In this document: positions 1 through 64,000 of the stretch, piece after piece | Layout: each line of letters begins with the position of its first letter | How positions within the stretch are numbered: position 1 is the first letter of the stretch | Assembly: GCF_040907265.1 (NCBI RefSeq) | Contig: NZ_JBFOHP010000002.1 | Span: forward strand, 2,442,501 to 2,506,500 | Reading direction: 5' to 3' | DNA length: 64,000 nt | DNA from: Streptomyces sclerotialus | Lineage (GTDB): Bacteria > Actinomycetota > Actinomycetes > Streptomycetales > Streptomycetaceae | Position numbers and translations under genes: made by a program | The notes under the pieces: generated by a model | Database searches by the model: none | Told to the model about the DNA's origin: nothing | Seen by the model: only the letters and a program-made list of their open reading frames with translations

Positions 1-1456
1 CGAGCATGGTGGCGAGGATGGCGAGGGGGTCCTCACCGCGTGGGTTGTCGCTGGTGAGGACCGCGGTGTCGGCGAGCCGGGCGATCGCGGCGCCCATCGG
101 CATGCGCTTGGTGCGGTCGCGGTCGCCGCCGCAGCCCAGCACCGCGTGGATCTTGCCTTCGGTGACCTTGCGCAGCGCGCGCAGGACCGATTCGACAGCG
201 TCCGTCTTGTGCGCGTAGTCGACCACCGCGAGGTAGCCCTGACCCGCGTCCACCCGCTCCAGACGGCCGGGCACGCCGGGCACGGCGGCCACGCCGTCGG
301 CGGCGGTCTGCGGGTCGATGCCGGCCACCACGAGGGCCACGACGGCGGCCAGCGCGTTGGAGACGTTGAACGGGCCGGGGATCGGGGACGCGGCCTGTAC
401 GGTCACGCCGTCCGGGCCGTGCACGGTGAACGTCGAGCCCAGCGTGCCGACCACGACGTCGGCGGCGCGCCAGTCGGCGTCCGGGTGGCCCTCGGCGGAG
501 AACGAGGTGACCGGCACCTCGGACTCGCCCTCGATGAGCCGGCGGCCGTACTCGTCGTCGAAGTTCACCACGCCGAGCCGGGACCGGGCCTTGGTGAACA
601 GCTGCGCCTTGGCCTGGAAGTAGTCCTCCATGCCCGTGTGGAACTCCATGTGTTCCGGGCTGAGGTTGTTGAAGACCGCCACGTCGAACACGCAGCCGTC
701 GACCCGGCCGAGTACGAGGGCGTGGCTGGAGACCTCCATGGCGACCGACCGGACGCCGCGTTCGCGCATCACCGCGAAGAGCGCCTGCAGGTCGGTGGCT
801 TCGGGCGTGGTCCGTTCGGACTTCAGCCGCTCGTCGCCGATGCGGGACTCGACGGTGCCGATCAGACCGGTGAGACCGCCGCCGGACTTCTCGGCGGCGG
901 CGCGCAGGCCGCCGTCGATCAGGTACGCGGTGGTCGTCTTGCCCGACGTGCCGGTGATGCCGATCTGCAGCAGTTCGGCCCCCGGGTCGCCGTAGATCGA
1001 CACGGCCAGCGCACCCATCCGGGCCCGCGGGTCGTCGACCGTGAGCACCGGCAGCCCCGTCGCGGCGGCCCGCTCGGTGCCGGCCGGGTCGGCCAGGATC
1101 GCCGTGGCGCCCAGTTCGGCGGCCTGCGCGGCGAAGTCGGCGCCGTGGAAGCGGGCACCGGGCAGCGCGGCGTAGATGTCGCCGGGGCGTACCGCGCGGG
1201 AATCGTGCGTGATGCCGGTGACCGAGGCTTCCGCCGCCGGCACGGCCGTGCCCAGCTGGTGTGCCAGATCCGCCAGGGGGACCGGACGTACGTGCTCGGG
1301 GCGGGGCGGGCCGGGATGTTTGCCGGGGCCGTCCTGCTGGGCATTGGGGGACTGATCAGCATGTGACACGGCGGTGAGCGTACCGGGCCCATGGGCCTCG
1401 GGGCGAAGCGAGGGACGCGGCCGTGGGCGGTTCCCCGCGTCGGGAGTGATGGTCAT
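1..1456 (-). CDS. murE: UDP-N-acetylmuramoyl-tripeptide synthetase MurE (3' end cut by window edge)
   Basis: Cytoplasmic Mur ligase that adds diaminopimelate to UDP-MurNAc-L-Ala-D-Glu in peptidoglycan precursor synthesis. About 485 residues are in the window and the C-terminus runs off the left edge. The ATP-binding motif GTSGKTT is at about residues 169-175. The diaminopimelate-specificity motif DNPRGEDP lies close to the edge, which separates MurE from the Lys-type and MurC/D/F ligases. The N-terminus has a roughly 50-residue Pro-rich extension. The ATG at 1456 is preceded by GAGGTG at good spacing and lies 11 nt after the ftsI stop, so the two are co-transcribed in the dcw cluster. Identification is firm. 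Confidence 0.96.
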   Translation of the reverse strand, partial: MTITPDAGNRPRPRPSLRPEAHGPGTLTAVSHADQSPNAQQDGPGKHPGPPRPEHVRPVPLADLAHQLGTAVPAAEASVTGITHDSRAVRPGDIYAALPGARFHGADFAAQAAELGATAILADPAGTERAAATGLPVLTVDDPRARMGALAVSIYGDPGAELLQIGITGTSGKTTTAYLIDGGLRAAAEKSGGGLTGLIGTVESRIGDERLKSERTTPEATDLQALFAVMRERGVRSVAMEVSSHALVLGRVDGCVFDVAVFNNLSPEHMEFHTGMEDYFQAKAQLFTKARSRLGVVNFDDEYGRRLIEGESEVPVTSFSAEGHPDADWRAADVVVGTLGSTFTVHGPDGVTVQAASPIPGPFNVSNALAAVVALVVAGIDPQTAADGVAAVPGVPGRLERVDAGQGYLAVVDYAHKTDAVESVLRALRKVTEGKIHAVLGCGGDRDRTKRMPMGAAIARLADTAVLTSDNPRGEDPLAILATML

Positions 1457-1467
1457 CACGAATCACC

Positions 1468-3720
1468 TCATTCGCCCGGCTTGAAGCTGACCGGGAGTCG
1501 TGGTGCCTCGGCACCGGTGGGCGGCACCTGGAGCGACTTCAGCGCGAACTGCATGACCTGCTTGTAGATCGGGCCGCAGACCTGGCCGCCGAAGTAGCTG
1601 CCCTTGGTCGGATTCTGTACGGCGCAGTAGACGGTGATGCGGGGCTTGTCGGCGGGCGCGAAGCCCGCGAAGGAGGCCGTGTACCCGTGATAGCGGCCGG
1701 TCTTCGGATCCACCCGGTTGGAGGTGCCGGTCTTGCCGCCGACCCGGTAGCCCGGGATCTTCGCCGCGGTGCCGGTGCCCTCCTGGTCGTCGACCACCGA
1801 TTCGAGCATCCGGGCGAGCGTCTTCGCGGTCTTCGGACTCACCACGCGGGTCTTCTTCGGCTTGGGCGCGGCGGCGTACCGGCCGTCGGGGCCCTTGGTG
1901 CCGCGTACGAGCGTGGGCGCGATGCGCTCACCGCCGTTGGCGATGGTGGAGTACACGGACGCGGCCTGCACGGCGTTGAGCGAGAGGCCCTGCCCGAAGG
2001 GAATCGTGTACTGCTGCGAGGTGCTCCAGTCCTCCGGCTTCGCCAGGATGCCCGAGGTCTCGCCGGGGAAGTTCAGCCCGGTCGGCTGCCCGATGCCGAA
2101 CTTCCGCAGATACGAGTGGAGCACCTGGTTCGCCTCGCGCTGGGTCCTGCCCAGCTGTTCGACCGACAGGATGGTGCCGATGTTGCTGGACTTGGCGAGC
2201 ACCCCGTTGAGCGTGAGGTGCCAGGTCGGGTGGTCGATGTCGTCGGCGAAGAGCCGGTCGCCGCGGTGCAGCCGGTTCGGGACGGTGACGTGCGTGGACG
2301 GGGTCGCCGCGCCCTCCTCCAGCACGGCCGCCAGCGACATCAGCTTGCTGGTCGAACCTGGCTCGAAAGCATCGCTCAGCGCGGCGTTGCCGAGGGCGTC
2401 GGCGTCGGCGCGGGAGATGTCGTTCGGGTCGAAGGCGGGAGCGTTGGCCAGCGCCAGGATCTCCCCGGTCCTCGTGTCCTGCACGACGACGTAGCCGCGG
2501 TCGGCCTCGGACTTCGCGACCTGCTCGGTGATGGCCTGCTGCGCCGCCCACTGGATGTCCCGGTCCAGGGTCAGTTCGACGTCCGTACCGGGCACGGCGG
2601 GGTGCTCCTGGGTGTCGGCCGTGGGCACCCGCCGGCCGCCGGACTGGGCGTAGACGAGCTTGCCGTCCTTGCCCGCCAGCTTCTTGTCCAGGCTCGCCTC
2701 CAGGCCGCCCGCGCCCTTGCCGTCGGAGTTCGTGAAGCCGAGCACCCCGGAGGCCAGCTCCTTGTTCGGGTAGACCCGCTTGCTGTGCTCGTCGGCGAAG
2801 ATGCCGAGCAGGACGTTGGGCCGCGGGTGGCTCTTGGGCGCGGCCTGCGCCTTGGCGTCCAGCGCGCTCCGCAGGTCCTTGATCTGCTTCCAGACCTGGG
2901 GGCTCTGACGGCGCGAGAGCAGGACGTAGCGGGAGTGGGCCTTGGAGAGCTTTTCGGCCAGTTCCTTCTGCGGCTCGCCGAGGATCGGCGCGAGCAGCGC
3001 GGCCGCCTTCTGCGGCGCGTCGTCGATCTTGATCTTGTCGGGCGCCAGCAGGCTGGGGTCGGCGGTGATGTCGTACGCGTCCACGGTGGTGGCCAGGTCC
3101 ACGCCGTCCCGGTCGGTGATCCTGCCGCGCTCGGCGGCGAGGGTCACCGGTACGTAGCGGTTGACGTTGGCCTTGGCCGCGTACGCGTCGGCGTTCACCG
3201 CCTGCACCTGAAAGAGCCGTACCGCGAAGACCAGCATGACCAGCGTCAGCGCGACGGCCACCAGGCGGAGCCGCGGGCGAGGACTGCCGAGCCGGATGGC
3301 GGCCGGCGCCGCGCCACGGGGGCGGGGCGGCCGCTGCGGAGCCGTAGCGCGTTTCTTGGCGGCGGGGCGTTTCTGTGCCGCGGGGCGCTTCCCTGGGGCG
3401 GAGCGCTTCTCCGGGGCGGGGCGCCGGTCGGCGGAACGGTCGGCGGCCGGGGCGCGCTTCGGGTCGCGCCGGGCGTCCGAGGGACGCTTGGCCGCCGAGG
3501 GGCGCCGGTCGGCCGGACGGGGGACGCTCCGGCGGTCACCGGCCGCGCGCCCGTCGGCGGGGCGGCCGTCGGCCTGGCGGCGCTCGCCGCGGCCCGGCGT
3601 GCCGCCCTGTGCGGGGCGCGGGACCCGGCGTGGGGCCGCGCCGCCCGGCCGGGCGGGGCCGCGGCTGGCCCGCGGGTCCCGCCGGTTCTCGGGGTCCCTG
3701 GGGTCCCTCGGTTCGCTCAC
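1468..3720 (-). CDS. ftsI: Class B penicillin-binding protein, septal transpeptidase FtsI
   Basis: Membrane-anchored DD-transpeptidase that cross-links septal peptidoglycan with FtsW and FtsL. The 750-residue product has a long basic Arg/Pro/Ala-rich cytoplasmic tail (about residues 1-145), one transmembrane helix (about 150-172), a PBP dimerisation domain and a transpeptidase domain. Active-site motifs are STSK (456-459, catalytic Ser456), SSN (511-513) and KTGT (from 663). The tail is longer than in most FtsI proteins and is made of degenerate RRP/KRP/DRR repeats. The GTG start follows GGAGGGGGAGC. It sits between ftsL and murE, the standard dcw order. Confidence 0.95.
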   Translation of the reverse strand: MSEPRDPRDPENRRDPRASRGPARPGGAAPRRVPRPAQGGTPGRGERRQADGRPADGRAAGDRRSVPRPADRRPSAAKRPSDARRDPKRAPAADRSADRRPAPEKRSAPGKRPAAQKRPAAKKRATAPQRPPRPRGAAPAAIRLGSPRPRLRLVAVALTLVMLVFAVRLFQVQAVNADAYAAKANVNRYVPVTLAAERGRITDRDGVDLATTVDAYDITADPSLLAPDKIKIDDAPQKAAALLAPILGEPQKELAEKLSKAHSRYVLLSRRQSPQVWKQIKDLRSALDAKAQAAPKSHPRPNVLLGIFADEHSKRVYPNKELASGVLGFTNSDGKGAGGLEASLDKKLAGKDGKLVYAQSGGRRVPTADTQEHPAVPGTDVELTLDRDIQWAAQQAITEQVAKSEADRGYVVVQDTRTGEILALANAPAFDPNDISRADADALGNAALSDAFEPGSTSKLMSLAAVLEEGAATPSTHVTVPNRLHRGDRLFADDIDHPTWHLTLNGVLAKSSNIGTILSVEQLGRTQREANQVLHSYLRKFGIGQPTGLNFPGETSGILAKPEDWSTSQQYTIPFGQGLSLNAVQAASVYSTIANGGERIAPTLVRGTKGPDGRYAAAPKPKKTRVVSPKTAKTLARMLESVVDDQEGTGTAAKIPGYRVGGKTGTSNRVDPKTGRYHGYTASFAGFAPADKPRITVYCAVQNPTKGSYFGGQVCGPIYKQVMQFALKSLQVPPTGAEAPRLPVSFKPGE

Positions 3721-3774
3721 TGCTCCCCCTCCGTCTCCGTCCGGTCTGCGGGCGCGGCGTCCTGCGTCACCGGG

Positions 3775-4314
3775 TCACCCGCCGGAGACCGTCGGGGAGG
3801 GCGACGGGGAAGCCGTGCCGGACGGCCTGCCGGACGGGGTCGCGGACGGCTTGCCGGACGGTGCCCCCGAGGGCGTGCCCGACGCCGTGGGCGTCCCGGA
3901 GAGGGCCGGCGGGAGGCTCTGCCGGGCTCCCATCGGCGACGGCTGTCCCGTGGCCACGCCGGGCACGCCGCGCACCGTGCCGTCCGGGTTCAGGAAGGCC
4001 GGGTTGCCGCCGGGCACCATGCCGAGGCCGCGGGCCCGCTTCTCCAGGGAGCCGGGCGCCGAGTAGCCGTCCACCTCCTGCTGGAGGGCCTGCTGTTCGT
4101 CCGTCAGTTCCGTGGTCTGCTTCTCCAGCCTGCTCAGCTCGAAGGAGCCCTGGTTGAGGGCCGAGTTCAGCAGCAGCAGGGTGATCAGACCGGACCCGAG
4201 CAGCACCACGACCAGCAGCACGAACGGCGTACGCGCCGCCGTGCTCGTACCGGAGGGCACCAGGGCGGCCAGCCGCCCGCCCCCCGTACCGCGAAGCCGC
4301 CCGGGTCCGGTCAC
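3775..4314 (-). CDS. ftsL: FtsL-like septum protein with Ser/Pro/Thr-rich tail
   Basis: Small bitopic division protein (179 aa) between rsmH and ftsI, the position of ftsL in dcw clusters. It has a short basic N-terminus, one strongly hydrophobic helix (about residues 29-50), then a predicted coiled coil (heptads around [20 protein letters not shown]) typical of FtsL/DivIC. It ends in a low-complexity Ser-Gly-Thr-Pro tail of about 60 residues built from degenerate SGxP units. The GTG start at 4314 overlaps the rsmH TGA (GTGA), implying translational coupling. FtsL proteins diverge strongly, so the assignment rests on architecture and position rather than on conserved residues. Confidence 0.88.
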
Positions 4315-5273
4315 GCGTTGTCCTCCCGGATGCGTTCGGCACCGCGCAGCCGGGCGGGCGCCGCCCTGCGGTTCTCCTCGATCTCCGCCTCCGTGGGCAG
4401 CTCGGCGCCCCGGGTCAGCAGCTTCAGCCGCGGCTGGTACTGCTCCGGCACGACCGGCAGCCCGGGCGGCGCCGTGTTGGCGGCGCCCGCCGCGAACACC
4501 TGCTTGACCAGCCGGTCTTCGAGCGAGTGGTACGACAGGACGGCGATCCGGCCGCCGACGGCGAGCGCCTTCACCGCGTTCGGCACGGCGCGTTCGAGCA
4601 CCGACAGCTCGCCGTTGACCTCGATGCGCAGCGCCTGGAACGTCCGCTTGGCGGGGTTGCCGCCCGTGCGCTTGGCGGCCTGCGGCAGCGCGTCCCGGAT
4701 CAGCTCGACCAGCCGCGCGCTGTTCGTGAACGGCTCCTTCTCGCGCTCCCGCACGATCGCCGAGACGATCCGCTTGGCCTGCTTCTCCTCGCCGTAGGAC
4801 CGCAGGATCCGGACCAGCTCCCCCGGTGCGTACGTGTTGAGGACCTCGGCGGCACTCATGCCGGTCGTCTGGTCCATCCGCATGTCCAGCGGCGCGTCCT
4901 GGGCGTACGCGAAGCCGCGGTCGGCCTCGTCGAGCTGCATCGAGGAGACGCCCAGGTCGAACAGGACTCCCTGCACGCGCGGCACGGACAGCCGCGCCAG
5001 GACGTCCGGCAGCTCGTCGTAGACGGCGTGCACGAGGGTCGCGCGGTCCCCGAAGGGGGCCAGCCGCTCCCCCGCGAGCTTCAGGGCCGACGGGTCGCGG
5101 TCCAGGCCGATCAGGCGCGCCGAGGGGAACGTCGACAGCAGCGCCTCGCTGTGTCCCCCCAGTCCGAGCGTGCAGTCGACGACGACCGCACCGGGCTCGG
5201 CGAGCGCCGGGGCGAGCATGTCCAGGCAGCGCTGGAGCATGACGGGGACGTGACGGGTGTTGCTGCTGTTCAT
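4311..5273 (-). CDS. rsmH: 16S rRNA (cytosine(1402)-N(4))-methyltransferase RsmH
   Basis: SAM-dependent N4-methyltransferase acting on C1402 of 16S rRNA (formerly MraW), first gene of the dcw cluster here. The 320-residue product shows RHVPVML at the N-terminus, the SAM loop [24 protein letters not shown], the helical insert ([28 protein letters not shown]) and the C-terminal [11 protein letters not shown]. The reading frame stays open 60 codons further upstream, but similarity to family members begins at the ATG at 5273, so that start is used. No mraZ gene is seen between it and the divergent carbonic anhydrase gene. Confidence 0.95.
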
Positions 5274-5736
5274 GCGCCTTCCGATGAGGAGGGCGGCGGA
5301 TACCGCCCCCTCGGGGAAGGTGCCCACCTGCCGTTGGCCGACGGAGGCCGCACGTACTGTTTGGTCCCCGCCCGCTCTGAAGGGGAAGCGGCCGTCCGCC
5401 GACGGGGAAGTGACGTCGGATGGCCGGTGGAGCGGGAGGAGACCGAACCGCACGTGCGGTTCCCCGCGCGCGGGATTCGGGATCCAAGGAGAGTCTCACG
5501 CCTCCCACTTCGCGTCACTTTAGTCCACTCATCCCTTCGGTCAACCAACTGGTCGCGCGCGTCCTGAAGCGGTCGCCGGAGGCCTGCGGAACCCCGTCGT
5601 CCGGGGGTTGTGGAACACGGTTTTCACTCGTACGGGGGAAGGCCGGCCATCCCTGTGGGTTACCTCACAAGCTGGCTCGTTGACCCACTATGCCCGCCCT
5701 CACATGCGGCGCTCCGCCGCCACAGCCATTACTTTT
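5274..5736. other. Divergent intergenic region between rsmH and carbonic anhydrase gene
   Basis: This 463-nt gap has no convincing gene. It holds a candidate dcw promoter on the minus strand (listed separately). The plus-strand part contains TTGACC near 5678, but no well-spaced -10 was found for the carbonic anhydrase gene. No mraZ-like coding sequence and no obvious riboswitch were recognised. Confidence 0.5.
5517..5544 (-). promoter_or_regulatory. Candidate promoter for rsmH-ftsL-ftsI-murE
   Basis: On the minus strand TTGACC (5544-5539) is followed after 16 nt by TAAAGT (5522-5517), a good vegetative-sigma match in a GC-rich region. It would give a leader of about 240 nt before the rsmH ATG at 5273. 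Pattern match only. Confidence 0.45.
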
Positions 5737-6303
5737 ATGGCTATGTCGATATCCGAGTCGCAGGCACCGTCCCCGTCCGATGACAACGCAGCCGCCCCTT
5801 CCGGAGGCTCCGTCACCGATCGCATCGTCGAGGCCAACGCCCGGTATGCCACGACCTTCGCCGACTCCGGCATGGACGCCCGCCCGGCACAGAAGGTCAC
5901 CGTCGTGACCTGCATGGACGCCCGCCTCAACCTCCCCGAGGCGCTCGGCCTCAAGGTCGGCGACCTGCACACCCTCCGCAACGCGGGCGGTGTGATCACC
6001 GACGACGTCATCCGCTCACTGACCATCAGCCAGCGCGCGCTGGGCACCCGCTCGGTCGTGCTCATCCACCACACGGGCTGCGGCATGCAGACCCTGACCG
6101 AGGACTTCCGCAACGAACTGGCCGACGAGGTCGGCGAGCGGCCGAACTGGGCGGTGGAATCCTTCAAGGACGTGGATGCCGACGTACGCCAGTCGATGCA
6201 GCGCGTCCGTACGTCGCCCTTCCTGCCTCACACGGACGATGTCCGCGGCTTCGTGTTCGACGTGGAGACGGGTCTGCTCCGCGAGGTCGACCCGAAGGTC
6301 TGA
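5737..6303 (+). CDS. Beta-class carbonic anhydrase (Rv1284-like)
   Basis: Cytoplasmic zinc enzyme interconverting CO2 and bicarbonate, about 188 aa, the size of the small actinobacterial beta-CA family. Zinc ligands are Cys59 and Asp61 in CMDAR and His112/Cys115 in HHTGCG. Family blocks GGVITDDVIRSL and RGFVFDVETG are present. Two in-frame ATGs (5737 and 5743) have no clear Shine-Dalgarno sequence; the T-rich run just before 5737 could be the -10 of a leaderless transcript. The frame extends further upstream but without family similarity. It is transcribed divergently from the dcw operon and followed by a strong hairpin. Confidence 0.92.
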   Translation: MAMSISESQAPSPSDDNAAAPSGGSVTDRIVEANARYATTFADSGMDARPAQKVTVVTCMDARLNLPEALGLKVGDLHTLRNAGGVITDDVIRSLTISQRALGTRSVVLIHHTGCGMQTLTEDFRNELADEVGERPNWAVESFKDVDADVRQSMQRVRTSPFLPHTDDVRGFVFDVETGLLREVDPKV

Positions 6304-6328
6304 CGCGAAAGCCCCCGCGAGCTCCCCT

Positions 6329-6361
6329 GTTCGCCGGTACGTCGTCGACGTGCCGGCGAAC
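6329..6361 (+). terminator. Hairpin terminator after carbonic anhydrase gene
   Basis: A 15-bp stem (6329-6343 with 6347-6361, one G.T pair) around a 3-nt loop starts 26 nt after the stop codon. There is no long U tail, which is common for streptomycete terminators. Confidence 0.65.
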
Positions 6362-6411
6362 GTTCATTCCGGCCACCGCCCCTCCCGGTGCCCGGTACGG
6401 ACGGTTCCGAG

Positions 6412-6420
6412 TTATCCACA
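6412..6420 (+). promoter_or_regulatory. Consensus DnaA box TTATCCACA
   Basis: A perfect 9-bp DnaA box stands alone about 170 nt upstream of the MoxR start. AT-rich 9-mers like this are rare in such GC-rich DNA. One box is not an origin. A regulatory or DnaA-titration role is inference. Confidence 0.45.
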
Positions 6421-6587
6421 GCCCATGACGCGGAGCCGCGCGGGCGGCAAGAATGCGTAGGTGACGTTGTTCCGGCCCGGCCGGGACGGCGCCGCACCGA
6501 TCGGGCCGGACCTGGAAAGAGGCACCGGCCCGGAAACAGGGGATGCCCCGCTTCACGCAGGCGCGGGTAAGGGCCGAGGAGGGCCGG

Positions 6588-7586
6588 GTGACGACCTATG
6601 ACGAGCGAGCGAGCCTCGGAGATCTGACCGCCACAGCCGAGCGTGTCCGCCGGTCGGTGGAGGGTGTGATCGAGGGCAAGCCCGAGGTCGTGCGCCTCGC
6701 ACTGACGGTGCTGCTCGCCGAGGGCCACCTCCTCATCGAGGACGTGCCGGGCGTCGGCAAGACCATGCTCGCCAAGGCGCTGGCCAGATCCGTCGACTGC
6801 TCGGTGCGGCGCATCCAGTTCACCCCCGACCTGCTGCCCTCGGACATCACCGGCGTCAGCGTCTTCGACCAGCGGCAGGGCGACTTCGAATTCAAGCCGG
6901 GCGCCGTCTTCGCCCAGATCGTCATCGGCGACGAGATCAACCGCGCCTCCCCCAAGACCCAGTCGGCGCTCCTGGAGTCGATGGAGGAGCGCCAGGTGAC
7001 GATGGACGGCCGCACCTATGCGCTGCCCAGCCCCTTCATGGTGGTCGCCACCCAGAATCCGCTGGAGATGGAGGGCACCTATCCCCTCCCCGAGGCGCAG
7101 CGGGACCGTTTCATGGCCCGGGTGTCGATCGGTTACCCCAGCCCCGAGGCCGAGCTGCAGATGCTGGACGTGCACGGCGGCACGTCGCCCCTGGACGACC
7201 TCCAGCCGGTCGCGCACGCCCACGACATCGTGAAGCTGGTCGAGGCGGTGCGGTCGGTCCATGTCGCCGACCCGGTGCGCAGATACGCCGTCGAGCTGGT
7301 CGCCGCCACGCGCCACCACCCCGACCTGCGGCTCGGCGCGTCACCGCGCGCGTCGCTGCATCTGCTGCGGGCCGCCAAGGCCGCGGCCGCCCTCGCGGCC
7401 AGGGAGTACGTCCTCCCGGACGACCTCCAGTCACTGGCCGTCGCGGTCCTCGCGCACCGCCTGCTGCCCACCGCCCAGGCCCAGCTGAACCGCCGCTCCG
7501 CCGAGCAGGTGGTCCTGGAGATCCTGCACCACACCCCGGTCCCCGATCCCTCGGCGCAGTGGCCCCCGGCCTCGCGGGGTTACTGA
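6588..7586 (+). CDS. MoxR-family AAA+ ATPase
   Basis: AAA+ chaperone-like ATPase of 332 aa, usually partnered with a DUF58 protein. Walker A GVGKT (about residues 55-60), Walker B-type DEIN (about 114-117), the ATQNP sensor block and EGTYPLPEAQRDRF are all present. The reading frame opens at 6543, but the GTG at 6588 has GAGGAGG just upstream and is preferred. The stop overlaps the next ATG (TGATG), so MoxR, DUF58 and the transglutaminase-like gene form one translationally coupled operon. The substrate is unknown; the neighbouring set suggests envelope-associated assembly or folding. Confidence 0.93.
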   Translation: MTTYDERASLGDLTATAERVRRSVEGVIEGKPEVVRLALTVLLAEGHLLIEDVPGVGKTMLAKALARSVDCSVRRIQFTPDLLPSDITGVSVFDQRQGDFEFKPGAVFAQIVIGDEINRASPKTQSALLESMEERQVTMDGRTYALPSPFMVVATQNPLEMEGTYPLPEAQRDRFMARVSIGYPSPEAELQMLDVHGGTSPLDDLQPVAHAHDIVKLVEAVRSVHVADPVRRYAVELVAATRHHPDLRLGASPRASLHLLRAAKAAAALAAREYVLPDDLQSLAVAVLAHRLLPTAQAQLNRRSAEQVVLEILHHTPVPDPSAQWPPASRGY

Positions 7587-9070
7587 TGCCGGGCGCGAGC
7601 GGGGGGACCGAGGGGCCGGCGTCCGGCCCCGGGTACGCGGAAGCCGAAGCACCGGACGGCGCGGGCTCCGGCGCTCCCGGCCTGCCGGCGGACGGCGGGC
7701 TGCGGGCGGCGCTGGGCGGGCTGACGACGCGCGGCCGGTCGTTCCTCGCCGCCGGCATCGCCGCCGCGGTGTGCTCGTACGTCCTGGGCCAGGCCGATCT
7801 GCTCCGGGTCGGCCTGCTGCTGTCCTCGCTCCCCCTCGTCTGCGTGGCCGTACTGCACCGCACCCGCTACCGGGTGGCGAGCAGCCGCAGCCTCTCCCCC
7901 GCCCGGGTGCCCGCGGCCGCCGAGACCCGGGTCCGGCTGCGCATGGAGAACGTCTCCCGGCTGCCGACCGGTGTCCTGATGCTCCAGGACCACGTGCCGT
8001 ACGTCCTCGGGCCCCGCCCGCGCTTCGTGCTGGACCGCGTCGAGGCGGGCGGTCGCCGCGAGCTGTCCTACCGCGTCCGCTCGGACCTGCGCGGACGCTA
8101 TCCCCTCGGGCCGCTGCAGCTGCGGCTGTCCGACCCGTTCGGCATGTGCGAGCTGACCCGCTCCTTCAGCGCGTACGACACCCTCACGGTGGTCCCCCGG
8201 GTCGAGCCGCTGCCTCCGGTGCGGCTGGCCGGTGAGGCCGCCGGGTACGGCGACGGGCGGCACCGGGCCCTCGCGCTGGCGGGCGACGACGACGTGATCC
8301 CGCGCGGGTACCGCCACGGTGACGACCTGCGCCGCGTGCACTGGCGCTCCACCGCGCGCTACGGCGAGCTGATGGTCCGCCGCGAGGAACAGCCCCAGCA
8401 GGCCCGCTGCACGGTCCTGCTGGACACGCGGAGCTCCGCCCATCACGGCTCCGGCCCGGACTCCCCGTTCGAGTGGGCGGTCGCCGGTGCCGCGTCCGTC
8501 GCGATGCACCTGCTGGAGCGGGGCTTCTCGGTACGCCTGCTGACCGACACCGGCAGTTCCGTGCCGGGCCCGGAAGGCGCGGGCGGCTTCTCCCGCGGCG
8601 CGGCGTCCGCGGACGCCGCGGGGCTGCTCCTGGACACCCTGGCGGTCGTCGACCACTCCGACGAAGCCGGCCTGTCCCGCGCCTACGACGTGCTGCGCGG
8701 CGGCAACGAAGGCCTGCTGATCGCCTTCCTCGGCGACCTGGACGAGGAGCAGACCGCGCTGGCGGCCCGGATGCGCCGGCGCAGCGGGTCCGCGGTGGCC
8801 TTCGTACTGGACGGCAGCGCCTGGAGCGGCGTGCCGGCGGCCGGTTCCGACGCGGCGCCCGCGCCGCTCCCCATGGCCGACCGGCTGCGTCTGCTGGGCG
8901 ACGCCGGCTGGACGGCCCTCCCGGTGACGCCGCAGGACACCCTGCCCGCCCTGTGGCGCCTCGCCGACCCCGCCCGCACACCGGGGACGGCGCCGCGGAC
9001 CGCACCCTCCGGGGCGACCGGGCTCGGTGGCTCTCCCGGAGCCGACGGATGGAAGGGGGTGGAGCGATGA
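7586..9070 (+). CDS. DUF58 domain-containing membrane protein
   Basis: 494-residue partner of the MoxR ATPase. After a Gly/Ala-rich start it has two hydrophobic helices (about residues 50-95), a beta-rich region, and the DUF58 core with the diagnostic DDLRRVHWRSTAR segment around residue 250. A vWA-like fold follows (TVLLDTRSS). The ATG at 7586 overlaps the MoxR stop; an ATG 27 nt earlier inside moxR is less likely. Its own stop overlaps the next start (ATGA). The biochemical function of DUF58 proteins is not established. Confidence 0.92.
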   Translation: MPGASGGTEGPASGPGYAEAEAPDGAGSGAPGLPADGGLRAALGGLTTRGRSFLAAGIAAAVCSYVLGQADLLRVGLLLSSLPLVCVAVLHRTRYRVASSRSLSPARVPAAAETRVRLRMENVSRLPTGVLMLQDHVPYVLGPRPRFVLDRVEAGGRRELSYRVRSDLRGRYPLGPLQLRLSDPFGMCELTRSFSAYDTLTVVPRVEPLPPVRLAGEAAGYGDGRHRALALAGDDDVIPRGYRHGDDLRRVHWRSTARYGELMVRREEQPQQARCTVLLDTRSSAHHGSGPDSPFEWAVAGAASVAMHLLERGFSVRLLTDTGSSVPGPEGAGGFSRGAASADAAGLLLDTLAVVDHSDEAGLSRAYDVLRGGNEGLLIAFLGDLDEEQTALAARMRRRSGSAVAFVLDGSAWSGVPAAGSDAAPAPLPMADRLRLLGDAGWTALPVTPQDTLPALWRLADPARTPGTAPRTAPSGATGLGGSPGADGWKGVER

Positions 9071-11553
9071 GCGGCCGGGCACGGCTCGCGGTGTGCGCGA
9101 TGGTGGCGACGCTCAGCGCCGCCTGCGCGTTGCTGCCGCTGGTGGAGCCGATCGGCTGGATGTTCCAGGCCGCGTTCCTGCTCGGGCTGGTGACCACGGT
9201 CGGCACGCTGGCCCGCCGGGTCCCGCTGGCCCGCCCGCTGACCATCGCCGTCCAGGCCCTGGCCGGCCTGCTGGTGCTCACGCCGCTGTTCGCGCGCGGG
9301 GAGGCCGTCGGCGGCCTGCTGCCGGGCCCCGACGCCTTCCGGGAGTTCGGCCAGCTCCTCCAGGAGGGCACGGCCGACGTCGGCCGGTACGCCATACCGG
9401 CCCCGGTCACCACCGGCATCCGGCTGCTGCTGGTCGGCGGCGTCCTGGTCATCGGCCTGATCGTGGACGCGCTCGCCGTGACGTACCGCAGCGCGGCGCC
9501 CGCCGGACTGCCGCTGCTCGCGCTGTACTCCGTCGCCGCCGGACTGTCCAAGGGCGGCGCGGGCTGGCTCTGGTTCCTGGTCGCCGCAGCGGGCTATCTC
9601 TTCCTGCTGCTCGCCGAGGGGCGCGACCGGCTGTCCCGGTGGGGCAGGGTGTTCGGCGGCGGCCCGACGACCGCCGGCCGCCCGTACTCCACCGGGGGCA
9701 CCGGGCCGGCCCCGCCCGGCGGTCCCGTGCCCGCCCCGATCCGTACGGGCCGCAGGATCGGCGCGCTCGCCCTGGGCATCGCCCTGGTCGTGCCGGCCGC
9801 GCTGCCCTCGCTCAGCGGCGGGCTGCTGGACATGAGCGGCCGGGACCGCCCCGGGGCCGACGGCGGCACGATCTCCGCGGTGAACCCCCTGGTGTCCCTC
9901 CAGGACAGCCTCAACCAGCCCGAGGACCGGGAGGTCCTGAACTACCGCACGACCACTCCCGACACCCGCGACCTGTATCTGCGGATCGTCGCCCTCGACC
10001 AGTTCGACGGCGCTGCCTGGAAGCCGTCGCAGCGGACGGTCCTGGACGTACCGGACCGGCTGCCCGATCCGCCGGGCCTGGCGCGGGACGTGGACACCAC
10101 CGCCGTGAACACCTCGGTGTCCACCGCGGACTGGTACGCCCAGAACTGGCTGCCCCTGCCCTATCCCGCGTCCCGGGTCGAGATACCGGGCCGCTGGCGC
10201 TTCGAGCCCGAGGGCCGCACCCTGGTGGGCGACCGCGGCCAGAACACCCGCGGGGTCCGCTATCAGGTGGAGAGCCTCATCGTGCGGCCGACGGCCCGGC
10301 AGCTGGCCGACGCGCCGCCGCCGCGCCCCGCCCTCCGGCGTGAGTACACCCAGGTGCCCGGCTCGCTGCCCCCGGCGGTCCAGCGGACGGCCGAACAGGT
10401 GACGCGGGGCGCCCGTTCGGACTACGCCAAGGCCGTCCGGCTGCAGGACTGGTTCGCGCTGAACGGCGGGTTCACGTACAACACCGAGGTCCGGGCGGGC
10501 AGCGGCACCCAGGCGATCACGCGCTTCCTGGAGCAGAAGGAGGGCTTCTGCGTCCACTTCGCCTTCTCGATGGCGGCGATGGCCCGCACGCTGGGCATCC
10601 CCGCCCGGGTGGCGGTCGGCTTCACCCCGGGCGGCAAGCGGGCCGACGGCTCGTACTCCGTCGGGCTGAGGGACGCGCACGCCTGGCCCGAGCTGTACTT
10701 CGAGGGCATCGGCTGGACGCGGTTCGAGCCGACGCCGAGCCGGGGCAGCGTGCCGGACTACACGGTCTCCGCCGACGCCCCCGACGAGGATGCCCCCGGC
10801 CGGGCCGAACCGCTGCCGGGCCGTACCGCGGCACCGGAGCCCGAGCCGTCGGCGGACGGCGGGACCTGCTCGCCGGACCAGCGCCGGGTGGCCGAGTGCG
10901 GTTCGGTGCCGCAGGCGTCCGGGGGCGGCCCTGCCGATGACGGGCCCGCGCCGGGAGCCGTGGCGGGCGGCGCGCTCGCCGTGCTGCTGGTCCTGCTGGT
11001 CCCTGCCGTACCGCTGCTCTGGCGCGTCCGGAGCCGCGCCCGCCGCCTGTCCGAGGGCCGGGCAGGGTCTCGGGCCTCCGGTGCCGCGCTGCGGCCGTCC
11101 TCCCGGCACGGCGCGGGCGTCCTTCTGCCGGACGGCCCCTCGGCAGGCGCTGCCGGTCCCCGGGCCGGCGTCCTCGGCCCCTGGCGGGAGCTGGTGGACT
11201 CGGGCTGGGACTACGGCATCGTCCCGGACGACGCGCTGACGCCACGGAAGGCGGCCGAGCGGATCGTACGGGTCGGCGAGCTGACCGGACCGGCGGCGGA
11301 GGCGGCCCACCGGGTGGCCGGCGCCGTGGAGCAGGCGCTCTACGCCCCGCACCCCGAGGCCGCGCCGGGCCTGGCCGAAGACGTACAGCGAGTCCGTTCC
11401 GGGCTCCGCACGACGGCCTCCCGACGACAGCGCCTGCGCGCCCTCCTGGCCCCGCCCTCGGCCGTCCGCCTCCTCTGGGCCGCCTCCACCCGCCTCTCCA
11501 CCCTCCTCACCCGCCTCCGCACGGCCCTACCAGAACGGTCAGCGCCCCGCTGA
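9067..11553 (+). CDS. DUF3488/transglutaminase-like membrane protein (TgpA family)
   Basis: 828-residue membrane protein with several N-terminal helices (about residues 1-265, DUF3488), an extracytoplasmic transglutaminase-like domain, one more helix (about 628-650) and a DUF4129-like cytoplasmic tail. Catalytic-type residues are visible: Cys in EGFCVHFA (about 494) and His in DAHAWPE (about 537). The usual acidic residue is Glu, in RFEPTPS, rather than the Asp of many homologues. It is translationally coupled to the DUF58 gene. Substrate and activity (cross-linking or hydrolysis at the cell surface) are unknown. Confidence 0.92.
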   Translation: MSGRARLAVCAMVATLSAACALLPLVEPIGWMFQAAFLLGLVTTVGTLARRVPLARPLTIAVQALAGLLVLTPLFARGEAVGGLLPGPDAFREFGQLLQEGTADVGRYAIPAPVTTGIRLLLVGGVLVIGLIVDALAVTYRSAAPAGLPLLALYSVAAGLSKGGAGWLWFLVAAAGYLFLLLAEGRDRLSRWGRVFGGGPTTAGRPYSTGGTGPAPPGGPVPAPIRTGRRIGALALGIALVVPAALPSLSGGLLDMSGRDRPGADGGTISAVNPLVSLQDSLNQPEDREVLNYRTTTPDTRDLYLRIVALDQFDGAAWKPSQRTVLDVPDRLPDPPGLARDVDTTAVNTSVSTADWYAQNWLPLPYPASRVEIPGRWRFEPEGRTLVGDRGQNTRGVRYQVESLIVRPTARQLADAPPPRPALRREYTQVPGSLPPAVQRTAEQVTRGARSDYAKAVRLQDWFALNGGFTYNTEVRAGSGTQAITRFLEQKEGFCVHFAFSMAAMARTLGIPARVAVGFTPGGKRADGSYSVGLRDAHAWPELYFEGIGWTRFEPTPSRGSVPDYTVSADAPDEDAPGRAEPLPGRTAAPEPEPSADGGTCSPDQRRVAECGSVPQASGGGPADDGPAPGAVAGGALAVLLVLLVPAVPLLWRVRSRARRLSEGRAGSRASGAALRPSSRHGAGVLLPDGPSAGAAGPRAGVLGPWRELVDSGWDYGIVPDDALTPRKAAERIVRVGELTGPAAEAAHRVAGAVEQALYAPHPEAAPGLAEDVQRVRSGLRTTASRRQRLRALLAPPSAVRLLWAASTRLSTLLTRLRTALPERSAPR

Positions 11554-11660
11554 GGCCCCCGAGCCCCCGACGCTCCTGTCTTCGGCCCGCCGGGGACGGG
11601 AGCGGGGGTGGGGGCCGGGGCCGGGACCGGCCATGGTCTCGGCGCCTCCGGTCGCCGGTT

Positions 11661-11740
11661 CCCGGACCCCGGTCTCGGCCCCGCGGTCCCGGCCCCCGGG
11701 CCCGGACCCCGGTCTCGGCGCTCGCGGCCCGGTCCCGGCC
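11661..11740. repeat. Imperfect 40-bp direct repeat, two copies
   Basis: The segment beginning CCCGGACCCCGGTCTCGGC occurs at 11661 and exactly 40 nt later at 11701. It lies in a roughly 650-nt gap after the transglutaminase operon (11554-12209) that shows no credible gene and is full of GC-rich short duplications. Confidence 0.6.
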
Positions 11741-11840
11741 CTGATCGCGGTCCCGACGGTGAAGCCGGAACGCATCCCGTCGGGTAAAGCCAGAGCTCGT
11801 CCCGGCGGCGCCGTCGCCAGCCGCCTTCGGTCGGCGGGGG

Positions 11841-11900
11841 CGGCCTGCGCGGCGGGGGCGCGGCCTGCGCGGCGGGGGCGCGGCCTGCGCGGCGGGTTCG
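11841..11900. repeat. 20-bp tandem repeat, three copies
   Basis: CGGCCTGCGCGGCGGGGGCG occurs at 11841-11860 and identically at 11861-11880. A third copy at 11881-11900 differs at two bases. It is in the non-coding gap after the transglutaminase operon. Slippage is the simplest explanation. Confidence 0.75.
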
Positions 11901-12209
11901 GCCCACCCGGCGGGGCTGTCCAGCGGATCCGGCCGCGCGGCCTGTCCGGCGAGCCCGGCAGGCACAGCGAGCCCGGCCTGACCGGTGAATCCAGCGGGGC
12001 CGGCAGCTGGCGCCGACCGGCAGCCCGGCAGCCGGGCAACCCAGCAGCCGGGTGGCGTCGTAGCGCTTTGCAGCGCTCGCGGCGCGGTGAAGCGAATGGC
12101 CGGTTTCGACCGGGCCGGTCAGGGCCGCCCGGCCCTGCACGGCCCTGCCTGGCCGGAGCGGCCCCGGCATGTGCGGCCGGAACGGGCCCGGCAGGTCCGG
12201 CGTACGAAA

Positions 12210-12250
12210 ACGGTGTGGGGCGCCCCGGGAGTCGGGGCGCCCCACACCGT
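12210..12250 (-). terminator. Strong intrinsic terminator downstream of DUF3040 gene
   Basis: Perfect 18-bp inverted repeat (12210-12227 with 12233-12250) with a 5-nt loop. On the minus strand the stem runs directly into TTTTCG. It may also stop read-through from the convergent operon. Confidence 0.8.
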
Positions 12251-12319
12251 TCGGAAGACTGCGGGACCCTGCGGAGACGACGAGCGACGGCGGCGTACGG
12301 CGGCGTACGGCGGAAGTAT

Positions 12320-12345
12320 GCGCCTCCCGGCGGGCCGGGAGGCGC
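12320..12345 (-). terminator. Stem-loop directly after DUF3040 stop
   Basis: 11-bp perfect stem (12320-12330 with 12335-12345) and a 4-nt loop begin 6 nt after the stop codon on the minus strand. With the 12210-12250 hairpin it forms a double terminator. Confidence 0.6.
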
Positions 12346-12350
12346 CGCGC

Positions 12351-12764
12351 TCAGTGGCCCTGTTCGTCCCTGCGGCGCTGCCAGCGCTCTTCGATCCGGT
12401 CCATCATCGAGCGCCGTTGCCGGGACGTACGGCGTGGCTGTCCGCCCCCGCCGCCTCTGCCGGCAGCCGCTCCGCTCTGCTGCTCACCCGGCTTGGGCGC
12501 CTTGCGCCAGCTGGTGACGGCCAGGACCGCGCAGCCGAGCATCACGAGGAAGCCCACCACGCTGATCCAGATCTGCTGGGCGACCATTCCGGCCATGAGG
12601 AGCGCGATACCTACCAGGAAGCCCGCGACCGCTTGGTAGACCCGTCGCCGGGTGTACGTACGCAGCCCGCTTCCCTCAAGCGCTGTCGCGAACTTGGGAT
12701 CTTCGGCGTACAGCGCTCGCTCCATTTGCTCGAGCATGCGCTGCTCGTGCTCCGAGAGCGGCAC
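12351..12764 (-). CDS. DUF3040 domain-containing membrane protein
   Basis: 137-residue protein typical of actinomycetes. It begins with the DUF3040 block (MPLSEHEQRMLEQMERALY) and has two adjacent hydrophobic helices (about residues 42-62 and 65-85), then a Gly/Arg-rich cytoplasmic tail. Function is unknown. It is a single-gene unit with a candidate promoter upstream and two terminators downstream. Confidence 0.9.
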   Translation of the reverse strand: MPLSEHEQRMLEQMERALYAEDPKFATALEGSGLRTYTRRRVYQAVAGFLVGIALLMAGMVAQQIWISVVGFLVMLGCAVLAVTSWRKAPKPGEQQSGAAAGRGGGGGQPRRTSRQRRSMMDRIEERWQRRRDEQGH

Positions 12765-12814
12765 GGAGTCCTCCTACTCGTCGGTCGCGGGGGGCGACCG
12801 GGTGCGACCCTTTC

Positions 12815-12843
12815 AGGATAGGCAGGGAATCGCCCCCGTGAAA
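12815..12843 (-). promoter_or_regulatory. Candidate promoter of DUF3040 gene
   Basis: Minus strand TTTCAC (12843-12838), 17-nt spacer, TATCCT (12820-12815), about 45 nt before the ATG at 12764. Pattern match only. Confidence 0.4.
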
Positions 12844-13055
12844 CCCGCCCCTCTACGCCAATTCACTGTCCGCGCCACCATGGTGGCCGGTGGTGATGCA
12901 CCGTGCATTCCCCAACCGCCCTCACGCCATGCCGGACGTTGTACCTCCGATCATACGGGGCGAAGCGGCTGATCGGGGGGCCTGTGGCCGACTGCACCCG
13001 CCGACCGGTGTCCGCCTCGCGGCGCGCGCCCGGCCGGCGCGGGGGCGGCGGGCCG

Positions 13056-13811
13056 TCAGCCGCGCTCGGCGAGGACGTGCAGCTGGGTGGCGACGGAGTG
13101 GAAAGCAGGCAGCTCGGCGGCGGCCGTCTCCAGCTTGAGCAGGGCGTCCATGGCACCCGGCTCGGTGTCGACGAGCACGCCGGGGACCAGGTCGGCGAAG
13201 ACCCGTACGCCGTGCACCGCGCCTACCGCCAGGCCGGTACCGGTGACCAGGTCGGTGAGCTGGTCGGCGGTGAAGCGGCGGGGCACCGGGTCGCCGTCGC
13301 CCCAGCGGCCCGCGGGGTCGCTCAGGGCGCGCTGCGCCTCCGTGAAGTGGCCGGCGAGGGCGCGGGCGAGCACCGCGCCGCCCAGGCCGGCGGCGAGCAG
13401 GCTCAGCGTGCCCGCGGGGCGCAGCGCCGCCACGGCGTTGCGGACGCCTTCGGCCGGGTCGTCGACGTACTCCAGGACGCCATGGCAGAGCACCGCGTCG
13501 TAGCCGCCGCGCTCGACCACCTCGAAGAGGCCGTGCGCGTCGCCCTGGACGGCGCGCACCCGGTCGGCGACGCCCTCCTCGGCCGCCCGGCGCTCCAGGG
13601 CGAACAGGGCGTTGGGGCTGGGGTCGACCACGGTGACGCGGTGGCCGAGCCGGGCGACGGGCACGGCGAAGTTGCCGGTGCCGCCGCCGGTGTCCAGGAC
13701 GTCGAGGGCGTCACGCCCGGCGGCCTTGGCCCGGTGCTCCAAGGCGTCCTTCAGGACCTCCCAGACCACGGCGGTACGAAGGGATGCGCGTGGGCGCAGC
13801 GGGTCAGACAC
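13056..13811 (-). CDS. Class I SAM-dependent methyltransferase
   Basis: 251-residue Rossmann-fold methyltransferase. SAM-binding motif I is LDTGGGTGNFAV (about residues 40-51), acidic motif II is VTVVDPSP (about 59-66), and DAVLCHGVLEYVDD serves as motif IV. The substrate cannot be told from sequence; the closest general type is the UbiE/Methyltransf_11 family. It stands alone in the minus orientation. Confidence 0.88.
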   Translation of the reverse strand: MSDPLRPRASLRTAVVWEVLKDALEHRAKAAGRDALDVLDTGGGTGNFAVPVARLGHRVTVVDPSPNALFALERRAAEEGVADRVRAVQGDAHGLFEVVERGGYDAVLCHGVLEYVDDPAEGVRNAVAALRPAGTLSLLAAGLGGAVLARALAGHFTEAQRALSDPAGRWGDGDPVPRRFTADQLTDLVTGTGLAVGAVHGVRVFADLVPGVLVDTEPGAMDALLKLETAAAELPAFHSVATQLHVLAERG

Positions 13812-13956
13812 GGCGGGTGGCTCCTCGCGAGGACATGTACTGATGAGGCGCCTCCCACCCTATGGGGTCGCGCCGCCTCCGCCACGACCGAGCACGGCCG
13901 AACCGCGCCGGAGACCGCTCCCGGCCTCCCCCGGCATGCTTCCCGGCCGCCGGCGG

Positions 13957-14061
13957 AAGGCGTTCCGACCCCTCCCGGAAGGCGTTCCGGCCTCAGTCCT
14001 GAGAAGCGTTCCGGCCCCCTCCGCGGACGGCGTTCCGGTCCTTCTCCGGGCGGCGTTCCGG
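13957..14061. repeat. Five GGCGTTCCGG elements spaced 22-24 bp apart
   Basis: The core GCGTTCCG recurs at 13960, 13982, 14006, 14030 and 14053 (spacings 22, 24, 24, 23). The last copy forms a palindrome with GGAACGGGCC. The whole 13812-14462 gap (651 nt) has no credible gene on either strand. The repeat is the only ordered feature seen. Confidence 0.7.
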
Positions 14062-14462
14062 AACGGGCCGGGGCGCCCCGGAGGGAATTCCCTTCGCCCG
14101 GCCGGGGAAAGGAGGCGGGCGCGGAGCGCCGTCGGACGGGAAAGGCGAGGGCGGGCGGGAACTCCGTGGAATGCGGAAAATGCGGAAGGGGCGGGCGGAG
14201 AGCGGGCGTAAGACGGCAGCGGGGAGGGAGCGGAAGGCGGCGGACGAGGAATCCCCGGGCGCGGAATGCGCGCCACGATTTCCCAGCGTTCGTCACCGGA
14301 GCGGTGCGGCGCCCCGCACATTCCCGGGCGCGGCCCGCCGGCCGGCCGCCGGGCCCTTCGGCCGGCCGTCGGATTTCCGGGCACGGGATCCTCACGGCCT
14401 CCGTGGCGGGCCACCACCGCGGCCGCCGCACTTCCCGCCGCCGGCCGCCGCGCCAGCTGCCG

Positions 14463-14954
14463 TCACCCCGCGCGGGTCCGTGGTGGCGGGAGGAGCGGCT
14501 GCAGGGCCAGCAGACGTTCGACGAGGCGGAGGAAGTGCGCGGCGGCACGGAGGAGGTCGTCGGCCTCCCGGGGACCGGCCGCGCCGGGTATCCCGGCCTC
14601 CGCACGGGCCCGGCGCTCGGCGCCTGCCGCGAACAGGGCACTCCACTCCGCTAATTCGGGGGCGACCTCGGGCAGCACCTCCCAGGCGCTGCGGATGCGC
14701 TGCCGGCGACGGAGGGTGGGCTCGGGGCGGCCGCGTACGGCCAGGACGGCGGCCGCGGCGCGCAGGGCGGCGAGGTGAGCGGTCGCGAAGCGCTCGTTGG
14801 GGGTTTCCAGGGAGGCGGCCTCGTCCAGGCCGCGCTGGGCCTTGGTGAGCAGATCGAGGGCGGCGGGCGGGGCGCCCGTCCGGCGCAGAACGGGATGGAC
14901 ATCGCTCGGGGGACCGTACGCAGCGGAACCTGCCCCAGTGGGACGAGATGCCAT
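14463..14954 (-). CDS. SAV_6107 family HEPN domain-containing protein
   Basis: 163-residue mostly helical protein resembling the SAV_6107-type HEPN family of streptomycetes. Central helices contain LLTKAQRGLDEAASLETPNE and FATAHLAALRAAAAVLA. The ATG at 14954 has AGGAGG 7 nt upstream and is preferred to upstream in-frame starts. HEPN proteins are often RNases or antitoxin/toxin partners, but no clear catalytic RxxxxH is evident, so no activity is assigned. Confidence 0.8.
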   Translation of the reverse strand: MASRPTGAGSAAYGPPSDVHPVLRRTGAPPAALDLLTKAQRGLDEAASLETPNERFATAHLAALRAAAAVLAVRGRPEPTLRRRQRIRSAWEVLPEVAPELAEWSALFAAGAERRARAEAGIPGAAGPREADDLLRAAAHFLRLVERLLALQPLLPPPRTRAG

Positions 14955-15083
14955 GACGAACCTCCTGTCGTCGCATAACGGTTCGGAACCGCACACACCA
15001 TCGTGAGGCACCCCACTGACAATCGCTCTGACCTGCACTTTCCCGCCGGTGGCCCAGATCACGCCAAAGGCGGCCGGGTCAGC

Positions 15084-15113
15084 TTGCGTGCACACCGGCC
15101 CCATGCGCATACT
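15084..15113 (+). promoter_or_regulatory. Promoter of ABC-ATPase / YhgE-like / TetR operon
   Basis: TTGCGT (15084-15089), 18-nt spacer, CATACT (15108-15113). The operator palindrome starts 5 nt after the -10, so a bound repressor would cover the transcription start. Confidence 0.6.
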
Positions 15114-15118
15114 TTTTA

Positions 15119-15134
15119 AACTGACTGGTCAGTT
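15119..15134 (+). promoter_or_regulatory. Perfect palindromic operator, probable TetR site
   Basis: AACTGACTGGTCAGTT: 7-bp arms around a TG spacer, placed over the expected +1, 15 nt before the GTG of the first gene. The TetR gene at 18312 ends the same gene string, so autoregulation of the operon is the natural inference. Confidence 0.75.
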
Positions 15135-15149
15135 CAAGAGGGAGGGAAC

Positions 15150-16007
15150 GTGGACAGCACCCCGCACGGGGCGGCGGTCAAGGCCCAGGGACTCGGGGTG
15201 AAGGGACCTCGCGGCTGGGCGTTCCAGGACGTCGACATCACGGCCGAGCCCGGCGCACTGATCGCGATCGAGGGGCCGTCCGGCTCGGGCCGTACGTGTC
15301 TGCTGCTCGCGCTCACCGGACGTATGAAGACCGCCGCGGGCAAGGCCAGGGTGGGCGGACTGTCGCTGCCCAAGAAGATGGCCGCCGTACGGGCGGTCAC
15401 GGCGCTCGCCCATGTACCCGGCGTCTCCGAGCTCGACCCGGCCTTCACGGTCGCCGAGCACCTGCACGAACGCGCCCTGCTGCAGCGCCGCTTCGGCGGC
15501 CCGGTACGCGCGCTGCTGCGCCCGCGCCGCGAGCGCCGCGCCGAGGCCCGGGGCCGGATCGACGCCGCGCTGGAGGCCGCCGGGCTCGACCCGGAGACGC
15601 TGCCCAAGGGCGTACGGACGTCCGTACGGGACCTGGAGCGGCTGGAGGCGCTGCGGCTGTCCGTCGCGCTGGCGCTGATCGGTTCGCCGCGGCTGCTGGC
15701 CGTCGACGACACCGACATGAAGCTGTCGGACGAGGAGCGGGAGCGGGCCTGGGCGATGCTCCGCGGGCTGGCGGCGGCCGGCACGACGGTGCTGGCGGTG
15801 TGCAGCCAGGCGCCCGAGGACGCGCTCGTGGTCTCGACCGCGCGCCACCAGGAGAAGCCGCAGCACGGACAGGAGCCGGCAGCACCGGCGGCCGGACCGG
15901 AGGAGCCGGAGACGGTGCCGGACCCGGAGCCCTCGGCGGGCACCGGGAAGAACACGAAGAACGAGGAGGGGGCGGCGGATGCGCTCGCCGAAGCTGGCCG
16001 CGCTTGA
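15150..16007 (+). CDS. ABC transporter ATP-binding subunit, degenerate motifs
   Basis: 285-residue ABC-type ATPase fold encoded just before and overlapping (29 nt) a YhgE-like membrane protein. The Walker A is GPSGSGRT (residues 42-49), with Arg48 where Lys is nearly universal. There is no recognisable LSGGQ. Walker B reads LLAVDDTD, with Asp187 replacing the catalytic Glu. A charged Pro/Glu-rich tail of about 55 residues follows. GTG start after GGAGGG. Either a weak or non-hydrolysing ATPase or a structural partner is possible. Confidence 0.85.
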   Translation: MDSTPHGAAVKAQGLGVKGPRGWAFQDVDITAEPGALIAIEGPSGSGRTCLLLALTGRMKTAAGKARVGGLSLPKKMAAVRAVTALAHVPGVSELDPAFTVAEHLHERALLQRRFGGPVRALLRPRRERRAEARGRIDAALEAAGLDPETLPKGVRTSVRDLERLEALRLSVALALIGSPRLLAVDDTDMKLSDEERERAWAMLRGLAAAGTTVLAVCSQAPEDALVVSTARHQEKPQHGQEPAAPAAGPEEPETVPDPEPSAGTGKNTKNEEGAADALAEAGRA

Positions 16008-18189
16008 GCTGAAGCGGTTCGGCAGGGGGAAGCTGCCGCGCGCGGCGCTGGTGGCCCTGCTGTTGCTGCCGCTGCTCTACGGGGCGCTGTACCTGTGGTC
16101 CTTCTGGGACCCGTACGCGCGCCTGGACAAGATCCCGGTTGCGCTGGTCAACTCCGACCGGGGCGCCTCGGCCGACGGCCAACAGGTCAACGCCGGCGAC
16201 GACCTGGTCAAGGGGCTGAAGGAGAGCGAGACCTTCGACTGGCACCCCGTCAGCGCCGCCGACGCGTCCAAGGGGCTGGAGTCCGGCGCGTACTACCTGT
16301 CGCTGACCGTCCCCGACGACTTCAGCAAGCGGATCGCCTCCAGCTCCGGTGACCACCCGGTGACCAGCGAGCTGAAGGTCCGGACGAACGACGCGAACAA
16401 CTACATCGTCGGGCAGATCTCCCGCTCGGTCTTCTCCGAGGTGCGCTCAGCGGCCTCCGCGAAGTCCTCGCGCGGCTTCCTCGACAAGATCTTCGTGTCC
16501 TTCTCCGACCTGCACGACAAGACCAAGGAGGCGGCCGACGGCGCCTCCGAACTGAAGGGCGGCATCGGGAAGGCCAAGAAGGGCACCGGTGACCTGAAGG
16601 ACGGCCTGGACGACGCCAAGCAGGGCAGCGGCCGGCTGTCCGACGGGATCGACGACGCCAAGCAGGGCAGCCACGACCTGGCGAACGGTCTGAAGGACCT
16701 GGACACCGGGGCCGGCAAGCTCGACACGGGCGCCGGCAAGCTCTCCAAGGGCGCGGGCCAGGTGGCCGAGGGCACCCAGAAGCTCGCCGACAAGGTGAAC
16801 GCGGCCAACGAGGCGGTGGGCCCCTTCGTGCACGCGCACGGCAAGGAGATCGGCGACGCCGCGCGTCTGGTGGCCGACGGTTCGCAGGCCGTACGGGACA
16901 ACCTCGACAAGCTCCCGAAGGCCGCCTCGGACGGCGCCACGGCCTCACGTGCGCTGGCGAACCAGGTCGCGACCTTCTACACGCTGCGCTGCGAGAAGCC
17001 GCTGACCGACCGCGATCCGTCCTGCACGACGCTCAAGGACATGCGGGACAGGTCCGATGCCGCGGCCGACAAGGCCGAGGAGGTCAGCGGGCTGGTCAAG
17101 AACGAGAAGAACCTCGCCGAGCTGAGCAAGAACCTGGACGAGCTGCACACGCTGGCCGAGACGCTGGCCGAGCACGGCCCGACGCTCGGGCAGGACCTGG
17201 ACACCGCCGTCAAGCAGGTGAACGCCCTCAACAAGGGCGCGCACACGGTGGCCACCGGTGCCGACAAGCTGGCCACCGGAGCGGGCGACCTGCACAAGGG
17301 GACCGGCACCGCCAAGAAAGGCGGCACCGACCTGGACAACGGTCTGGGCAGGCTGCAGACCGGGGCCGGCGACCTGGACGAGGGCGTGGGCAAGCTGAAG
17401 AACGGCGCCGACACCCTCAACGGCGGCATGTTCAAGCTGTCCGACGGCTCCTCGAAGCTGGCCGGCGGGCTGCACGACGGCGTCGGGAAGATCCCGGACT
17501 ACGACAAGGACCAGCGGGACACGCGGACGAACGTGATGTCCGATCCGGTGCAGCTCGCCTCGGACTCGGCCCACAAGGCGCCCAACTACGGGACCGGCTT
17601 CGCGCCGTACTTCATCCCGCTGTCCCTGTGGGTCGGCGCGATGGTCGCCTACATGCTGATCCAGCCGCTGAACCGGCGTGCGCTGGCGGCCGGCGCGAGT
17701 GCCTGGCGGACCGCGGTGTCCGGCTGGCTCCCGGTGTTCGCCATCGGGGTGCTGCAGATCGCGGCCCTGATGTCCGTGCTGCACTTCGGGCTGGGCCTGG
17801 AGATGATGCACGCGGCGGGCACGATCGGGTTCCTGGTCCTGGCCACGGCCTGCTTCTCGGCGATCGTGCAGTGGCTGAACGCGCAGTTCGGCGCGGCCGG
17901 CCGGATCCTGGTCCTGGCGCTGCTGATGCTCCAGCTGACCTCCGCGGGCGGTACCTATCCCGTGCAGACCAGCCCCGGCTTCTTCAACGCGCTCCACCCG
18001 TACCTGCCGATGACGTACATCGTCGGGGGCCTGCGCCGCCTCATCACGGGCGGTGACCTGACACCCGTGTGGCAGGGCAGCGTCGTGCTGGCCGTCTTCA
18101 CCGTGGGCGCGCTCGCGCTCACCACGTGGACCGCGCGCGGCCGGCAGGTCGTGCGGATGAAGGACCTGCACCCGGAGCTCAGCCTGTGA
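15979..18189 (+). CDS. YhgE/Pip domain ABC-2-type membrane protein
   Basis: 736 residues: an N-terminal helix (about 21-41), a long extracellular region, and a C-terminal ABC-2-type membrane bundle of about six helices from residue 544. The extracellular part carries many 11-residue glycine-containing pseudo-repeats of the GAGKL / GTGDLKDGLDDAKQG type seen in YhgE/Pip and phage-infection proteins. The ATG is preceded by GAGGAGGGGG inside the end of the ATPase gene. The family is linked to export or surface functions (including ESX-associated and phage-receptor proteins); the substrate here is unknown. Confidence 0.92.
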   Translation: MRSPKLAALELKRFGRGKLPRAALVALLLLPLLYGALYLWSFWDPYARLDKIPVALVNSDRGASADGQQVNAGDDLVKGLKESETFDWHPVSAADASKGLESGAYYLSLTVPDDFSKRIASSSGDHPVTSELKVRTNDANNYIVGQISRSVFSEVRSAASAKSSRGFLDKIFVSFSDLHDKTKEAADGASELKGGIGKAKKGTGDLKDGLDDAKQGSGRLSDGIDDAKQGSHDLANGLKDLDTGAGKLDTGAGKLSKGAGQVAEGTQKLADKVNAANEAVGPFVHAHGKEIGDAARLVADGSQAVRDNLDKLPKAASDGATASRALANQVATFYTLRCEKPLTDRDPSCTTLKDMRDRSDAAADKAEEVSGLVKNEKNLAELSKNLDELHTLAETLAEHGPTLGQDLDTAVKQVNALNKGAHTVATGADKLATGAGDLHKGTGTAKKGGTDLDNGLGRLQTGAGDLDEGVGKLKNGADTLNGGMFKLSDGSSKLAGGLHDGVGKIPDYDKDQRDTRTNVMSDPVQLASDSAHKAPNYGTGFAPYFIPLSLWVGAMVAYMLIQPLNRRALAAGASAWRTAVSGWLPVFAIGVLQIAALMSVLHFGLGLEMMHAAGTIGFLVLATACFSAIVQWLNAQFGAAGRILVLALLMLQLTSAGGTYPVQTSPGFFNALHPYLPMTYIVGGLRRLITGGDLTPVWQGSVVLAVFTVGALALTTWTARGRQVVRMKDLHPELSL

Positions 18190-18311
18190 GCGCGCGCACC
18201 GCGGCGTCCGGGTCCCGGGCGGCGGCGCCCGGGACCCGGCGGGTCACCGCCGCGTCACGTCCGGTGAGGGCGGACGCCGCGGTGCCGCCGGCAACGGGCA
18301 CAATCGCCTGC

Positions 18312-18965
18312 ATGGACAGCTCCAACACGCGTCGTGAGGCGACCCGGCGCAAGCTCTTCGAGGCCGCGGTGACGCTCATCGCCGAACAGGGTTTCTCCTC
18401 CACCACGGTGGACGAGATCGCCGAGCGGGCGGGCGTCGCGAAGGGCACCGTCTACTACAACTTCGCCAGCAAGAACGTCCTCTTCGAAGAGCTGCTGCGG
18501 CACGGTGTGGAGATGCTGGCCGCCTCGCTCCAGAACGCCGCCGACGAGGTGGCGGAGCGCGGCGGGTCACGGGTCGACGCGCTGGACGCGATGATCCACG
18601 CGGGGCTGTACTTCATCTCGCAGTACCCGGCGCTCACCCAGCTCTACGTGGCCGAGCTGTGGCGCACGAACCGCACGTGGAACACCACGCTGATGATGGT
18701 GCGGGAACGGGCCGTCTCCGTGGTCGCCGGGGTCATCCGGGAGGCGGTGGCCGCCGGCGAGCTGAGCGAGGAGATCGACGTCCCGCTGACCGCTTCGGCG
18801 CTCTTCGGGATGGTGCTGGTGGCGGCGCTGGACTGGCAGTCCTTCCAGCCGGACCGGTCGATCGACGACGTGCACGCGGCGCTCTCCCGGCTGCTGCAGG
18901 GGCGGGTGAGCGGCCATCAGGGCGAGAGCGGCGCGGGCGCCGCGGTGCCCCCGGGCCGCCCCTGA
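18312..18965 (+). CDS. TetR/AcrR family transcriptional regulator
   Basis: 217-residue one-component repressor. The N-terminal helix-turn-helix is canonical (TTVDEIAERAGVAKGTVYYNF, about residues 30-50). The C-terminal ligand domain is helical. It lies 122 nt after the YhgE-like gene, so it is probably part of that operon. A perfect palindrome over the operon promoter (15119-15134) is its likely target. Start ATG 18312 lacks a strong SD; a longer frame upstream is unlikely. Confidence 0.9.
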   Translation: MDSSNTRREATRRKLFEAAVTLIAEQGFSSTTVDEIAERAGVAKGTVYYNFASKNVLFEELLRHGVEMLAASLQNAADEVAERGGSRVDALDAMIHAGLYFISQYPALTQLYVAELWRTNRTWNTTLMMVRERAVSVVAGVIREAVAAGELSEEIDVPLTASALFGMVLVAALDWQSFQPDRSIDDVHAALSRLLQGRVSGHQGESGAGAAVPPGRP

Positions 18966-18980
18966 GGATGAGCACCCAGC

Positions 18981-19000
18981 CCTGAGTACACGTACTCAGG
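18981..19000. promoter_or_regulatory. MacR-type binding palindrome (TGAGTACACGTACTCA core)
   Basis: Perfect 20-bp inverted repeat: CCTGAGTAC, AC spacer, GTACTCAGG. The core matches the TGAGTACnnGTACTCA consensus reported for the response regulator MacR of S. coelicolor (from memory). MacR/MacS homologues are encoded at 39.3-41.3 kb in this window. The right arm abuts an AGGAGG sequence and an ATG at 19008. Confidence 0.7.
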
Positions 19001-19007
19001 AGGCGAG

Positions 19008-19505
19008 ATGAGTAGGTACGCGGATGGGCCGCTACCTGCGCGGACGGGAAAGTGGAGACCACGGAGGGGAAGCCGGCGCCGGCACCGCCGACACGGGGCG
19101 GCGGAACGGTGCGGCCTCCCCGACGTGGCAGGGGGAGCCACGGGGGACAACGGGGCTCCACGGGGGAGCCACGGGGGAACGGGGCTCCACGCTCCACGGG
19201 GGAGCACGGGGTTCTCCGGGGAAACCCGGGGAGTACGGGGGAAGTACGGGGGCTCCGGGGAAACCCGGAGGCAACGGGGGAAGCACGGGGGTTCCGGGGT
19301 AACCCGGAGGAACGGGGGAAGCACGGGGGACGCGCTGTCCTGGTCGGGTCGAAGGGGGAACGATCCGCGCCAGGGCAGCGCGCTTTTTTCGTACCCGGAC
19401 CCGGCCCGGCTCCCGGCCGGCCGCTCCGGCCCGGCGCGGGAGGGCGCCCGGCGGCGTTGTCAGTGGTCGCCGATAAAGTCACGGACATGGCACGGATTGC
19501 GGTGA
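19008..19505 (+). CDS. Doubtful 165-codon reading frame behind the MacR box
   Basis: The ATG at 19008 has a good AGGAGG 5 nt upstream, immediately after the MacR-type palindrome, which looks like a real gene start. The protein it would make is Gly/Arg-rich, runs through the 39-bp tandem repeat and uses codons rare in this genome (AGT, AGG, CTA, AGA, CCT). It overlaps the next gene start. No domain, signal peptide or lipobox is visible. It may be the remnant of a MacR target whose body has been replaced by repeats, or it may not be a gene. Confidence 0.2.
   Translation: MSRYADGPLPARTGKWRPRRGSRRRHRRHGAAERCGLPDVAGGATGDNGAPRGSHGGTGLHAPRGSTGFSGETRGVRGKYGGSGETRRQRGKHGGSGVTRRNGGSTGDALSWSGRRGNDPRQGSALFSYPDPARLPAGRSGPAREGARRRCQWSPIKSRTWHGLR
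19215..19331. repeat. 39-bp G-rich tandem repeat, three copies
   Basis: Units start at 19215, 19254 and 19293, each beginning TCCGGGG(A/T)AACCCGG and containing ACGGGGGAAG(T/C)ACGGGG. The surrounding 19130-19330 segment has many runs of four or five G on the plus strand. 39 bp is 13 codons, so all frames stay open and read as Gly-rich, collagen-like peptide. The stretch 18966-19486 otherwise contains only the MacR-type palindrome and the doubtful frame. Confidence 0.8.
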
Positions 19506-21028
19506 TCGGCGCCGGGACGGGCGCGATGGCGGCCGCCGCCCGGCTGGCCGTCGCGGGCCACCGGGTGGCGGTGTGGGAGCGCGGCGAGACGTACGGCGGC
19601 TCGCTGCGGCGGTTCGAGCGCGCAGGTTTCGGCTTCGACACCGGTCCCGGGCTGCTGCATCTCCCGGCCGTGCAGCGCGACCTGTTCGTCAAGACCGGCC
19701 GCGAGCCCCTGGAGAAGCTCGTGGACCTGGTGCAGGTCGACCCGGCGAGCCGCCATGTCTTCCCCGACGGCACGGACGCCGCCCTGCCCAACGCCTCGCG
19801 GGCCGGGGTCACCGAGGCGCTGGACCGCGCCCTGGGCGCGGGTGCCGGCGAGCGCTGGAGCGAGCTGCTCGGCCGCGCGCGGGAGGCCTGGGACCGGACC
19901 AGGCGGCCGCTGCTGGAGGAGCCGCTGTGGCCGGACTGGCAGGTGCTGGGGCGCGAGCCGTATCCGGCCGTGGGCCGCAAGGGCCTGCTCAAGCGGCGCC
20001 CGGCGCGCACCCTCGCCGAGGTCGCGGCCCTGGAGCTGAAGGACCCCCGGCTGGTCGCGCTGCTGGAGAGCCACGCCCTGGCGTACGGCTTCGACCCGCG
20101 TACCGCCCCCGCGAGCGCCACGATCCTGCCGTACATGGAGCAGACCTTCGGTACGTGGTACGTCGGCGGCGGGATGCGCGCGCTGGCCACCGCGCTGTAC
20201 GAGCGGTGCCTGACCCGCAAGGTGGAGTTCACCTTCGGTGCCGAGGTGCGGCGGCTGGTGTGCAAGGACGGCCGGGCGGCCGGGATCGAGCTGGCCGACG
20301 GGCGGGTCGAGGACGCCGACGTGGTGGTCGCGGGCGTCGACCCGTGGACGCTGGCCGGGCTGACCGGCGACTCCGCCGACACCGCCGGACAGGTCCGCGG
20401 CGAAGGTGACGTGCTGCCGCCGGCGGCGCCGCCGAGCGGGCGGTTCAGCGTGCTGCTGGCGCTGCGCGGCGGCCGTCCGGCGGACGCGGCGCACCGTACG
20501 GTCGTGCACGCGGCGGACCGGGAGGCGGAGCTGACGGCCGTCTTCGGGGGCGGCGGCCTGCCGCAGTCGCCGACGGTGACGGTGCTGCGCCCCGACGACC
20601 CGGCCCAGCGGCCCGATGACGGCCATGAGGCGGTGACGCTGACGGTCACGGTCCCGGCGCATGCGGAGGGCGGTGCCGGGGGCGTCGACTGGACGGCTGA
20701 CGGCGTGGCCGAGGCGTTCGCGGACCGGGTGGTCGCGGCGGCCGGCGCCGCGGTGCCGGAGCTGCGGGAGCGGATCCTGTGGCGCGAGATACGGACGCCG
20801 GCGGACACGGCCGCCGATACGGGCGCGGCGGGCGGCGCGGTGCCGGGCCCGGCGCTGGCCGGGCTGGACGGCCGCGCCCTGGTACCGGGCAATCGCACGC
20901 GGATACCGGGTCTGTACACGGCCGGCGGCTGGTCCCACCCCGGCGGCGGCCTGGCCCATGCGGGCATGTCCGGCGCGCTGGTGGCGGGTCTCGTCGTCAA
21001 CGGGGACGACTGGCGCGGCTCGCAGTAG
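19487..21028 (+). CDS. Phytoene desaturase-like FAD-dependent oxidoreductase
   Basis: 513-residue amine-oxidase/phytoene-desaturase superfamily flavoprotein. It has an N-terminal dinucleotide motif VIGAGTGAMAAAARLA (about residues 5-20), YGGSLRR, and the C-terminal family block IPGLYTAGGWSHPGGGLAHAGMSGAL. No other carotenoid genes are nearby, so a carotenoid role should not be assumed. The ATG at 19487 has no SD. A TAAAGT element ends 7 nt before it, consistent with a leaderless transcript. Confidence 0.88.
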   Translation: MARIAVIGAGTGAMAAAARLAVAGHRVAVWERGETYGGSLRRFERAGFGFDTGPGLLHLPAVQRDLFVKTGREPLEKLVDLVQVDPASRHVFPDGTDAALPNASRAGVTEALDRALGAGAGERWSELLGRAREAWDRTRRPLLEEPLWPDWQVLGREPYPAVGRKGLLKRRPARTLAEVAALELKDPRLVALLESHALAYGFDPRTAPASATILPYMEQTFGTWYVGGGMRALATALYERCLTRKVEFTFGAEVRRLVCKDGRAAGIELADGRVEDADVVVAGVDPWTLAGLTGDSADTAGQVRGEGDVLPPAAPPSGRFSVLLALRGGRPADAAHRTVVHAADREAELTAVFGGGGLPQSPTVTVLRPDDPAQRPDDGHEAVTLTVTVPAHAEGGAGGVDWTADGVAEAFADRVVAAAGAAVPELRERILWREIRTPADTAADTGAAGGAVPGPALAGLDGRALVPGNRTRIPGLYTAGGWSHPGGGLAHAGMSGALVAGLVVNGDDWRGSQ

Positions 21029-21108
21029 CGCGGGGCGGTGCGTTCGCCCGGCCGGACGGCGCTCCGGGCTCGGAGCGTCCCCCGGTGACGGCCCGATGAC
21101 GCAGGGCC

Positions 21109-22137
21109 TCAGTACCGGTACTGCTCGTCGTACCCCTGCTGCGGGTAGCCGTAGCCCTGGTGCTCGGGCTGGTGTCCGGGCTGGTACGGGGGCTGTTCGC
21201 CGGCGCCCGCACGCTGCTGGGGGACCCAGACGCCGCCGGGCGGGGTCTCCGGGCCCGCGCCGTAGTACTGCTCGTCGTAGCCCCCGCCGTACTGCGGCGG
21301 GACCTGACCGCCGTGACCGTACGGGTCGTGCCCGCCGTAGGGGTCGGCGGGCGCGTACGGGCCGCCCTGCGCGTAGGGGTCGTACGGGTCCTGGCCCGCG
21401 TACGGATCGGCGTAGCCCCCCGGGGCGCCGTGCCCGTGACCGCCGTACGGATCGGCATAGCCGTCGTGGGCGGCGGCGGGCTCGTAGTAGCCGCCGCCGT
21501 ACGGGTCCTGCGGGTGCTGACCGGGCCGGGCGTCGGTGCTGTATATGCCGTACTGGCCGGTCTCGTCGGGCATCGGCTCCGGGGCGTAGACCGGCGCGGC
21601 CTGGGTGGCGTCCGGGGCGTAGGGGGCGGCGTAGCCGTCCGGGCGGGCGTCGTAGGCGTCGGCGTAGGGGGCCGCGGCCGCGTCGGGCGCGTAGCCCGCG
21701 GGACCGCCGAAGCCGCCCTGCTCGGCGTGGTCGTCGGCGTCGTGGCCGTAGACCGCTCCGCCCTCCTGCGGGCCGTGGCCGACGTCCTCCGGGACCGGCC
21801 CCGGCCCGGTGGCCCCGGCAGCCTCGGCGGCCGCTCCGGCGGACCGGCTGCCGCCGCGCCGGCGGCGGCTCACCCTGGGTCTGCCGGCGGCGAGCGCCCA
21901 GCCCATCGTGAAGCCGCGGCGGAAGGAGAGCGTGACGTAGGTCTGGCCCACGGCGAAGGCCGCCGCGCCGATCGCGATGACCACGATCGACGGCAGGACC
22001 ACGCCGACGACGACGCCGAGGAAGCCGCAGAAGGCCAGCAGTCGCCAGCGCAGCCGGGCCTTGTACTGGAGCAGTACCTCGCTCAGCAGCCAGAGCGCCA
22101 CGATGCCGAACGCGATGTAGAGGATCGTCCAGCCCAT
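21109..22137 (-). CDS. Membrane protein with long Tyr/Gly/Pro-rich low-complexity tail
   Basis: 342 residues. The first 80 hold three hydrophobic segments (about residues 3-23, 30-50, 48-68), followed by a basic patch (RRRRGG). About 230 residues of low-complexity sequence follow, dominated by Tyr, Gly, Pro, Asp and Gln with units such as ADPYGG, DPYG, YAAPYAP and PQQGYDEQY. The tail is predicted to be disordered. I recognise no characterised family. It lies 33 nt before metF on the same strand, so co-transcription with metF is likely. Confidence 0.8.
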   Translation of the reverse strand: MGWTILYIAFGIVALWLLSEVLLQYKARLRWRLLAFCGFLGVVVGVVLPSIVVIAIGAAAFAVGQTYVTLSFRRGFTMGWALAAGRPRVSRRRRGGSRSAGAAAEAAGATGPGPVPEDVGHGPQEGGAVYGHDADDHAEQGGFGGPAGYAPDAAAAPYADAYDARPDGYAAPYAPDATQAAPVYAPEPMPDETGQYGIYSTDARPGQHPQDPYGGGYYEPAAAHDGYADPYGGHGHGAPGGYADPYAGQDPYDPYAQGGPYAPADPYGGHDPYGHGGQVPPQYGGGYDEQYYGAGPETPPGGVWVPQQRAGAGEQPPYQPGHQPEHQGYGYPQQGYDEQYRY

Positions 22138-22170
22138 GTACGCCCCTGTTCCGCCGCTGCGGGCACGTGG

Positions 22171-23088
22171 TCAGGTCTGCTGGTGCAGACCCAGATTCTC
22201 GTAGATTTCCAGCGTCGCCGTGGAGTGGTTCAGGGTAATGAAGTGCAACCCGGGAATGTCCTCGGCGGTCAAGCGTGCACACAGCTCCGTGGCGTACTCG
22301 ATGCCAATGGAGCGTACCGCCGCGGGATCGTCCTTGACGGCAAGGATGCGTTCCGCCAGCTCGGGCGGGAATGCCGCATTGCTGAGCTGGGCGAACCGCT
22401 CGATCTGCCGGACGTTCGTGACCGGCATGATCTCCGGGATGATCGGCGTTTCGCAACCGGCGGCGGCCACCCGGTCACGAAGGCGCAGATAGTCCTCCGG
22501 GTAGAAGAACATCTGGGTGATCGCGAAGTCGGCGCCCGCACGGCACTTGTCCACGAAGTGCCGGATGTCGGTGTCCCAGTCGGTGGAGCGGGGGTGCATC
22601 TCGGGGAAGGCGGCGACGCCCACGCAGAAGTCGCCGGACTCCTTGATCAGGCGGACCAGGTCGGCGGCGTACGCGATGCCTTCGGGATGCCGTACCCACT
22701 CGCCCATCGGGTCGCCGGGCGGGTCGCCGCGCAGCGCGAGCATGTTGCGGATGCCGGCGTCGGCGTACTGGCCGATGATGTTCCGCAGGTCGGCGACGGA
22801 GTGGTTGACCGCGGTCAGGTGGGCGACCGGGGTGAGCGTGGTGTCCGTGGCGATCCGCTCGGTCGCGCGGACGGTGCCCTCACGGGAGGTGCCGCCGGCG
22901 CCGTACGTCACCGACACGAAGGTCGGCGCGACGGCCTCGATCCGGCGAATGGCCTTCCACAGGGTCCGCTCGCCCTTCTCGGTCTTGGGGGCGGCGAACT
23001 CGAACGAATAGGACCGCTTGCCCGAGGCGAGCAGTTCGCGCACCGTGCGCGCGCGGTCAGTCCTGGTGGAAGGGGTACCTAGGGCCAT
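22171..23088 (-). CDS. metF: Methylenetetrahydrofolate reductase
   Basis: 305-residue flavoprotein that reduces 5,10-methylene-THF to 5-methyl-THF for methionine synthesis. Family blocks are [53 protein letters not shown] and [10 protein letters not shown]. The catalytic Glu is in SFEFAAPK. Length matches bacterial MetF. The ATG at 23088 has a weak SD. No riboswitch was recognised in the 179-nt upstream region. The class V aminotransferase at 59.5 kb, under SAM control, is the other sulfur/one-carbon-linked gene in this window. Confidence 0.95.
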
Positions 23089-23267
23089 ACCGGCAGGTTA
23101 ACCACCGGCCTGGCAGGCCCCCAACCACACCCGGCGTTATGCCCTGGTTTGCCGGGATCCTGTTCACCAGTCGGACACTTCACGTCAGACCACTGCTCAC
23201 CGCGCGGGCACGTCACTCCTCAGGATCTGCGCACCGCGCGGAGCACGTCCGCCCCTGGGGGACCGCG

Positions 23268-23918
23268 TCACGCCTCGTACGTGCGGATCCGCTTCGCCAG
23301 CTCGGCGGCGGCCGCTCCCGGGTCCGCTGCCTCGGTGATCGCGCGGACCACCACGACCCGGCGGGCGCCGGCCGCCAGCACCTCGTCCAGATTGCCCGCG
23401 TCGATGCCGCCGATCGCGAACCACGGGCGCGCGGGGTCCTGCGCCGCGGCGTACCGCACGAGATCCAGGCCGGGGGCGTGCCGTCCGGGCTTGGTGGGGG
23501 TGGGCCAGCAGGGGCCCGTGCAGAAGTAGTCCACGCCCGGCTCGGTGAGGGCGGCGTCCACCTCCGCCTCGGCGTGCGTGGACCGGCCTATCAGGACGTC
23601 GTCGCCGAGGATGGCGCGCGCCGCGGGGACCGGCAGGTCGCCCTGTCCGAGGTGGAGCACGTCGGAGCCGATGGCGTGCGCGACGTCCGCGCGGTCGTTG
23701 ACCGCGAGCAGCTTGCCGTGCCGCCGGCAGGCGTCGGCGAAGACCTCCAGGTGGGCCAGCTCCTCGCCGGCCTCCATGCCCTTGTCGCGCAGCTGCACGA
23801 TGTCCACGCCCGAGGAGAGCACGGCGTCCAGGAACTGCGGCAGATCGCCCTGCTCCTTGCGGGCCCCCGTGCAGAGGTAGAGCCGGGCGTCGGACAGCGC
23901 CTGTCGTGCGGTGCTCAT
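23268..23918 (-). CDS. thiE: Thiamine phosphate synthase
   Basis: 216-residue TIM barrel that joins HMP-pyrophosphate with thiazole phosphate to give thiamine phosphate. Motifs are [54 protein letters not shown] and AIGGID. It is separated from thiOSG, which lie about 2 kb away on the opposite strand under a TPP riboswitch. No TPP riboswitch was seen directly upstream of thiE. Confidence 0.95.
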
Positions 23919-23935
23919 CGGTGTTCCCCCAGTCC

Positions 23936-23970
23936 GGGCGTACGGACCGGACCTGCCGGCCCGTACGCCC
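23936..23970 (-). terminator. Hairpin between Rv2175c-like gene and thiE
   Basis: 10-bp perfect stem GGGCGTACGG (23936-23945) with CCGTACGCCC (23961-23970), 15-nt loop. It follows the stop of the upstream minus-strand gene and precedes thiE. Confidence 0.45.
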
Positions 23971-23998
23971 TGCGGTTACGGCAGTGGTGACGGGTGTG

Positions 23999-24364
23999 TC
24001 AGACGGCGAGCGCCTGTGCCCGGCGCTTCACCTCCGTGCCGCGATTCTCGCGCAGCGCCTGCGCCGGTGTACCCGGCAGGGTCTCATCGGCGGTGAACAG
24101 CCACTCCAGCATCTCTTCGTCGGTGAAGCCGTCGTCCCGGAGGAGCGTCAGCGTCCCCACCAGGCCCTTGACGACCTTCCCGTCCTTGATGAACTCGGCC
24201 GGCACATGCAGGGCCCTGTTCTCACCGCGGCGCACCGCGATCAGCTGGCCCTCCTTGACCAGCTGCCGGACCCGCGTCACCTCGACGCCGAACGCCTCGG
24301 CGATGTCGGGGAGGGTGAGCCAGGCGGGAATCAGTCCATCGATCTTTGCGTCAATCTCGGTCAC
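23999..24364 (-). CDS. Rv2175c family DNA-binding protein
   Basis: 121-residue protein of the actinobacterial Rv2175c family, which has a winged-helix-like N-terminal DNA-binding domain (LTLPDIAEAFGVEVTRVRQLVKEGQL, about residues 17-42) and a short C-terminal helical domain (FTDEEMLEWLFT). In M. tuberculosis the family member is a substrate of a Ser/Thr protein kinase, and this window also encodes a PASTA kinase at 28.3 kb. The GTG at 24364 matches the family start; the frame extends 24 codons upstream without similarity. Confidence 0.85.
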   Translation of the reverse strand: MTEIDAKIDGLIPAWLTLPDIAEAFGVEVTRVRQLVKEGQLIAVRRGENRALHVPAEFIKDGKVVKGLVGTLTLLRDDGFTDEEMLEWLFTADETLPGTPAQALRENRGTEVKRRAQALAV

Positions 24365-24454
24365 ACCCCAAGCGTGCCATCCCCCACTGACAGTCGGTAG
24401 CCGGGCATCGCCATCAGTGCTCACCACCGGCCACACCCGACGGCCGGCCGACCG

Positions 24455-25702
24455 CTAGGCCCCTGGCAGCACAGCCGATTTCAGCGGTACCGAGGCGTCG
24501 GCGGCGCGCGTCCGGTCGAGCAGGGCGCCGCGTTCGATGAGCTTGCGTCCCTGCGCCAGATCGCGGGGCCGCCCCACGGCCAGCAGCGCCACCAGCGCGC
24601 CCTCCCGGAGCCACAGCGCCGTCCACGCCGCGCTCTGCGGGTCACCGCGCCAGATCAGCTCGTCGGCGACCGGGCTGTACCCGGCGCACTGCACGAACCG
24701 GCCGAACTGCTCCGACCAGAAGTACGGCACGGGGTCGTACACCGTGCCCTCCGCCTCGCACCGGGCGATGTTCGCGGCGACCGTGCGCGGTCCCTGGAGC
24801 GCGTTGTCCCAGTGGTGCACCAGCAGGCGGCGCCCGTAGCGCGCGGACGGGAAGGAGGCGCAGTCGCCGACCGCGTACACATCGGGCGCCGAGGCGCGCA
24901 GCCGCTCGTCGGCCCGTACGGAGCGGTCCTCGCACAGCTCGACACCGGAGCCGGCCAGCCAGTCCGTGGCGCACCGGGAGCCGATGCCGATCACCACGGC
25001 GTCGGCGGGCAGCGACGTGCCGTCGGCGAGCAGGACAGCGCCCTCCTCGACGGCGGCGACCCGGGTGCCGGTACGGAGCGTGGCGCCCGCGTCGGCGTAC
25101 CAGCGGGCCATGTGGGCGGCGACCTCTTCGGGCAGCGCACCGGCCAGCGGGCGGTCCGCCGCCTCCACGACGGTGACCTCGCACCCGGCCTCACGGGCCG
25201 CGGTGGCGAACTCCGCGCCGATCCAGCCGGCGCCGACCACCACGACGCGCTTCTGCGCCGCGAGCACCGGACGCAGCCGCTCGGCGTCGTCCAGGGTGCG
25301 CAGTACGTGGACGCCCGGTACGCCCTCGCTGCCGGGCAGGGTGACCGCCTCGGCGCCGGTGGCGACGACCAGGCGGTCGTACGGCACCGGGCCGGTGTTC
25401 GTCAGCACCTCGTGGGCGTCGGCGTCGAGTCCGGTGACCCGCCGGCCGAGCTCCAGGTCGATGCCGAGGGAGGCGAAGTCGACGTCGAAGGCCGAGCCGT
25501 CCGCCTTGCCGAGCAGCACCGCCTTGGAGAGCGGCGGCCGGTCGTAGGGCCGGTGCGGTTCGGCGCCGAGCAGGGTGATCGTGCCGCGCCAGCCCTGTTC
25601 GCGCAGGGCAACGGCGGTCTGCACGCCCGCCATGCCCGCGCCGGCGACGACGACGCGGCGCGAGCGGTCGGGGGTCCGCGAGTACTTGCTCTGCTGGCTC
25701 AC
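24455..25702 (-). CDS. NAD(P)/FAD-dependent oxidoreductase, ferredoxin-reductase type
   Basis: 415-residue two-dinucleotide-fold flavoprotein resembling rhodocoxin/putidaredoxin reductases. The FAD motif is VVVAGAGMAGVQTAVALR (about residues 18-35), the NAD motif is VVVVGAGWIGAEFATAAREAG (about 148-168), and DVYAVGDCASF is the second FAD motif. PPLSKAVL and FWSEQFG are typical of the family. No ferredoxin or P450 gene is adjacent, so its electron acceptor is unknown. It is divergent from the TPP riboswitch-thiO unit. Confidence 0.9.
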   Translation of the reverse strand: MSQQSKYSRTPDRSRRVVVAGAGMAGVQTAVALREQGWRGTITLLGAEPHRPYDRPPLSKAVLLGKADGSAFDVDFASLGIDLELGRRVTGLDADAHEVLTNTGPVPYDRLVVATGAEAVTLPGSEGVPGVHVLRTLDDAERLRPVLAAQKRVVVVGAGWIGAEFATAAREAGCEVTVVEAADRPLAGALPEEVAAHMARWYADAGATLRTGTRVAAVEEGAVLLADGTSLPADAVVIGIGSRCATDWLAGSGVELCEDRSVRADERLRASAPDVYAVGDCASFPSARYGRRLLVHHWDNALQGPRTVAANIARCEAEGTVYDPVPYFWSEQFGRFVQCAGYSPVADELIWRGDPQSAAWTALWLREGALVALLAVGRPRDLAQGRKLIERGALLDRTRAADASVPLKSAVLPGA

Positions 25703-25838
25703 TCGATCACTCTAGGACGCGGCCCTTCCGGGGGCTGAGCACCGCGCGACGAGATCTCTGACACAGGGTCACGGTCCGGCCGCGCAGAGCACCCTTACGG
25801 CGCCTCGGGCACGCGTACTACTCTGACGGCACTTGTAC

Positions 25839-25933
25839 TCGCGGGAGCCCGGACGCACCGGGCTGAGAGGGAGGCTGCGGCGGCCTCCGACCGTACGAAC
25901 CTGATCCGGGTCATGCCGGCGAAGGGAGGGGCT
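25839..25933 (+). ncRNA. TPP riboswitch (THI element)
   Basis: Carries the conserved CUGAGA (from 25863), the second conserved segment GAACCTGATCCGGGTCATGCCGGCGAAGG (from 25898), and a variable stem of GGAGGC/GCCTCC between them. It lies directly before thiO. Its 3' end contains the likely thiO ribosome-binding site (GGGAGGGG), which points to translational control by thiamine pyrophosphate. Confidence 0.95.
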
Positions 25934-25941
25934 GGACACCT

Positions 25942-27168
25942 ATGCATCCACCTGCGCATTCATCAGCGGGGACGGCTGCCGGACACCCCGACGTGGTGAT
26001 CGTCGGGGGCGGTCTCACGGGGCTCGTGACGGCCTGGCGGGCCACTCAGCGGGGCCTGCGCACGACAGTGGTCGACCCGGAGCCGGGCGGCGGCGCCGCA
26101 CGGGTCGCGGCCGGCATGCTGGCCGCCGTCACCGAGCTGCATTACGGCGAAGAAACGCTCCTGGGGCTGAATCTCGACTCCGCCGCGCGCTATCCGGCGT
26201 TCGCCGCCGAGCTGGCCGAGGCGAGCGGCCAGGACCTGGGGTACCGGCAGTGCGGCACGCTCGCCGTCGCCCTGGACGCCGACGACCGCGCCCACCTGCG
26301 CGAGCTGCACGCGCTCCAGCGCCGCTGCGGCCTGGACTCGGAGTGGCTGACCGGCCGGGAGTGCCGGAAGCTCGAACCGATGCTCGCGCCGGGCGTACGC
26401 GGCGGGCTCCGGGTCGACGGTGACCACCAGATCGACCCGCGACGGCTCGCCACGGCCCTGCTGACGGCCTGCGAGCGGGCCGGGGTGGAGTGCGTACGGG
26501 AGCGGGCCGGGCGGCTCACGGTCGCCGACGGCCGGGCCACCGGCGTCGAGCTCGCGGACGGCACGCCGCTGCCGGCCGGGCAGGTCGTGCTGGCGGCGGG
26601 GAGCTTCAGCGGCCGGCTGGCCGGGGTGCCGGAGCACGTGCGGCCGCCGGTGCGGCCGGTCAAGGGCCAGGTCCTGCGGCTGCGGATCCCCGCGGCTTAC
26701 GGCCCGTTCCTGTCCCGCACCGTGCGTGCCGTGGTGCGCGGCGGCCCGCTCTATCTGGTGCCGCGGGAGAACGGTGACATGGTCGTCGGTGCCACCAGTG
26801 AGGAGCTGGGCTGGGACACCACGGTGACCGCCGGCGGCGTCTACGAGTTGCTGCGCGACGCGCACGAACTGGTGCCGGGCGTCACCGAGCTCCCCCTGAC
26901 CGAGACGATCGCCGGGCTGCGCCCAGGGTCCCCCGACAACGCACCGCTTCTCGGGCCCAGCGCGCTGCCCGGCCTCCTGATGGCCACCGGCCACTTCCGC
27001 AACGGTGTGCTGCTCACCCCGGTCACCGGCGACGTCATGGCCCACGCGCTGACCACCGGTGAGCTGCCCGAGGAGGCGCGGTCCTTCACGCCGCTGCGCT
27101 TCGGGCCCACGGCCGCCCCGTCCCCCTCTCCGGCGCCGCGCGCCGCACTCCAGGAGCAGACCGCATGA
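25942..27168 (+). CDS. thiO: Glycine oxidase ThiO
   Basis: 408-residue DAAO-family flavoenzyme that makes the iminoglycine needed for the thiazole ring of thiamine. The FAD motif is VVIVGGGLTGLVTAW (about residues 18-32); ARVAAGMLA and YLVPRENGDMVVGATSEE are typical. The C-terminal segment is ATGHFRNGVLLTPVTG. It is the first gene after the TPP riboswitch and its stop overlaps the thiS start (ATGA). Confidence 0.94.
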   Translation: MHPPAHSSAGTAAGHPDVVIVGGGLTGLVTAWRATQRGLRTTVVDPEPGGGAARVAAGMLAAVTELHYGEETLLGLNLDSAARYPAFAAELAEASGQDLGYRQCGTLAVALDADDRAHLRELHALQRRCGLDSEWLTGRECRKLEPMLAPGVRGGLRVDGDHQIDPRRLATALLTACERAGVECVRERAGRLTVADGRATGVELADGTPLPAGQVVLAAGSFSGRLAGVPEHVRPPVRPVKGQVLRLRIPAAYGPFLSRTVRAVVRGGPLYLVPRENGDMVVGATSEELGWDTTVTAGGVYELLRDAHELVPGVTELPLTETIAGLRPGSPDNAPLLGPSALPGLLMATGHFRNGVLLTPVTGDVMAHALTTGELPEEARSFTPLRFGPTAAPSPSPAPRAALQEQTA

Positions 27169-27410
27169 CCCCGCAGCAGGCCCCCGAAACCGCCTCCGGG
27201 CCGGCGCCCGTGACCGTCTCCGTGAACGGCGAGCCCCGCGAGATCCCCGCAGGACTGCCGCTCGACCGCCTGGTGGCGACGCTGACCAGCGCCTCCAGTG
27301 GGGTCGCTGCGGCCGTCAACGAGGAGGTCGTGCCGCGCAGCCAGTGGCCGGCGACCCCGCTCGGCGCCGGGGACCGCGTCGAGGTGCTCACCGCAGTCCA
27401 GGGAGGCTGA
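27165..27410 (+). CDS. thiS: Sulfur carrier protein ThiS
   Basis: 81-residue ubiquitin-fold sulfur carrier ending in the required Gly-Gly (TAVQGG), whose C-terminus is adenylated and thiocarboxylated before sulfur transfer to ThiG. The core VNGEPREIP and AAAVNEEVVPRSQW are family-like. The first 15 residues form a short Pro/Thr-rich extension. It is coupled to thiO. No thiF is in the window; activation is presumably by a ThiF/MoeB-type enzyme encoded elsewhere. Confidence 0.93.
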   Translation: MTPQQAPETASGPAPVTVSVNGEPREIPAGLPLDRLVATLTSASSGVAAAVNEEVVPRSQWPATPLGAGDRVEVLTAVQGG

Positions 27411-28274
<864 letters not shown>

Positions 28275-28330
28275 GCGATCTGCGGCAGGCGCGTGAGGGC
28301 GGTGGACAGCTGCTCGTAGACTCGTCTGCC

Positions 28331-30316
28331 GTGGACACCACCCTTCAGGACCCCCTGGTCGGACAGCTGCTCGACGGCCGGTACCGCGTACAGGCGCGGA
28401 TCGCCGCCGGCGGGATGGCGACGGTCTACCGCGCCGTCGACACCCGGCTGGACCGGGTGCTCGCCCTGAAGGTGATGCATCCCTCCCTGGTGGCGGACGC
28501 CTCGTTCGTCGAGCGCTTCATCCGGGAGGCGAAGTCGGTCGCCCGGCTGTCGCACCCGAACGTGGTCGGCGTGTTCGACCAGGGCACCGACGGTACGTAC
28601 GTGTACCTCGCCATGGAGTACGTCGCGGGCTGCACCCTGAGGGACGTGCTGCGTGAGCGCGGCGCCCTGCAGCCGCGCGCCGCGCTGGACATCCTGGAGC
28701 CGATCCTGGCCGCGCTGGGCTCCGCGCACCGGGCGGGCATGGTGCACCGCGACATGAAGCCGGAGAACGTCCTGATCGGGGACGACGGCCGGGTCAAGGT
28801 CGCCGACTTCGGCCTGGTCCGCGCGGCCGACACGCACACCACGGCCTCCACCGGCACGGTCCTGGGCACCGTCGCCTACCTCGCGCCCGAGCAGATCGAG
28901 GACGGCAGCGCGGACACCCGCGCGGACGTCTACGCCTGCGGCGTGACGCTGTACGAGATGCTCACCGGCAGCAAGCCGCACGCCGGCGGCACCGCGGCCC
29001 AGGTGCTCTACCAGCACCTCCACGAGGACGTGCCGCCGCCGTCCGGGCTCGTACCGGGGCTGCCGCCCGAGCTGGACGACCTGGTGACCGAGGCCACCGC
29101 GCGCAACCCCGAGGTGCGCCCGCAGGACGCGGTCACGCTGCTCGCGCTGGCCCGGAACGCCCGCGCTGCGCTGACCGAGGAGCAGCTGGACGCGGTGCCG
29201 CCGCAGGCGAAGCCGGCGAGCGGCGCGGCGGGCTCGGAGGACCGGACGAGCGTGATCCAGCGCCCCGCCGCCGTGCAGCTCTCGCTGCCCGAGCCGGCCG
29301 GTGCCGACGCCGATGACACGGCGGGGCACACCAGCCGGCTGGAGGTGCCGGTGGCGGCGGCAGCGGACGCGCGGACGGACCGGCTGCCCACGGCGGCCGG
29401 CGGCCGACGCGCGGGGGCCTCCCGGGGGCCGCGCCGCAGGACGCTCACCGTGGTGCTCGCGGTACTGGCGGCGCTGCTGCTCGGCACGGGTGCCTGGTAC
29501 GTCACCACCGGCCAGTTCACGACCGTGCCCGCGGTGCTGGACATGACGCAGGCCAAGGCCGAGCGGACGCTGCACGACGCCGGTCTGGACGTGAAGGTGG
29601 AGCGCGCGTACAGCTCCACCGTGGAGCGCGGGCACGTGATCTCCACCGACCCGGAGAACGGCAAGCGCATCCGGGGCACCGGCACGGTCACCGTCACCCT
29701 CTCCAAGGGCCCGGACATCGTCTCCGTACCGGACCTGTCCGGCACTCCGGTCGCCGACGCGCGGCGCAAGCTGCGGGACCAGGGGCTGACCCCGGGGACC
29801 GAGCGCAAGGCGTTCAGCGACGAGGTGGCCAAGGGGTCGGTGATCCGGACGGACCCGGACGCGGGGGCGAAGCGGCGGCCCGGTACGGCGGTGGCGCTGA
29901 CCGTCAGCCGGGGCAGCGCGATCGACGTGCCGGACGTGGTCGGCGACGAGCGGTCGGACGCGGCGGCGGAGCTGCGGGAGGCCGGCTTCCGGGTGAAGTT
30001 CGCCGCGCAGCCGGTGTACTCGCCCGAGGACGAGGGCGCGGTCGCGCGGCAGTCCCCGGGCGAGGGCGAGACGCTGGGCAAGGGCGACACGGTGACACTG
30101 ACGCTGTCCAGGGGGCCGCAGATGATCGAGGTGCCGGACGTCGAGGGTGAGCCCGCCGAGGACGCCCGGAAGACGCTGGAGGCCGCGGGCTTCGAGGTCG
30201 AGGTGAAGAAGCCGTTCTTCTTCCCGGGTGACAAGGTCGACAGCCAGTCCGTCGACGCGGGCGACACCGCCCCGAAGGGCAGCACCGTCACGATCACGCT
30301 GGAGAGCAAGCTGTGA
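28331..30316 (+). CDS. PASTA-domain Ser/Thr protein kinase (PknB type)
   Basis: 661-residue transmembrane kinase. The cytoplasmic kinase domain (about residues 15-275) has the Gly loop IAAGGMATVY, Lys in LALKVMHP, the catalytic loop HRDMKPENV, DFG and APE. A linker and one transmembrane helix (about 371-392) lead to four extracellular PASTA repeats, starting at TVPAVLDM, VSVPDLSG, IDVPDVVG and IEVPDVEG. PASTA domains of this family bind muropeptides. The GTG at 28331 lies 9 nt after TAGACT, suggesting a leaderless mRNA. Confidence 0.94.
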   Translation: MDTTLQDPLVGQLLDGRYRVQARIAAGGMATVYRAVDTRLDRVLALKVMHPSLVADASFVERFIREAKSVARLSHPNVVGVFDQGTDGTYVYLAMEYVAGCTLRDVLRERGALQPRAALDILEPILAALGSAHRAGMVHRDMKPENVLIGDDGRVKVADFGLVRAADTHTTASTGTVLGTVAYLAPEQIEDGSADTRADVYACGVTLYEMLTGSKPHAGGTAAQVLYQHLHEDVPPPSGLVPGLPPELDDLVTEATARNPEVRPQDAVTLLALARNARAALTEEQLDAVPPQAKPASGAAGSEDRTSVIQRPAAVQLSLPEPAGADADDTAGHTSRLEVPVAAAADARTDRLPTAAGGRRAGASRGPRRRTLTVVLAVLAALLLGTGAWYVTTGQFTTVPAVLDMTQAKAERTLHDAGLDVKVERAYSSTVERGHVISTDPENGKRIRGTGTVTVTLSKGPDIVSVPDLSGTPVADARRKLRDQGLTPGTERKAFSDEVAKGSVIRTDPDAGAKRRPGTAVALTVSRGSAIDVPDVVGDERSDAAAELREAGFRVKFAAQPVYSPEDEGAVARQSPGEGETLGKGDTVTLTLSRGPQMIEVPDVEGEPAEDARKTLEAAGFEVEVKKPFFFPGDKVDSQSVDAGDTAPKGSTVTITLESKL

Positions 30317-30365
30317 GGTGTACCTGACACCCGGAGCGGACCGGCCGCCTGGCACCCTTGAAGGT

Positions 30366-31268
30366 GTGAGCACTTCCCCGCAGCGCGCCCGTGAGCGCAA
30401 TCCGATCGGCGGCCACGTCCCGGTGGCCGGCGGTCTCGCCAAGGTCGGCATCCCGTACGCCCAGGAGATCGGCGGCGAGGCCGTCCAGGTCTTCGTCGCC
30501 AACCCGCGCGGCTGGGCCACCCCGCCCGGCAACCCCCTGCAGGACGAGGCGTTCCGCGCGGCCTGCGCGGAGCGCGCGGTCCCGGCGTACGTGCACGCGC
30601 CGTACCTGATCAACTTCGGTTCGCACAACCCGGTGACGGTCGAGAAGTCCGTGGAGTCGCTGCGGCACTCGCTGCGCCGCGGCCGGGAGATCGGGGCGCT
30701 CGGCGTGGTGGTGCACACCGGTTCGGCGACCGGCGGACGGGAGCGGGCCACGGCGCTGGCGCAGGTACGGGAGTACATGCTGCCGCTGCTGGAGGAGCTG
30801 ACGCACGACGACGACCCGTGGCTGCTGCTGGAGTCGACGGCCGGGCAGGGCGCCTCGCTGTGCTCGCTGGCGGAGGACCTCGGGCCCTATCTGGACGCGC
30901 TGGACCGGCACCCGCGCGCCGGGCTCTGCCTGGACACCTGCCACGCGTTCGCCGCCGGGCACGACATGGCGGCGCCGGGCGGCACGAAGGCGCTCCTGGA
31001 CGAGCTGGTGGACGTCGCGGGTGAGGGCCGCCTGAAGCTGATCCACGCCAACGACTCCAAGGACGTGGCGGGGGCGCACAAGGACCGCCACGAGAACATC
31101 GGGGCCGGTCACATCGGGGCCGAGCCGTTCGGCGAGCTGTTCCGGCACCCGGCGACCGCCGGCGTACCGCTGGTGATCGAGACGCCGGGCGGCAAGGAAG
31201 GCCATGCGGCGGACGTGGCACGGCTGAAGGAGCTGCGGGACGGCGGGGACACGCCCGACATCCCTTGA
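30366..31268 (+). CDS. Endonuclease IV (AP endonuclease, deoxyribonuclease IV)
   Basis: 300-residue xylose-isomerase-fold metalloenzyme that cuts at abasic sites in base excision repair. Metal-ligand blocks are GALGVVVHTGSAT, LLLESTAGQG, CLDTCHAFAAGHD, IHANDSK..KDRHENIGAGHIG and VIETPG. This completes the three-zinc pattern of Nfo proteins. The GTG at 30366 agrees with the family start (GGHVPVAGGLAK soon after). It is separated from the kinase gene by 49 nt. Confidence 0.92.
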   Translation: MSTSPQRARERNPIGGHVPVAGGLAKVGIPYAQEIGGEAVQVFVANPRGWATPPGNPLQDEAFRAACAERAVPAYVHAPYLINFGSHNPVTVEKSVESLRHSLRRGREIGALGVVVHTGSATGGRERATALAQVREYMLPLLEELTHDDDPWLLLESTAGQGASLCSLAEDLGPYLDALDRHPRAGLCLDTCHAFAAGHDMAAPGGTKALLDELVDVAGEGRLKLIHANDSKDVAGAHKDRHENIGAGHIGAEPFGELFRHPATAGVPLVIETPGGKEGHAADVARLKELRDGGDTPDIP

Positions 31269-31271
31269 GGA

Positions 31272-31288
31272 ATACCCTAGGGGGGTAT
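31272..31288 (+). promoter_or_regulatory. CsoR-like operator upstream of DUF4396 gene
   Basis: ATACCCTAGGGGGGTAT: inverted ATACCC/GGGTAT arms with a G-rich centre, the layout of copper-sensing CsoR-family operators. It lies 49 nt before the DUF4396 start, whose product begins with a His-rich stretch. Confidence 0.6.
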
Positions 31289-31315
31289 ACGGTTCCCGTC
31301 TTCGGCGGGAACCGT
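31289..31315 (+). terminator. Stem-loop between CsoR-like box and DUF4396 gene
   Basis: Perfect 10-bp stem (31289-31298 with 31306-31315), loop of 7, followed by TCCTTCT. It could end the endonuclease IV transcript or act as an attenuator in the DUF4396 leader. Confidence 0.55.
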
Positions 31316-31336
31316 TCCTTCTGGATGGGGGCTTCC

Positions 31337-31819
31337 ATGCAGCACCAGCACACACACGCCGGGCACGACCACGCGGCCCACGCTCCGGCCGGCTGGGCGA
31401 CGGCCGCGAAGGCCACCCTGCACTGCCTCACCGGCTGTGCCATCGGCGAGGTCCTCGGCATGGTGATCGGCACGGCCCTGGGCTGGCACAACGTGCCGAC
31501 GATGGTCCTCGCCATCGCCCTGGCGTTCCTCTTCGGCTACTCGTTCACACTCCGCGGTGTCCTGAAGGCGGGCCTGGACCTCCGGGCCGCCGTGAAGGTC
31601 GCGCTGGCCGCCGACACCGTCTCGATCGCGGTCATGGAGCTCGTCGACAACGGCGTGCTCGCCCTCGTCCCGGGCGCGATGGACGCCCACCTGTCGGAGT
31701 GGCTGTTCTGGGGGGCGCTGGCGTTCTCGCTGGTCGTGGCGTTCCTCGTGACCACGCCCGTCAACCGGTGGATGATCGGCCGCGGCAAGGGCCACGCGGT
31801 GGTGCACCAGTACCACTGA
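31337..31819 (+). CDS. DUF4396 domain-containing membrane protein with His-rich N-terminus
   Basis: 160-residue membrane protein. The N-terminus MQHQHTHAGHDHAAH is a likely metal-binding segment. It is followed by four hydrophobic helices including LHCLTGCAIGEVLGMVIG, which carries a Cys pair-like CLTGC. DUF4396 genes commonly sit with copper-handling genes. The CsoR-like box upstream supports a copper link, but this is inference. An earlier in-frame ATG at 31325 exists; 31337 has a G-run at SD spacing. Confidence 0.82.
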   Translation: MQHQHTHAGHDHAAHAPAGWATAAKATLHCLTGCAIGEVLGMVIGTALGWHNVPTMVLAIALAFLFGYSFTLRGVLKAGLDLRAAVKVALAADTVSIAVMELVDNGVLALVPGAMDAHLSEWLFWGALAFSLVVAFLVTTPVNRWMIGRGKGHAVVHQYH

Positions 31820-31838
31820 GGGGTACCGGGGCTCGAGC

Positions 31839-32462
31839 TCAGAGCTCCGGTCCGTCGCCCGGCTCCTCCTGGTAGGAGTAGCGCTGCTCGCGCCACGGGT
31901 CACCGAGGTTGTGGTAGCCGCGCTCCTCCCAGAAGCCGCGGCGGTCCGCCGTCATGTACTCGATGCCGCGGACCCACTTGGGGCCCTTCCAGGCGTACAG
32001 ATGCGGCACGACGAGCCGTACGGGGAAACCGTGCTCGGCGGTGAGCAGTTCGCCGTCCCGGTGGCTGGCGAACAGGCAGCGCTCGCCGGCGAAGTCCGCC
32101 AGGGGCATGTTCGAACTGAAGCCGTACTCGGCCCACACCATCACATGGGTGACATCGGGAGCGGGCGGCGCCAGGTCGAGCACCGTACGCGTCAACACCC
32201 CGCCCCATTCGGCACCCAGCATGCTGAACTTCGTCACGCAGTGCATGTCGGCGACGACGGTGTCGTACGGCAGCGAGGTGAATTCCTCGTGCGTCCAGCA
32301 GTGCTTGTCACCGTCGGCCGTGGCCCCGAAGACGCGGAATTCCCACCGCTCGGGACGGAACTTGGGCACGGGTCCGTAGTGCGTGACCGGCCACCCGCGC
32401 TGCAGTCGCTGCCCCGGAGGCAGCTGAGGAAGCTCCTCTTCGCGGCTATCCGGCTGACCCAT
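31839..32462 (-). CDS. Sulfite oxidase-like molybdopterin oxidoreductase
   Basis: 207-residue protein with the oxidoreductase molybdopterin-binding fold of the YedY/sulfite-oxidase superfamily. The Moco ligand Cys is in ADMHCVTKFS (about residue 75). HVMVWAEYGFSSNMPLADF and FPVRLVVPHLYAWKGPKWV are standard family segments. No Tat signal, heme domain or dimerisation domain is present, so it is a cytoplasmic stand-alone domain with unknown substrate. It is divergent from bfr. Confidence 0.88.
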   Translation of the reverse strand: MGQPDSREEELPQLPPGQRLQRGWPVTHYGPVPKFRPERWEFRVFGATADGDKHCWTHEEFTSLPYDTVVADMHCVTKFSMLGAEWGGVLTRTVLDLAPPAPDVTHVMVWAEYGFSSNMPLADFAGERCLFASHRDGELLTAEHGFPVRLVVPHLYAWKGPKWVRGIEYMTADRRGFWEERGYHNLGDPWREQRYSYQEEPGDGPEL

Positions 32463-32618
32463 GCCTCCATGGTGTCAGACCGGAAGGGGTGCTGATGACC
32501 AGCACGGGACCGATTCGGGCAACTCCCACTAAGCCTGCACTTACTGGACGCTCCACTCGCCGCGGTGGAAGGATGCCCGGCACCTGTCCAGTCGACGTGT
32601 GGAAGGAGCCTTGCAGTC

Positions 32619-33122
32619 ATGCAGGGAGATCCCGAGGTCATCGAGTTCCTGAACGAGCAGCTGACCGCCGAGCTGACCGCGATCAACCAGTACTTCCTGC
32701 ACGCCAAGTTGCAGGACCACAAGGGCTGGACCAAGCTCGCCAAGTACACGCGCGCGGAGTCCTTCGACGAGATGCGGCACGCGGAGGTGCTCACCGACCG
32801 CATCCTGCTCCTGGACGGCCTGCCCAACTACCAGCGGCTCTTCCACGTCCGCGTCGGGCAGACGGTGACCGAGATGTTCGAGGCCGACCGGCAGATCGAG
32901 GTCGAGGCGATCGACCGGCTGCGGCGTGGCATCGAGGTGATGCGGAACAAGAGCGACATCACGTCCGCCAACGTCTTCGAGGCGATCCTCGCCGACGAGG
33001 AGCACCACATCGACTACCTGGACACCCAGCTGGAGCTGATCGAGAAGCTCGGCGAGTCGCTGTACCTGTCCACGGTGATCGAGCAGACCCAGCCGGACGC
33101 CTCGGGGCCGGGCTCCGTCTAG
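32619..33122 (+). CDS. bfr: Bacterioferritin
   Basis: 167-residue four-helix iron-storage protein forming a 24-mer shell. Ferroxidase residues Glu18, Glu51 and His54 are visible, as are the later EEHH residues. Met52, the heme ligand of bacterioferritins, is present (DEMRHAE), so it should bind heme. The ATG at 32619 has GGAAGGAG upstream. It is convergent with bfd, which encodes its electron donor. Confidence 0.95.
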   Translation: MQGDPEVIEFLNEQLTAELTAINQYFLHAKLQDHKGWTKLAKYTRAESFDEMRHAEVLTDRILLLDGLPNYQRLFHVRVGQTVTEMFEADRQIEVEAIDRLRRGIEVMRNKSDITSANVFEAILADEEHHIDYLDTQLELIEKLGESLYLSTVIEQTQPDASGPGSV

Positions 33123-33156
33123 GCGGCGGACGGACGGCCGCCGGGTCACCCGGCCA

Positions 33157-33432
33157 CTAGGCCGCTTCGGGCAGCTCCTCGGGAGCTCCGGGCAGTTCCT
33201 CCGCCGCCTGAGGAAGCTCTTCGAGGGCGGGGGCGCCCTGGTCGGCCAGCCGCCGGCGGGGGCAGGTGCCGCGGCCCAGCACGGCCTGGATGCGCCGGAC
33301 GCAGCCGCCGCAGTCGGTGCCGGCCTTGCAGGCGGAGGCGATCTGGCGCGGTGTGCACGCGCCCGCGTCCGCGTGCTCGCGTACCTGGTCCTCAGTGATT
33401 CCGAAGCACGAGCAGACGTACACGCGGTTCAC
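33157..33432 (-). CDS. bfd: Bacterioferritin-associated ferredoxin (Bfd)
   Basis: 91-residue [2Fe-2S] protein that reduces bacterioferritin to mobilise iron. The Cys spacing CxC-x31-CxxC fits Bfd (Cys7, Cys9, Cys41, Cys44). The C-terminal 25 residues are unusual: three copies of an EELP-containing unit (LEELPQAA, EELPGAP, EELPEAA). The GTG at 33432 starts just before VYVCSCFG. A DtxR/IdeR-type iron box lies 37 nt upstream, predicting induction under iron limitation. Confidence 0.9.
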   Translation of the reverse strand: MNRVYVCSCFGITEDQVREHADAGACTPRQIASACKAGTDCGGCVRRIQAVLGRGTCPRRRLADQGAPALEELPQAAEELPGAPEELPEAA

Positions 33433-33468
33433 CCCCGCCCTTCTCTCGTAGCTTCGGTTGATCTTGAG

Positions 33469-33487
33469 TGAGGTTACCCTTACCTTA
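33469..33487 (-). promoter_or_regulatory. Iron box (DmdR/IdeR-type) upstream of bfd
   Basis: Minus-strand TAAGGTAAGGGTAACCTCA matches 15 of 19 positions of the DtxR/IdeR consensus TTAGGTTAGGCTAACCTAA. It is 37 nt upstream of the bfd start. Confidence 0.75.
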
Positions 33488-33510
33488 CCCGCCACGGCGG
33501 GCGCTTAACA

Positions 33511-33555
33511 ACGCAGTGGGGCGCGGATCACAGAATCCGCGCCCCACCTTGCGTC
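33511..33555 (-). terminator. Terminator of DAHP synthase gene
   Basis: 13-bp perfect stem (33516-33528 with 33535-33547), loop of 6, extended by ACGCA/TGCGT outside a 2-nt bulge. It lies 12 nt downstream of the stop on the minus strand, and also separates the bfd promoter. Confidence 0.8.
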
Positions 33556-33566
33556 TACGCGCCCGT

Positions 33567-35060
<1,494 letters not shown>

Positions 35061-35073
<13 letters not shown>

Positions 35074-35122
35074 TTCGCGCGCACACCACAGACTGCGAAG
35101 GCCGCCCGAGGGGCGGCCTTCG
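35061..35122 (+). promoter_or_regulatory. Transcription attenuator of anthranilate synthase gene
   Basis: Terminator stem 35096-35107 with 35111-35122 (12 bp, 3-nt loop) followed by GTCTTTCC. GGCGGCC at 35061-35067, inside the end of the leader ORF, can instead pair with GGCCGCC at 35100-35106 and break the terminator. A ribosome stalled at the Trp codons leaves 35061-35067 free; one at the stop codon covers it. This is the geometry for Trp-dependent attenuation. Confidence 0.85.
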
Positions 35123-35182
35123 GTCTTTCCGGTCCCGGCCCGTCCCTCTCCCCAGCCCCCTGAGTGAGAGAAGGACGAGATC

Positions 35183-37039
35183 ATGGACCTTGCCGAGCTG
35201 CTCGCCGACGACCGGCCCTTCGCGCTGCTGCGCCGCCGCACCCCCGGCCGCGACCACGACACGGTCGAGGTGCTCATCGGCCCGGTCACCACGTACGACC
35301 GGCTCGCGGACCTCCCCGAGGGCCTGGCCCTGGTGCCGTTCCGGCAGATCCGGGAGCGTGGTTTCGACGTACGCGACGACGGCACGCCGCTGGCGGCGCT
35401 GACGCCCGAGGAGCGGTACGAGCTGCCGCTCGCCGACGCGCTGGCGCAGCTCCCGGACCACGCGGTGACGGTCACGGACGGCACCTTCGACGTCACGGAC
35501 GAGGAGTACGCCGGGATCGTCGGGCGGGTGCTGGACGCGGAGATCGGCCAGGGTGAGGGCGCGAACTTCGTCATCCGGCGGACGTTCCGGGGCGAGATCC
35601 CGGACTTCCGACGGGCCGACGCGCTGGCCCTGTTCCGGCGGCTGCTGGCCACGGAGCGCGGCGCGTACTGGACCTTCGTGGTGCACACCGGCGAGCGCAC
35701 CCTGGTCGGCGCGAGCCCCGAGGTGCACGTCCGGATGAGCGGCGGCACGGTGGTCATGAATCCGATCAGCGGCACCTACCGCTACCCGGCCGGCGGCCCC
35801 ACCGCCGACGGCCTGCTGGGCTTCCTCGCCGACGGCAAGGAGATCGAGGAGCTGTCGATGGTCGTCGACGAAGAGCTCAAGATGATGTGCACGGTCGGCG
35901 ACAAGGGCGGCGTCGTGATCGGCCCGCGCCTGAAGGAGATGGCGCACCTCGCGCACACCGAGTACGAGCTGCGCGGCCGCTCCACCCTGGACGTCCGCGA
36001 GGTGCTCAAGGAGACCATGTTCGCGGCCACCGTCACCGGTTCGCCCGTCCAGAACGCGTGCCGGGTCATCGAGCGGTACGAGCCCGGCGGGCGCGGCTAC
36101 TACGCGGGCGCGCTGGCGCTGATCGGCCGGGACGCGGGCGGTGCCCAGACGCTGGACTCGCCGATCCTGATCCGTACCGCGGACATCGACGCGGGCGGGC
36201 AGCTGCGGGTGGCGGTCGGGGCGACGCTGGTGCGCGGCTCGGACCCGGCGGGCGAGGTGGCCGAGACGCACGCCAAGGCCGCCGGGGTGCTCACCGCGCT
36301 GGGAGTACGGGAGGCACCGGCCCGGAGCACCGCCGCCGCGCCGCCGCGGCTGGCCGAGGACCCGCGGGTGCGGGCCGCGCTGGACGCGCGCCGGGCGGAC
36401 CTCGCGCCGTTCTGGCTGCGGATGCAGACCACCGCGCCGACCGCGGCACTGGACGGGCACGCGCTGGTGATCGACGCCGAGGACACCTTCACCGCGATGC
36501 TGGCGCACCTGCTGCGCACCTCGGGGCTGGAGGTGACCGTACGGCGGTACGACGAGCCGGGGCTGCGGGAGACGGCGCTCGCGCACGAGGGGCCGGTCGT
36601 GCTGGGTCCGGGGCCCGGCAACCCCTCCGACGCGGCCGACCCGAAGATGCGGGCGCTGCGGGGACTGGCGGCCGAGTTGCTCCGCGAGCACAAGCACGGC
36701 CTGCTCGGGGTGTGCCTGGGCCACGAGCTGATCGCGGCGGTGCTCGGGCTGGAGATCGTCCGGAAGGACGTGCCGTTCCAGGGGGCGCAGGAGCGGATCG
36801 ACTTCTTCGGGCGCGAGGAGACGGTCGGCTTCTACAACACCTTCACCGCCCGCTGCGACGAGGCGACCGTCGAGGAGCTGGCCATGCACCGCGTGGAGCT
36901 GAGCCGGGACGCGGTGAGCGGGGACGTGCACGCGCTGCGCGGGCCCGGTTTCGCGGGGGTGCAGTTCCATCCCGAGTCGGTGCTGAGCCTGGACGGCTCG
37001 GCGATCACCTCTCAGCTGCTGGCGGCCGTTCTGGTGTGA
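35183..37039 (+). CDS. trpE: Fused anthranilate synthase (TrpE-TrpG type)
   Basis: 618-residue fusion of a chorismate-utilising component I (residues 1 to about 390) and a class I glutamine amidotransferase (about 425-618). Component I shows NPISGTYRYP, DEELKMM and TVTGSPVQNA. The amidotransferase has the nucleophile in LLGVCLGHE and His/Glu in VQFHPES. It makes anthranilate from chorismate and glutamine. Sequence features also resemble PhzE-type (ADIC) synthases, but no phenazine genes are present and the Trp attenuator indicates tryptophan synthesis. The 3' end overlaps the convergent dehydrogenase gene by 35 nt. Confidence 0.9.
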   Translation: MDLAELLADDRPFALLRRRTPGRDHDTVEVLIGPVTTYDRLADLPEGLALVPFRQIRERGFDVRDDGTPLAALTPEERYELPLADALAQLPDHAVTVTDGTFDVTDEEYAGIVGRVLDAEIGQGEGANFVIRRTFRGEIPDFRRADALALFRRLLATERGAYWTFVVHTGERTLVGASPEVHVRMSGGTVVMNPISGTYRYPAGGPTADGLLGFLADGKEIEELSMVVDEELKMMCTVGDKGGVVIGPRLKEMAHLAHTEYELRGRSTLDVREVLKETMFAATVTGSPVQNACRVIERYEPGGRGYYAGALALIGRDAGGAQTLDSPILIRTADIDAGGQLRVAVGATLVRGSDPAGEVAETHAKAAGVLTALGVREAPARSTAAAPPRLAEDPRVRAALDARRADLAPFWLRMQTTAPTAALDGHALVIDAEDTFTAMLAHLLRTSGLEVTVRRYDEPGLRETALAHEGPVVLGPGPGNPSDAADPKMRALRGLAAELLREHKHGLLGVCLGHELIAAVLGLEIVRKDVPFQGAQERIDFFGREETVGFYNTFTARCDEATVEELAMHRVELSRDAVSGDVHALRGPGFAGVQFHPESVLSLDGSAITSQLLAAVLV

Positions 37040-38021
37040 CGAGCAGGTTCTCGCCGGCGCGGCCGGCCAGGTAGTCCTCGACATTGGCGAGCGTGGTGTC
37101 GACGATCTGGCCGACCGCGTCCTCGGTGAAGTACGCCTGGTGCGAGGTGACCAGCACGTTCCCGAAGGTGATCAGGCGGGCGAGGGTGTCGTCCTGGACC
37201 ACTTCGAGCGACTTGTCCAGGAAGAAGAGGCCGGCCTCCTCCTCGTAGACGTCCAGGCCCACGCCGCGCAGCCGGCCCTCCTTGAGGGTCGCGACGAGAG
37301 CCGCGGTGTCCACCAGGCCGCCGCGGCTGGAGTTGACCAGGATCGCGTCGTCCTTCATGGCGGCGAGCGCCGCCGCGTCGACGATGTGCCGGGTGCTCTC
37401 CACCAGCGGTACGTGCAGCGAGACCAGGTCGGACTCGGCGAAGAGCCGGTCCCGCTCGACGTAGGTCATGCCCAGCTCCGTACAGGCCGGGTTCTCGGCG
37501 ATGTCCCAGCCGAGCAGGCGCATCCCGAAGCCGTGGGCGATCCGGGTGAAGGCCTCGCCGATCTTCCCGGTGCCGAGGACGCCGGCGGTGCGCCCGCGCA
37601 GGTCCCGGCCCATCAGGCCGTCGAGACGGAAGTCGAAGCCGCGGGTGCGGCCCGCGGCGCGCACGATCCGCCGGTTGACCGCGATCGCCAGGCCCCAGGC
37701 GAATTCGGCGACCGAGTACGGCGAGTACGCCGAGACCCGGCCGACGGTCATGCCCAGGTCGGCGGCGGCCCGCAGGTCGATGTTGTTGTAGCCGGTCGAG
37801 CGCTGGGCGATCATCTTCGTCCCGCCGGCCGCCAGCTCCTGCAGGACGCAGGCGTTCAGATCGGCGTTGACGCCGGAGCTGATGATCTCGTACCCGTGCG
37901 CGATGGGGGCCGTGTCGCGGTTGAGGAAGACGTCGAGGCTGCGGATCTGGTGCCGGCCTTCGAAGGCCCGCTCCAGCAGCGGACGCTCGTCGGCCTGCAC
38001 GCCGAATGCCAGGATTTCCAC
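37005..38021 (-). CDS. D-2-hydroxyacid dehydrogenase (D-lactate dehydrogenase type)
   Basis: 338-residue NAD-dependent D-isomer-specific dehydrogenase. AQRSTGYNNIDL and VGRVSAYSPYSVAEF resemble fermentative D-LDH (LdhA). The NAD motif is GVLGTGKIGEAF (about residue 150) and VNSSRGGLVDTAAL carries the catalytic Arg region. TSHQAYFTEDA has the catalytic His. The GTG at 38021 with GGGAGC upstream begins VEILAFGVQADE, matching the family; the frame opens 30 codons earlier. It overlaps trpE tail-to-tail. Confidence 0.9.
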   Translation of the reverse strand: MEILAFGVQADERPLLERAFEGRHQIRSLDVFLNRDTAPIAHGYEIISSGVNADLNACVLQELAAGGTKMIAQRSTGYNNIDLRAAADLGMTVGRVSAYSPYSVAEFAWGLAIAVNRRIVRAAGRTRGFDFRLDGLMGRDLRGRTAGVLGTGKIGEAFTRIAHGFGMRLLGWDIAENPACTELGMTYVERDRLFAESDLVSLHVPLVESTRHIVDAAALAAMKDDAILVNSSRGGLVDTAALVATLKEGRLRGVGLDVYEEEAGLFFLDKSLEVVQDDTLARLITFGNVLVTSHQAYFTEDAVGQIVDTTLANVEDYLAGRAGENLLVTPERPPAAER

Positions 38022-38123
38022 GCTTGCTCCCACCACTCCCGTATCGGGCGATTTCCGGCGATGGGCCGAATATACGGCCCACCGCCGGGCGCCGCCGTAC
38101 AGGACGGACACTCCGCCGCCTGG

Positions 38124-39152
38124 CTAGCCGAAGAAGACCCCGGCCTCGGAGTACAGCTTCGGGTCCACCGTCTTCAGCTTCGCGGTGGCCTCGGCGAGCG
38201 GCACCCGGACGATGTCCGTGCCGCGCAGCGCGACCATCTTCCCGAAGTCGCCGTCGCGCACGGCGTCGATGGCGTGCAGCCCGAAGCGGGTGGCCAGCCA
38301 GCGGTCGAAGGCGCTGGGCGTGCCGCCGCGCTGGGTGTGGCCCAGTACGGTCGTCCGCGCCTCCTTGCCCGTGCGCCGCTCGATCTCCTTGGCCAGCCAC
38401 TCCCCCACGCCCGAGAGCCGGACGTGCCCGAAGGAGTCGGTGGAGTCGTCCTTCAGCACCATCTGGCCGTCCTTGGGCATGGCACCCTCGGCGACGACCA
38501 CGATGGGCGCGTAGCGGACCTTGAAACGGGACTCGACCCAGTCGCAGACCTGCTCGACGTCGAACCGCTGCTCGGGGATGAGGATCACGTTGGCGCCGCC
38601 CGCCAGGCCGGAGTGGAGCGCGATCCAGCCCGCGTGCCGGCCCATGACCTCCACGACGAGGACCCGCATGTGCGACTCGGCGGTGGTGTGCAGCCGGTCG
38701 ATCGCCTCGGTGGCCACGCCGACGGCGGTGTCGAAGCCGAAGGTGTAGTCGGTGGCCGAGAGGTCGTTGTCGATGGTCTTGGGGACGCCGACGCAGGGGA
38801 CGCCGTGCTCGTCCGACAGGCGCGCCGCGACGCCGAGGGTGTCCTCGCCCCCGATGGCGACCAGCGCGTCGACCTCGTTCTTGGCGAGGTTCTCCCGGAT
38901 CCGCCGGACGCCCTCCTCGTGCTTGAAGGGGTTGGTGCGCGAGGACCCCAGGATCGTGCCGCCGCGGGGCAGGATGCCGCGGACCGCCGGGATGTCCAGC
39001 GGTACCGTGTCGCCCTCCAGCGGCCCCCGCCAGCCGTCCCGGAAGCCCACGAAGCCGTACTCGTACTCCTGGGTGCCCTTGCGGACCACCGCCCGGATGA
39101 CCGCGTTCAGACCGGGGCAGTCGCCGCCACCGGTAAGCACTCCGACCCGCAT
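38124..39152 (-). CDS. pfkA: 6-phosphofructokinase with PPi-type active-site residues
   Basis: 342-residue phosphofructokinase A family protein of glycolysis. GGGDCPGLN at the N-terminus, PKTIDNDL (catalytic Asp), MGRHAGWIA and GHTQRGGTP are present. At the nucleotide site it reads GGEDT (Glu103, Asp104) and VPKTIDND (Lys125), where classical ATP enzymes have GGDGS and PGTIDND. Asp104 plus Lys at the second position is the signature of PPi-dependent enzymes, and the whole sequence resembles the Amycolatopsis PPi-PFK. Phosphoryl donor should be treated as open. Confidence 0.93.
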   Translation of the reverse strand: MRVGVLTGGGDCPGLNAVIRAVVRKGTQEYEYGFVGFRDGWRGPLEGDTVPLDIPAVRGILPRGGTILGSSRTNPFKHEEGVRRIRENLAKNEVDALVAIGGEDTLGVAARLSDEHGVPCVGVPKTIDNDLSATDYTFGFDTAVGVATEAIDRLHTTAESHMRVLVVEVMGRHAGWIALHSGLAGGANVILIPEQRFDVEQVCDWVESRFKVRYAPIVVVAEGAMPKDGQMVLKDDSTDSFGHVRLSGVGEWLAKEIERRTGKEARTTVLGHTQRGGTPSAFDRWLATRFGLHAIDAVRDGDFGKMVALRGTDIVRVPLAEATAKLKTVDPKLYSEAGVFFG

Positions 39153-39321
39153 CGCTACTTCCCTTCGCCCGTGATGGACCGACGCGGGTCACGCTAATGG
39201 TGATCCAGGTCACTCAGGAGAGGGACGAGGGGCGGATTCCGGTGATTTTCCGGGGCGTTGGCGCGGCGCCGTTCACTCGTACGAGCGGTTGCCGGAACGG
39301 CGCGGGGGCGCGCCCACGCCG

Positions 39322-39993
39322 TCAGGGGGTGTCCAGGCCGCGCTCTATCGCGTACCGGACCAGCTCGACCCTGTTGTGCAGCTGGAGCTTGCCGAGGGTG
39401 TTCTGGACGTGGTTCTGCACCGTGCGGTGCGAGATGACCAGGCGCTCGGCGATCTGCTTGTACGACAGACCCTTGGCGACCAGGCGCAGCACCTCGGTCT
39501 CGCGGTCGGTGAGCCGCGGCGCGCCCGGCTCGTCCTCGGTGGCCGGGGCCGGCTCGGTCGCCAGCCGGCGGTACTCCCCCAGCACCAGCCCGGCCAGGCC
39601 AGGGGTGAACACCGGGTCGCCGGCGGCGGTGGAGCGGACCGCCTCGATCAGCTCGTCCGTGCTCGCGGACTTCACCAGATAGCCCGTGGCACCGGATTTC
39701 ACGGCCTCCAGGACGTCCGCGTGCTCACCGCTCGCGGACAGCACCAGGACCCGCAGCCGGGGGTTGCCGCCGACCAGCTCGCGGCAGACCTCGACGCCGG
39801 GCAGGCCGGGGAGGTTGAGGTCGAGGACCAGCACGTCGGGCGCCGCTGCCTGGGCCCTGCGGACCGCCTGCGGGCCGTCCCCGGCGGTCGCGACCACCTC
39901 GAACCCGGCCTCGGCCAGGTCCCTGGCCACCGCGTCCCGCCACATCGGGTGGTCGTCGACGACCATGACCTTCACGCCCTGCGGCTCACTCAT
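39322..39993 (-). CDS. macR: NarL/FixJ-family response regulator MacR
   Basis: 223-residue response regulator with receiver domain (phospho-acceptor Asp58 in LVLDLNLPG) and a LuxR-type C-terminal helix-turn-helix (LTDRETEVLRLVAKGLSYKQIAERL). It overlaps the upstream sensor kinase gene by 4 nt. Gene context (next to pfkA, 3' of a 5-TM kinase) matches the MacRS pair of S. coelicolor, reported to bind TGAGTACnnGTACTCA. One exact copy of that motif is in this window at 18983-18998. Confidence 0.88.
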   Translation of the reverse strand: MSEPQGVKVMVVDDHPMWRDAVARDLAEAGFEVVATAGDGPQAVRRAQAAAPDVLVLDLNLPGLPGVEVCRELVGGNPRLRVLVLSASGEHADVLEAVKSGATGYLVKSASTDELIEAVRSTAAGDPVFTPGLAGLVLGEYRRLATEPAPATEDEPGAPRLTDRETEVLRLVAKGLSYKQIAERLVISHRTVQNHVQNTLGKLQLHNRVELVRYAIERGLDTP

Positions 39994-41339
39994 ACGCCTG
40001 CCTCACCCCGTCGTCCGCCCTCGGGCGTACCGCCCTTGGGCACCGTCAGCTCCACTTCCGTGCCCTGGCCCGGGACCGAGACCCACTCGGCGCTGCCGCC
40101 GAGGTCCCGCAGCCGCCCGCGGATGGACAGCGCGACCCCGAGCCGGCCCTCCCGCTCCGCGTCGGCGAGCCGGCCCTCGGGGATGCCCGGGCCGTCGTCC
40201 CGCACCGTCACGATCACCGCCTCCGGCTCGTCCTCGACCAAAATCCACGCATGGGCCCCGGCTCCCGCGTGCACCCGCACATTGTCCAACGCGGCACTGA
40301 CAGCCGCCGCCAGCTCCGCCGCCCGCGCCGCCGGGAGCAGCACCGGGGCGCCCGGCTCGGAGAAGGTGACCCCGGCGCCCGCGTGCGGCGCGAGCAGCGC
40401 CCGTACGTCGCACGGCTCGTCGGCGAGCCCCTCCTGCCCCTCGGGGACGCAGTTGTCCCCGTACGAGGGTCCGTCCGCCGCGCCGTCCTCGTACGCCGCG
40501 TCCGCCGCTCCTGGGGAGGGCACGGGCCGCTGCGCGGGCACCAGGCCGCTGGAGACCAACGTGCGCAGCGCGACCTCCTGTTCGCCCGCCATCCGGCCCA
40601 GCTCCGCCGCCTCGCCGCCGAGGGCGGCACCGCGCCGCTGCACCATCGCCAGCACCTGGAGCACGCTGTCGTGGATGTCGCGGGCCAGCCGCTCGCGTTC
40701 GCGGGTGGCCGCCTCGATCTGGAGGGCGCGCGCCAGGGTGCGCTCACTGGCCCTGGCCACCTCGACGACGTAGCCGATCGCCACGCTCGCCACCCACACC
40801 AGCAGCACGTTGTGGACGGTGTCCCGGGCGAACTCCTGGCGCTCCACGAGGTTGGCGACCGCCACCACCGAGGAGGCGCCCGCCGCCCAGCGCCAGCCGC
40901 CCTTGATCGCGAAGCCGAGGGCCGCGCCGGCCGTCCATATCGACGGCAGCGTGGGCGCGCCGCCCGCGATCCGCGCGTGGGTGTCGACGATCGGGGTGAG
41001 CAGGATGCCGGCGACCGCGAAGGCGAGGTCACCGAAGAGGAAGCGGCGGGTGCAGCGCTCGGCCGACGTGGTCCAGCGCCAGGTCAGCACCATCCATGCG
41101 GTGAGCGCCGCCATGTAGGCCGCGCCGCCCAATGGGTGCGCGTACTCGCGGTAGTTGAGCGAGAAGATCGCCACGGCGTACACCAGGGTGAGGATGCGGT
41201 ACCCCGTCAGCGCCCGCCACAGCGGGAGTTCGACGGACATCCGCAGCACCCGGGGCTGCCTGGCCCGCCCCTTGCCGCTCTCCGCCGTCGTGCTCGCCGG
41301 GTCCGCCGCCACGGCGGGTATCCGGTCCTCGGACGTCAT
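39990..41339 (-). CDS. macS: Sensor histidine kinase MacS
   Basis: 449-residue membrane histidine kinase: about five transmembrane helices in residues 45-190, a HisKA_3-type dimerisation segment RLARDIHDSVLQVL with phospho-acceptor His223, and a C-terminal HATPase domain with VRDDGPGIPEG and LGVALSIRGRLRDLGG. A long linker separates the dimerisation and ATPase domains. The ATG at 41339 with a G-rich SD is preferred to the GTG 9 nt upstream. The signal is unknown. Confidence 0.87.
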   Translation of the reverse strand: MTSEDRIPAVAADPASTTAESGKGRARQPRVLRMSVELPLWRALTGYRILTLVYAVAIFSLNYREYAHPLGGAAYMAALTAWMVLTWRWTTSAERCTRRFLFGDLAFAVAGILLTPIVDTHARIAGGAPTLPSIWTAGAALGFAIKGGWRWAAGASSVVAVANLVERQEFARDTVHNVLLVWVASVAIGYVVEVARASERTLARALQIEAATRERERLARDIHDSVLQVLAMVQRRGAALGGEAAELGRMAGEQEVALRTLVSSGLVPAQRPVPSPGAADAAYEDGAADGPSYGDNCVPEGQEGLADEPCDVRALLAPHAGAGVTFSEPGAPVLLPAARAAELAAAVSAALDNVRVHAGAGAHAWILVEDEPEAVIVTVRDDGPGIPEGRLADAEREGRLGVALSIRGRLRDLGGSAEWVSVPGQGTEVELTVPKGGTPEGGRRGEAGV

Positions 41340-41363
41340 CTGGCCCACCCCCCTCGCCGGGCT

Positions 41364-42107
41364 CTACCGAGCGCCGGGCCCGGACTTCCGCGCCGCCTTC
41401 TCCGCCTCGGCCTGCTTCTTGGCGGCCTCGGCGAGCTGCCGCTTGGCCGCGGTCGCGTAGATGTCGACGTACTCCTGGCCCGACAGCTTCATGATCTCGT
41501 ACATGACCTCGTCGGTGACCGACCGCAGGATGAAGCGGTCGCCCTCCATGCCGTGGTACCGGCTGAAGTCCAGCGGCTTCCCGATGCGGATGCCGGGCCG
41601 GATCATCTTCGGCACGATCTTGCCGGGCGGCTGCACCTTCTCCGTGTCGATCATCGCGACGGGAATGACCGGCGCGCCGGTGGCCAGCGTCACCCGGGCC
41701 AGGCCGCCGGGCTTGCCCCGGTAGAGCCGGCCGTCGGGCGAGCGGGTGCCCTCGGGGTAGATCCCGAACAGCTCGCCGCGCTCCAGCACCTCGATACCGC
41801 TCTTGATCGCCGCCTCGCCGGCACCGCGGCCGCCGGAACGGTCCACCGGCAGCTGGCCGACGCCCTTGAAGAACGCGGCCGTCAGCTTGCCCTTGACGCC
41901 GGGCGAGGTGAAGTACTCGGCCTTGGCGATGAACGTGACCTTCCGGTCGAGCACCGCGGGCAGGAAGAAGGAGTCCGAGAACGACAGGTGGTTGCTGGCC
42001 AGGATCGCCGGCCCCTCGGCAGGGATGTTCTCCAGGCCCTCGACCCAGGGGCGGAACGCCAGCTTCAGCGAGTTGCCGACGGAAAACTTCATTGCGCCGT
42101 AGATCAA
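41364..42107 (-). CDS. 1-acyl-sn-glycerol-3-phosphate acyltransferase family protein
   Basis: 247-residue PlsC-family acyltransferase of phospholipid synthesis. The catalytic HX4D motif is in SNHLSFSD (about residues 44-51). FGIYPEGTRSPDG and PVIPVAMIDT are the other acyltransferase blocks. It ends in an Ala/Lys-rich helix. The TTG at 42107 has AAGGAG upstream and matches the family N-terminus (IYGAMKFS); an ATG 15 nt further in is the alternative. It lies just before macS on the same strand. Confidence 0.88.
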   Translation of the reverse strand: MIYGAMKFSVGNSLKLAFRPWVEGLENIPAEGPAILASNHLSFSDSFFLPAVLDRKVTFIAKAEYFTSPGVKGKLTAAFFKGVGQLPVDRSGGRGAGEAAIKSGIEVLERGELFGIYPEGTRSPDGRLYRGKPGGLARVTLATGAPVIPVAMIDTEKVQPPGKIVPKMIRPGIRIGKPLDFSRYHGMEGDRFILRSVTDEVMYEIMKLSGQEYVDIYATAAKRQLAEAAKKQAEAEKAARKSGPGAR

Positions 42108-42306
42108 CGCCACTCCTTCTGTGTGCGACGCAAAGACCTTAACCCGCGCGGCGGCCCGCCTCCTCACCGTGCGTGGTGCCGCGGCCGCTCCCTGCACGGC
42201 ACACCCTTCCCTGCGGACCTATCCGGGCGGCTGAGCTTTGCGTACCCTGCAGTTACCAGCTCTCGCCGCAGGCCGGCGCTTCCCCTTTACCGATCGGAGT
42301 CCTCCG

Positions 42307-43092
42307 GTGCCGCTCCTTCCCGGGGCCGAGCCGTTCCGCCATGAAGGCGGTCAGGTCGGCGTCCTCGTCTGCCACGGCTTCACCGGCTCCCCGCAGTCCG
42401 TACGCCCCTGGGCCGAGTACCTCGCGGCCCGCGGGCTGACCGTCTCGCTGCCGCTGCTGCCGGGGCACGGCACCCGCTGGCAGGACCTCCAGGTCACCAC
42501 CTGGCAGGACTGGTACGCCGAGGTCGACCGCGAGCTGCGCGCCCTGACCGCCCGCTGCGACCAGGTCTTCGTCTGCGGCCTGTCCATGGGCGGCGCGCTG
42601 TCGCTGCGGCTGGCCGCCCGGCACGGCGACGCGATCAGCGGCCTGGTCGTGGTGAACCCGGCGAACAAGGTGCACGACGCGGCGGCCCCGCTGCTGCCGG
42701 TGCTGCGCCACCTCGTCCGCTCGACCAAGGGCCTGACCAGCGACATCTGCCAGGCAAACGCGATGGAGACCGGCTACGACCGGGTCCCGCTGCACGCCGC
42801 GCACTCCGTACGGCAGTTCTTCCGCCTGGTGGACGCCGAGCTGCCGCAGGTCACCCAGCCGCTGCTGGTGATGACCAGCCCTCAGGACCACGTCGTGCCG
42901 CCGGCCGACTCCGAACGCATCATGAGCCGGGTCTCGTCCAAGGACCTGCGGCAGAAGCTGCTGGAGCGCAGCTACCACGTCGCGACCCTGGACCACGACG
43001 CGGAGCAGATCTTCGAGGACACCTACGACTTCATCGCCCGCCTCGCACCGGCCGTGAAGGGGGAGGGGACGACCACCAGTGGGCGAGCGTGA
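42307..43092 (+). CDS. Alpha/beta hydrolase, monoacylglycerol-lipase/carboxylesterase type
   Basis: 261-residue esterase of the Est30 / monoglyceride lipase group. Oxyanion HGFTGSPQ near residue 24, nucleophile Ser93 in GLSMGG, acid in TSPQDHVVPP and His in TLDHD complete the triad. The GTG at 42307 has GGAG 8 nt upstream. The last 14 nt overlap the next gene. With the neighbouring acyltransferase it suggests acyl-lipid metabolism; the substrate is unknown. Confidence 0.88.
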   Translation: MPLLPGAEPFRHEGGQVGVLVCHGFTGSPQSVRPWAEYLAARGLTVSLPLLPGHGTRWQDLQVTTWQDWYAEVDRELRALTARCDQVFVCGLSMGGALSLRLAARHGDAISGLVVVNPANKVHDAAAPLLPVLRHLVRSTKGLTSDICQANAMETGYDRVPLHAAHSVRQFFRLVDAELPQVTQPLLVMTSPQDHVVPPADSERIMSRVSSKDLRQKLLERSYHVATLDHDAEQIFEDTYDFIARLAPAVKGEGTTTSGRA

Positions 43093-43849
43093 CCCGCGCG
43101 ATCCTCTCGACGAGGACGCCGCCTGGGCCGAGATCGTGGCCTCCTACGGCGAGGAGCCGGCCTTTCCCGCGCCGGAGGACCGGCCGTCGGCGCCGGTATC
43201 GCTGCGCCCGGAGGCCGGTGAGCCGGAGCGCCCGGTGACCGACCTGGACCTGGAGAAGGGCCTGGAGAACTGGGAGAAGGGGCTGGGCCTGGAGAAGGGA
43301 CCGGTGAAGGAGCCGGCGAAGGAGCTGGACAAGTCCCTGGACACGTCCCTCGGCAAGGAGCCGGAGAAGAGCCTGGAAGCGGGGCGGGAGAAGGCCGCCG
43401 AGGCGTCGCGGCCGGGCGCCGGTGAGGAGGCGGCGGGTGACGCGCCGCCCGCCGAGCGGCCGGAGAGCGGTCCCGCCGACCGGCCCGGCGGCGCCTCCGG
43501 TGACCGGCCCGGCAGCTTCGTCGTGTTCGCGCCGGGCGTCGGGCCGCGCGACTGGTCGGCCGCCGAGCCGTCCGACGGCGACTTCGACGAGGACGACGAG
43601 GGGCACTTCACCCCGCCCGAGCCCCCGCCGCTGCCGCAGGCCGACGTCACGACCAAGTTCGCCTGGATCGCGCTGCTGGGCGGCCCGCTGCTGCTCATCA
43701 TGATGATGGTCTTCCAGCAGCCGGTGACGTGGTGGATCACCACGCTGGGGATCGGCGGGTTCCTGGGCGGCTCCGCGACGCTTTTCGCCCGTATGAAGAC
43801 CGATGACGAGGACGACGATCCCCGGCCCGGGGGCGGCGCGGTCGTCTGA
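43079..43849 (+). CDS. Uncharacterised membrane protein with charged repeat region
   Basis: 256 residues, coupled to the esterase gene by a 14-nt overlap. Residues 50-110 are highly charged with Leu/Lys/Glu pseudo-repeats (GLEKGLEN, GLGLEKGP, EPAKELDKSLDTSL, EPEKSLEA), then a Pro/Gly/Asp-rich acidic stretch. Two transmembrane helices lie near the C-terminus (about 195-213 and 220-238) and a short acidic tail ends the protein. I recognise no characterised domain. The GTG start has GGGGAGGGG upstream. Confidence 0.78.
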   Translation: MGERDPRDPLDEDAAWAEIVASYGEEPAFPAPEDRPSAPVSLRPEAGEPERPVTDLDLEKGLENWEKGLGLEKGPVKEPAKELDKSLDTSLGKEPEKSLEAGREKAAEASRPGAGEEAAGDAPPAERPESGPADRPGGASGDRPGSFVVFAPGVGPRDWSAAEPSDGDFDEDDEGHFTPPEPPPLPQADVTTKFAWIALLGGPLLLIMMMVFQQPVTWWITTLGIGGFLGGSATLFARMKTDDEDDDPRPGGGAVV

Positions 43850-43904
43850 CGGCTGTCCCGCCGTCGTGGCCGGTCGCGCCGTTCCCCGCGCCCCTTGGGC
43901 GCCC

Positions 43905-44684
43905 CTACGGGGCGATCTCAGCCGGTACCCGTAGCGCCGCCAGTACCGGCAGGTGGTCCGTGGCCGCCAGCAGGTCCGCCTCCCGTACGCCCGGGAGGTC
44001 GATCGGCACGCCGCACGCCAGCACCTCCACGCCGGAGGTGGTGAACACGCCGTCGATGCGCTGATGCGGATCGTGCGGGGTGGAGGTGTACTCCCCGCCC
44101 CACGGCGCGGCCTGCCAGGCATCCGTCAGGGACCCGGCCAGCCGCCGGAAGCTGCGGCCCTTGGGCCGGTCGTTGAGGTCGCCGCCGGCCACCGCGTGCG
44201 GCGCGTCCAGCAGCGCGAGCCGCTCCAGGAGCAGCCCCGCCTGCTCGTACCGCTCCGCCGCGCTCAGGCTCAGGTGCGCGCTGAGCACCCCGAGCCTGGC
44301 TCCCCCGATGCGCAGCACCGCGGTCGCGAAGCCGCGCCGGTGCAGGCCGGGGGTCTTCGGGAGGGTGATGTCCTCGGCGCGCTCCACGTGGGCGCGGAGC
44401 GAGGTGAGGATCATCGGCCCGCAGGCGGTCGCGCCGCCCGTGGCGTACACCAGCTCCGACTCCCGGGCCAGGGCCGCCGCGGCCTTCCGCCAGCGGAAGA
44501 AGCGCGGCGCCTCCTGGATGAGCGCGACGTCGGGGGCGCAGGCCCGGATCACCCTGGCCAGCGCCGCCCGGTCGTCACGCATCGAGCGGATGTTGTAGCT
44601 GAGCACCCGGACGACGGCGGAGCCGTCGGACTCGGTCGCGGACTGCGGGAACCCGGCGGCGGTCTCCGGGCGCTCGGCCACCAC
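43905..44684 (-). CDS. Endonuclease/exonuclease/phosphatase family protein
   Basis: 259-residue EEP-fold metal-dependent phosphoesterase. VLSYNIRSMRDD (metal Asn), DVALIQEAPRFF (metal Glu), LSAHLSLS, VAGGDLNDRPKG and ATDHLPVLAAL (catalytic Asp-His) are the standard motifs. It starts 5 nt after the glucokinase stop on the same strand and has no SD of its own, so it is probably translated by coupling. The substrate cannot be inferred. Confidence 0.87.
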   Translation of the reverse strand: MVAERPETAAGFPQSATESDGSAVVRVLSYNIRSMRDDRAALARVIRACAPDVALIQEAPRFFRWRKAAAALARESELVYATGGATACGPMILTSLRAHVERAEDITLPKTPGLHRRGFATAVLRIGGARLGVLSAHLSLSAAERYEQAGLLLERLALLDAPHAVAGGDLNDRPKGRSFRRLAGSLTDAWQAAPWGGEYTSTPHDPHQRIDGVFTTSGVEVLACGVPIDLPGVREADLLAATDHLPVLAALRVPAEIAP

Positions 44685-44689
44685 CGCGC

Positions 44690-45631
44690 TCAGCCCTGGC
44701 GTGCCAGGTCGGCGGCGCCGACGAGGCCTGCCTTGCCGCCGAGCTGAGCGGCGAGGACCTGGGCGTGCGGCCGCCACTGGTTGCCGACCAGCCAGCGCCG
44801 GAAGGACTTGCGGATCGGGTCCAGGACCAGCTCGCCCTCGTCGGAGACGCCGCCGCCGACGATGAAGGCGGAGGGGTCGAAGAGCGAGGCGAGGTCGGCC
44901 AGGCCCGCGCCGGCCCAGCGGGCCAGCTCGCGGAAGGAGTCGACGGCGACCGGGCAGCCCTGCCGAGCGGCCTCGCTGACGTGCCGGCCCTCGATGCCCT
45001 CGGAGGTGCCGTCGCCCAGGCCGAGCAGGATCTCGGCGTTCTCCGGGGTGGCGAAGGCACGCTGCTTGGCGTACCGGAGCAGGGCACGCCCGGAGGCGTA
45101 CTGCTCCCAGCAGCCCTGGCTGCCGCAGCCGCAGAGCAGGCCGTCGGGCACGACCCGGATGTGGCCGAACTCCGCGGCGACGCCGAAGCGGCCGCGGCGC
45201 AGCTTGTTGCCGATGATGATGCCGCCGCCGAGGCCGGTGCCGAGCGTGATGCAGATGACATCGCTGTGGCCCTGGCCGGCGCCGAACTTGTACTCGCCCC
45301 AGGCCGCGGCGTTGGCGTCGTTCTCCACGACGACGGGGAGGCCGACGCGCTGCTCGACGTTGTCCTTGAGCGGCTCGTGGCGCCAGTTGATGTTCGGGGC
45401 GAAGAGCACCGTGGCGCGCTTCTCGTCGACGTACCCGGCGGCGCCGATGCCCACGGCCTCCACCTGGTGGCCGGCCCCGACGGCGCGGACCGCGTCGGCG
45501 ATGGCCTCGGTCAGCGCCTCGGAGGTCGGCGGGGTCGGCACCTTGCACGTCTCGAGGATCGTGCCCTCTTCGTCGACCACGCCGGCCGCGATTTTCGTGC
45601 CGCCGATGTCGACGCCGATGGTGAGTCCCAT
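44690..45631 (-). CDS. glkA: ROK-family glucokinase
   Basis: 313-residue ATP-dependent glucokinase, also the protein needed for glucose repression in S. coelicolor. The phosphate-binding DIGGTKIAAG is at the N-terminus; ENDANAAAWGEY carries the catalytic Asp. The ROK zinc motif is CGCGSQGCWEQYASG. ATG 45631 is preceded by GAGGGA; the longer upstream frame lacks family similarity. Confidence 0.94.
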   Translation of the reverse strand: MGLTIGVDIGGTKIAAGVVDEEGTILETCKVPTPPTSEALTEAIADAVRAVGAGHQVEAVGIGAAGYVDEKRATVLFAPNINWRHEPLKDNVEQRVGLPVVVENDANAAAWGEYKFGAGQGHSDVICITLGTGLGGGIIIGNKLRRGRFGVAAEFGHIRVVPDGLLCGCGSQGCWEQYASGRALLRYAKQRAFATPENAEILLGLGDGTSEGIEGRHVSEAARQGCPVAVDSFRELARWAGAGLADLASLFDPSAFIVGGGVSDEGELVLDPIRKSFRRWLVGNQWRPHAQVLAAQLGGKAGLVGAADLARQG

Positions 45632-45802
45632 GTGTCCCTCAGTTTTCCGGTCGAACCCCGCCAACGGACAACCGTACCGGAGCCGGGGGGCGACCGGAGG
45701 CCGATGGATCATCAGCCGGGCACGTGATGTGCGGCAGGCGGCCCGGACCGGGCCCGGGAGCGGCGCCGGAACCGGGGCCCGGCACGATCCGGACGAGCGG
45801 CC

Positions 45803-46318
45803 CTAGTCCAGGTCGATCCGCTCGCTGCCGGACGCGCCCGCCGGGCCTTCGTCGTCACGCGGTCCGCCGCCGGGCCCGTCCGGGGTGTCCGCGTGCGGGC
45901 CGCGGGCCGTGGCGTCCTGGCCGTCGGCCGCGCCGCGGGTCCAGCGGCGCTCGCCGGCCTCGACGGCGGAGCGGTACGCGGCGAGCAGCTCGGAGCCGGC
46001 GGCGGCGAGGTGGTCGAAGACCTCGGGGTTGCGCTCGACGACCGGCTCGACGGCGGCCCTGGCCTGCTGGAGGAGGTGGTTGACCGCGCCCTTGGCGGCC
46101 ATGCCGCCGATCGCGCCGGGCAGCTGGATGCCCGCGATCCTGTCGGTGACCGCCTCGGCGAGCTTGCGCAGCTCCTCGGCGGCGCTGCCGGGCTGCCGGC
46201 CGTACTCGGCGCGCCGGCGGGCCCGCTCCGCTGCCAGGTCCTCGGCGCAGGCCTGCTCCCAGGCGTCGTCGTCCGCCCGGGAATCGCGGTCGGCTGGGCG
46301 CTCGGTGTCATCGGTCAT
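45803..46318 (-). CDS. DUF5304 family protein
   Basis: 171-residue streptomycete-specific protein. An acidic N-terminus (AWEQACAEDLAAERARRRAE), a central helical block (ELRKLAEAVTDRIAGIQLPG, LLQQARAAVEPVVERNPEVF) and a Gly/Asp/Pro-rich tail are visible. No catalytic motif, signal or membrane segment is seen. Function unknown. Confidence 0.82.
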   Translation of the reverse strand: MTDDTERPADRDSRADDDAWEQACAEDLAAERARRRAEYGRQPGSAAEELRKLAEAVTDRIAGIQLPGAIGGMAAKGAVNHLLQQARAAVEPVVERNPEVFDHLAAAGSELLAAYRSAVEAGERRWTRGAADGQDATARGPHADTPDGPGGGPRDDEGPAGASGSERIDLD

Positions 46319-46456
46319 GACGGGCTCCTGGCGGCGGTACGTCGGAGGGCGGGCTCTTTCGACGTTACCGGAACGGCGGTACCCACACGCCCCTCAGGCC
46401 GGACCTGCACGGATTCTCGACGTGCACGGCGCGTGCGGCACGGCCGCGCGCCGGGG

Positions 46457-47653
46457 TCAGCGCTCCTGCGGCCACAGCTCGGGGTCGGGGGTGAAGCGGA
46501 CGTGCAGCGCGCCGTCGCGCAGCCCGGCGCCGGAGACGGTGCAGCGGCGCAGTACGGAGGGGAGCGTACGGATGCGCCGGAACGGCCCGACGGTGACGAT
46601 CAGTTCGTCACCGCGGCGGACCAGGCCGAGGCTGTCCCGGGCGGCACCGGGCAGCGGCAGCCGCCAGACCAGCAGCCCGTCCTCGGCGAGCCGGTCCTCC
46701 ACCGTCCCGGCGAGGTCCGGGGCGTCCCCCTCACCGGTCCCCCCGGTCCCGCCGGCCGGCCCGTCGAGCAGCTCGGCCAGTTCCTCGGGCCCCTGCGGAT
46801 CGCGGCCCAGATGCGGCACCTCGTGCACCGGCACCCCGGCGAACTCCTCCCGCAGTTCCTTGAGCGCGGTCTGCTGCTGGCCGGAGAGCCCGGCCAGGAA
46901 GGGGTCGGCGGAGCCGGCGGGCAGCAGCCGGTTGGCGACCACGGCGTCCAGGCGGTGGCCGAAGAGGGCCAGCCCGGCGCGTGCGGTACGCAGGTCGGCG
47001 GCGCCCGCCGGGCCGGGCTCGACGACCAGCCGCACGCTCGTGCCCGGATCCTCGATGACCGCCTGTACCGCGGCCAGTTCTTCTTCCCAGCGCGCGGCGG
47101 TCTCGTACACCTTCTGCGCGGGCATCGGCACCCCGGCGAGCTGGGCCAGCACCGGGCGCAGCGCGCGGGCCGCCTGGCGCTCGGCGGGCAGCAGCCGGCG
47201 CAGCCAGCGGCGGGCCTGCTCGGGCAGGGCCAGCAGCCGGACGGCCCGGTCGGCGGGCGGCAGGTCGACGACGATCAGGTCCCAGGCGCCCGCTTCGTGC
47301 GCGGCACGCAGCGCGTGCAGCAGCGCGAAGATCTCCGCGCCGGGGAGTTCGGTGAGTTCGTCGTCGTCCAGCGGGGCGGCGCCGAGCAGGTCGAGCGCGG
47401 TGGCGGCGCGCTCCTGGAAGGCCAGGAACTCGCGGCGGAAGTGGCCGACGGTGTCGACCCTGGCGGCCCACAGGCCGGGCGCCGGGCTGCTGGGCTCGCC
47501 GGTCAGCGGCGTGCCGAGCGCCGCTTCGGGGACGCCGCCCTCCAGGGTGAGGAAGAGGACGCGCTGCTGCCGCCGGGCCGCCGCGAGGGCGGTGGCGGCG
47601 GCGACGGTGGTGCGGCCCGCGCCGCCGGGACCGGTGACGAGGACCGTACGCAC
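46457..47653 (-). CDS. ArsA/GET3-like P-loop ATPase with Arg in Walker A
   Basis: 398-residue SIMIBI-class ATPase. The P-loop reads TGPGGAGRTT (residues 7-16), with Arg14 instead of the invariant Lys and without the upstream signature Lys of ArsA/MinD proteins. DLIVVDLPPADRAVRLL is the Walker B/switch region and VVANRLLPAG the base-binding segment. The C-terminal domain resembles the ArsA HSP20-like addition. It follows an SRPBCC gene by 2 nt in one operon. The lost Lys argues against normal ATP hydrolysis. Arsenic transport is not implied. Confidence 0.87.
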   Translation of the reverse strand: MRTVLVTGPGGAGRTTVAAATALAAARRQQRVLFLTLEGGVPEAALGTPLTGEPSSPAPGLWAARVDTVGHFRREFLAFQERAATALDLLGAAPLDDDELTELPGAEIFALLHALRAAHEAGAWDLIVVDLPPADRAVRLLALPEQARRWLRRLLPAERQAARALRPVLAQLAGVPMPAQKVYETAARWEEELAAVQAVIEDPGTSVRLVVEPGPAGAADLRTARAGLALFGHRLDAVVANRLLPAGSADPFLAGLSGQQQTALKELREEFAGVPVHEVPHLGRDPQGPEELAELLDGPAGGTGGTGEGDAPDLAGTVEDRLAEDGLLVWRLPLPGAARDSLGLVRRGDELIVTVGPFRRIRTLPSVLRRCTVSGAGLRDGALHVRFTPDPELWPQER

Positions 47654-47655
47654 GT

Positions 47656-48129
47656 TCAGCCGCTCGCGGCCTCGTCGGAGGCGCCCGGGGCGCCGCTCTC
47701 GACGCGCTTCTTCAGGCCGTCCAGGGCGCGGTCGATGATGACCTTCTCGGCCTTGCGCTTGATCATGCCGAGCATCGGGATCTTGACGTCGACGGTGAGC
47801 TGGTACGTGACCTTCGTCCGCACCCCGCCGTCCACCGGCGTCAGGCGGTAGGAGCCGTCCAGGGCGCGCAGCATCTGGGACTTCACGAGGGACCAGCTGA
47901 CCTCGTGCTCACCGGTCCAGGTGTAGGCGAGGGTGTGATCGTCCTTGATGGCGCCGGCGTCCAGCACCAGCCGGACCTGCCGGGCGCGGCCGTGGTCGTC
48001 CTTCTCCTTGACCTCGGCCTCCTTGACCTCACCGGTCCACTCCGGATAGCGGTCGAAGTCGGCGATCACTCCCATCACAACGGCGGGTGCCGCCTCGATC
48101 GTGATGTCTGAGCTGGTGTGTTCGGCCAT
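47656..48129 (-). CDS. SRPBCC / START-like (polyketide cyclase-type) protein
   Basis: 157-residue helix-grip fold protein with a hydrophobic ligand cavity. The start SSDITIEAAPAVVMGVIADFDRYPEW is typical of actinobacterial cyclase/dehydrase-like SRPBCC proteins. A basic C-terminal helix (MIKRKAEKVIIDRALDGLKKRVE) could touch membranes. GGAGGAG precedes the ATG. It is co-transcribed with the ArsA-like ATPase gene. The ligand is unknown; a lipid or other hydrophobic molecule is plausible. Confidence 0.88.
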   Translation of the reverse strand: MAEHTSSDITIEAAPAVVMGVIADFDRYPEWTGEVKEAEVKEKDDHGRARQVRLVLDAGAIKDDHTLAYTWTGEHEVSWSLVKSQMLRALDGSYRLTPVDGGVRTKVTYQLTVDVKIPMLGMIKRKAEKVIIDRALDGLKKRVESGAPGASDEAASG

Positions 48130-48307
48130 CGCCGTGACTCCTCCATACCGATTCGTGCCGGTGCGCCGACTCGTGGGGGCCCGTGTCCGACGGTGCGGGA
48201 ACCGGGTCCGCCCCTGCTGCTGAAGGCTACCGCGCGGCGGGGGCCGCCCCGACCCGCGGTCCGCGGGCGCGGGCCGGGCCACCGCGGGTGCCGGCGCACC
48301 GCGAAGG

Positions 48308-49069
48308 TCACCACTCCAGCGCGAACGGCGTCCCGGTGGCGTTGAAATGCCCGACATTGATGCACTCCGTCCGGCCGATCCGCATCCGCTGGGACAGTGG
48401 CTGGTGGACGTGGCCGAAGAGGGAGTAGCGCGGCCGGGTGCGGTGGATGGCTTCGAGCAGGGCGCGGCTGCCGCGTTCGAAGCGGCGGGCGACGGTGTCG
48501 TAGCACAGGTCGGCGACGTCCGGCGGGATGTGGGTGCACAGCACGTCCACCTCGCCGACCGCCTCGATCTTCGCGGCGTACTCCTCGTCGCTGATCTCGA
48601 AGGGCGTGCGCATCGCCGTGCGCAGCCCGCCGCCGACGAAGCCGAAGACCCGGCCGCCGATCTCGACCCGCTCGCCGTCCAGGACGGTGGTGCCGGGACC
48701 GGCGAACTCCGGCCAAAGATCGGGGAGATCGACGTTGCCGTAAGTGGCGTACGTAGGAGTGGGGAAGGCGGCGAACATCTCGGCGTACTGCTTGCGTACC
48801 GCGCCTTCGATGGCGGCGTGCTTGTCCCGCCCGGCCCACAGCCGTCGGCCCAGCTCGCGGGCCTCCTCGAAGCGGCGGGCCGTGCGCAGCTCGACGAGCC
48901 GGTCGGCGTTCTCGGTGCCGAAGAGGTCGGGGAAGATGCCGCGCGAGTGGTCGGCGTAGTCCAGGAAGAGGACCAGGTCGCCAAGGCAGACCAGGGCGTC
49001 CGCACCGTCGCCGGCGGCGGCGAGGTCCCGGGCGTTGCCGTGTACGTCACTGACCACATGTACGCGCAT
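48308..49069 (-). CDS. Metallophosphoesterase
   Basis: 253-residue calcineurin-like phosphoesterase. Metal-binding motifs occur in order: SDVHG (DxH), LGDLVLF (GD), YGNVD (GNxD instead of GNHE), CTHIPPD and GHVHQP. The Asp for Glu/His change in GNVD is seen in some bacterial members. Substrate unknown. It lies on the minus strand, divergent from the acyl-CoA ligase gene. Confidence 0.88.
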   Translation of the reverse strand: MRVHVVSDVHGNARDLAAAGDGADALVCLGDLVLFLDYADHSRGIFPDLFGTENADRLVELRTARRFEEARELGRRLWAGRDKHAAIEGAVRKQYAEMFAAFPTPTYATYGNVDLPDLWPEFAGPGTTVLDGERVEIGGRVFGFVGGGLRTAMRTPFEISDEEYAAKIEAVGEVDVLCTHIPPDVADLCYDTVARRFERGSRALLEAIHRTRPRYSLFGHVHQPLSQRMRIGRTECINVGHFNATGTPFALEW

Positions 49070-49334
49070 ACGGCTCAGATTAGGCCCCCGGGACCGGCGC
49101 CGGGAGACCCCGCCGACCTGCGGTTACTTCCGAGTCACCGAAATCCTCGACTACGCTGCCGCGGGAGCCGCCCAAGGATGTGTGACGCATAAAACATCTG
49201 GGCGGGACCCCCTATCCCCGAAGGCATACCGATGGGTAACGTCCGGGCAGTCCAATCCCCCCTGCCTGATCATGGACCGCAGCCGGCCTGACGCACAGCG
49301 TGGTGACGCCGGCGGCCACCGAGGAGCAGCAGTC

Positions 49335-51131
49335 TTGCGCGAGTTCAGCCTTCCGGCCCTTTACGAGGTCCCCGCGGACGGCAATCTGACGGATCTCATC
49401 CGCCGGAATGCCGCGCAGCACCCCGATGTCGCCGTCATCGGCCGCAAGGTCGCCGGGCAGTGGCAGGACGTCACCGCCGCCGCGTTCCTCGCCGAGGTGC
49501 GCGCCGTGGCCAAGGGCCTGATCGCCTCCGGTGTCGGGCCCGGTGACCGGATCGGCCTGATGTCCCGCACCCGGTACGAGTGGACGCTGCTGGACTTCGC
49601 CATCTGGAGCGCGGGCGCGGTCACCGTCCCCGTCTACGAGACCAGCTCGCCCGAGCAGATCCAGTGGATACTGGGCGACTCCGGCGCGGTGGCCTGCGTG
49701 GTGGAGACGCCCGCGCACGAGGCCGCGGTGGAGTCCGTACGCGACCGGCTCCCGGCGCTCGCCAACATCTGGCAGATCGAGCGGGACGCGATAGCCCGGC
49801 TGCACGCCGCGGGCGACGGCATGCCGGACGAGGAGGTGGACGCGCGCAGCGCCCTCGCCGACGCCGACTCCCCTGCCACGATCGTCTACACCTCGGGCAC
49901 GACGGGCCGCCCCAAGGGCTGCGTCCTCAGCCACCGCGCGTTCTTCGCCGAGTGCGGCAACATCGTCGAGCGGCTGCGGCCCCTCTTCCGTACCGGCGAC
50001 TCCTCCGTGCTCCTCTTCCTCCCGGTCGCGCACGTCTTCGGGCGGCTGGTCGAGGTCGCCTCCGTCATGGCCCCCATCAAGCTCGGCCACGTCGCGGACA
50101 TCAAGCACCTCACCGACGAACTCGCCGCGTTCAGGCCGACGATGGTGCTCGGCGTGCCGCGCGTCTTCGAGAAGGTCTACAACACCGCACGGGCCAAGGC
50201 GCAGGCCGACGGCAAGGGCAAGATCTTCGACAAGGCCGCGGACACCGCGATCGCCTACAGCCGCGCGTCGGACACCGCGGCGGGCCCCTCGGTGGCCCTG
50301 CGGCTGAAGCACAAGGTCTTCGACCGGCTGGTCTACAGCAAGCTGCGGGCGGTGCTCGGCGGCCGCGCCACGCACGCGATCTCCGGCGGCGCGCCGCTGG
50401 GCGAGCGGCTGGGCCACTTCTACCGGGGCATCGGCTTCACGGTCCTGGAGGGTTACGGCCTCACCGAGTCCTGCGCCGCGACCGCGTTCAACCCCTGGGA
50501 CCGGCAGAAGATCGGTACGGTCGGCCAGCCGCTGCCCGGCTCGGTCGTCCGCATCGCCGACGACGGCGAGGTGCTGCTGCACGGCGAGCACCTTTTCACG
50601 ACGTACTGGAACAACGAGCAGGCCACCGCCGACGCGCTCTCGGACGGCTGGTTCCACACCGGTGACCTCGGCACGCTGGACGAGGACGGCTACCTCGCCA
50701 TCACGGGCCGTAAGAAGGAGATCCTGGTGACGGCCGGCGGCAAGAACGTTGCGCCTGCCGTCATCGAGGACCGCATCCGGGCGCACGCGCTGGTGGCCGA
50801 GTGCATGGTCGTCGGCGACGGCCGGCCCTTCGTCGGCGCGCTGATCACCCTCGACGAGGAGTTCCTGCCGCGCTGGGCCACCGAGCACGGCAAGGTGGGC
50901 AAGAGCGCCGAGGAGCTCGCCGAGGACCCGGAGCTGCTGGCGGCCGTACAGCGGGCGGTGGACGACGGCAACGCGGCCGTCTCGCGCGCCGAGTCGGTCC
51001 GCAAGTTCCGTGTCCTGCCGACCCAGTTCACCGAGGAGTCGGGCCATGTCACCCCGTCCCTCAAGCTCAAGCGCAACGTCGTCGCGAAGGACTTCGCCGA
51101 GGACATCGAGGGGCTGTACCGGGACCGCTGA
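49335..51131 (+). CDS. Long-chain fatty acid-CoA ligase (AMP-binding)
   Basis: 598-residue adenylate-forming enzyme activating fatty acids as acyl-CoA. The phosphate loop is YTSGTTGRPKGCVLSH (about residues 183-198), then GYGLTESCAATAFN, TGDLGTLDEDGYL and the Lys-containing ITGRKKEILVTAGGKNVAP. The TTG at 49335, with GAGGAG 8 nt upstream, gives the family N-terminus (REFSLPALYEVP). An in-frame ATG at 49272 is possible but lacks an SD. Confidence 0.93.
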   Translation: MREFSLPALYEVPADGNLTDLIRRNAAQHPDVAVIGRKVAGQWQDVTAAAFLAEVRAVAKGLIASGVGPGDRIGLMSRTRYEWTLLDFAIWSAGAVTVPVYETSSPEQIQWILGDSGAVACVVETPAHEAAVESVRDRLPALANIWQIERDAIARLHAAGDGMPDEEVDARSALADADSPATIVYTSGTTGRPKGCVLSHRAFFAECGNIVERLRPLFRTGDSSVLLFLPVAHVFGRLVEVASVMAPIKLGHVADIKHLTDELAAFRPTMVLGVPRVFEKVYNTARAKAQADGKGKIFDKAADTAIAYSRASDTAAGPSVALRLKHKVFDRLVYSKLRAVLGGRATHAISGGAPLGERLGHFYRGIGFTVLEGYGLTESCAATAFNPWDRQKIGTVGQPLPGSVVRIADDGEVLLHGEHLFTTYWNNEQATADALSDGWFHTGDLGTLDEDGYLAITGRKKEILVTAGGKNVAPAVIEDRIRAHALVAECMVVGDGRPFVGALITLDEEFLPRWATEHGKVGKSAEELAEDPELLAAVQRAVDDGNAAVSRAESVRKFRVLPTQFTEESGHVTPSLKLKRNVVAKDFAEDIEGLYRDR

Positions 51132-51159
51132 GCGCGGTGGTTCTCCGACGCCGGTGGGA

Positions 51160-51279
51160 GCGGCCGGTTGGGCACCGCCGGGCCGCACCGCGGGGCTTCT
51201 CGCCGTCGCGGCGGACATCCTCTCCGCCGCGACGGCGGGCAACCACCACGGCGACAACCGGCGGTGCCCAGCCGGCCGC
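51160..51279. terminator. Nested inverted repeats between convergent genes
   Basis: Outer stem 51160-51181 with 51258-51279 (22 bp, one G.T). Inside it a second perfect 15-bp stem, 51201-51215 with 51223-51237, loop CATCCTC. It lies between the convergent acyl-CoA ligase and glycosyltransferase genes and probably terminates both. Its size is exceptional for a terminator. Confidence 0.75.
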
Positions 51280-51308
51280 AGGCACGGCCGGTACGTCAGC
51301 GGCGCGCG

Positions 51309-52451
51309 TCAGAGCAGCGTCCGCAGCCGTTCGGCGAGCAGGTCCCAGCGCCATTTCTCCTCCACCCAGGCGCGGCCGCGCTCGCCCATGCGGTGGCGCA
51401 GGGCGGGGTCCTGGAGCAGGGGGACGATCCGGTCGGCAGCCGCGGCCGGGGAGCCGCCGGGCACCACCCAGCCGGTCTCGCCCTCCAGGACCGCGTCCGG
51501 GGCGCCGCCGGAGTCGCCCGCGACGACCGGCAGTCCGGTGGCCGACGCCTCCAGGTAGACGATGCCCAGGCCCTCCACGTCCAGGCCGCCGCGCCGGGTG
51601 CGGCAGGGCATCGCGAAGACGTCCCCGGCCCCGTAGTGCGCGGGCAGTTCCTCCCACGGGACGGCGCCGGTGAAGTACACGTGTTCCTGGACGCCGCGGG
51701 CCGCCGCCAGCCCACGCAGGTCCTTCTCGTACGGGCCGCCGCCGACGATCAGCAGGGCCGCGTCCGGGACCTCGGCCCGGATCCGCGGCAGCGCCTCGAT
51801 CAGGGTGTCCTGGCCCTTGCGCGGCACGAGCCGGGAGACGCACACCACGACCGGGCGGTCGGTGAGCCCCAGGCGGGCGCGGACCGCGTCGCCGCCGGAG
51901 CCGGGGTGGAAGGTCTTCTCGTCCACGCCGGGCGGCAGTTGCACCATGCGCCCGGCGGCCGCCGGGGTCAGCGCCCGCGCGATGCGGGAGCGGGTGTACT
52001 CGCCGAGGTAGGTGAGCGTGTCGGTGCCCTCACCGATCCGCCGCAGCAGCTCGCGGGAGCCCGGCAGCTGCGCCCAGCCCGCCTCGTGGCCGTGGGTGGT
52101 GGCCACGATCCGGCGCGCGCCGGCCTTGCGCAGCGCGGGCGCCATCAGGCCGAGCGGCGCGGCCGCGCCGAACCACACCGAGGTACAGCCGTGTTCCCGC
52201 AGCAGGGCCGTCGCGCGACGGGTCACCTGGGGCGTCGGCAGCAGCATCGTCGTACGGTCCCGGACGACGGGGTACGGCTGCTCTGCGTCGAAGGCCGCCG
52301 TGGCCGCGACGCCGTCCGCGCTGCGCTTCCATGTCGACGCGTAGACGACGACCTTCTCCGGGTCGAGGCGGAGCGCCATGCTGTGCAGAAAGGCCTGGAT
52401 GCCACCCGGACGGGGCGGAAAGTCGTTCGTGACGATCAGGGTCTTGTCCAT
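51309..52451 (-). CDS. GT4-family glycosyltransferase (mannosyltransferase-like)
   Basis: 380-residue GT-B glycosyltransferase similar to actinobacterial phosphatidylinositol-mannoside PimB/PimB'-type enzymes. NDFPPRPGGIQAFLHS at the N-terminus, VVCVSRLVPRKGQDTLIEAL, and DVEGLGIVYLEASATGLPVV carrying the nucleotide-sugar-binding EX7E. A membrane-lipid mannosylation role is inferred from family. ATG 52451 is well placed. Convergent with the acyl-CoA ligase gene. Confidence 0.88.
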   Translation of the reverse strand: MDKTLIVTNDFPPRPGGIQAFLHSMALRLDPEKVVVYASTWKRSADGVAATAAFDAEQPYPVVRDRTTMLLPTPQVTRRATALLREHGCTSVWFGAAAPLGLMAPALRKAGARRIVATTHGHEAGWAQLPGSRELLRRIGEGTDTLTYLGEYTRSRIARALTPAAAGRMVQLPPGVDEKTFHPGSGGDAVRARLGLTDRPVVVCVSRLVPRKGQDTLIEALPRIRAEVPDAALLIVGGGPYEKDLRGLAAARGVQEHVYFTGAVPWEELPAHYGAGDVFAMPCRTRRGGLDVEGLGIVYLEASATGLPVVAGDSGGAPDAVLEGETGWVVPGGSPAAAADRIVPLLQDPALRHRMGERGRAWVEEKWRWDLLAERLRTLL

Positions 52452-52512
52452 CGGGTGCGACAGTACCGGGTGTGGCCGGTGACCCGGCGACTCACCGTCG
52501 TGGTCACGGGGC

Positions 52513-53787
52513 TCAGGCCAGGACGTCCTGTACGTATGCCCGCCACTTGGACGTGAAGTCCGACGCCGAGAGGTGGAGTTCGGTGCGCAGGGTGCGGTCG
52601 AGGCCCTCCGGCCCCTCCGGGGCCTTCGCCATCGCCCGGTAGAAGGCCGCCAAGCGGCCTTCACCCCACGTGTCGGCGATCATCCGGCAGGCCAGCCAGC
52701 CGCCCTCGTACGCGCGGTTCAGCCGGTCGGCGCCCGCGTCGAAGCCGAAGTCGGCGGCGGCCGGCAGCCGCTCCGGCAGCCGGCCGGCGGCCACCGCGCG
52801 GGTCAGTTCGGGCGCGGCGGCCCGCGGCGAGCGGTGCGCGGTGCGGTACGCGGTCCAGTCGGCGAACCCCTCGGAGAGCCACAGCGGGGTGGCGGCCGTC
52901 GTCACGGTACGGGTCGCGACGTGCGTGGTCTCGTGGGTGAGGACGACCCGGCGGCCGAGGTCGCTCAGCTCCCCGTACGCCTCGGGGTTCACGATGACCC
53001 GGTCCGCCGGGGCGCGGGCCGAGGCACCCGCCTCGCCCGTGGTGACGGCCGCGATCCCCTCGTACGCGGAGTCGTCCGGCGAGCCCAGCAGTTCGGCCAT
53101 GCGGCGCACGGAGTCCGGCGCCTCGACCACCACCTCGCGCGACCAGCGGCCCGGCCAGGCGTCGGTGACGGCGGGCACCGCGGCGTCCGCGCGCCGGGCC
53201 AGCTCGCGCAGGCGCACTGCGGACTGGCCGGTGCCCAGCACCAGGCTGTGCTCGCCGCGCACCAGCCGGACCCGGCCCTGGTCCCACAGCTGGCGCGCCG
53301 TCCGTTTCCCGTCGGCCGCGCCGTCGGTGTCCGAGCTGAGCCGCCAGTGCCCGTCACGCCGGGTGAAGGTGAGGTACTGGACGGCGGTGACCGGCACGGT
53401 GTCGTACCCGGCGAGGCGGTAGCTCAGCCGGACCTCGGCGGCGATCCGGGGGCCGCCGCCCGTGGCACCGGGGAGCGGGAAGGCGCCGGTCCGCACGACG
53501 CGGTAGCGCCAGTCGGCGAGCGGCACGCCGCGCAGGTTCGCGAACATCCGCCGCTGCTGGTCGCGGAAGCCCTCGGCGCTCGGATCGACGGACTTCAGAA
53601 AAGCGTCGGCGTCGCCGTCGCGGACGGCGGCGGCGCGGGCGTCCAGCAGCCGCTGCACGGCCGCGGGCCCGGTCCGCTCGGTGGCCGGGCCCCCGCAGCC
53701 CGTGAGCACCGCCAGCAGCAGGGCCAGGCCGCCCGCCGCCCAGGTCACCGCCGAGTGCCGCCGGTACGGCCGCTGCTTTTCCGCCAC
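52513..53787 (-). CDS. Probable lipoprotein with HEXXH metallopeptidase-like domain
   Basis: 424 residues. The N-terminus has a signal helix ending in a lipobox (AVLTGCGG, Cys near residue 31). An NTF2-like middle segment (AVRDGDADAFLKSVD) is followed by a gluzincin-type zinc motif LTHETTHVATR, and 17 residues later SEGFADW with the third-ligand Glu. This resembles peptidase MA/M1-like domains. GTG 53787 is preceded by TACGAT 10-15 nt upstream, suggesting a leaderless mRNA. The substrate is unknown; extracellular action is expected. Confidence 0.8.
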   Translation of the reverse strand: MAEKQRPYRRHSAVTWAAGGLALLLAVLTGCGGPATERTGPAAVQRLLDARAAAVRDGDADAFLKSVDPSAEGFRDQQRRMFANLRGVPLADWRYRVVRTGAFPLPGATGGGPRIAAEVRLSYRLAGYDTVPVTAVQYLTFTRRDGHWRLSSDTDGAADGKRTARQLWDQGRVRLVRGEHSLVLGTGQSAVRLRELARRADAAVPAVTDAWPGRWSREVVVEAPDSVRRMAELLGSPDDSAYEGIAAVTTGEAGASARAPADRVIVNPEAYGELSDLGRRVVLTHETTHVATRTVTTAATPLWLSEGFADWTAYRTAHRSPRAAAPELTRAVAAGRLPERLPAAADFGFDAGADRLNRAYEGGWLACRMIADTWGEGRLAAFYRAMAKAPEGPEGLDRTLRTELHLSASDFTSKWRAYVQDVLA

Positions 53788-53886
53788 GCGGCAAATCGTA
53801 TGCGTGAGCGGATACGGACGGGCAACATCCGGCCGACGGTCACCGGATCGAGCGTGCGGCACAGCCGGGACGGCCGCCGCGGGAGA

Positions 53887-54927
53887 TCAGACCCGGGTCA
53901 CCCCGGCCACCGGCATCATCCCGACCGGGTCGTAGCGCACCTGCGCGCCCGGGTGCGGGGCGTGCACGACCTGTCCGTTGCCCACGTACATCCCGACGTG
54001 GCTGGCGTCCGAACGGTAGATGACGAGGTCGCCGGGGCGGGCCTGGGACAGCGGCACCTGGCGTCCGGCGTACCGCTGCGCCTGCGAGGTGCGTGGCAGC
54101 GAGACCCCGGCCCTGGCGTACGCCCACTGCATCAGCCCGGAGCAGTCGAAGGAGCTCGGCCCGGACGCGCCCCAGACGTACGGCGCGCCGACCGCGGACC
54201 GCGCGGCGGCCACCGCCAGCGAGGAGCGGCCGGAGAGCGCCGGCAGCTCGGGCGGCTCCGGGAGCGAGCCGGACCGCGGGCCGCGTGAGGCCCGGGTGTA
54301 CTCCGCCCGGTCCCGCGCGGGCAGCGCGTCGAGCAGCCGCCGGGCGGCGGCGAGCTTACGCTCGACGGCGTGCTTGTGGCGGGCGACGGCGCGGCGGGAC
54401 TCCTCCAGCCGGGCCAGCCGGCCGGCCGCCTCGCGGCGCTGCTTGTTCAGCACCCGCTCGGCGTCCACCAGGCTGTTCAGCCGCCCGGCATGTGCGGTGC
54501 CGAGCCGGTTCAGGATCTGGGCCTTGTCGAGGTAGTCGGCCGGGTGCGCGGAGAGCATCAGGGCGAGCGAGGGGTCCACGCCGCCGGAGCGGTACTGGGC
54601 GGCGGCCATCGCGCCGAGCCGGTCGTGCAGCCGGTTCACCCGCTCCTGGGCGCGGGCCGTGCGGTCCTGGAGCACGGTCACCTGGTCGCGCAGCTCGGCG
54701 GTGCGTTCCCTGGCGCCGTTGTACTTCTCGGTGGCCCGCTCGGCCTCGGCGTAGAGCGCGTCGACGCGCGAGGTGAGCTCCGCGCGGCCGGCGGTCCGGT
54801 CGGTGCCGGGGTCCGCGGCGGCGGGGACCGCGGTCAGTGCGGCGGTGGCCGCGGCCGCGGCCGACATCAGCGTGATCCGTGCCGGGCCCTGCGGACCGGC
54901 CTGCGAGGAACGGCGGTGGGACGCCAC
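53887..54927 (-). CDS. Secreted NlpC/P60 peptidoglycan endopeptidase (copy 1)
   Basis: 346 residues: signal peptide (about 1-40), a long coiled coil (about 55-215), then a C-terminal NlpC/P60 domain. The catalytic Cys is in SFDCSGLMQW and His in ASHVGMYVG. These enzymes cut peptide stems of peptidoglycan, and the coiled coil keeps them at the surface. It is a paralogue of the gene at 55261, about 330 nt away, with a terminator between, so each has its own promoter. GTG start. Confidence 0.92.
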   Translation of the reverse strand: MASHRRSSQAGPQGPARITLMSAAAAATAALTAVPAAADPGTDRTAGRAELTSRVDALYAEAERATEKYNGARERTAELRDQVTVLQDRTARAQERVNRLHDRLGAMAAAQYRSGGVDPSLALMLSAHPADYLDKAQILNRLGTAHAGRLNSLVDAERVLNKQRREAAGRLARLEESRRAVARHKHAVERKLAAARRLLDALPARDRAEYTRASRGPRSGSLPEPPELPALSGRSSLAVAAARSAVGAPYVWGASGPSSFDCSGLMQWAYARAGVSLPRTSQAQRYAGRQVPLSQARPGDLVIYRSDASHVGMYVGNGQVVHAPHPGAQVRYDPVGMMPVAGVTRV

Positions 54928-55051
54928 GTGAGGCCGCTCTCCCTTCCCGTGCAGCCCCTGCCGCCCGGGGCGGGCGGTCGGTGACCGGCGGCTGCGAGGG
55001 CAGACAGTAATCGCGCCGGTACATCCCGGCCAAAGACCCCGGACCCCGCAC

Positions 55052-55096
55052 AAAAATCCGCCTCGACGTTGACCGTGCAGGTCACCGGCGAGGCGG
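55052..55096 (-). terminator. Intrinsic terminator with U tail between NlpC/P60 paralogues
   Basis: 17-bp stem with two mismatches (55058-55074 with 55080-55096); the minus strand continues ATTTTTGTG. It lies about 165 nt after the stop of the upstream NlpC/P60 gene. Confidence 0.75.
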
Positions 55097-55215
55097 TAAG
55101 TCAGCGGCTACTGCCGCAATTCGCCCGATCGGGCGGCGCGTCCGGGCGCTCTCCGGCGTGTCGGCACGCCCCGGTCACGCAGCGTCAGCCGCGTCCCGGC
55201 TCCGGAACCGCGAAC

Positions 55216-55242
55216 GGCCGGACACGGAAGGTGTGTCCGGCC
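55216..55242 (-). terminator. Stem-loop after NlpC/P60 copy 2
   Basis: 10-bp perfect stem GGCCGGACAC/GTGTCCGGCC with a 7-nt loop, 18 nt after the stop codon on the minus strand. Confidence 0.6.
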
Positions 55243-55260
55243 TCGCGAAGGCGTACCGCG

Positions 55261-56283
55261 TCAGACGCGGACGCCGTACATGAAGGGCATGTTGTCCATG
55301 GCCTCGAAACGCACCGCGGCGCCCGGCTTGGGCGCGTGCAGCACCTGGCCGTTGCCCGCGTACAGGCCGATGTGGTGCAGGTCGCTGTAGAAGAGCACCA
55401 GGTCGCCCGGCTTGAGCTGGTCACGGCCGATCTGGGTGCCGGCGGACGCCTGCGCCTGCGAGGTGCGCGGCAGCGACTGGCCGGCCTGCTGGTACGCCCA
55501 GGAGGTCAGGCCCGAGCAGTCGAAGGAGGAGGGGCCGGTGGCGCCCCAGACGTACGGCGATCCTATCTTCGTCTTCGCGGCCGCGAGGGCGGCGGCGGCA
55601 CGCTGGGAGCTGGGGACGGCGCTGCCCAGGTCGACGCGGCTGTTGGCGCGGTTGGCGCGCTCCTCCTTCTTCTGGAGTTCGGCGCGCTCCTCCGCGGTGA
55701 GGGTGTTGAGCAGCTTCTGGGCCTTGCTGAGCTTGCCCTGGATCTCGTCCTTCTTGTCGCCCAGCGCCTTGCGGGTGTCGGCGAGGTCCTTGATCTTGTC
55801 CGCGGCCTCTTCGCGCTCCTGGGACAGGGTGCGCTGCTTGTCCGCGATGATCTTCAGCTGCGAGGCCTGCTTGCCGCTCAACTGGTCGAGCGTGGAGGCC
55901 TTTTCCAGATAGGTGTCCGGGTCACCGGAGAGGAAGAGCTGCACCGAGGGGTCGATGCTGCCGCTGCGGTACTGTCCCGAGGCCACGGCACCGATGCCCT
56001 TGCGGAGCTTGTTCAGCTCCTCCTGTCCGCGGGCGACCTTGTCCTGGAGGCGGTCGACCTCCTTCTGCAGCTTCTGCTGGTCCTCCTTGGCCCCGTTGTA
56101 CTTCTCGGTGGCCTGCTCCGCCTGCTCGTAGAGCTTGTCGACCTCGGACTTGACTTCTTCCTTGGTCGGCTTCGGCGCGGCCTGGGCGGCCTGGGAGGAG
56201 AGGGCGACTGCCGCAGCGGCGGTCGCGGTGAACACGGTGACGCGCGTGCGGCTCGGCTGCTTGGGTCGACGGTGGGACGCCAC
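55261..56283 (-). CDS. Secreted NlpC/P60 peptidoglycan endopeptidase (copy 2)
   Basis: 340 residues with the same layout as its neighbour: signal peptide cleaved around AQAAP (about residue 36), Lys/Glu-rich coiled coil (about 40-215), NlpC/P60 domain with SFDCSGLTSW and HHIGLYAG, C-terminus MPFMYGVRV. It is much richer in Lys/Gln than copy 1, whose coiled coil is Arg-rich. GTG 56283 follows AAGAAGGAG. The leader carries a c-di-AMP-riboswitch-like segment. Confidence 0.93.
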   Translation of the reverse strand: MASHRRPKQPSRTRVTVFTATAAAAVALSSQAAQAAPKPTKEEVKSEVDKLYEQAEQATEKYNGAKEDQQKLQKEVDRLQDKVARGQEELNKLRKGIGAVASGQYRSGSIDPSVQLFLSGDPDTYLEKASTLDQLSGKQASQLKIIADKQRTLSQEREEAADKIKDLADTRKALGDKKDEIQGKLSKAQKLLNTLTAEERAELQKKEERANRANSRVDLGSAVPSSQRAAAALAAAKTKIGSPYVWGATGPSSFDCSGLTSWAYQQAGQSLPRTSQAQASAGTQIGRDQLKPGDLVLFYSDLHHIGLYAGNGQVLHAPKPGAAVRFEAMDNMPFMYGVRV

Positions 56284-56307
56284 GGGGGCGAGCTCCTTCT
56301 TCCTTCA

Positions 56308-56374
56308 GCCGCCTACCGGGTGGTGGGGGGAACTGGGGTCCCCGGCTCCGCGTGAACGCCGCGGACTCGGCGGT
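56308..56374 (-). ncRNA. Shortened c-di-AMP (ydaO-type) riboswitch-like leader
   Basis: On the minus strand the leader reads CCGCCGAGTCC, then GCGGAGCCGGGGACCC, and later GGTAGGCGGCTGAAGGAAG. The ends match the 5' and 3' ends of ydaO elements, and CCGCC/GGCGG can form the closing stem. The middle conserved pieces (GGGGTGAATC, CAGCTAAC) are absent and the element is about 67 nt instead of about 150. It may be a deletion remnant or a reduced form. Confidence 0.45.
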
Positions 56375-56428
56375 TCCTTCACTGTTCATCCCGGTTGGAT
56401 GATCAACTGCATGAAGGTTCGAGGCCTG

Positions 56429-56458
56429 ACCTTAGTAACCGAGTTGTGATCGCTTCAA
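56429..56458 (-). promoter_or_regulatory. Candidate promoter of NlpC/P60 copy 2
   Basis: Minus strand TTGAAG (56458-56453), 18-nt spacer, TAAGGT (56434-56429). Gives a leader of about 140 nt containing the riboswitch-like segment. The rest of 56284-56600 shows nothing else recognisable. Confidence 0.45.
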
Positions 56459-56600
56459 ATCTTCACGGGAAAAAAGTTGGTCACACGCGCATCCTTTACC
56501 AATAGCGCACCGCCTGTAGCAGGGAATTGACGCTCAGACACCGGGAAAAGGCAGCCGGAGTGTTCTATCCCACACGGCGCGCACAGCGCTCCACGCGCGC

Positions 56601-57971
56601 TCAGGTACGGGCAAGTCGCTTGAGGAGAAGGGCCGATGCGACGGGACGGGCCCCCGCCTTCGCCACTCCGTCGGCCACCTCGCGGTCGGTGGAGACCACC
56701 ACGACCGGACGCCCCGGCGGTTCGGCCCGTACGAGCTGACGAATCAACTCATCGGCCGTTACGCCCGGTTTGCTGAAAAGAACCCTTACGCCCCGTGGTG
56801 GGGCGAGCAGCACCGGCGCCGCCAGCTCGGCACCGTCGAAGACGCACGTCATCTCCGCACCGGTCTGCGCGGCCAGTACGGCCAGGCCGCCCAGCAGCCG
56901 CAGCCGCTGCTTGTCCAGCGGCATCGTCGGATAGCCGGTCTTCGTGACGTTGTAGCCGTCCACCACGAGGTGGGCCTGGGGCAGCGCCAGGAGCTGGTCC
57001 AGCAACTGCGGATCCATGTCGGACAGCGCGCGGTTGGCGACGTCCTTCGGCGTCATCCGGCCCGGCTCCACCGCGTCGACCGTGTCGGCGGGGTGGACGT
57101 TGGCGGGCGGCAGCGCCAGTTCTCTGCGCAGCCCCTGAGCCGCGTCCAGCACGGTGTCCAGCAGCAGCCGGAGGCGCATGTCCTCCACGCTGCGCCCCTC
57201 GCGCGCGGCACGGCGGCCGGCCTCCAGCGCCGACTCCGCCTCCGCGACCCGGGCCTTCAGCCGGCGCATCTCGCTGTCGGCGGTCGCCTTCTCCGTGGCC
57301 GCCGCCGAGCGCAGCGACTCGGTCTCGGCCTCCGCCTTGCGCGCCGCGGCCTGGGCGCGCTTGACGTCGCTGAGCGCGCTGCGCAGCTTGCGCTGGAGCA
57401 CGTCGTTCTCCTTGCGCGCCGCTTCGAGGTCGCCTCTGGCCTTGTCGGCCTCGGTACGGGCCGCCGCCCGTGCCTCGGCCAGCTCCTCCCGCAGCCGCGC
57501 GAGCTCCCGCTCGGCCTCCTCGTCGGCCCGCAGCTCGTCGGCGCGCCGGACCTCCTCGCCCGCAGCGGCGACCAGCTTCACCCAGCCCGGCGGGCGCAGA
57601 ACGTACGCCGCCGCCGCGACGTCCTGCGGGTCGGCGGCGGCGGGCGGGGTGCCCTGCTGGAGGGCGTCGGCCAGTTCCCGCTGGGTCTCGCGGAGCCGGG
57701 CCGCGATCCGCTGCCGGAAGACCGGATCGCTCTCCAGGGCCGCGGCCATCGCGTTGCCCGCGAACTTCACCCGCCGGGAGGGCGTGAAGCGGGCGTACTG
57801 GCGCAGTGGTGGCGGGAGTTCGGCGACCGTCAGGCCGCCGAAGGACTCCGCGGTGAGCGCCACGACACGGCGCCGCACGCCCTCGGGCAGGGGACGGTCG
57901 AGCACTTCGTCGGCCGCACCGGCCTCCGGGTCGCGCTCTTCCCCCTCATGCCCTGCTGGACGCTCCACCAC
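56601..57971 (-). CDS. NYN-domain RNA-binding/nuclease-like protein with coiled coil
   Basis: 456 residues. A helical N-terminal domain (to about 130), a long charged coiled coil (about 140-260), then a C-terminal NYN (YacP/Rae1-like) domain: AHLVVDGYNVTKTGYP, TCVFDGAELAA, FSKPGVTADELIRQLV and VVVVSTDREVADGV. The Asp residues in these blocks are the metal-binding set of NYN nucleases. RNA cleavage or binding is inferred from the domain. It is followed upstream (18 nt) by a zinc-ribbon gene in the same orientation. Confidence 0.88.
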   Translation of the reverse strand: MVERPAGHEGEERDPEAGAADEVLDRPLPEGVRRRVVALTAESFGGLTVAELPPPLRQYARFTPSRRVKFAGNAMAAALESDPVFRQRIAARLRETQRELADALQQGTPPAAADPQDVAAAAYVLRPPGWVKLVAAAGEEVRRADELRADEEAERELARLREELAEARAAARTEADKARGDLEAARKENDVLQRKLRSALSDVKRAQAAARKAEAETESLRSAAATEKATADSEMRRLKARVAEAESALEAGRRAAREGRSVEDMRLRLLLDTVLDAAQGLRRELALPPANVHPADTVDAVEPGRMTPKDVANRALSDMDPQLLDQLLALPQAHLVVDGYNVTKTGYPTMPLDKQRLRLLGGLAVLAAQTGAEMTCVFDGAELAAPVLLAPPRGVRVLFSKPGVTADELIRQLVRAEPPGRPVVVVSTDREVADGVAKAGARPVASALLLKRLART

Positions 57972-57989
57972 TGCTGCACCGCTCCGATC

Positions 57990-58229
57990 TCAGGCGTCCG
58001 CGCCGGGCCGGTCCACCAGCTCGATCTGGTCGACCGCGTTGCACCAGCGGCAGCGGACGGACTCGATGCTCTCACTGAGCACCTCGCGCTCCTCGACCTT
58101 GGGCTCACCGGCCAGGTCGAGGTGGACGTACTCCACCACCTTGGACCGGCGGGTCACGTCGAAACGCGTGAGGTTGCCGCACAGCGTGCAGCGCCACCGG
58201 GTTTCGGCCGTCGGCAGGGGAACAGCCAT
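57990..58229 (-). CDS. Small zinc-ribbon protein
   Basis: 79 residues with two CxxC knuckles, CTLCGN (about residues 14-17) and CRWCNA (about 60-63), joined by a beta-rich stretch. ATG 58229 has GAGGA upstream; a TTG 21 nt earlier is a weaker alternative. It lies 18 nt before the NYN gene, so the two are probably co-transcribed. Function unknown; the fold suggests nucleic-acid or protein binding. Confidence 0.85.
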   Translation of the reverse strand: MAVPLPTAETRWRCTLCGNLTRFDVTRRSKVVEYVHLDLAGEPKVEEREVLSESIESVRCRWCNAVDQIELVDRPGADA

Positions 58230-58420
58230 TCTCTCGTCCTCTTTCGTCAAGCGTCGTGCGGTCGTGCGGATTCACGCGGTGCGCCGTCGAACTGCGGAAG
58301 TACGGAAAGTACTGCCCGTAACCCTACGGCCTGGCGGCGGCCCGCCGCCGTCCGCGCCCGGCTGCCGGAACACGGCGAGGCACTCTGTCCCCTTTGTGGC
58401 TATTACGGCATGATCACTTC

Positions 58421-59170
58421 ATGTCGGCCTCGCCCCCGTCCCTGCGCACCGTGTTCTCCCGTACGACCAACGTCCTCATCGGCATCTGCTGCGTGGTCTT
58501 CGTCATCGGCCCGGCGTCGGGGCTGAACGGGATACACGGCACGGGCGAATCGCTCCTGCAGGCACAGAGCGCGTACTTCGCCCGCTGGGGCGTCATCCCC
58601 CGCGACCTGTGGAGCGGCGACCCGAAGGCGCTGCTCACCCCGCTCACCGCGCTCTTCGTGCACGGCAGCTGGCTGCACCTGCTGGGCAACATGCTCTTCC
58701 TCTACGTCTTCGGGGGCATGGCCGAGGCCAGGACGGGCCGGCTGCACTTCGCGGTCTTCTACGTCCTGACCGGTTACGTGGCCCTGCTGGGCTACGCGGC
58801 GGCGCACGCCGATTCGGGCCAGACCCTGGTCGGCGCGTCCGGATCGATCTCCGGCGTGCTCGGCGCCTTCCTCTATCTCTTCCCCCGGGCGCGGGTGACC
58901 AGCCTCTTCCCGTTCCTCTTCTTCCTGCCGCTGCGCTTCCCTGCCTGGGCGGTGCTGCTCTTCTGGTTCGTGCTCCAGTGGCTGGCGGCGCAGCGCGCGG
59001 CGAGCGGCCCCGGCGTCGCCTACCTGGCCCACGTCGTGGGCTTCCTGCTGGGCTTCGGGTACGCCTGGGTCCGCTACCGCGTACCGGACGCTCCACCGCA
59101 GGCCGCGCCGGGGCTCCCCGGTAGGGTGGGGCCCACAGAACGGCCGACCGAGGGAGAGAGCCAACCGTGA
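58421..59170 (+). CDS. Rhomboid family intramembrane serine protease
   Basis: 249-residue membrane protease with six or so helices. The catalytic dyad is Ser140 in VGASGSISG and His204 in YLAHVVG; HLLGN (His86, Asn90) forms the oxyanion region. ATG 58421 has no SD; CATGAT ends 6 nt upstream, consistent with a leaderless transcript. The stop overlaps the start of the next gene (GTGA). Confidence 0.92.
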   Translation: MSASPPSLRTVFSRTTNVLIGICCVVFVIGPASGLNGIHGTGESLLQAQSAYFARWGVIPRDLWSGDPKALLTPLTALFVHGSWLHLLGNMLFLYVFGGMAEARTGRLHFAVFYVLTGYVALLGYAAAHADSGQTLVGASGSISGVLGAFLYLFPRARVTSLFPFLFFLPLRFPAWAVLLFWFVLQWLAAQRAASGPGVAYLAHVVGFLLGFGYAWVRYRVPDAPPQAAPGLPGRVGPTERPTEGESQP

Positions 59171-59448
59171 TCACTTCGATCGTGCTCATCAAGACCAGCG
59201 TGGACCAGATCCCGGAGATCGCCGAGAAGATCGCGGCCCTCGACGGCGTCAGCGAGGTCTACTCGGTCACCGGCGCGCACGACCTGATCGCGATGGTCCG
59301 GGTGGCCGAGCACGACGAGCTGGCCGACGTCATCCCCGGCCGGATCAGCAAGGTCCCCGGCGTCGCCTCCACCGAGACCCACATCGCGTTCCGCACGTAC
59401 TCTCAGCACGACCTGGAAGCGGCGTTCGCGATCGGGCTGGACGCCTGA
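59167..59448 (+). CDS. Stand-alone Lrp/AsnC ligand-binding (RAM) domain protein
   Basis: 93 residues with the alpha-beta RAM fold of Lrp/AsnC regulators (ALDGVSEVYSVTGAHDLIAMV, VASTETHIAFRTYS) but no helix-turn-helix. Such proteins bind amino acids or partner with full-length Lrp. The GTG start overlaps the rhomboid stop, implying coupled translation. Role unknown. Confidence 0.9.
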   Translation: MITSIVLIKTSVDQIPEIAEKIAALDGVSEVYSVTGAHDLIAMVRVAEHDELADVIPGRISKVPGVASTETHIAFRTYSQHDLEAAFAIGLDA

Positions 59449-59460
59449 CGCGCAACGCCG

Positions 59461-59487
59461 CGGCGGGGCCCCGCAGGGACCCCGCCG
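59461..59487. terminator. Hairpin between convergent RAM and aminotransferase genes
   Basis: 8-bp stem CGGCGGGG (59461-59468) with CCCCGCCG (59480-59487), 11-nt loop, centred in the 55-nt gap between two convergent genes. Confidence 0.5.
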
Positions 59488-59503
59488 TCCGTCGTCCGTG
59501 GTC

Positions 59504-60910
59504 TCAGACCGCCGCGCCGCGGTCCGGGACGCAGCGCCCCTCCTCGGTCCGGTAGGACCACCGCGCGCCCTCGGTGACGAGTTCCTTGACCGCCCGTACG
59601 AACCGCTCCACGTGCTCATCGGGCGTCCCCGCCCCGAAGCTCACCCGGATGGCGTTCAGCGACCGCTCCCCCGGCCGGGCGTCCGGCGCGCCGCACTCCC
59701 CCGGGTCCTGCGGGTCGCTGCCCAGCAGGGTCCGCACGAGCGGGTGGGCGCAGAAGAGTCCGTCCCGTACGCCGATGCCGTACTCCGCGGACAGCGCGGC
59801 AGCGAAGTGCGAGCTGTTCCAGCCCTCGACGACGAAGGACAGCACGCCCACCCGGGCGGCGTCGTCGCCGAAGAGCGAGAGCACCTTCACCTGCGCCACC
59901 TCGGCCAACCCGGCCCGCACCTTCGCGATCAGCTGCCGCTCCCGCGCGACCAGCGCGTCGAAGCCCGCCTCGGTCAGCGCCTTGCAGGCGGAGGCGATCG
60001 CGTACACGCCGATCACGTTCGGGGAACCGGCCTCATGGCGGGCGGCCGTGGTGTGCCACTCGACCGCCACTCCCCCGTCCTCCCGGCGCGCGACCGTACG
60101 GCTTGCGCCGCCGCCGGCCAGGTACGGCTCGGCCGCCTGCAGCCAGTCGGCGCGGCCGGCCAGCACGCCGGCCCCGAAGGGCGCGTAGAGCTTGTGGCCG
60201 GAGAAGGCCACCCAGTCCACGTCCAGGCCGGCGATGTCGACGGGGTGGTGCGGGGCGAGCTGGGCCGCGTCCAGGACGATCCGCGCGCCGTGCGCGTGGG
60301 CCGCGGCCGCCAGTTCACGTACCGGCCACAGCTCACCGGTCACGTTCGACGCGCCGGTCACGCACACCAGGGCCGGGCCGTAGGGCTCACGCGTGGCGAG
60401 CGCCTTCTCCAGCGTGTCGACCGCCTGCCGCGGGGAGCTCGGCGCGTCGAGATAGGTGACGGTCAGATCGTCCCGCTGCTCCCAGGGCAGCAGCGACGCG
60501 TGGTGCTCGGTCTCGAAGACGAACACCCGGGTGCCCGCGGGGAGCACGCCCGCCAGCAGGTTGAGCGAGTCGGTCGTGGACCGGGTGAAGACCACCTGGT
60601 CCGCCTCGCGGCACCCCAGGAACTCCGCGACCGTCTTCCGGCTGTTCTCGAAGAGGTCGGTGGAGAGCTGGGAGAGGTACCCGGCGCCGCGGTGCACGCT
60701 GCCGTAGTACGGCGCGTACGCGGCCACGTCGTCCCACACCCGTTGCAGGGCCGGGGCGCTGGCGGCGTAGTCCAGCGCGGCGTAGGTGACCTCGCCGCCG
60801 GTGACGAGCGGGACGCGCACGTCACGGCCGAGGACCGGCAGCGGCGCGGCGGCGGTGCAGGCGGGGTCGGCGTCGGCGGAGGGGATGGCGGTTTCAGCGC
60901 GCACGGACAT
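59504..60910 (-). CDS. Class V aminotransferase (cysteine desulfurase-like) under SAM riboswitch
   Basis: 468-residue PLP enzyme of the NifS/CsdA fold. LDYAASAPALQRVWD at the N-terminus, TRSTTDSLNLLA, VLDAAQLAPHHPVDI (PLP Asp), and the Lys in FSGHKLYAPFGAG that binds PLP. A Cys equivalent to the SufS persulfide Cys is not clearly placed, so desulfurase activity is uncertain; other class V reactions are possible. Start ATG 60910. The 340-nt leader carries a SAM-IV riboswitch, a mini-ORF and a terminator, tying the gene to sulfur/methionine status. Confidence 0.88.
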   Translation of the reverse strand: MSVRAETAIPSADADPACTAAAPLPVLGRDVRVPLVTGGEVTYAALDYAASAPALQRVWDDVAAYAPYYGSVHRGAGYLSQLSTDLFENSRKTVAEFLGCREADQVVFTRSTTDSLNLLAGVLPAGTRVFVFETEHHASLLPWEQRDDLTVTYLDAPSSPRQAVDTLEKALATREPYGPALVCVTGASNVTGELWPVRELAAAAHAHGARIVLDAAQLAPHHPVDIAGLDVDWVAFSGHKLYAPFGAGVLAGRADWLQAAEPYLAGGGASRTVARREDGGVAVEWHTTAARHEAGSPNVIGVYAIASACKALTEAGFDALVARERQLIAKVRAGLAEVAQVKVLSLFGDDAARVGVLSFVVEGWNSSHFAAALSAEYGIGVRDGLFCAHPLVRTLLGSDPQDPGECGAPDARPGERSLNAIRVSFGAGTPDEHVERFVRAVKELVTEGARWSYRTEEGRCVPDRGAAV

Positions 60911-61050
60911 GGCGGAGTCTCCCGGAGGCGTAAAACCGTACGAACGTACGGAGTAGGCGAATGACACGCACGGGGCGTGGAAGGAACCCGCGGGCGCGCA
61001 CATGAACCTCGTACGACGCGTACAGAGGGGCGCCACAGGCGGGGTGTGGG

Positions 61051-61070
61051 AAAAAGGGGCCGACCGGCCC
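61051..61070 (-). terminator. Leader terminator between SAM-IV riboswitch and aminotransferase gene
   Basis: Minus strand GGGCC-GGTC-GGCCC followed by C and five T (61055-61051). The stem starts at the stop codon of the leader mini-ORF. It lies about 140 nt before the aminotransferase start. Confidence 0.7.
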
Positions 61071-61090
61071 TATCGCATTCGCTGCATCAC
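61070..61090 (-). CDS. Six-codon leader ORF (VMQRMR) after the SAM-IV riboswitch
   Basis: GTG ATG CAG CGA ATG CGA TAG, with GAGGGA (61104-61099) 8 nt upstream. Two internal Met codons and a stop codon touching the terminator stem suggest a regulatory leader peptide rather than a functional protein. Inference from arrangement. Confidence 0.5.
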   Translation of the reverse strand: MMQRMR

Positions 61091-61127
61091 GGAAGAGCTC
61101 CCTCGATAACCAGGATCCCTGGCGAGG

Positions 61128-61244
61128 GATCCGCGCTTGCCGCGGGCCTTGCTGCCTGCGGCCTGGTCATCACCCGGGGCACCCCGCCACGGACGGAGGG
61201 TTGCCGGACAGCAAGCCGGGGCCTGATCGCTGTCACTCGTGACC
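61128..61244 (-). ncRNA. SAM-IV riboswitch
   Basis: Minus strand begins GGTCACGAGTGACAGCGATC and contains the SAM core GCAACCCTCC and GGGGTGCCCCGGGTGATGAC (the conserved 3' block), then GGCAAGCGCGGATC at the 3' end. Order and sequence match the SAM-IV family of Actinobacteria. It is followed by a hairpin, a mini-ORF and a terminator before the aminotransferase gene. Confidence 0.9.
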
Positions 61245-61252
61245 TGGCGAGA

Positions 61253-61280
61253 ATCATGCCACATGATCGCGGAGCCGCAA
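61253..61280 (-). promoter_or_regulatory. Candidate promoter for the SAM-IV leader
   Basis: Minus strand TTGCGG (61280-61275), 16-nt spacer, CATGAT (61258-61253). Transcription would begin close to the riboswitch 5' end at 61244. Confidence 0.5.
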
Positions 61281-61414
61281 GGGGCGTCCGGGATGCGGAC
61301 ACCCCTCGGCCGCCGGGGAGGGTCGTCTCCCCGTTGCCGGGTGCGGCGCCGTTGCGGCTTGTCGCGCAGTTCCCCGCGCCCTTAGCGGGGCGCGGGGTCG
61401 CCTGCGCCTCCGGG

Positions 61415-62479
61415 TTACGCCTGCGAGACGGTCACCCAGCGCTCCAGGACGCGCTGGGCCGACCCGGAATCGATCGCTTCGGCGGCCCGGGCGATCCCGG
61501 CCGCGATCTGCTCCGTGAGCGGCGCGTCCGTCGGCTCCAGCGCGACCAGCGCCGCCGCCGAGTTCAGCAGTACCGCGTCCCGTACCGGGCCCGTCTCACC
61601 AGCCAGCAGACGGCGCGCGACGTCCGCGTTGTAGGAGGCGTCCGCACCGCGCAGCGCCTCTACGGGGACCAGGCCGATGCCCACGTCCCGCGGGTCGAAG
61701 GACTCCTCGCGGACCGCGCCGTCGCGCACCACCCAGACCCGGGAGGTGGTGGTCGTCGTCAGCTCGTCGAGGCCGTCGTCACCGCGGAAGACCAGGGACG
61801 AGTGCCCGCGCTCGGCGAAGACGCCGGCGACGATGGGCGCCATCCTGGCGTCGGCCACCCCGACCGCCTGGGACCGGACCCGGGCCGGGTTGGTGAGCGG
61901 ACCGAGGAAGTTGAAGACGGTCCGGATCCCCAGCTGGCCGCGCGCCGCACCCACGTGCCGCAGCGCCGGGTGGAACTTCACCGCGAAGCAGAAGGTGATG
62001 CCCGCCTCCTCGGCGACCTCCACCACCCGGCGCGGCGTCAGGTCCAGGTTCACGCCCAGCTTCTCCAGGACGTCGGACGCGCCGCTGGCCGAGGACGCGG
62101 CGCGGTTGCCGTGCTTGACGACCTTCGCGCCCGTGCCGGCGACCACGACCGAGGACATCGTGGAGATGTTGACGGTCTTGGCGCCGTCGCCGCCGGTCCC
62201 GACGATGTCCACGCTGGGGCCCGGTACCTCGATGAGGTTGGCGTGCTCGTACATCGCGCGGACCAGTCCGGAGATCTCCGCGACGGTCTCGCCCTTGGCG
62301 CGCAGGGCCACCGCGAAGCCGGCGATCTGCGCGTCGCTGGCCTCGCCGCGCATGATCCGGTCCATCGCCCACTCGGTGGAGTCGGCGGAGAGGTCACGGC
62401 CTTCGAGGAGGGCGTTCAGCACGCCCGGCCAGGTGCGGGCCGCCACGCTGCCGCCGCCATCCGGGGTCACAACGTTCAT
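61415..62479 (-). CDS. trpD: Anthranilate phosphoribosyltransferase
   Basis: 354-residue enzyme transferring the phosphoribosyl group of PRPP to anthranilate in tryptophan synthesis. The PRPP-binding loop is [18 protein letters not shown] (about residues 90-107). [21 protein letters not shown] and [11 protein letters not shown] are family blocks. ATG 62479 has AGGAG at suitable distance. No other trp genes flank it; it sits after qcrB with a terminator in between, an arrangement usual for streptomycetes. Confidence 0.95.
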
Positions 62480-62542
62480 GGTCCACACTCCTGGTTCGTC
62501 CCAACTGCTTCGGTCGAGCCTATCGGGCCCGGTGCAACGCCG

Positions 62543-62575
62543 GAGGGCCCTGTCCGGTGCTCGGACAGGGCCCTC
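62543..62575 (-). terminator. Terminator of the qcr operon
   Basis: Perfect 14-bp stem GAGGGCCCTGTCCG (62543-62556) with its complement (62562-62575), 5-nt loop, 63 nt after the qcrB stop. Confidence 0.8.
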
Positions 62576-62638
62576 TGGGTGGCGTTCTTTGCTACGTGCT
62601 CGGGGTCGGCCCGGTGTGCAGACCTGGCCCCGTGGAGA

Positions 62639-64000
62639 TCAGTGGTGGCCGTGGCCGCTGGTGATCTCCTGGTACTCCTCCACCGTCGGCTTCGGAATGT
62701 AGTTGTCCTCGCCGTAGTAGCTCTTGGAGAGCTTGGCGCGCAGCTTCTGCGAGCGCTTGATCTTGCGCTTGACGCCGTTCTCGTCGACCTCGGGGCCGAT
62801 CTCGAGCGGCTTGGGCTGCTCGTGCTGGGTGAGGGCGTGCAGCTGCTCCTGGCTGAGCGGCTCGTGCACCTCGATGAACTCACCGTGCGGCAGCCGCTTG
62901 ATGATGCCGGACTCGCGTCCGTGCAGCACCTTGTCGCGGTCGCGCCGCTGCAGACCCATGCAGATCCGCTTGGTGACGATGAAGCCGAGCACCGGGCCGA
63001 CGAAGAACGCGATCCGGACGAACCAGGTGATCGAGTTGATCGACAGGTGGAAGTGGGTGGCCCACAGGTCGTTGCCACCACCGACCAGCATCACCAGGTA
63101 CGCGATCAGCCAGGCCACACCGAAGCCGGTACGGGTCGGGGCGTTGCGCGGGCGGTCCAGCAGGTGGTGCTCACGCTTGTCGCCGGTGACCCAGGACTCG
63201 ATGAAGGGGTAGACCGCGATGGCCGCCAGGACCAGCGGGAAGATGATGATCGGGATCAGCACACCGAAGTTGACGGTGTAGTGACCGGCGATGGTCCACT
63301 CCCAGCCGGGCATGACACGGACGAGACCCTCGGCGAAGCCCATGTACCAGTCGGGCTGGGCGCCGGTGGACACCTGGTCCGGACGGTACGGACCGATGGC
63401 CCACACCGGGTTGATGGTGGCGATCGCGGCGATCACCGAGATCACACCGAAGACCAGGAAGAAGAAGCCTCCGGCCTTGGCCATGTAGACCGGCAGCAGC
63501 GGCATGCCGACCACGTTCTTCTCGGTCTTGCCGGCACCCGGGAACTGGGTGTGCTTGTGGTAGAAGACCAGGATCAGGTGCGCCACCAGCAGGCCGAGCA
63601 TGATGCCCGGCAGCAGCAGCACGTGGATCGAGAAGAACCGCGGAATGATGTCGTGGCCGGGGAACTCCCCGCCGAAGATGAACATCTGCAGGTACGAGCC
63701 GATCAGCGGCATCGCCAGGATGACACCCTCGATGAACCGGACACCGGTACCGGACAGCAGGTCGTCCGGGAGCGAGTAGCCGGTGAAGCCGGTGAACATG
63801 CCGAGCACCAGCAGCAGGAAGCCGAACAGCCAGTTGACCTCGCGCGGCTTGCGGAAGGCGCCGGTGAAGAACACCCGCATCATGTGGACCATCATGCCGG
63901 CGACGAACACCAGCGCGGCCCAGTGGTGGATCTGCCGGATCAGCAGGCCGCCGCGGACGTCGAAGCTGATGTCCAGCGTCGACTCGAAGGCCTGCGTCAT
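62639..64000 (-). CDS. qcrB: Cytochrome bc1 complex cytochrome b subunit QcrB (N-terminus beyond window)
   Basis: Membrane quinol-oxidising subunit of the actinobacterial bc1-aa3 respiratory supercomplex. The last 453 or so codons are visible and the 5' end lies past the right edge. Heme-ligand helices contain QIHHWAALVFVAGMMVHMMR and FFSIHVLLLPGIML, followed by LVAHLILV. The quinol-site motif reads QPDWYMGF, the PDWY form common in Actinobacteria instead of PEWY. The C-terminal extension of about 120 residues is charged, as in this group. Confidence 0.95.
   Translation of the reverse strand: MTQAFESTLDISFDVRGGLLIRQIHHWAALVFVAGMMVHMMRVFFTGAFRKPREVNWLFGFLLLVLGMFTGFTGYSLPDDLLSGTGVRFIEGVILAMPLIGSYLQMFIFGGEFPGHDIIPRFFSIHVLLLPGIMLGLLVAHLILVFYHKHTQFPGAGKTEKNVVGMPLLPVYMAKAGGFFFLVFGVISVIAAIATINPVWAIGPYRPDQVSTGAQPDWYMGFAEGLVRVMPGWEWTIAGHYTVNFGVLIPIIIFPLVLAAIAVYPFIESWVTGDKREHHLLDRPRNAPTRTGFGVAWLIAYLVMLVGGGNDLWATHFHLSINSITWFVRIAFFVGPVLGFIVTKRICMGLQRRDRDKVLHGRESGIIKRLPHGEFIEVHEPLSQEQLHALTQHEQPKPLEIGPEVDENGVKRKIKRSQKLRAKLSKSYYGEDNYIPKPTVEEYQEITSGHGHH

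Follow-up and report, generated by a model that had tools for sequence, protein, structure and literature searches.

The closest described counterparts of the leader presented here come from M. tuberculosis, where an Mbox riboswitch, the rv1805A uORF and Rho are reported to form a switch in which the riboswitch acts on the uORF and the uORF on termination (PMC12810186), and where the B12 riboswitch interplays with uORFs at ppe2/metE (PMC11260477). A second group consists of ribosome-mediated attenuators, to which the cys, trp and leu leaders of Actinobacteria have been assigned (PMC1262725), as have leuL, trpL and metL of S. lividans (PMC8079986). In addition, SAM-I-Xcc from Xanthomonas is described as sensing SAM together with uncharged initiator tRNA (PMC7270179). 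Concerning SAM-IV in streptomycetes, the report on S. lividans lists it ahead of a gene for a cysteine desulfurase, and the mini-ORF described below is not among the eight leader peptides named there (PMC8079986).

We analyzed a window of 64,000 nucleotides from Streptomyces sclerotialus, by which the whole 64-kb stretch of DNA is meant. The original prediction for this window comprised a complete SAM-IV aptamer on the minus strand, a linker hairpin, a Shine-Dalgarno (SD) switch, a mini-ORF and a U-tailed terminator. All of these elements were found, every coordinate was correct, and the leader is arranged as follows:

61128..61244, minus strand: SAM-IV riboswitch aptamer (RF00634, 112.9 bits, positions 1-116 of 116)
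61189..61194, minus strand: loop strand GUCCGU of the PK-2 pseudoknot, complementary to GCGGAU at 61134-61129
61129..61134, minus strand: GCGGAU, the 3' strand of PK-2, which shares bases with the 5' arm of the linker hairpin
61113..61132, minus strand: putative antisequestor linker hairpin GGATCCCT-CGCC-AGGGATCC, with arms at 61132-61125 and 61120-61113
61123..61129, minus strand: putative anti-SD TCCCTCG, complementary to CGAGGGA
61099..61105, minus strand: CGAGGGA with the Shine-Dalgarno sequence of the mini-ORF, read from the sequence
61070..61090, minus strand: mini-ORF GTG ATG CAG CGA ATG CGA TAG (MMQRMR and stop), of a conserved class
61057..61070, minus strand: hairpin GGGCC-GGTC-GGCCC, a candidate terminator that begins with the final base of the stop codon
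61051..61056, minus strand: U-rich tail CTTTTT, a feature of S. sclerotialus that is not conserved
59504..60910, minus strand: the regulated gene, encoding a SufS-like class-V PLP enzyme, with the probable start ATG at 60910

The completeness of the aptamer was confirmed with the covariance model, which matched over its full length and far above the gathering score of 38 bits, and 61244-61128 on the minus strand is the sole SAM-IV match of that search in the S. sclerotialus genome. The P3 loop is complementary to the 3' end, as PK-2 requires, and this pairing is nearly invariant, so that no covariation is seen; the 3' end of SAM-IV is the strand that PK-2 has been described to use (PMC6890682). 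The leader stands on the minus strand between a trpD-like gene with Glycos_transf_3 domains and the SufS-like gene. The product of the latter matches Aminotran_5 with 260 bits, and its best NCBIfam model is TIGR01979 (SufS family) with 258 bits, below the cut-off of 475 for that family. Scanning of 60890-61420 returned a single terminator-like site, GGGCC/GGCCC at 61070-61057 with CTTTTT (0.2 ± 0.4 in shuffled sequences), and no sigma-70-like promoter. The window also contains a TPP riboswitch on the plus strand (25831-25944, 66.9 bits).

Like the M. tuberculosis systems, this leader carries a riboswitch with a translational platform that would act on a short uORF and bring about premature termination within the leader, and a conserved short ORF with its SD was found directly 3' of the aptamer in 150 of 151 leaders and 77 of 80 loci. 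The M. tuberculosis systems differ in their ligands, in the larger conserved peptide of the Mbox uORF and in the termination-reinitiation at ppe2, whereas the SAM-IV leader has six codons, a fixed CGA-ATG and a hairpin beginning on the stop codon. With the actinobacterial attenuators it shares a short ORF, a pathway codon near the stop and an adjoining hairpin; the same can be said of the Cys-rich leader families NF042933, NF042934 and NF042936, to which it was likened by description, the mini-ORF having 6 codons against a scan minimum of 20 residues. Those attenuators, however, are not gated by a riboswitch. As in trp-type leaders, a pathway codon lies close to the terminator, the internal Met being two codons before the stop and the stem on the stop itself. 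No mutually exclusive antiterminator hairpin was seen in the fold of 61130-61051 and the ribosome itself would block the stem, and we therefore do not file the leader as trp-type. SAM-I-Xcc likewise combines SAM sensing and methionyl-tRNA status in one leader, but there the uncharged tRNA binds the expression platform directly, while in the SAM-IV leader the proposed second sensor would be the translating ribosome.

The conservation of the mini-ORF, proposed as a check by the original prediction, was examined across streptomycetes in a set of 151 distinct leaders, namely one listed locus from each of 150 of the 194 SAM-IV-positive Streptomyces genomes and one more; second SAM-IV copies were covered in a few genomes alone. 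The pattern NTG-NNN-NNN-CGA-ATG-NNN-TAG stands in register behind an SD in 150 of the 151, and as CGAATG was required by the motif search, its constancy is the same figure. The odd leader (L196) has the start of the enzyme gene in place of the mini-ORF. An independent set of 80 named loci, for which the enzyme rather than the riboswitch was the criterion (the best 80 of 542 relatives), contained the mini-ORF class in 77 cases, one of them with a TAA stop. An SD of the form GGAG or AGGAG lies 5-9 nt ahead of the start in 149 of 149 leaders. The original prediction had named a mini-ORF that is not conserved in relatives as a ground for its refutation, and the mini-ORF withstood this test. The presence of the mini-ORF and its SD in 61105-61070 is thus corroborated; its gating by SAM, which belonged to the same claim, we only infer.

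The way in which these codons vary is that of a coding sequence with an extra nucleotide constraint, as judged from the leaders compared. The first codon is GTG in 144, ATG in three and TTG in two of 149 leaders, and 141 of 149 have CGN as codon 6, where each of the four third bases occurs. Codon 4 is always CGA, which accounts for only 30 of 2,625 Arg codons (1.1%) across the 80 downstream genes, and the stop is TAG in 149 of 149 leaders as against five of the 80 downstream genes. All columns from codon 4 through the stop are fixed except those of codon 6, and the flanks on both sides are variable. The commonest peptides are SKRMR (108 of 149) and NQRMR (11 of 149), and MQRMR, the S. sclerotialus type, occurs in six of 149. 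The original prediction had overlooked that the rare CGA and the internal Met codon are invariant, as well as the CGA-ATG of metY and metN leaders treated below. Among 40 loci from other genera of the family, whose leaders were read by eye, 19 carry the CGA-ATG motif, with ATG as start in seven, TTG in eight and GTG in four. A search of plasmids with the leader returned partial matches alone (11 records, best coverage 35%). We also considered GCGAATGCGNTAG as a widespread repeat and dropped it, since it is present in 56 of 61 genomes but nearly always once, the reversed control pattern being found in 15 of 61.

A stem follows the stop codon in 145 of 150 leaders and begins on the last base of that codon in 144. 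Hairpins of at least 4 bp starting 0-3 bases from the last stop base were found in 144 of 149 leaders, compared with 57 ± 6 of 149 letter-shuffled ones, and when the search was shifted 10, 20, 30 and 40 nt further on, the counts were 10, 21, 32 and 73 of 149. The U-tailed terminator predicted to begin at the stop codon is present here and its register is general, but TTTT within 10 nt of the stem is rare (12 of 144 leaders only). As the compared leaders suggest, a U-tailed intrinsic terminator is a trait of S. sclerotialus and not of the leader class; the S. sclerotialus hairpin itself is unremarkable in stability (-10.2 kcal/mol, z -1.18). The next 40 nt beyond the hairpin are rich in C and poor in G, with a median C of 0.475 and a median G of 0.15, and C minus G reaches at least 0.2 in 123 of 145 leaders versus 22% of coding control windows. 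Such a stretch would suit Rho.

The proposed SD switch is less firmly anchored. TCCCTCG and CGAGGGA are indeed complementary, the two pairings available to TCCCTCG exclude each other by position, and anti-SD:SD pairing of at least 5 bp can form in 105 of 146 leaders, but anti-SD and SD do not covary over 102 distinct pairs (657 per 1,000 permutations scored as high), and an SD pairs with its own anti-SD no better than the SD of another species does. The 3' strand of PK-2 overlaps the 5' arm of the linker hairpin, and the two should therefore compete. In an alignment of 35 diverse leaders (37 were picked, and L018 and L187 were left out), 95.7% of the cells of the linker hairpin are paired, and one pair of eight covaries by exchange of UA and CG in six of the 35. 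Some leaders keep the mini-ORF and lack the linker hairpin (L018, L197, L374, L396-L398, L400 and L401), a point against sequestration of the SD as originally drawn; their SD almost touches the aptamer.

Nor do the folding models decide the sign of the switch; their outcome depends on which bases are taken to be freed by SAM. The counts that follow omit five of the 151 leaders, which lack AAGYGCGG or a clear SD. The unpaired probability of the SD, modelled as bound versus free, differed by a median of 0.003, exceeding 0.2 in 23 and falling below -0.2 in 17 of 146 leaders. With two G of the aptamer end freed, the cost of opening the SD would make the SAM state the closed one by more than 1 kcal/mol in 91 of 146 leaders and the opposite in 19, compared with 24-47 of 144 for shuffled linkers in the same test; with GCGCGG freed, the counts were 55 versus 49 of 146. 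The isolated fold of 61136-61086 prefers the closed form. We take the direction of the switch from the leaders described next and from the way in which SAM riboswitches usually behave.

Four Streptomyces leaders (L196, L322, L334 and L339, the last from S. odonnellii) have neither mini-ORF nor hairpin; in these, the enzyme gene begins at the SD of the riboswitch. This direct form was also observed in 10 of the 40 loci from other genera of the family and, as SAM-IV placed at the SD of a gene, in many other Actinobacteria. Directly placed SAM-IV riboswitches of other Actinobacteria have the same aptamer and often the same SufS-like gene or metY, but the gene follows without an intervening mini-ORF or hairpin. 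Absence of the mini-ORF needs three changes on a tree of 135 enzymes, against a mean of 15.4 after shuffling; the tree was made with a quick method, has several long branches and does not include L196, L388 and L390. It fits one gain within the family and two later losses. Given the tree and the joint absence, mini-ORF and hairpin behave as a single insertion that separates a translational riboswitch from its gene. Provided that SAM closes the SD in the direct form and that the sign is the same in the inserted form, an untranslated mini-ORF must favor termination, and we regard this as the main argument for a relay. On the same tree, L285, titled Microtetraspora glauca, groups within Streptomyces and is probably a mislabelled strain. 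Pairs of SAM-IV riboswitches were also seen back to back on opposite strands, approximately 100-190 nt apart (G242:C16:1956-2291, G355:C1:1096541-1096906, G329:C104:70479-70827, G345:C2:180862-181262 and G377:C1:3091128-3091472), and they probably sit in divergent promoter regions.

The internal Met codon persists in relatives without CGA. By eye we read MMA (GTG ATG GCG TGA) in L408-L410, all of one genus, and MQMMR (ATG CAG ATG ATG CGT TGA) in L415; these candidate ORFs of three and five codons, with Met only, stand behind SAM-IV in other genera and are known from the leaders alone. Equally by eye, L376 was found to have TGA directly after ATG, and L388 a shorter frame with a moved ATG start. 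A class search in which 82 SAM-IV loci were parsed, three of them extra Streptomyces copies, revealed short ORFs with CGA-ATG in five SAM-IV leaders outside Streptomyces, three recognized by script (MCIRRMCCR, MSCQRMPRR and MNHHRMRR) and two by eye (MCRCRMTGVAGA and MCCCRMQQVTGA). The gene behind all five is metY, four exceeding the NF005872 cut-off and the fifth being a contig-cut fragment.

Moreover, Streptomyces metN leaders, which have no SAM-IV, contain an in-frame CGA-ATG towards the end of the encoded peptide in 25 of 25 loci (24 genomes). In these loci (L266 and L350-L373) the peptide ends in a (C)MCRMCAF-like sequence with CGA-ATG, followed by the stop and GGGCCCC. The same in-frame CGA-ATG is shared by metL of S. 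lividans, the reported leader of metNIQ (PMC8079986). The hexamer of metN and of metY leaders alike shares its frame with other Cys/Met codons. The metN leader looks like a SAM-IV-free version of the same module, and from the in-frame recurrence in SAM-IV/metY and metN leaders CGA-ATG itself appears to be a module of sulfur leaders in which ATG is the likely sensor codon and the rare CGA a possible pause. Conservation in 150 of 151 leaders, the fixed rare CGA, the persistence of the internal Met and the recurrence of CGA-ATG elsewhere together make the mini-ORF almost surely a real, translated element. A different arrangement was observed in L096, L131, L394, L399 and L412-L414, where the SAM-IV aptamer precedes a longer leader peptide that has an R(R)xHxDL motif and ends in a Cys region; at 40.2 bits L096 exceeds the NF042934 cut-off of 27 bits, L131 and L394 fall below it, and the peptides of L399 and L412-L414 were read by eye.

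Since a conserved mini-ORF lies between SAM-IV and a hairpin abutting its stop, the best reading, and in our opinion probably the correct one, is a relay from SAM-IV through translation of the mini-ORF to premature termination, that is, a riboswitch coupled in series to an attenuator operated by the ribosome. SAM-IV would determine whether ribosomes reach the SD at 61105-61099, which in this clade is the SD of the mini-ORF and not that of the enzyme gene. At low SAM, a ribosome would translate the mini-ORF and slow down at CGA-ATG or terminate on TAG; with the stop codon in its A site it would cover the 5' arm of the hairpin, and transcription would run on into the SufS-like gene 160 nt downstream. 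At high SAM the SD would be closed, the mini-ORF untranslated and the hairpin formed, and transcription would end, by an intrinsic mechanism in S. sclerotialus and perhaps by Rho where the U-tail is missing. The internal Met codon would probably be a second input, as a scarcity of charged Met-tRNA would stall the ribosome on the 5' arm of the hairpin and so act like low SAM. The anatomy, the conservation, the frame and the joint loss of ORF and hairpin are observations; translation, the sign, antitermination and Met sensing would follow from them under this reading. The relay had been the central claim of the original prediction, and the conserved ORF between SAM-IV and the stop-abutting hairpin speaks for it, while the rarity of the U-tail, the missing covariation of the SD and the folding models do not. 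In S. clavuligerus, RNA/Term-seq detected a premature transcript ahead of a class-V PLP enzyme gene; SAM-IV was predicted in it, and its read drop ranked among the most extreme reported (PMC8269248). This would agree with termination in the leader, the likeness consisting in SAM-IV and the type of gene alone.

A plain relay needs no fixed CGA-ATG, and only a role for Met or for pausing would account for the whole constraint. We tentatively suggest, as a possibility to which we give appreciable though not preponderant weight, that SAM-IV gates a Met-codon attenuator, so that SAM would be read by RNA folding and, in series with it, Met-tRNA charging by a ribosome that slows at CGA-AUG, the two acting on the stop-codon hairpin, and that CGA-AUG may be a pause-and-sense module shared by the SufS-like, metY and metN leaders, with or without a riboswitch.

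Other explanations would assign the conserved elements different roles. Many riboswitches act as ordinary transcriptional switches, and aptamer and U-tailed hairpin are both there, so the SAM-IV fold could itself set the 61070-61057 hairpin with the mini-ORF as no part of it. Against such a switch, which we consider very unlikely, stand the near-invariance of the mini-ORF with its start-codon exchange and synonymous freedom, the lack of an antiterminator pairing that uses the hairpin arms in the 61130-61051 fold, and the hairpin missing along with the ORF in the four exceptions. Hardly more plausible is that AGCGAAUGCGNUAGGGC is a non-coding RNA motif, protein-binding or structural. CGAATG is fixed in its nucleotides, even at the synonymous third base of CGA, and the hexamer recurs in other leaders; but the start codon varies among ATG, GTG and TTG alone, the third base of codon 6 is free, L376 and L388 change as reading frames would, relatives without CGA retain a frame of start, Met and stop, and the metN/metY hexamer has further Cys/Met codons in its frame.

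Two further explanations accept translation of the mini-ORF and dispute what it is for. The retention of CGA-ATG amid varying neighbors would also be expected of arrest by the nascent peptide or the codon pair at Arg-Met (CGA-AUG), independent of Met-tRNA charging, for instance by a ligand-sensing peptide, with SAM-IV gating loading only. We find this improbable, because CGA is lost in MMA and MQMMR while Met remains, and a nascent chain of 3-4 residues is very short for classical arrest. Somewhat better placed, although still unlikely in our judgment, is that translation of the mini-ORF mainly holds Rho off the C-rich stretch (polarity relief) and that the stop-codon hairpin is secondary. The C-rich, G-poor 40 nt after the hairpin (123 of 145 leaders versus 22% of control windows), the rarity of the U-tail and the use of Rho by the reported Mbox/uORF switch (PMC12810186) are in its favor, but an ORF of six codons shields little RNA, S. 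sclerotialus does have a U-tailed hairpin, and the fixed register of the stem on the stop codon needs a local explanation.

With the relay as the preferred reading, SAM-IV itself and riboswitch-to-uORF relays in M. tuberculosis are known, and what is probably new is a Met micro-ORF that hardly varies, the hairpin on its stop codon and, probably, a second sulfur input. No SAM-IV/uORF relay was found in our literature search, outside of which the original description of SAM-IV stands, and an earlier account is possible. If the relay is true, one of the standard SAM riboswitches of Streptomyces would be a two-step device whose direct target is a micro-ORF invisible to annotation pipelines, which would explain a transcriptional read-out from a translational riboswitch. 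Six near-invariant codons, along with natural leaders that have neither ORF nor hairpin, make the relay testable by single-codon changes. Finally, the shared CGA-ATG hints at an undescribed rule for methionine sensing in actinobacterial leaders.
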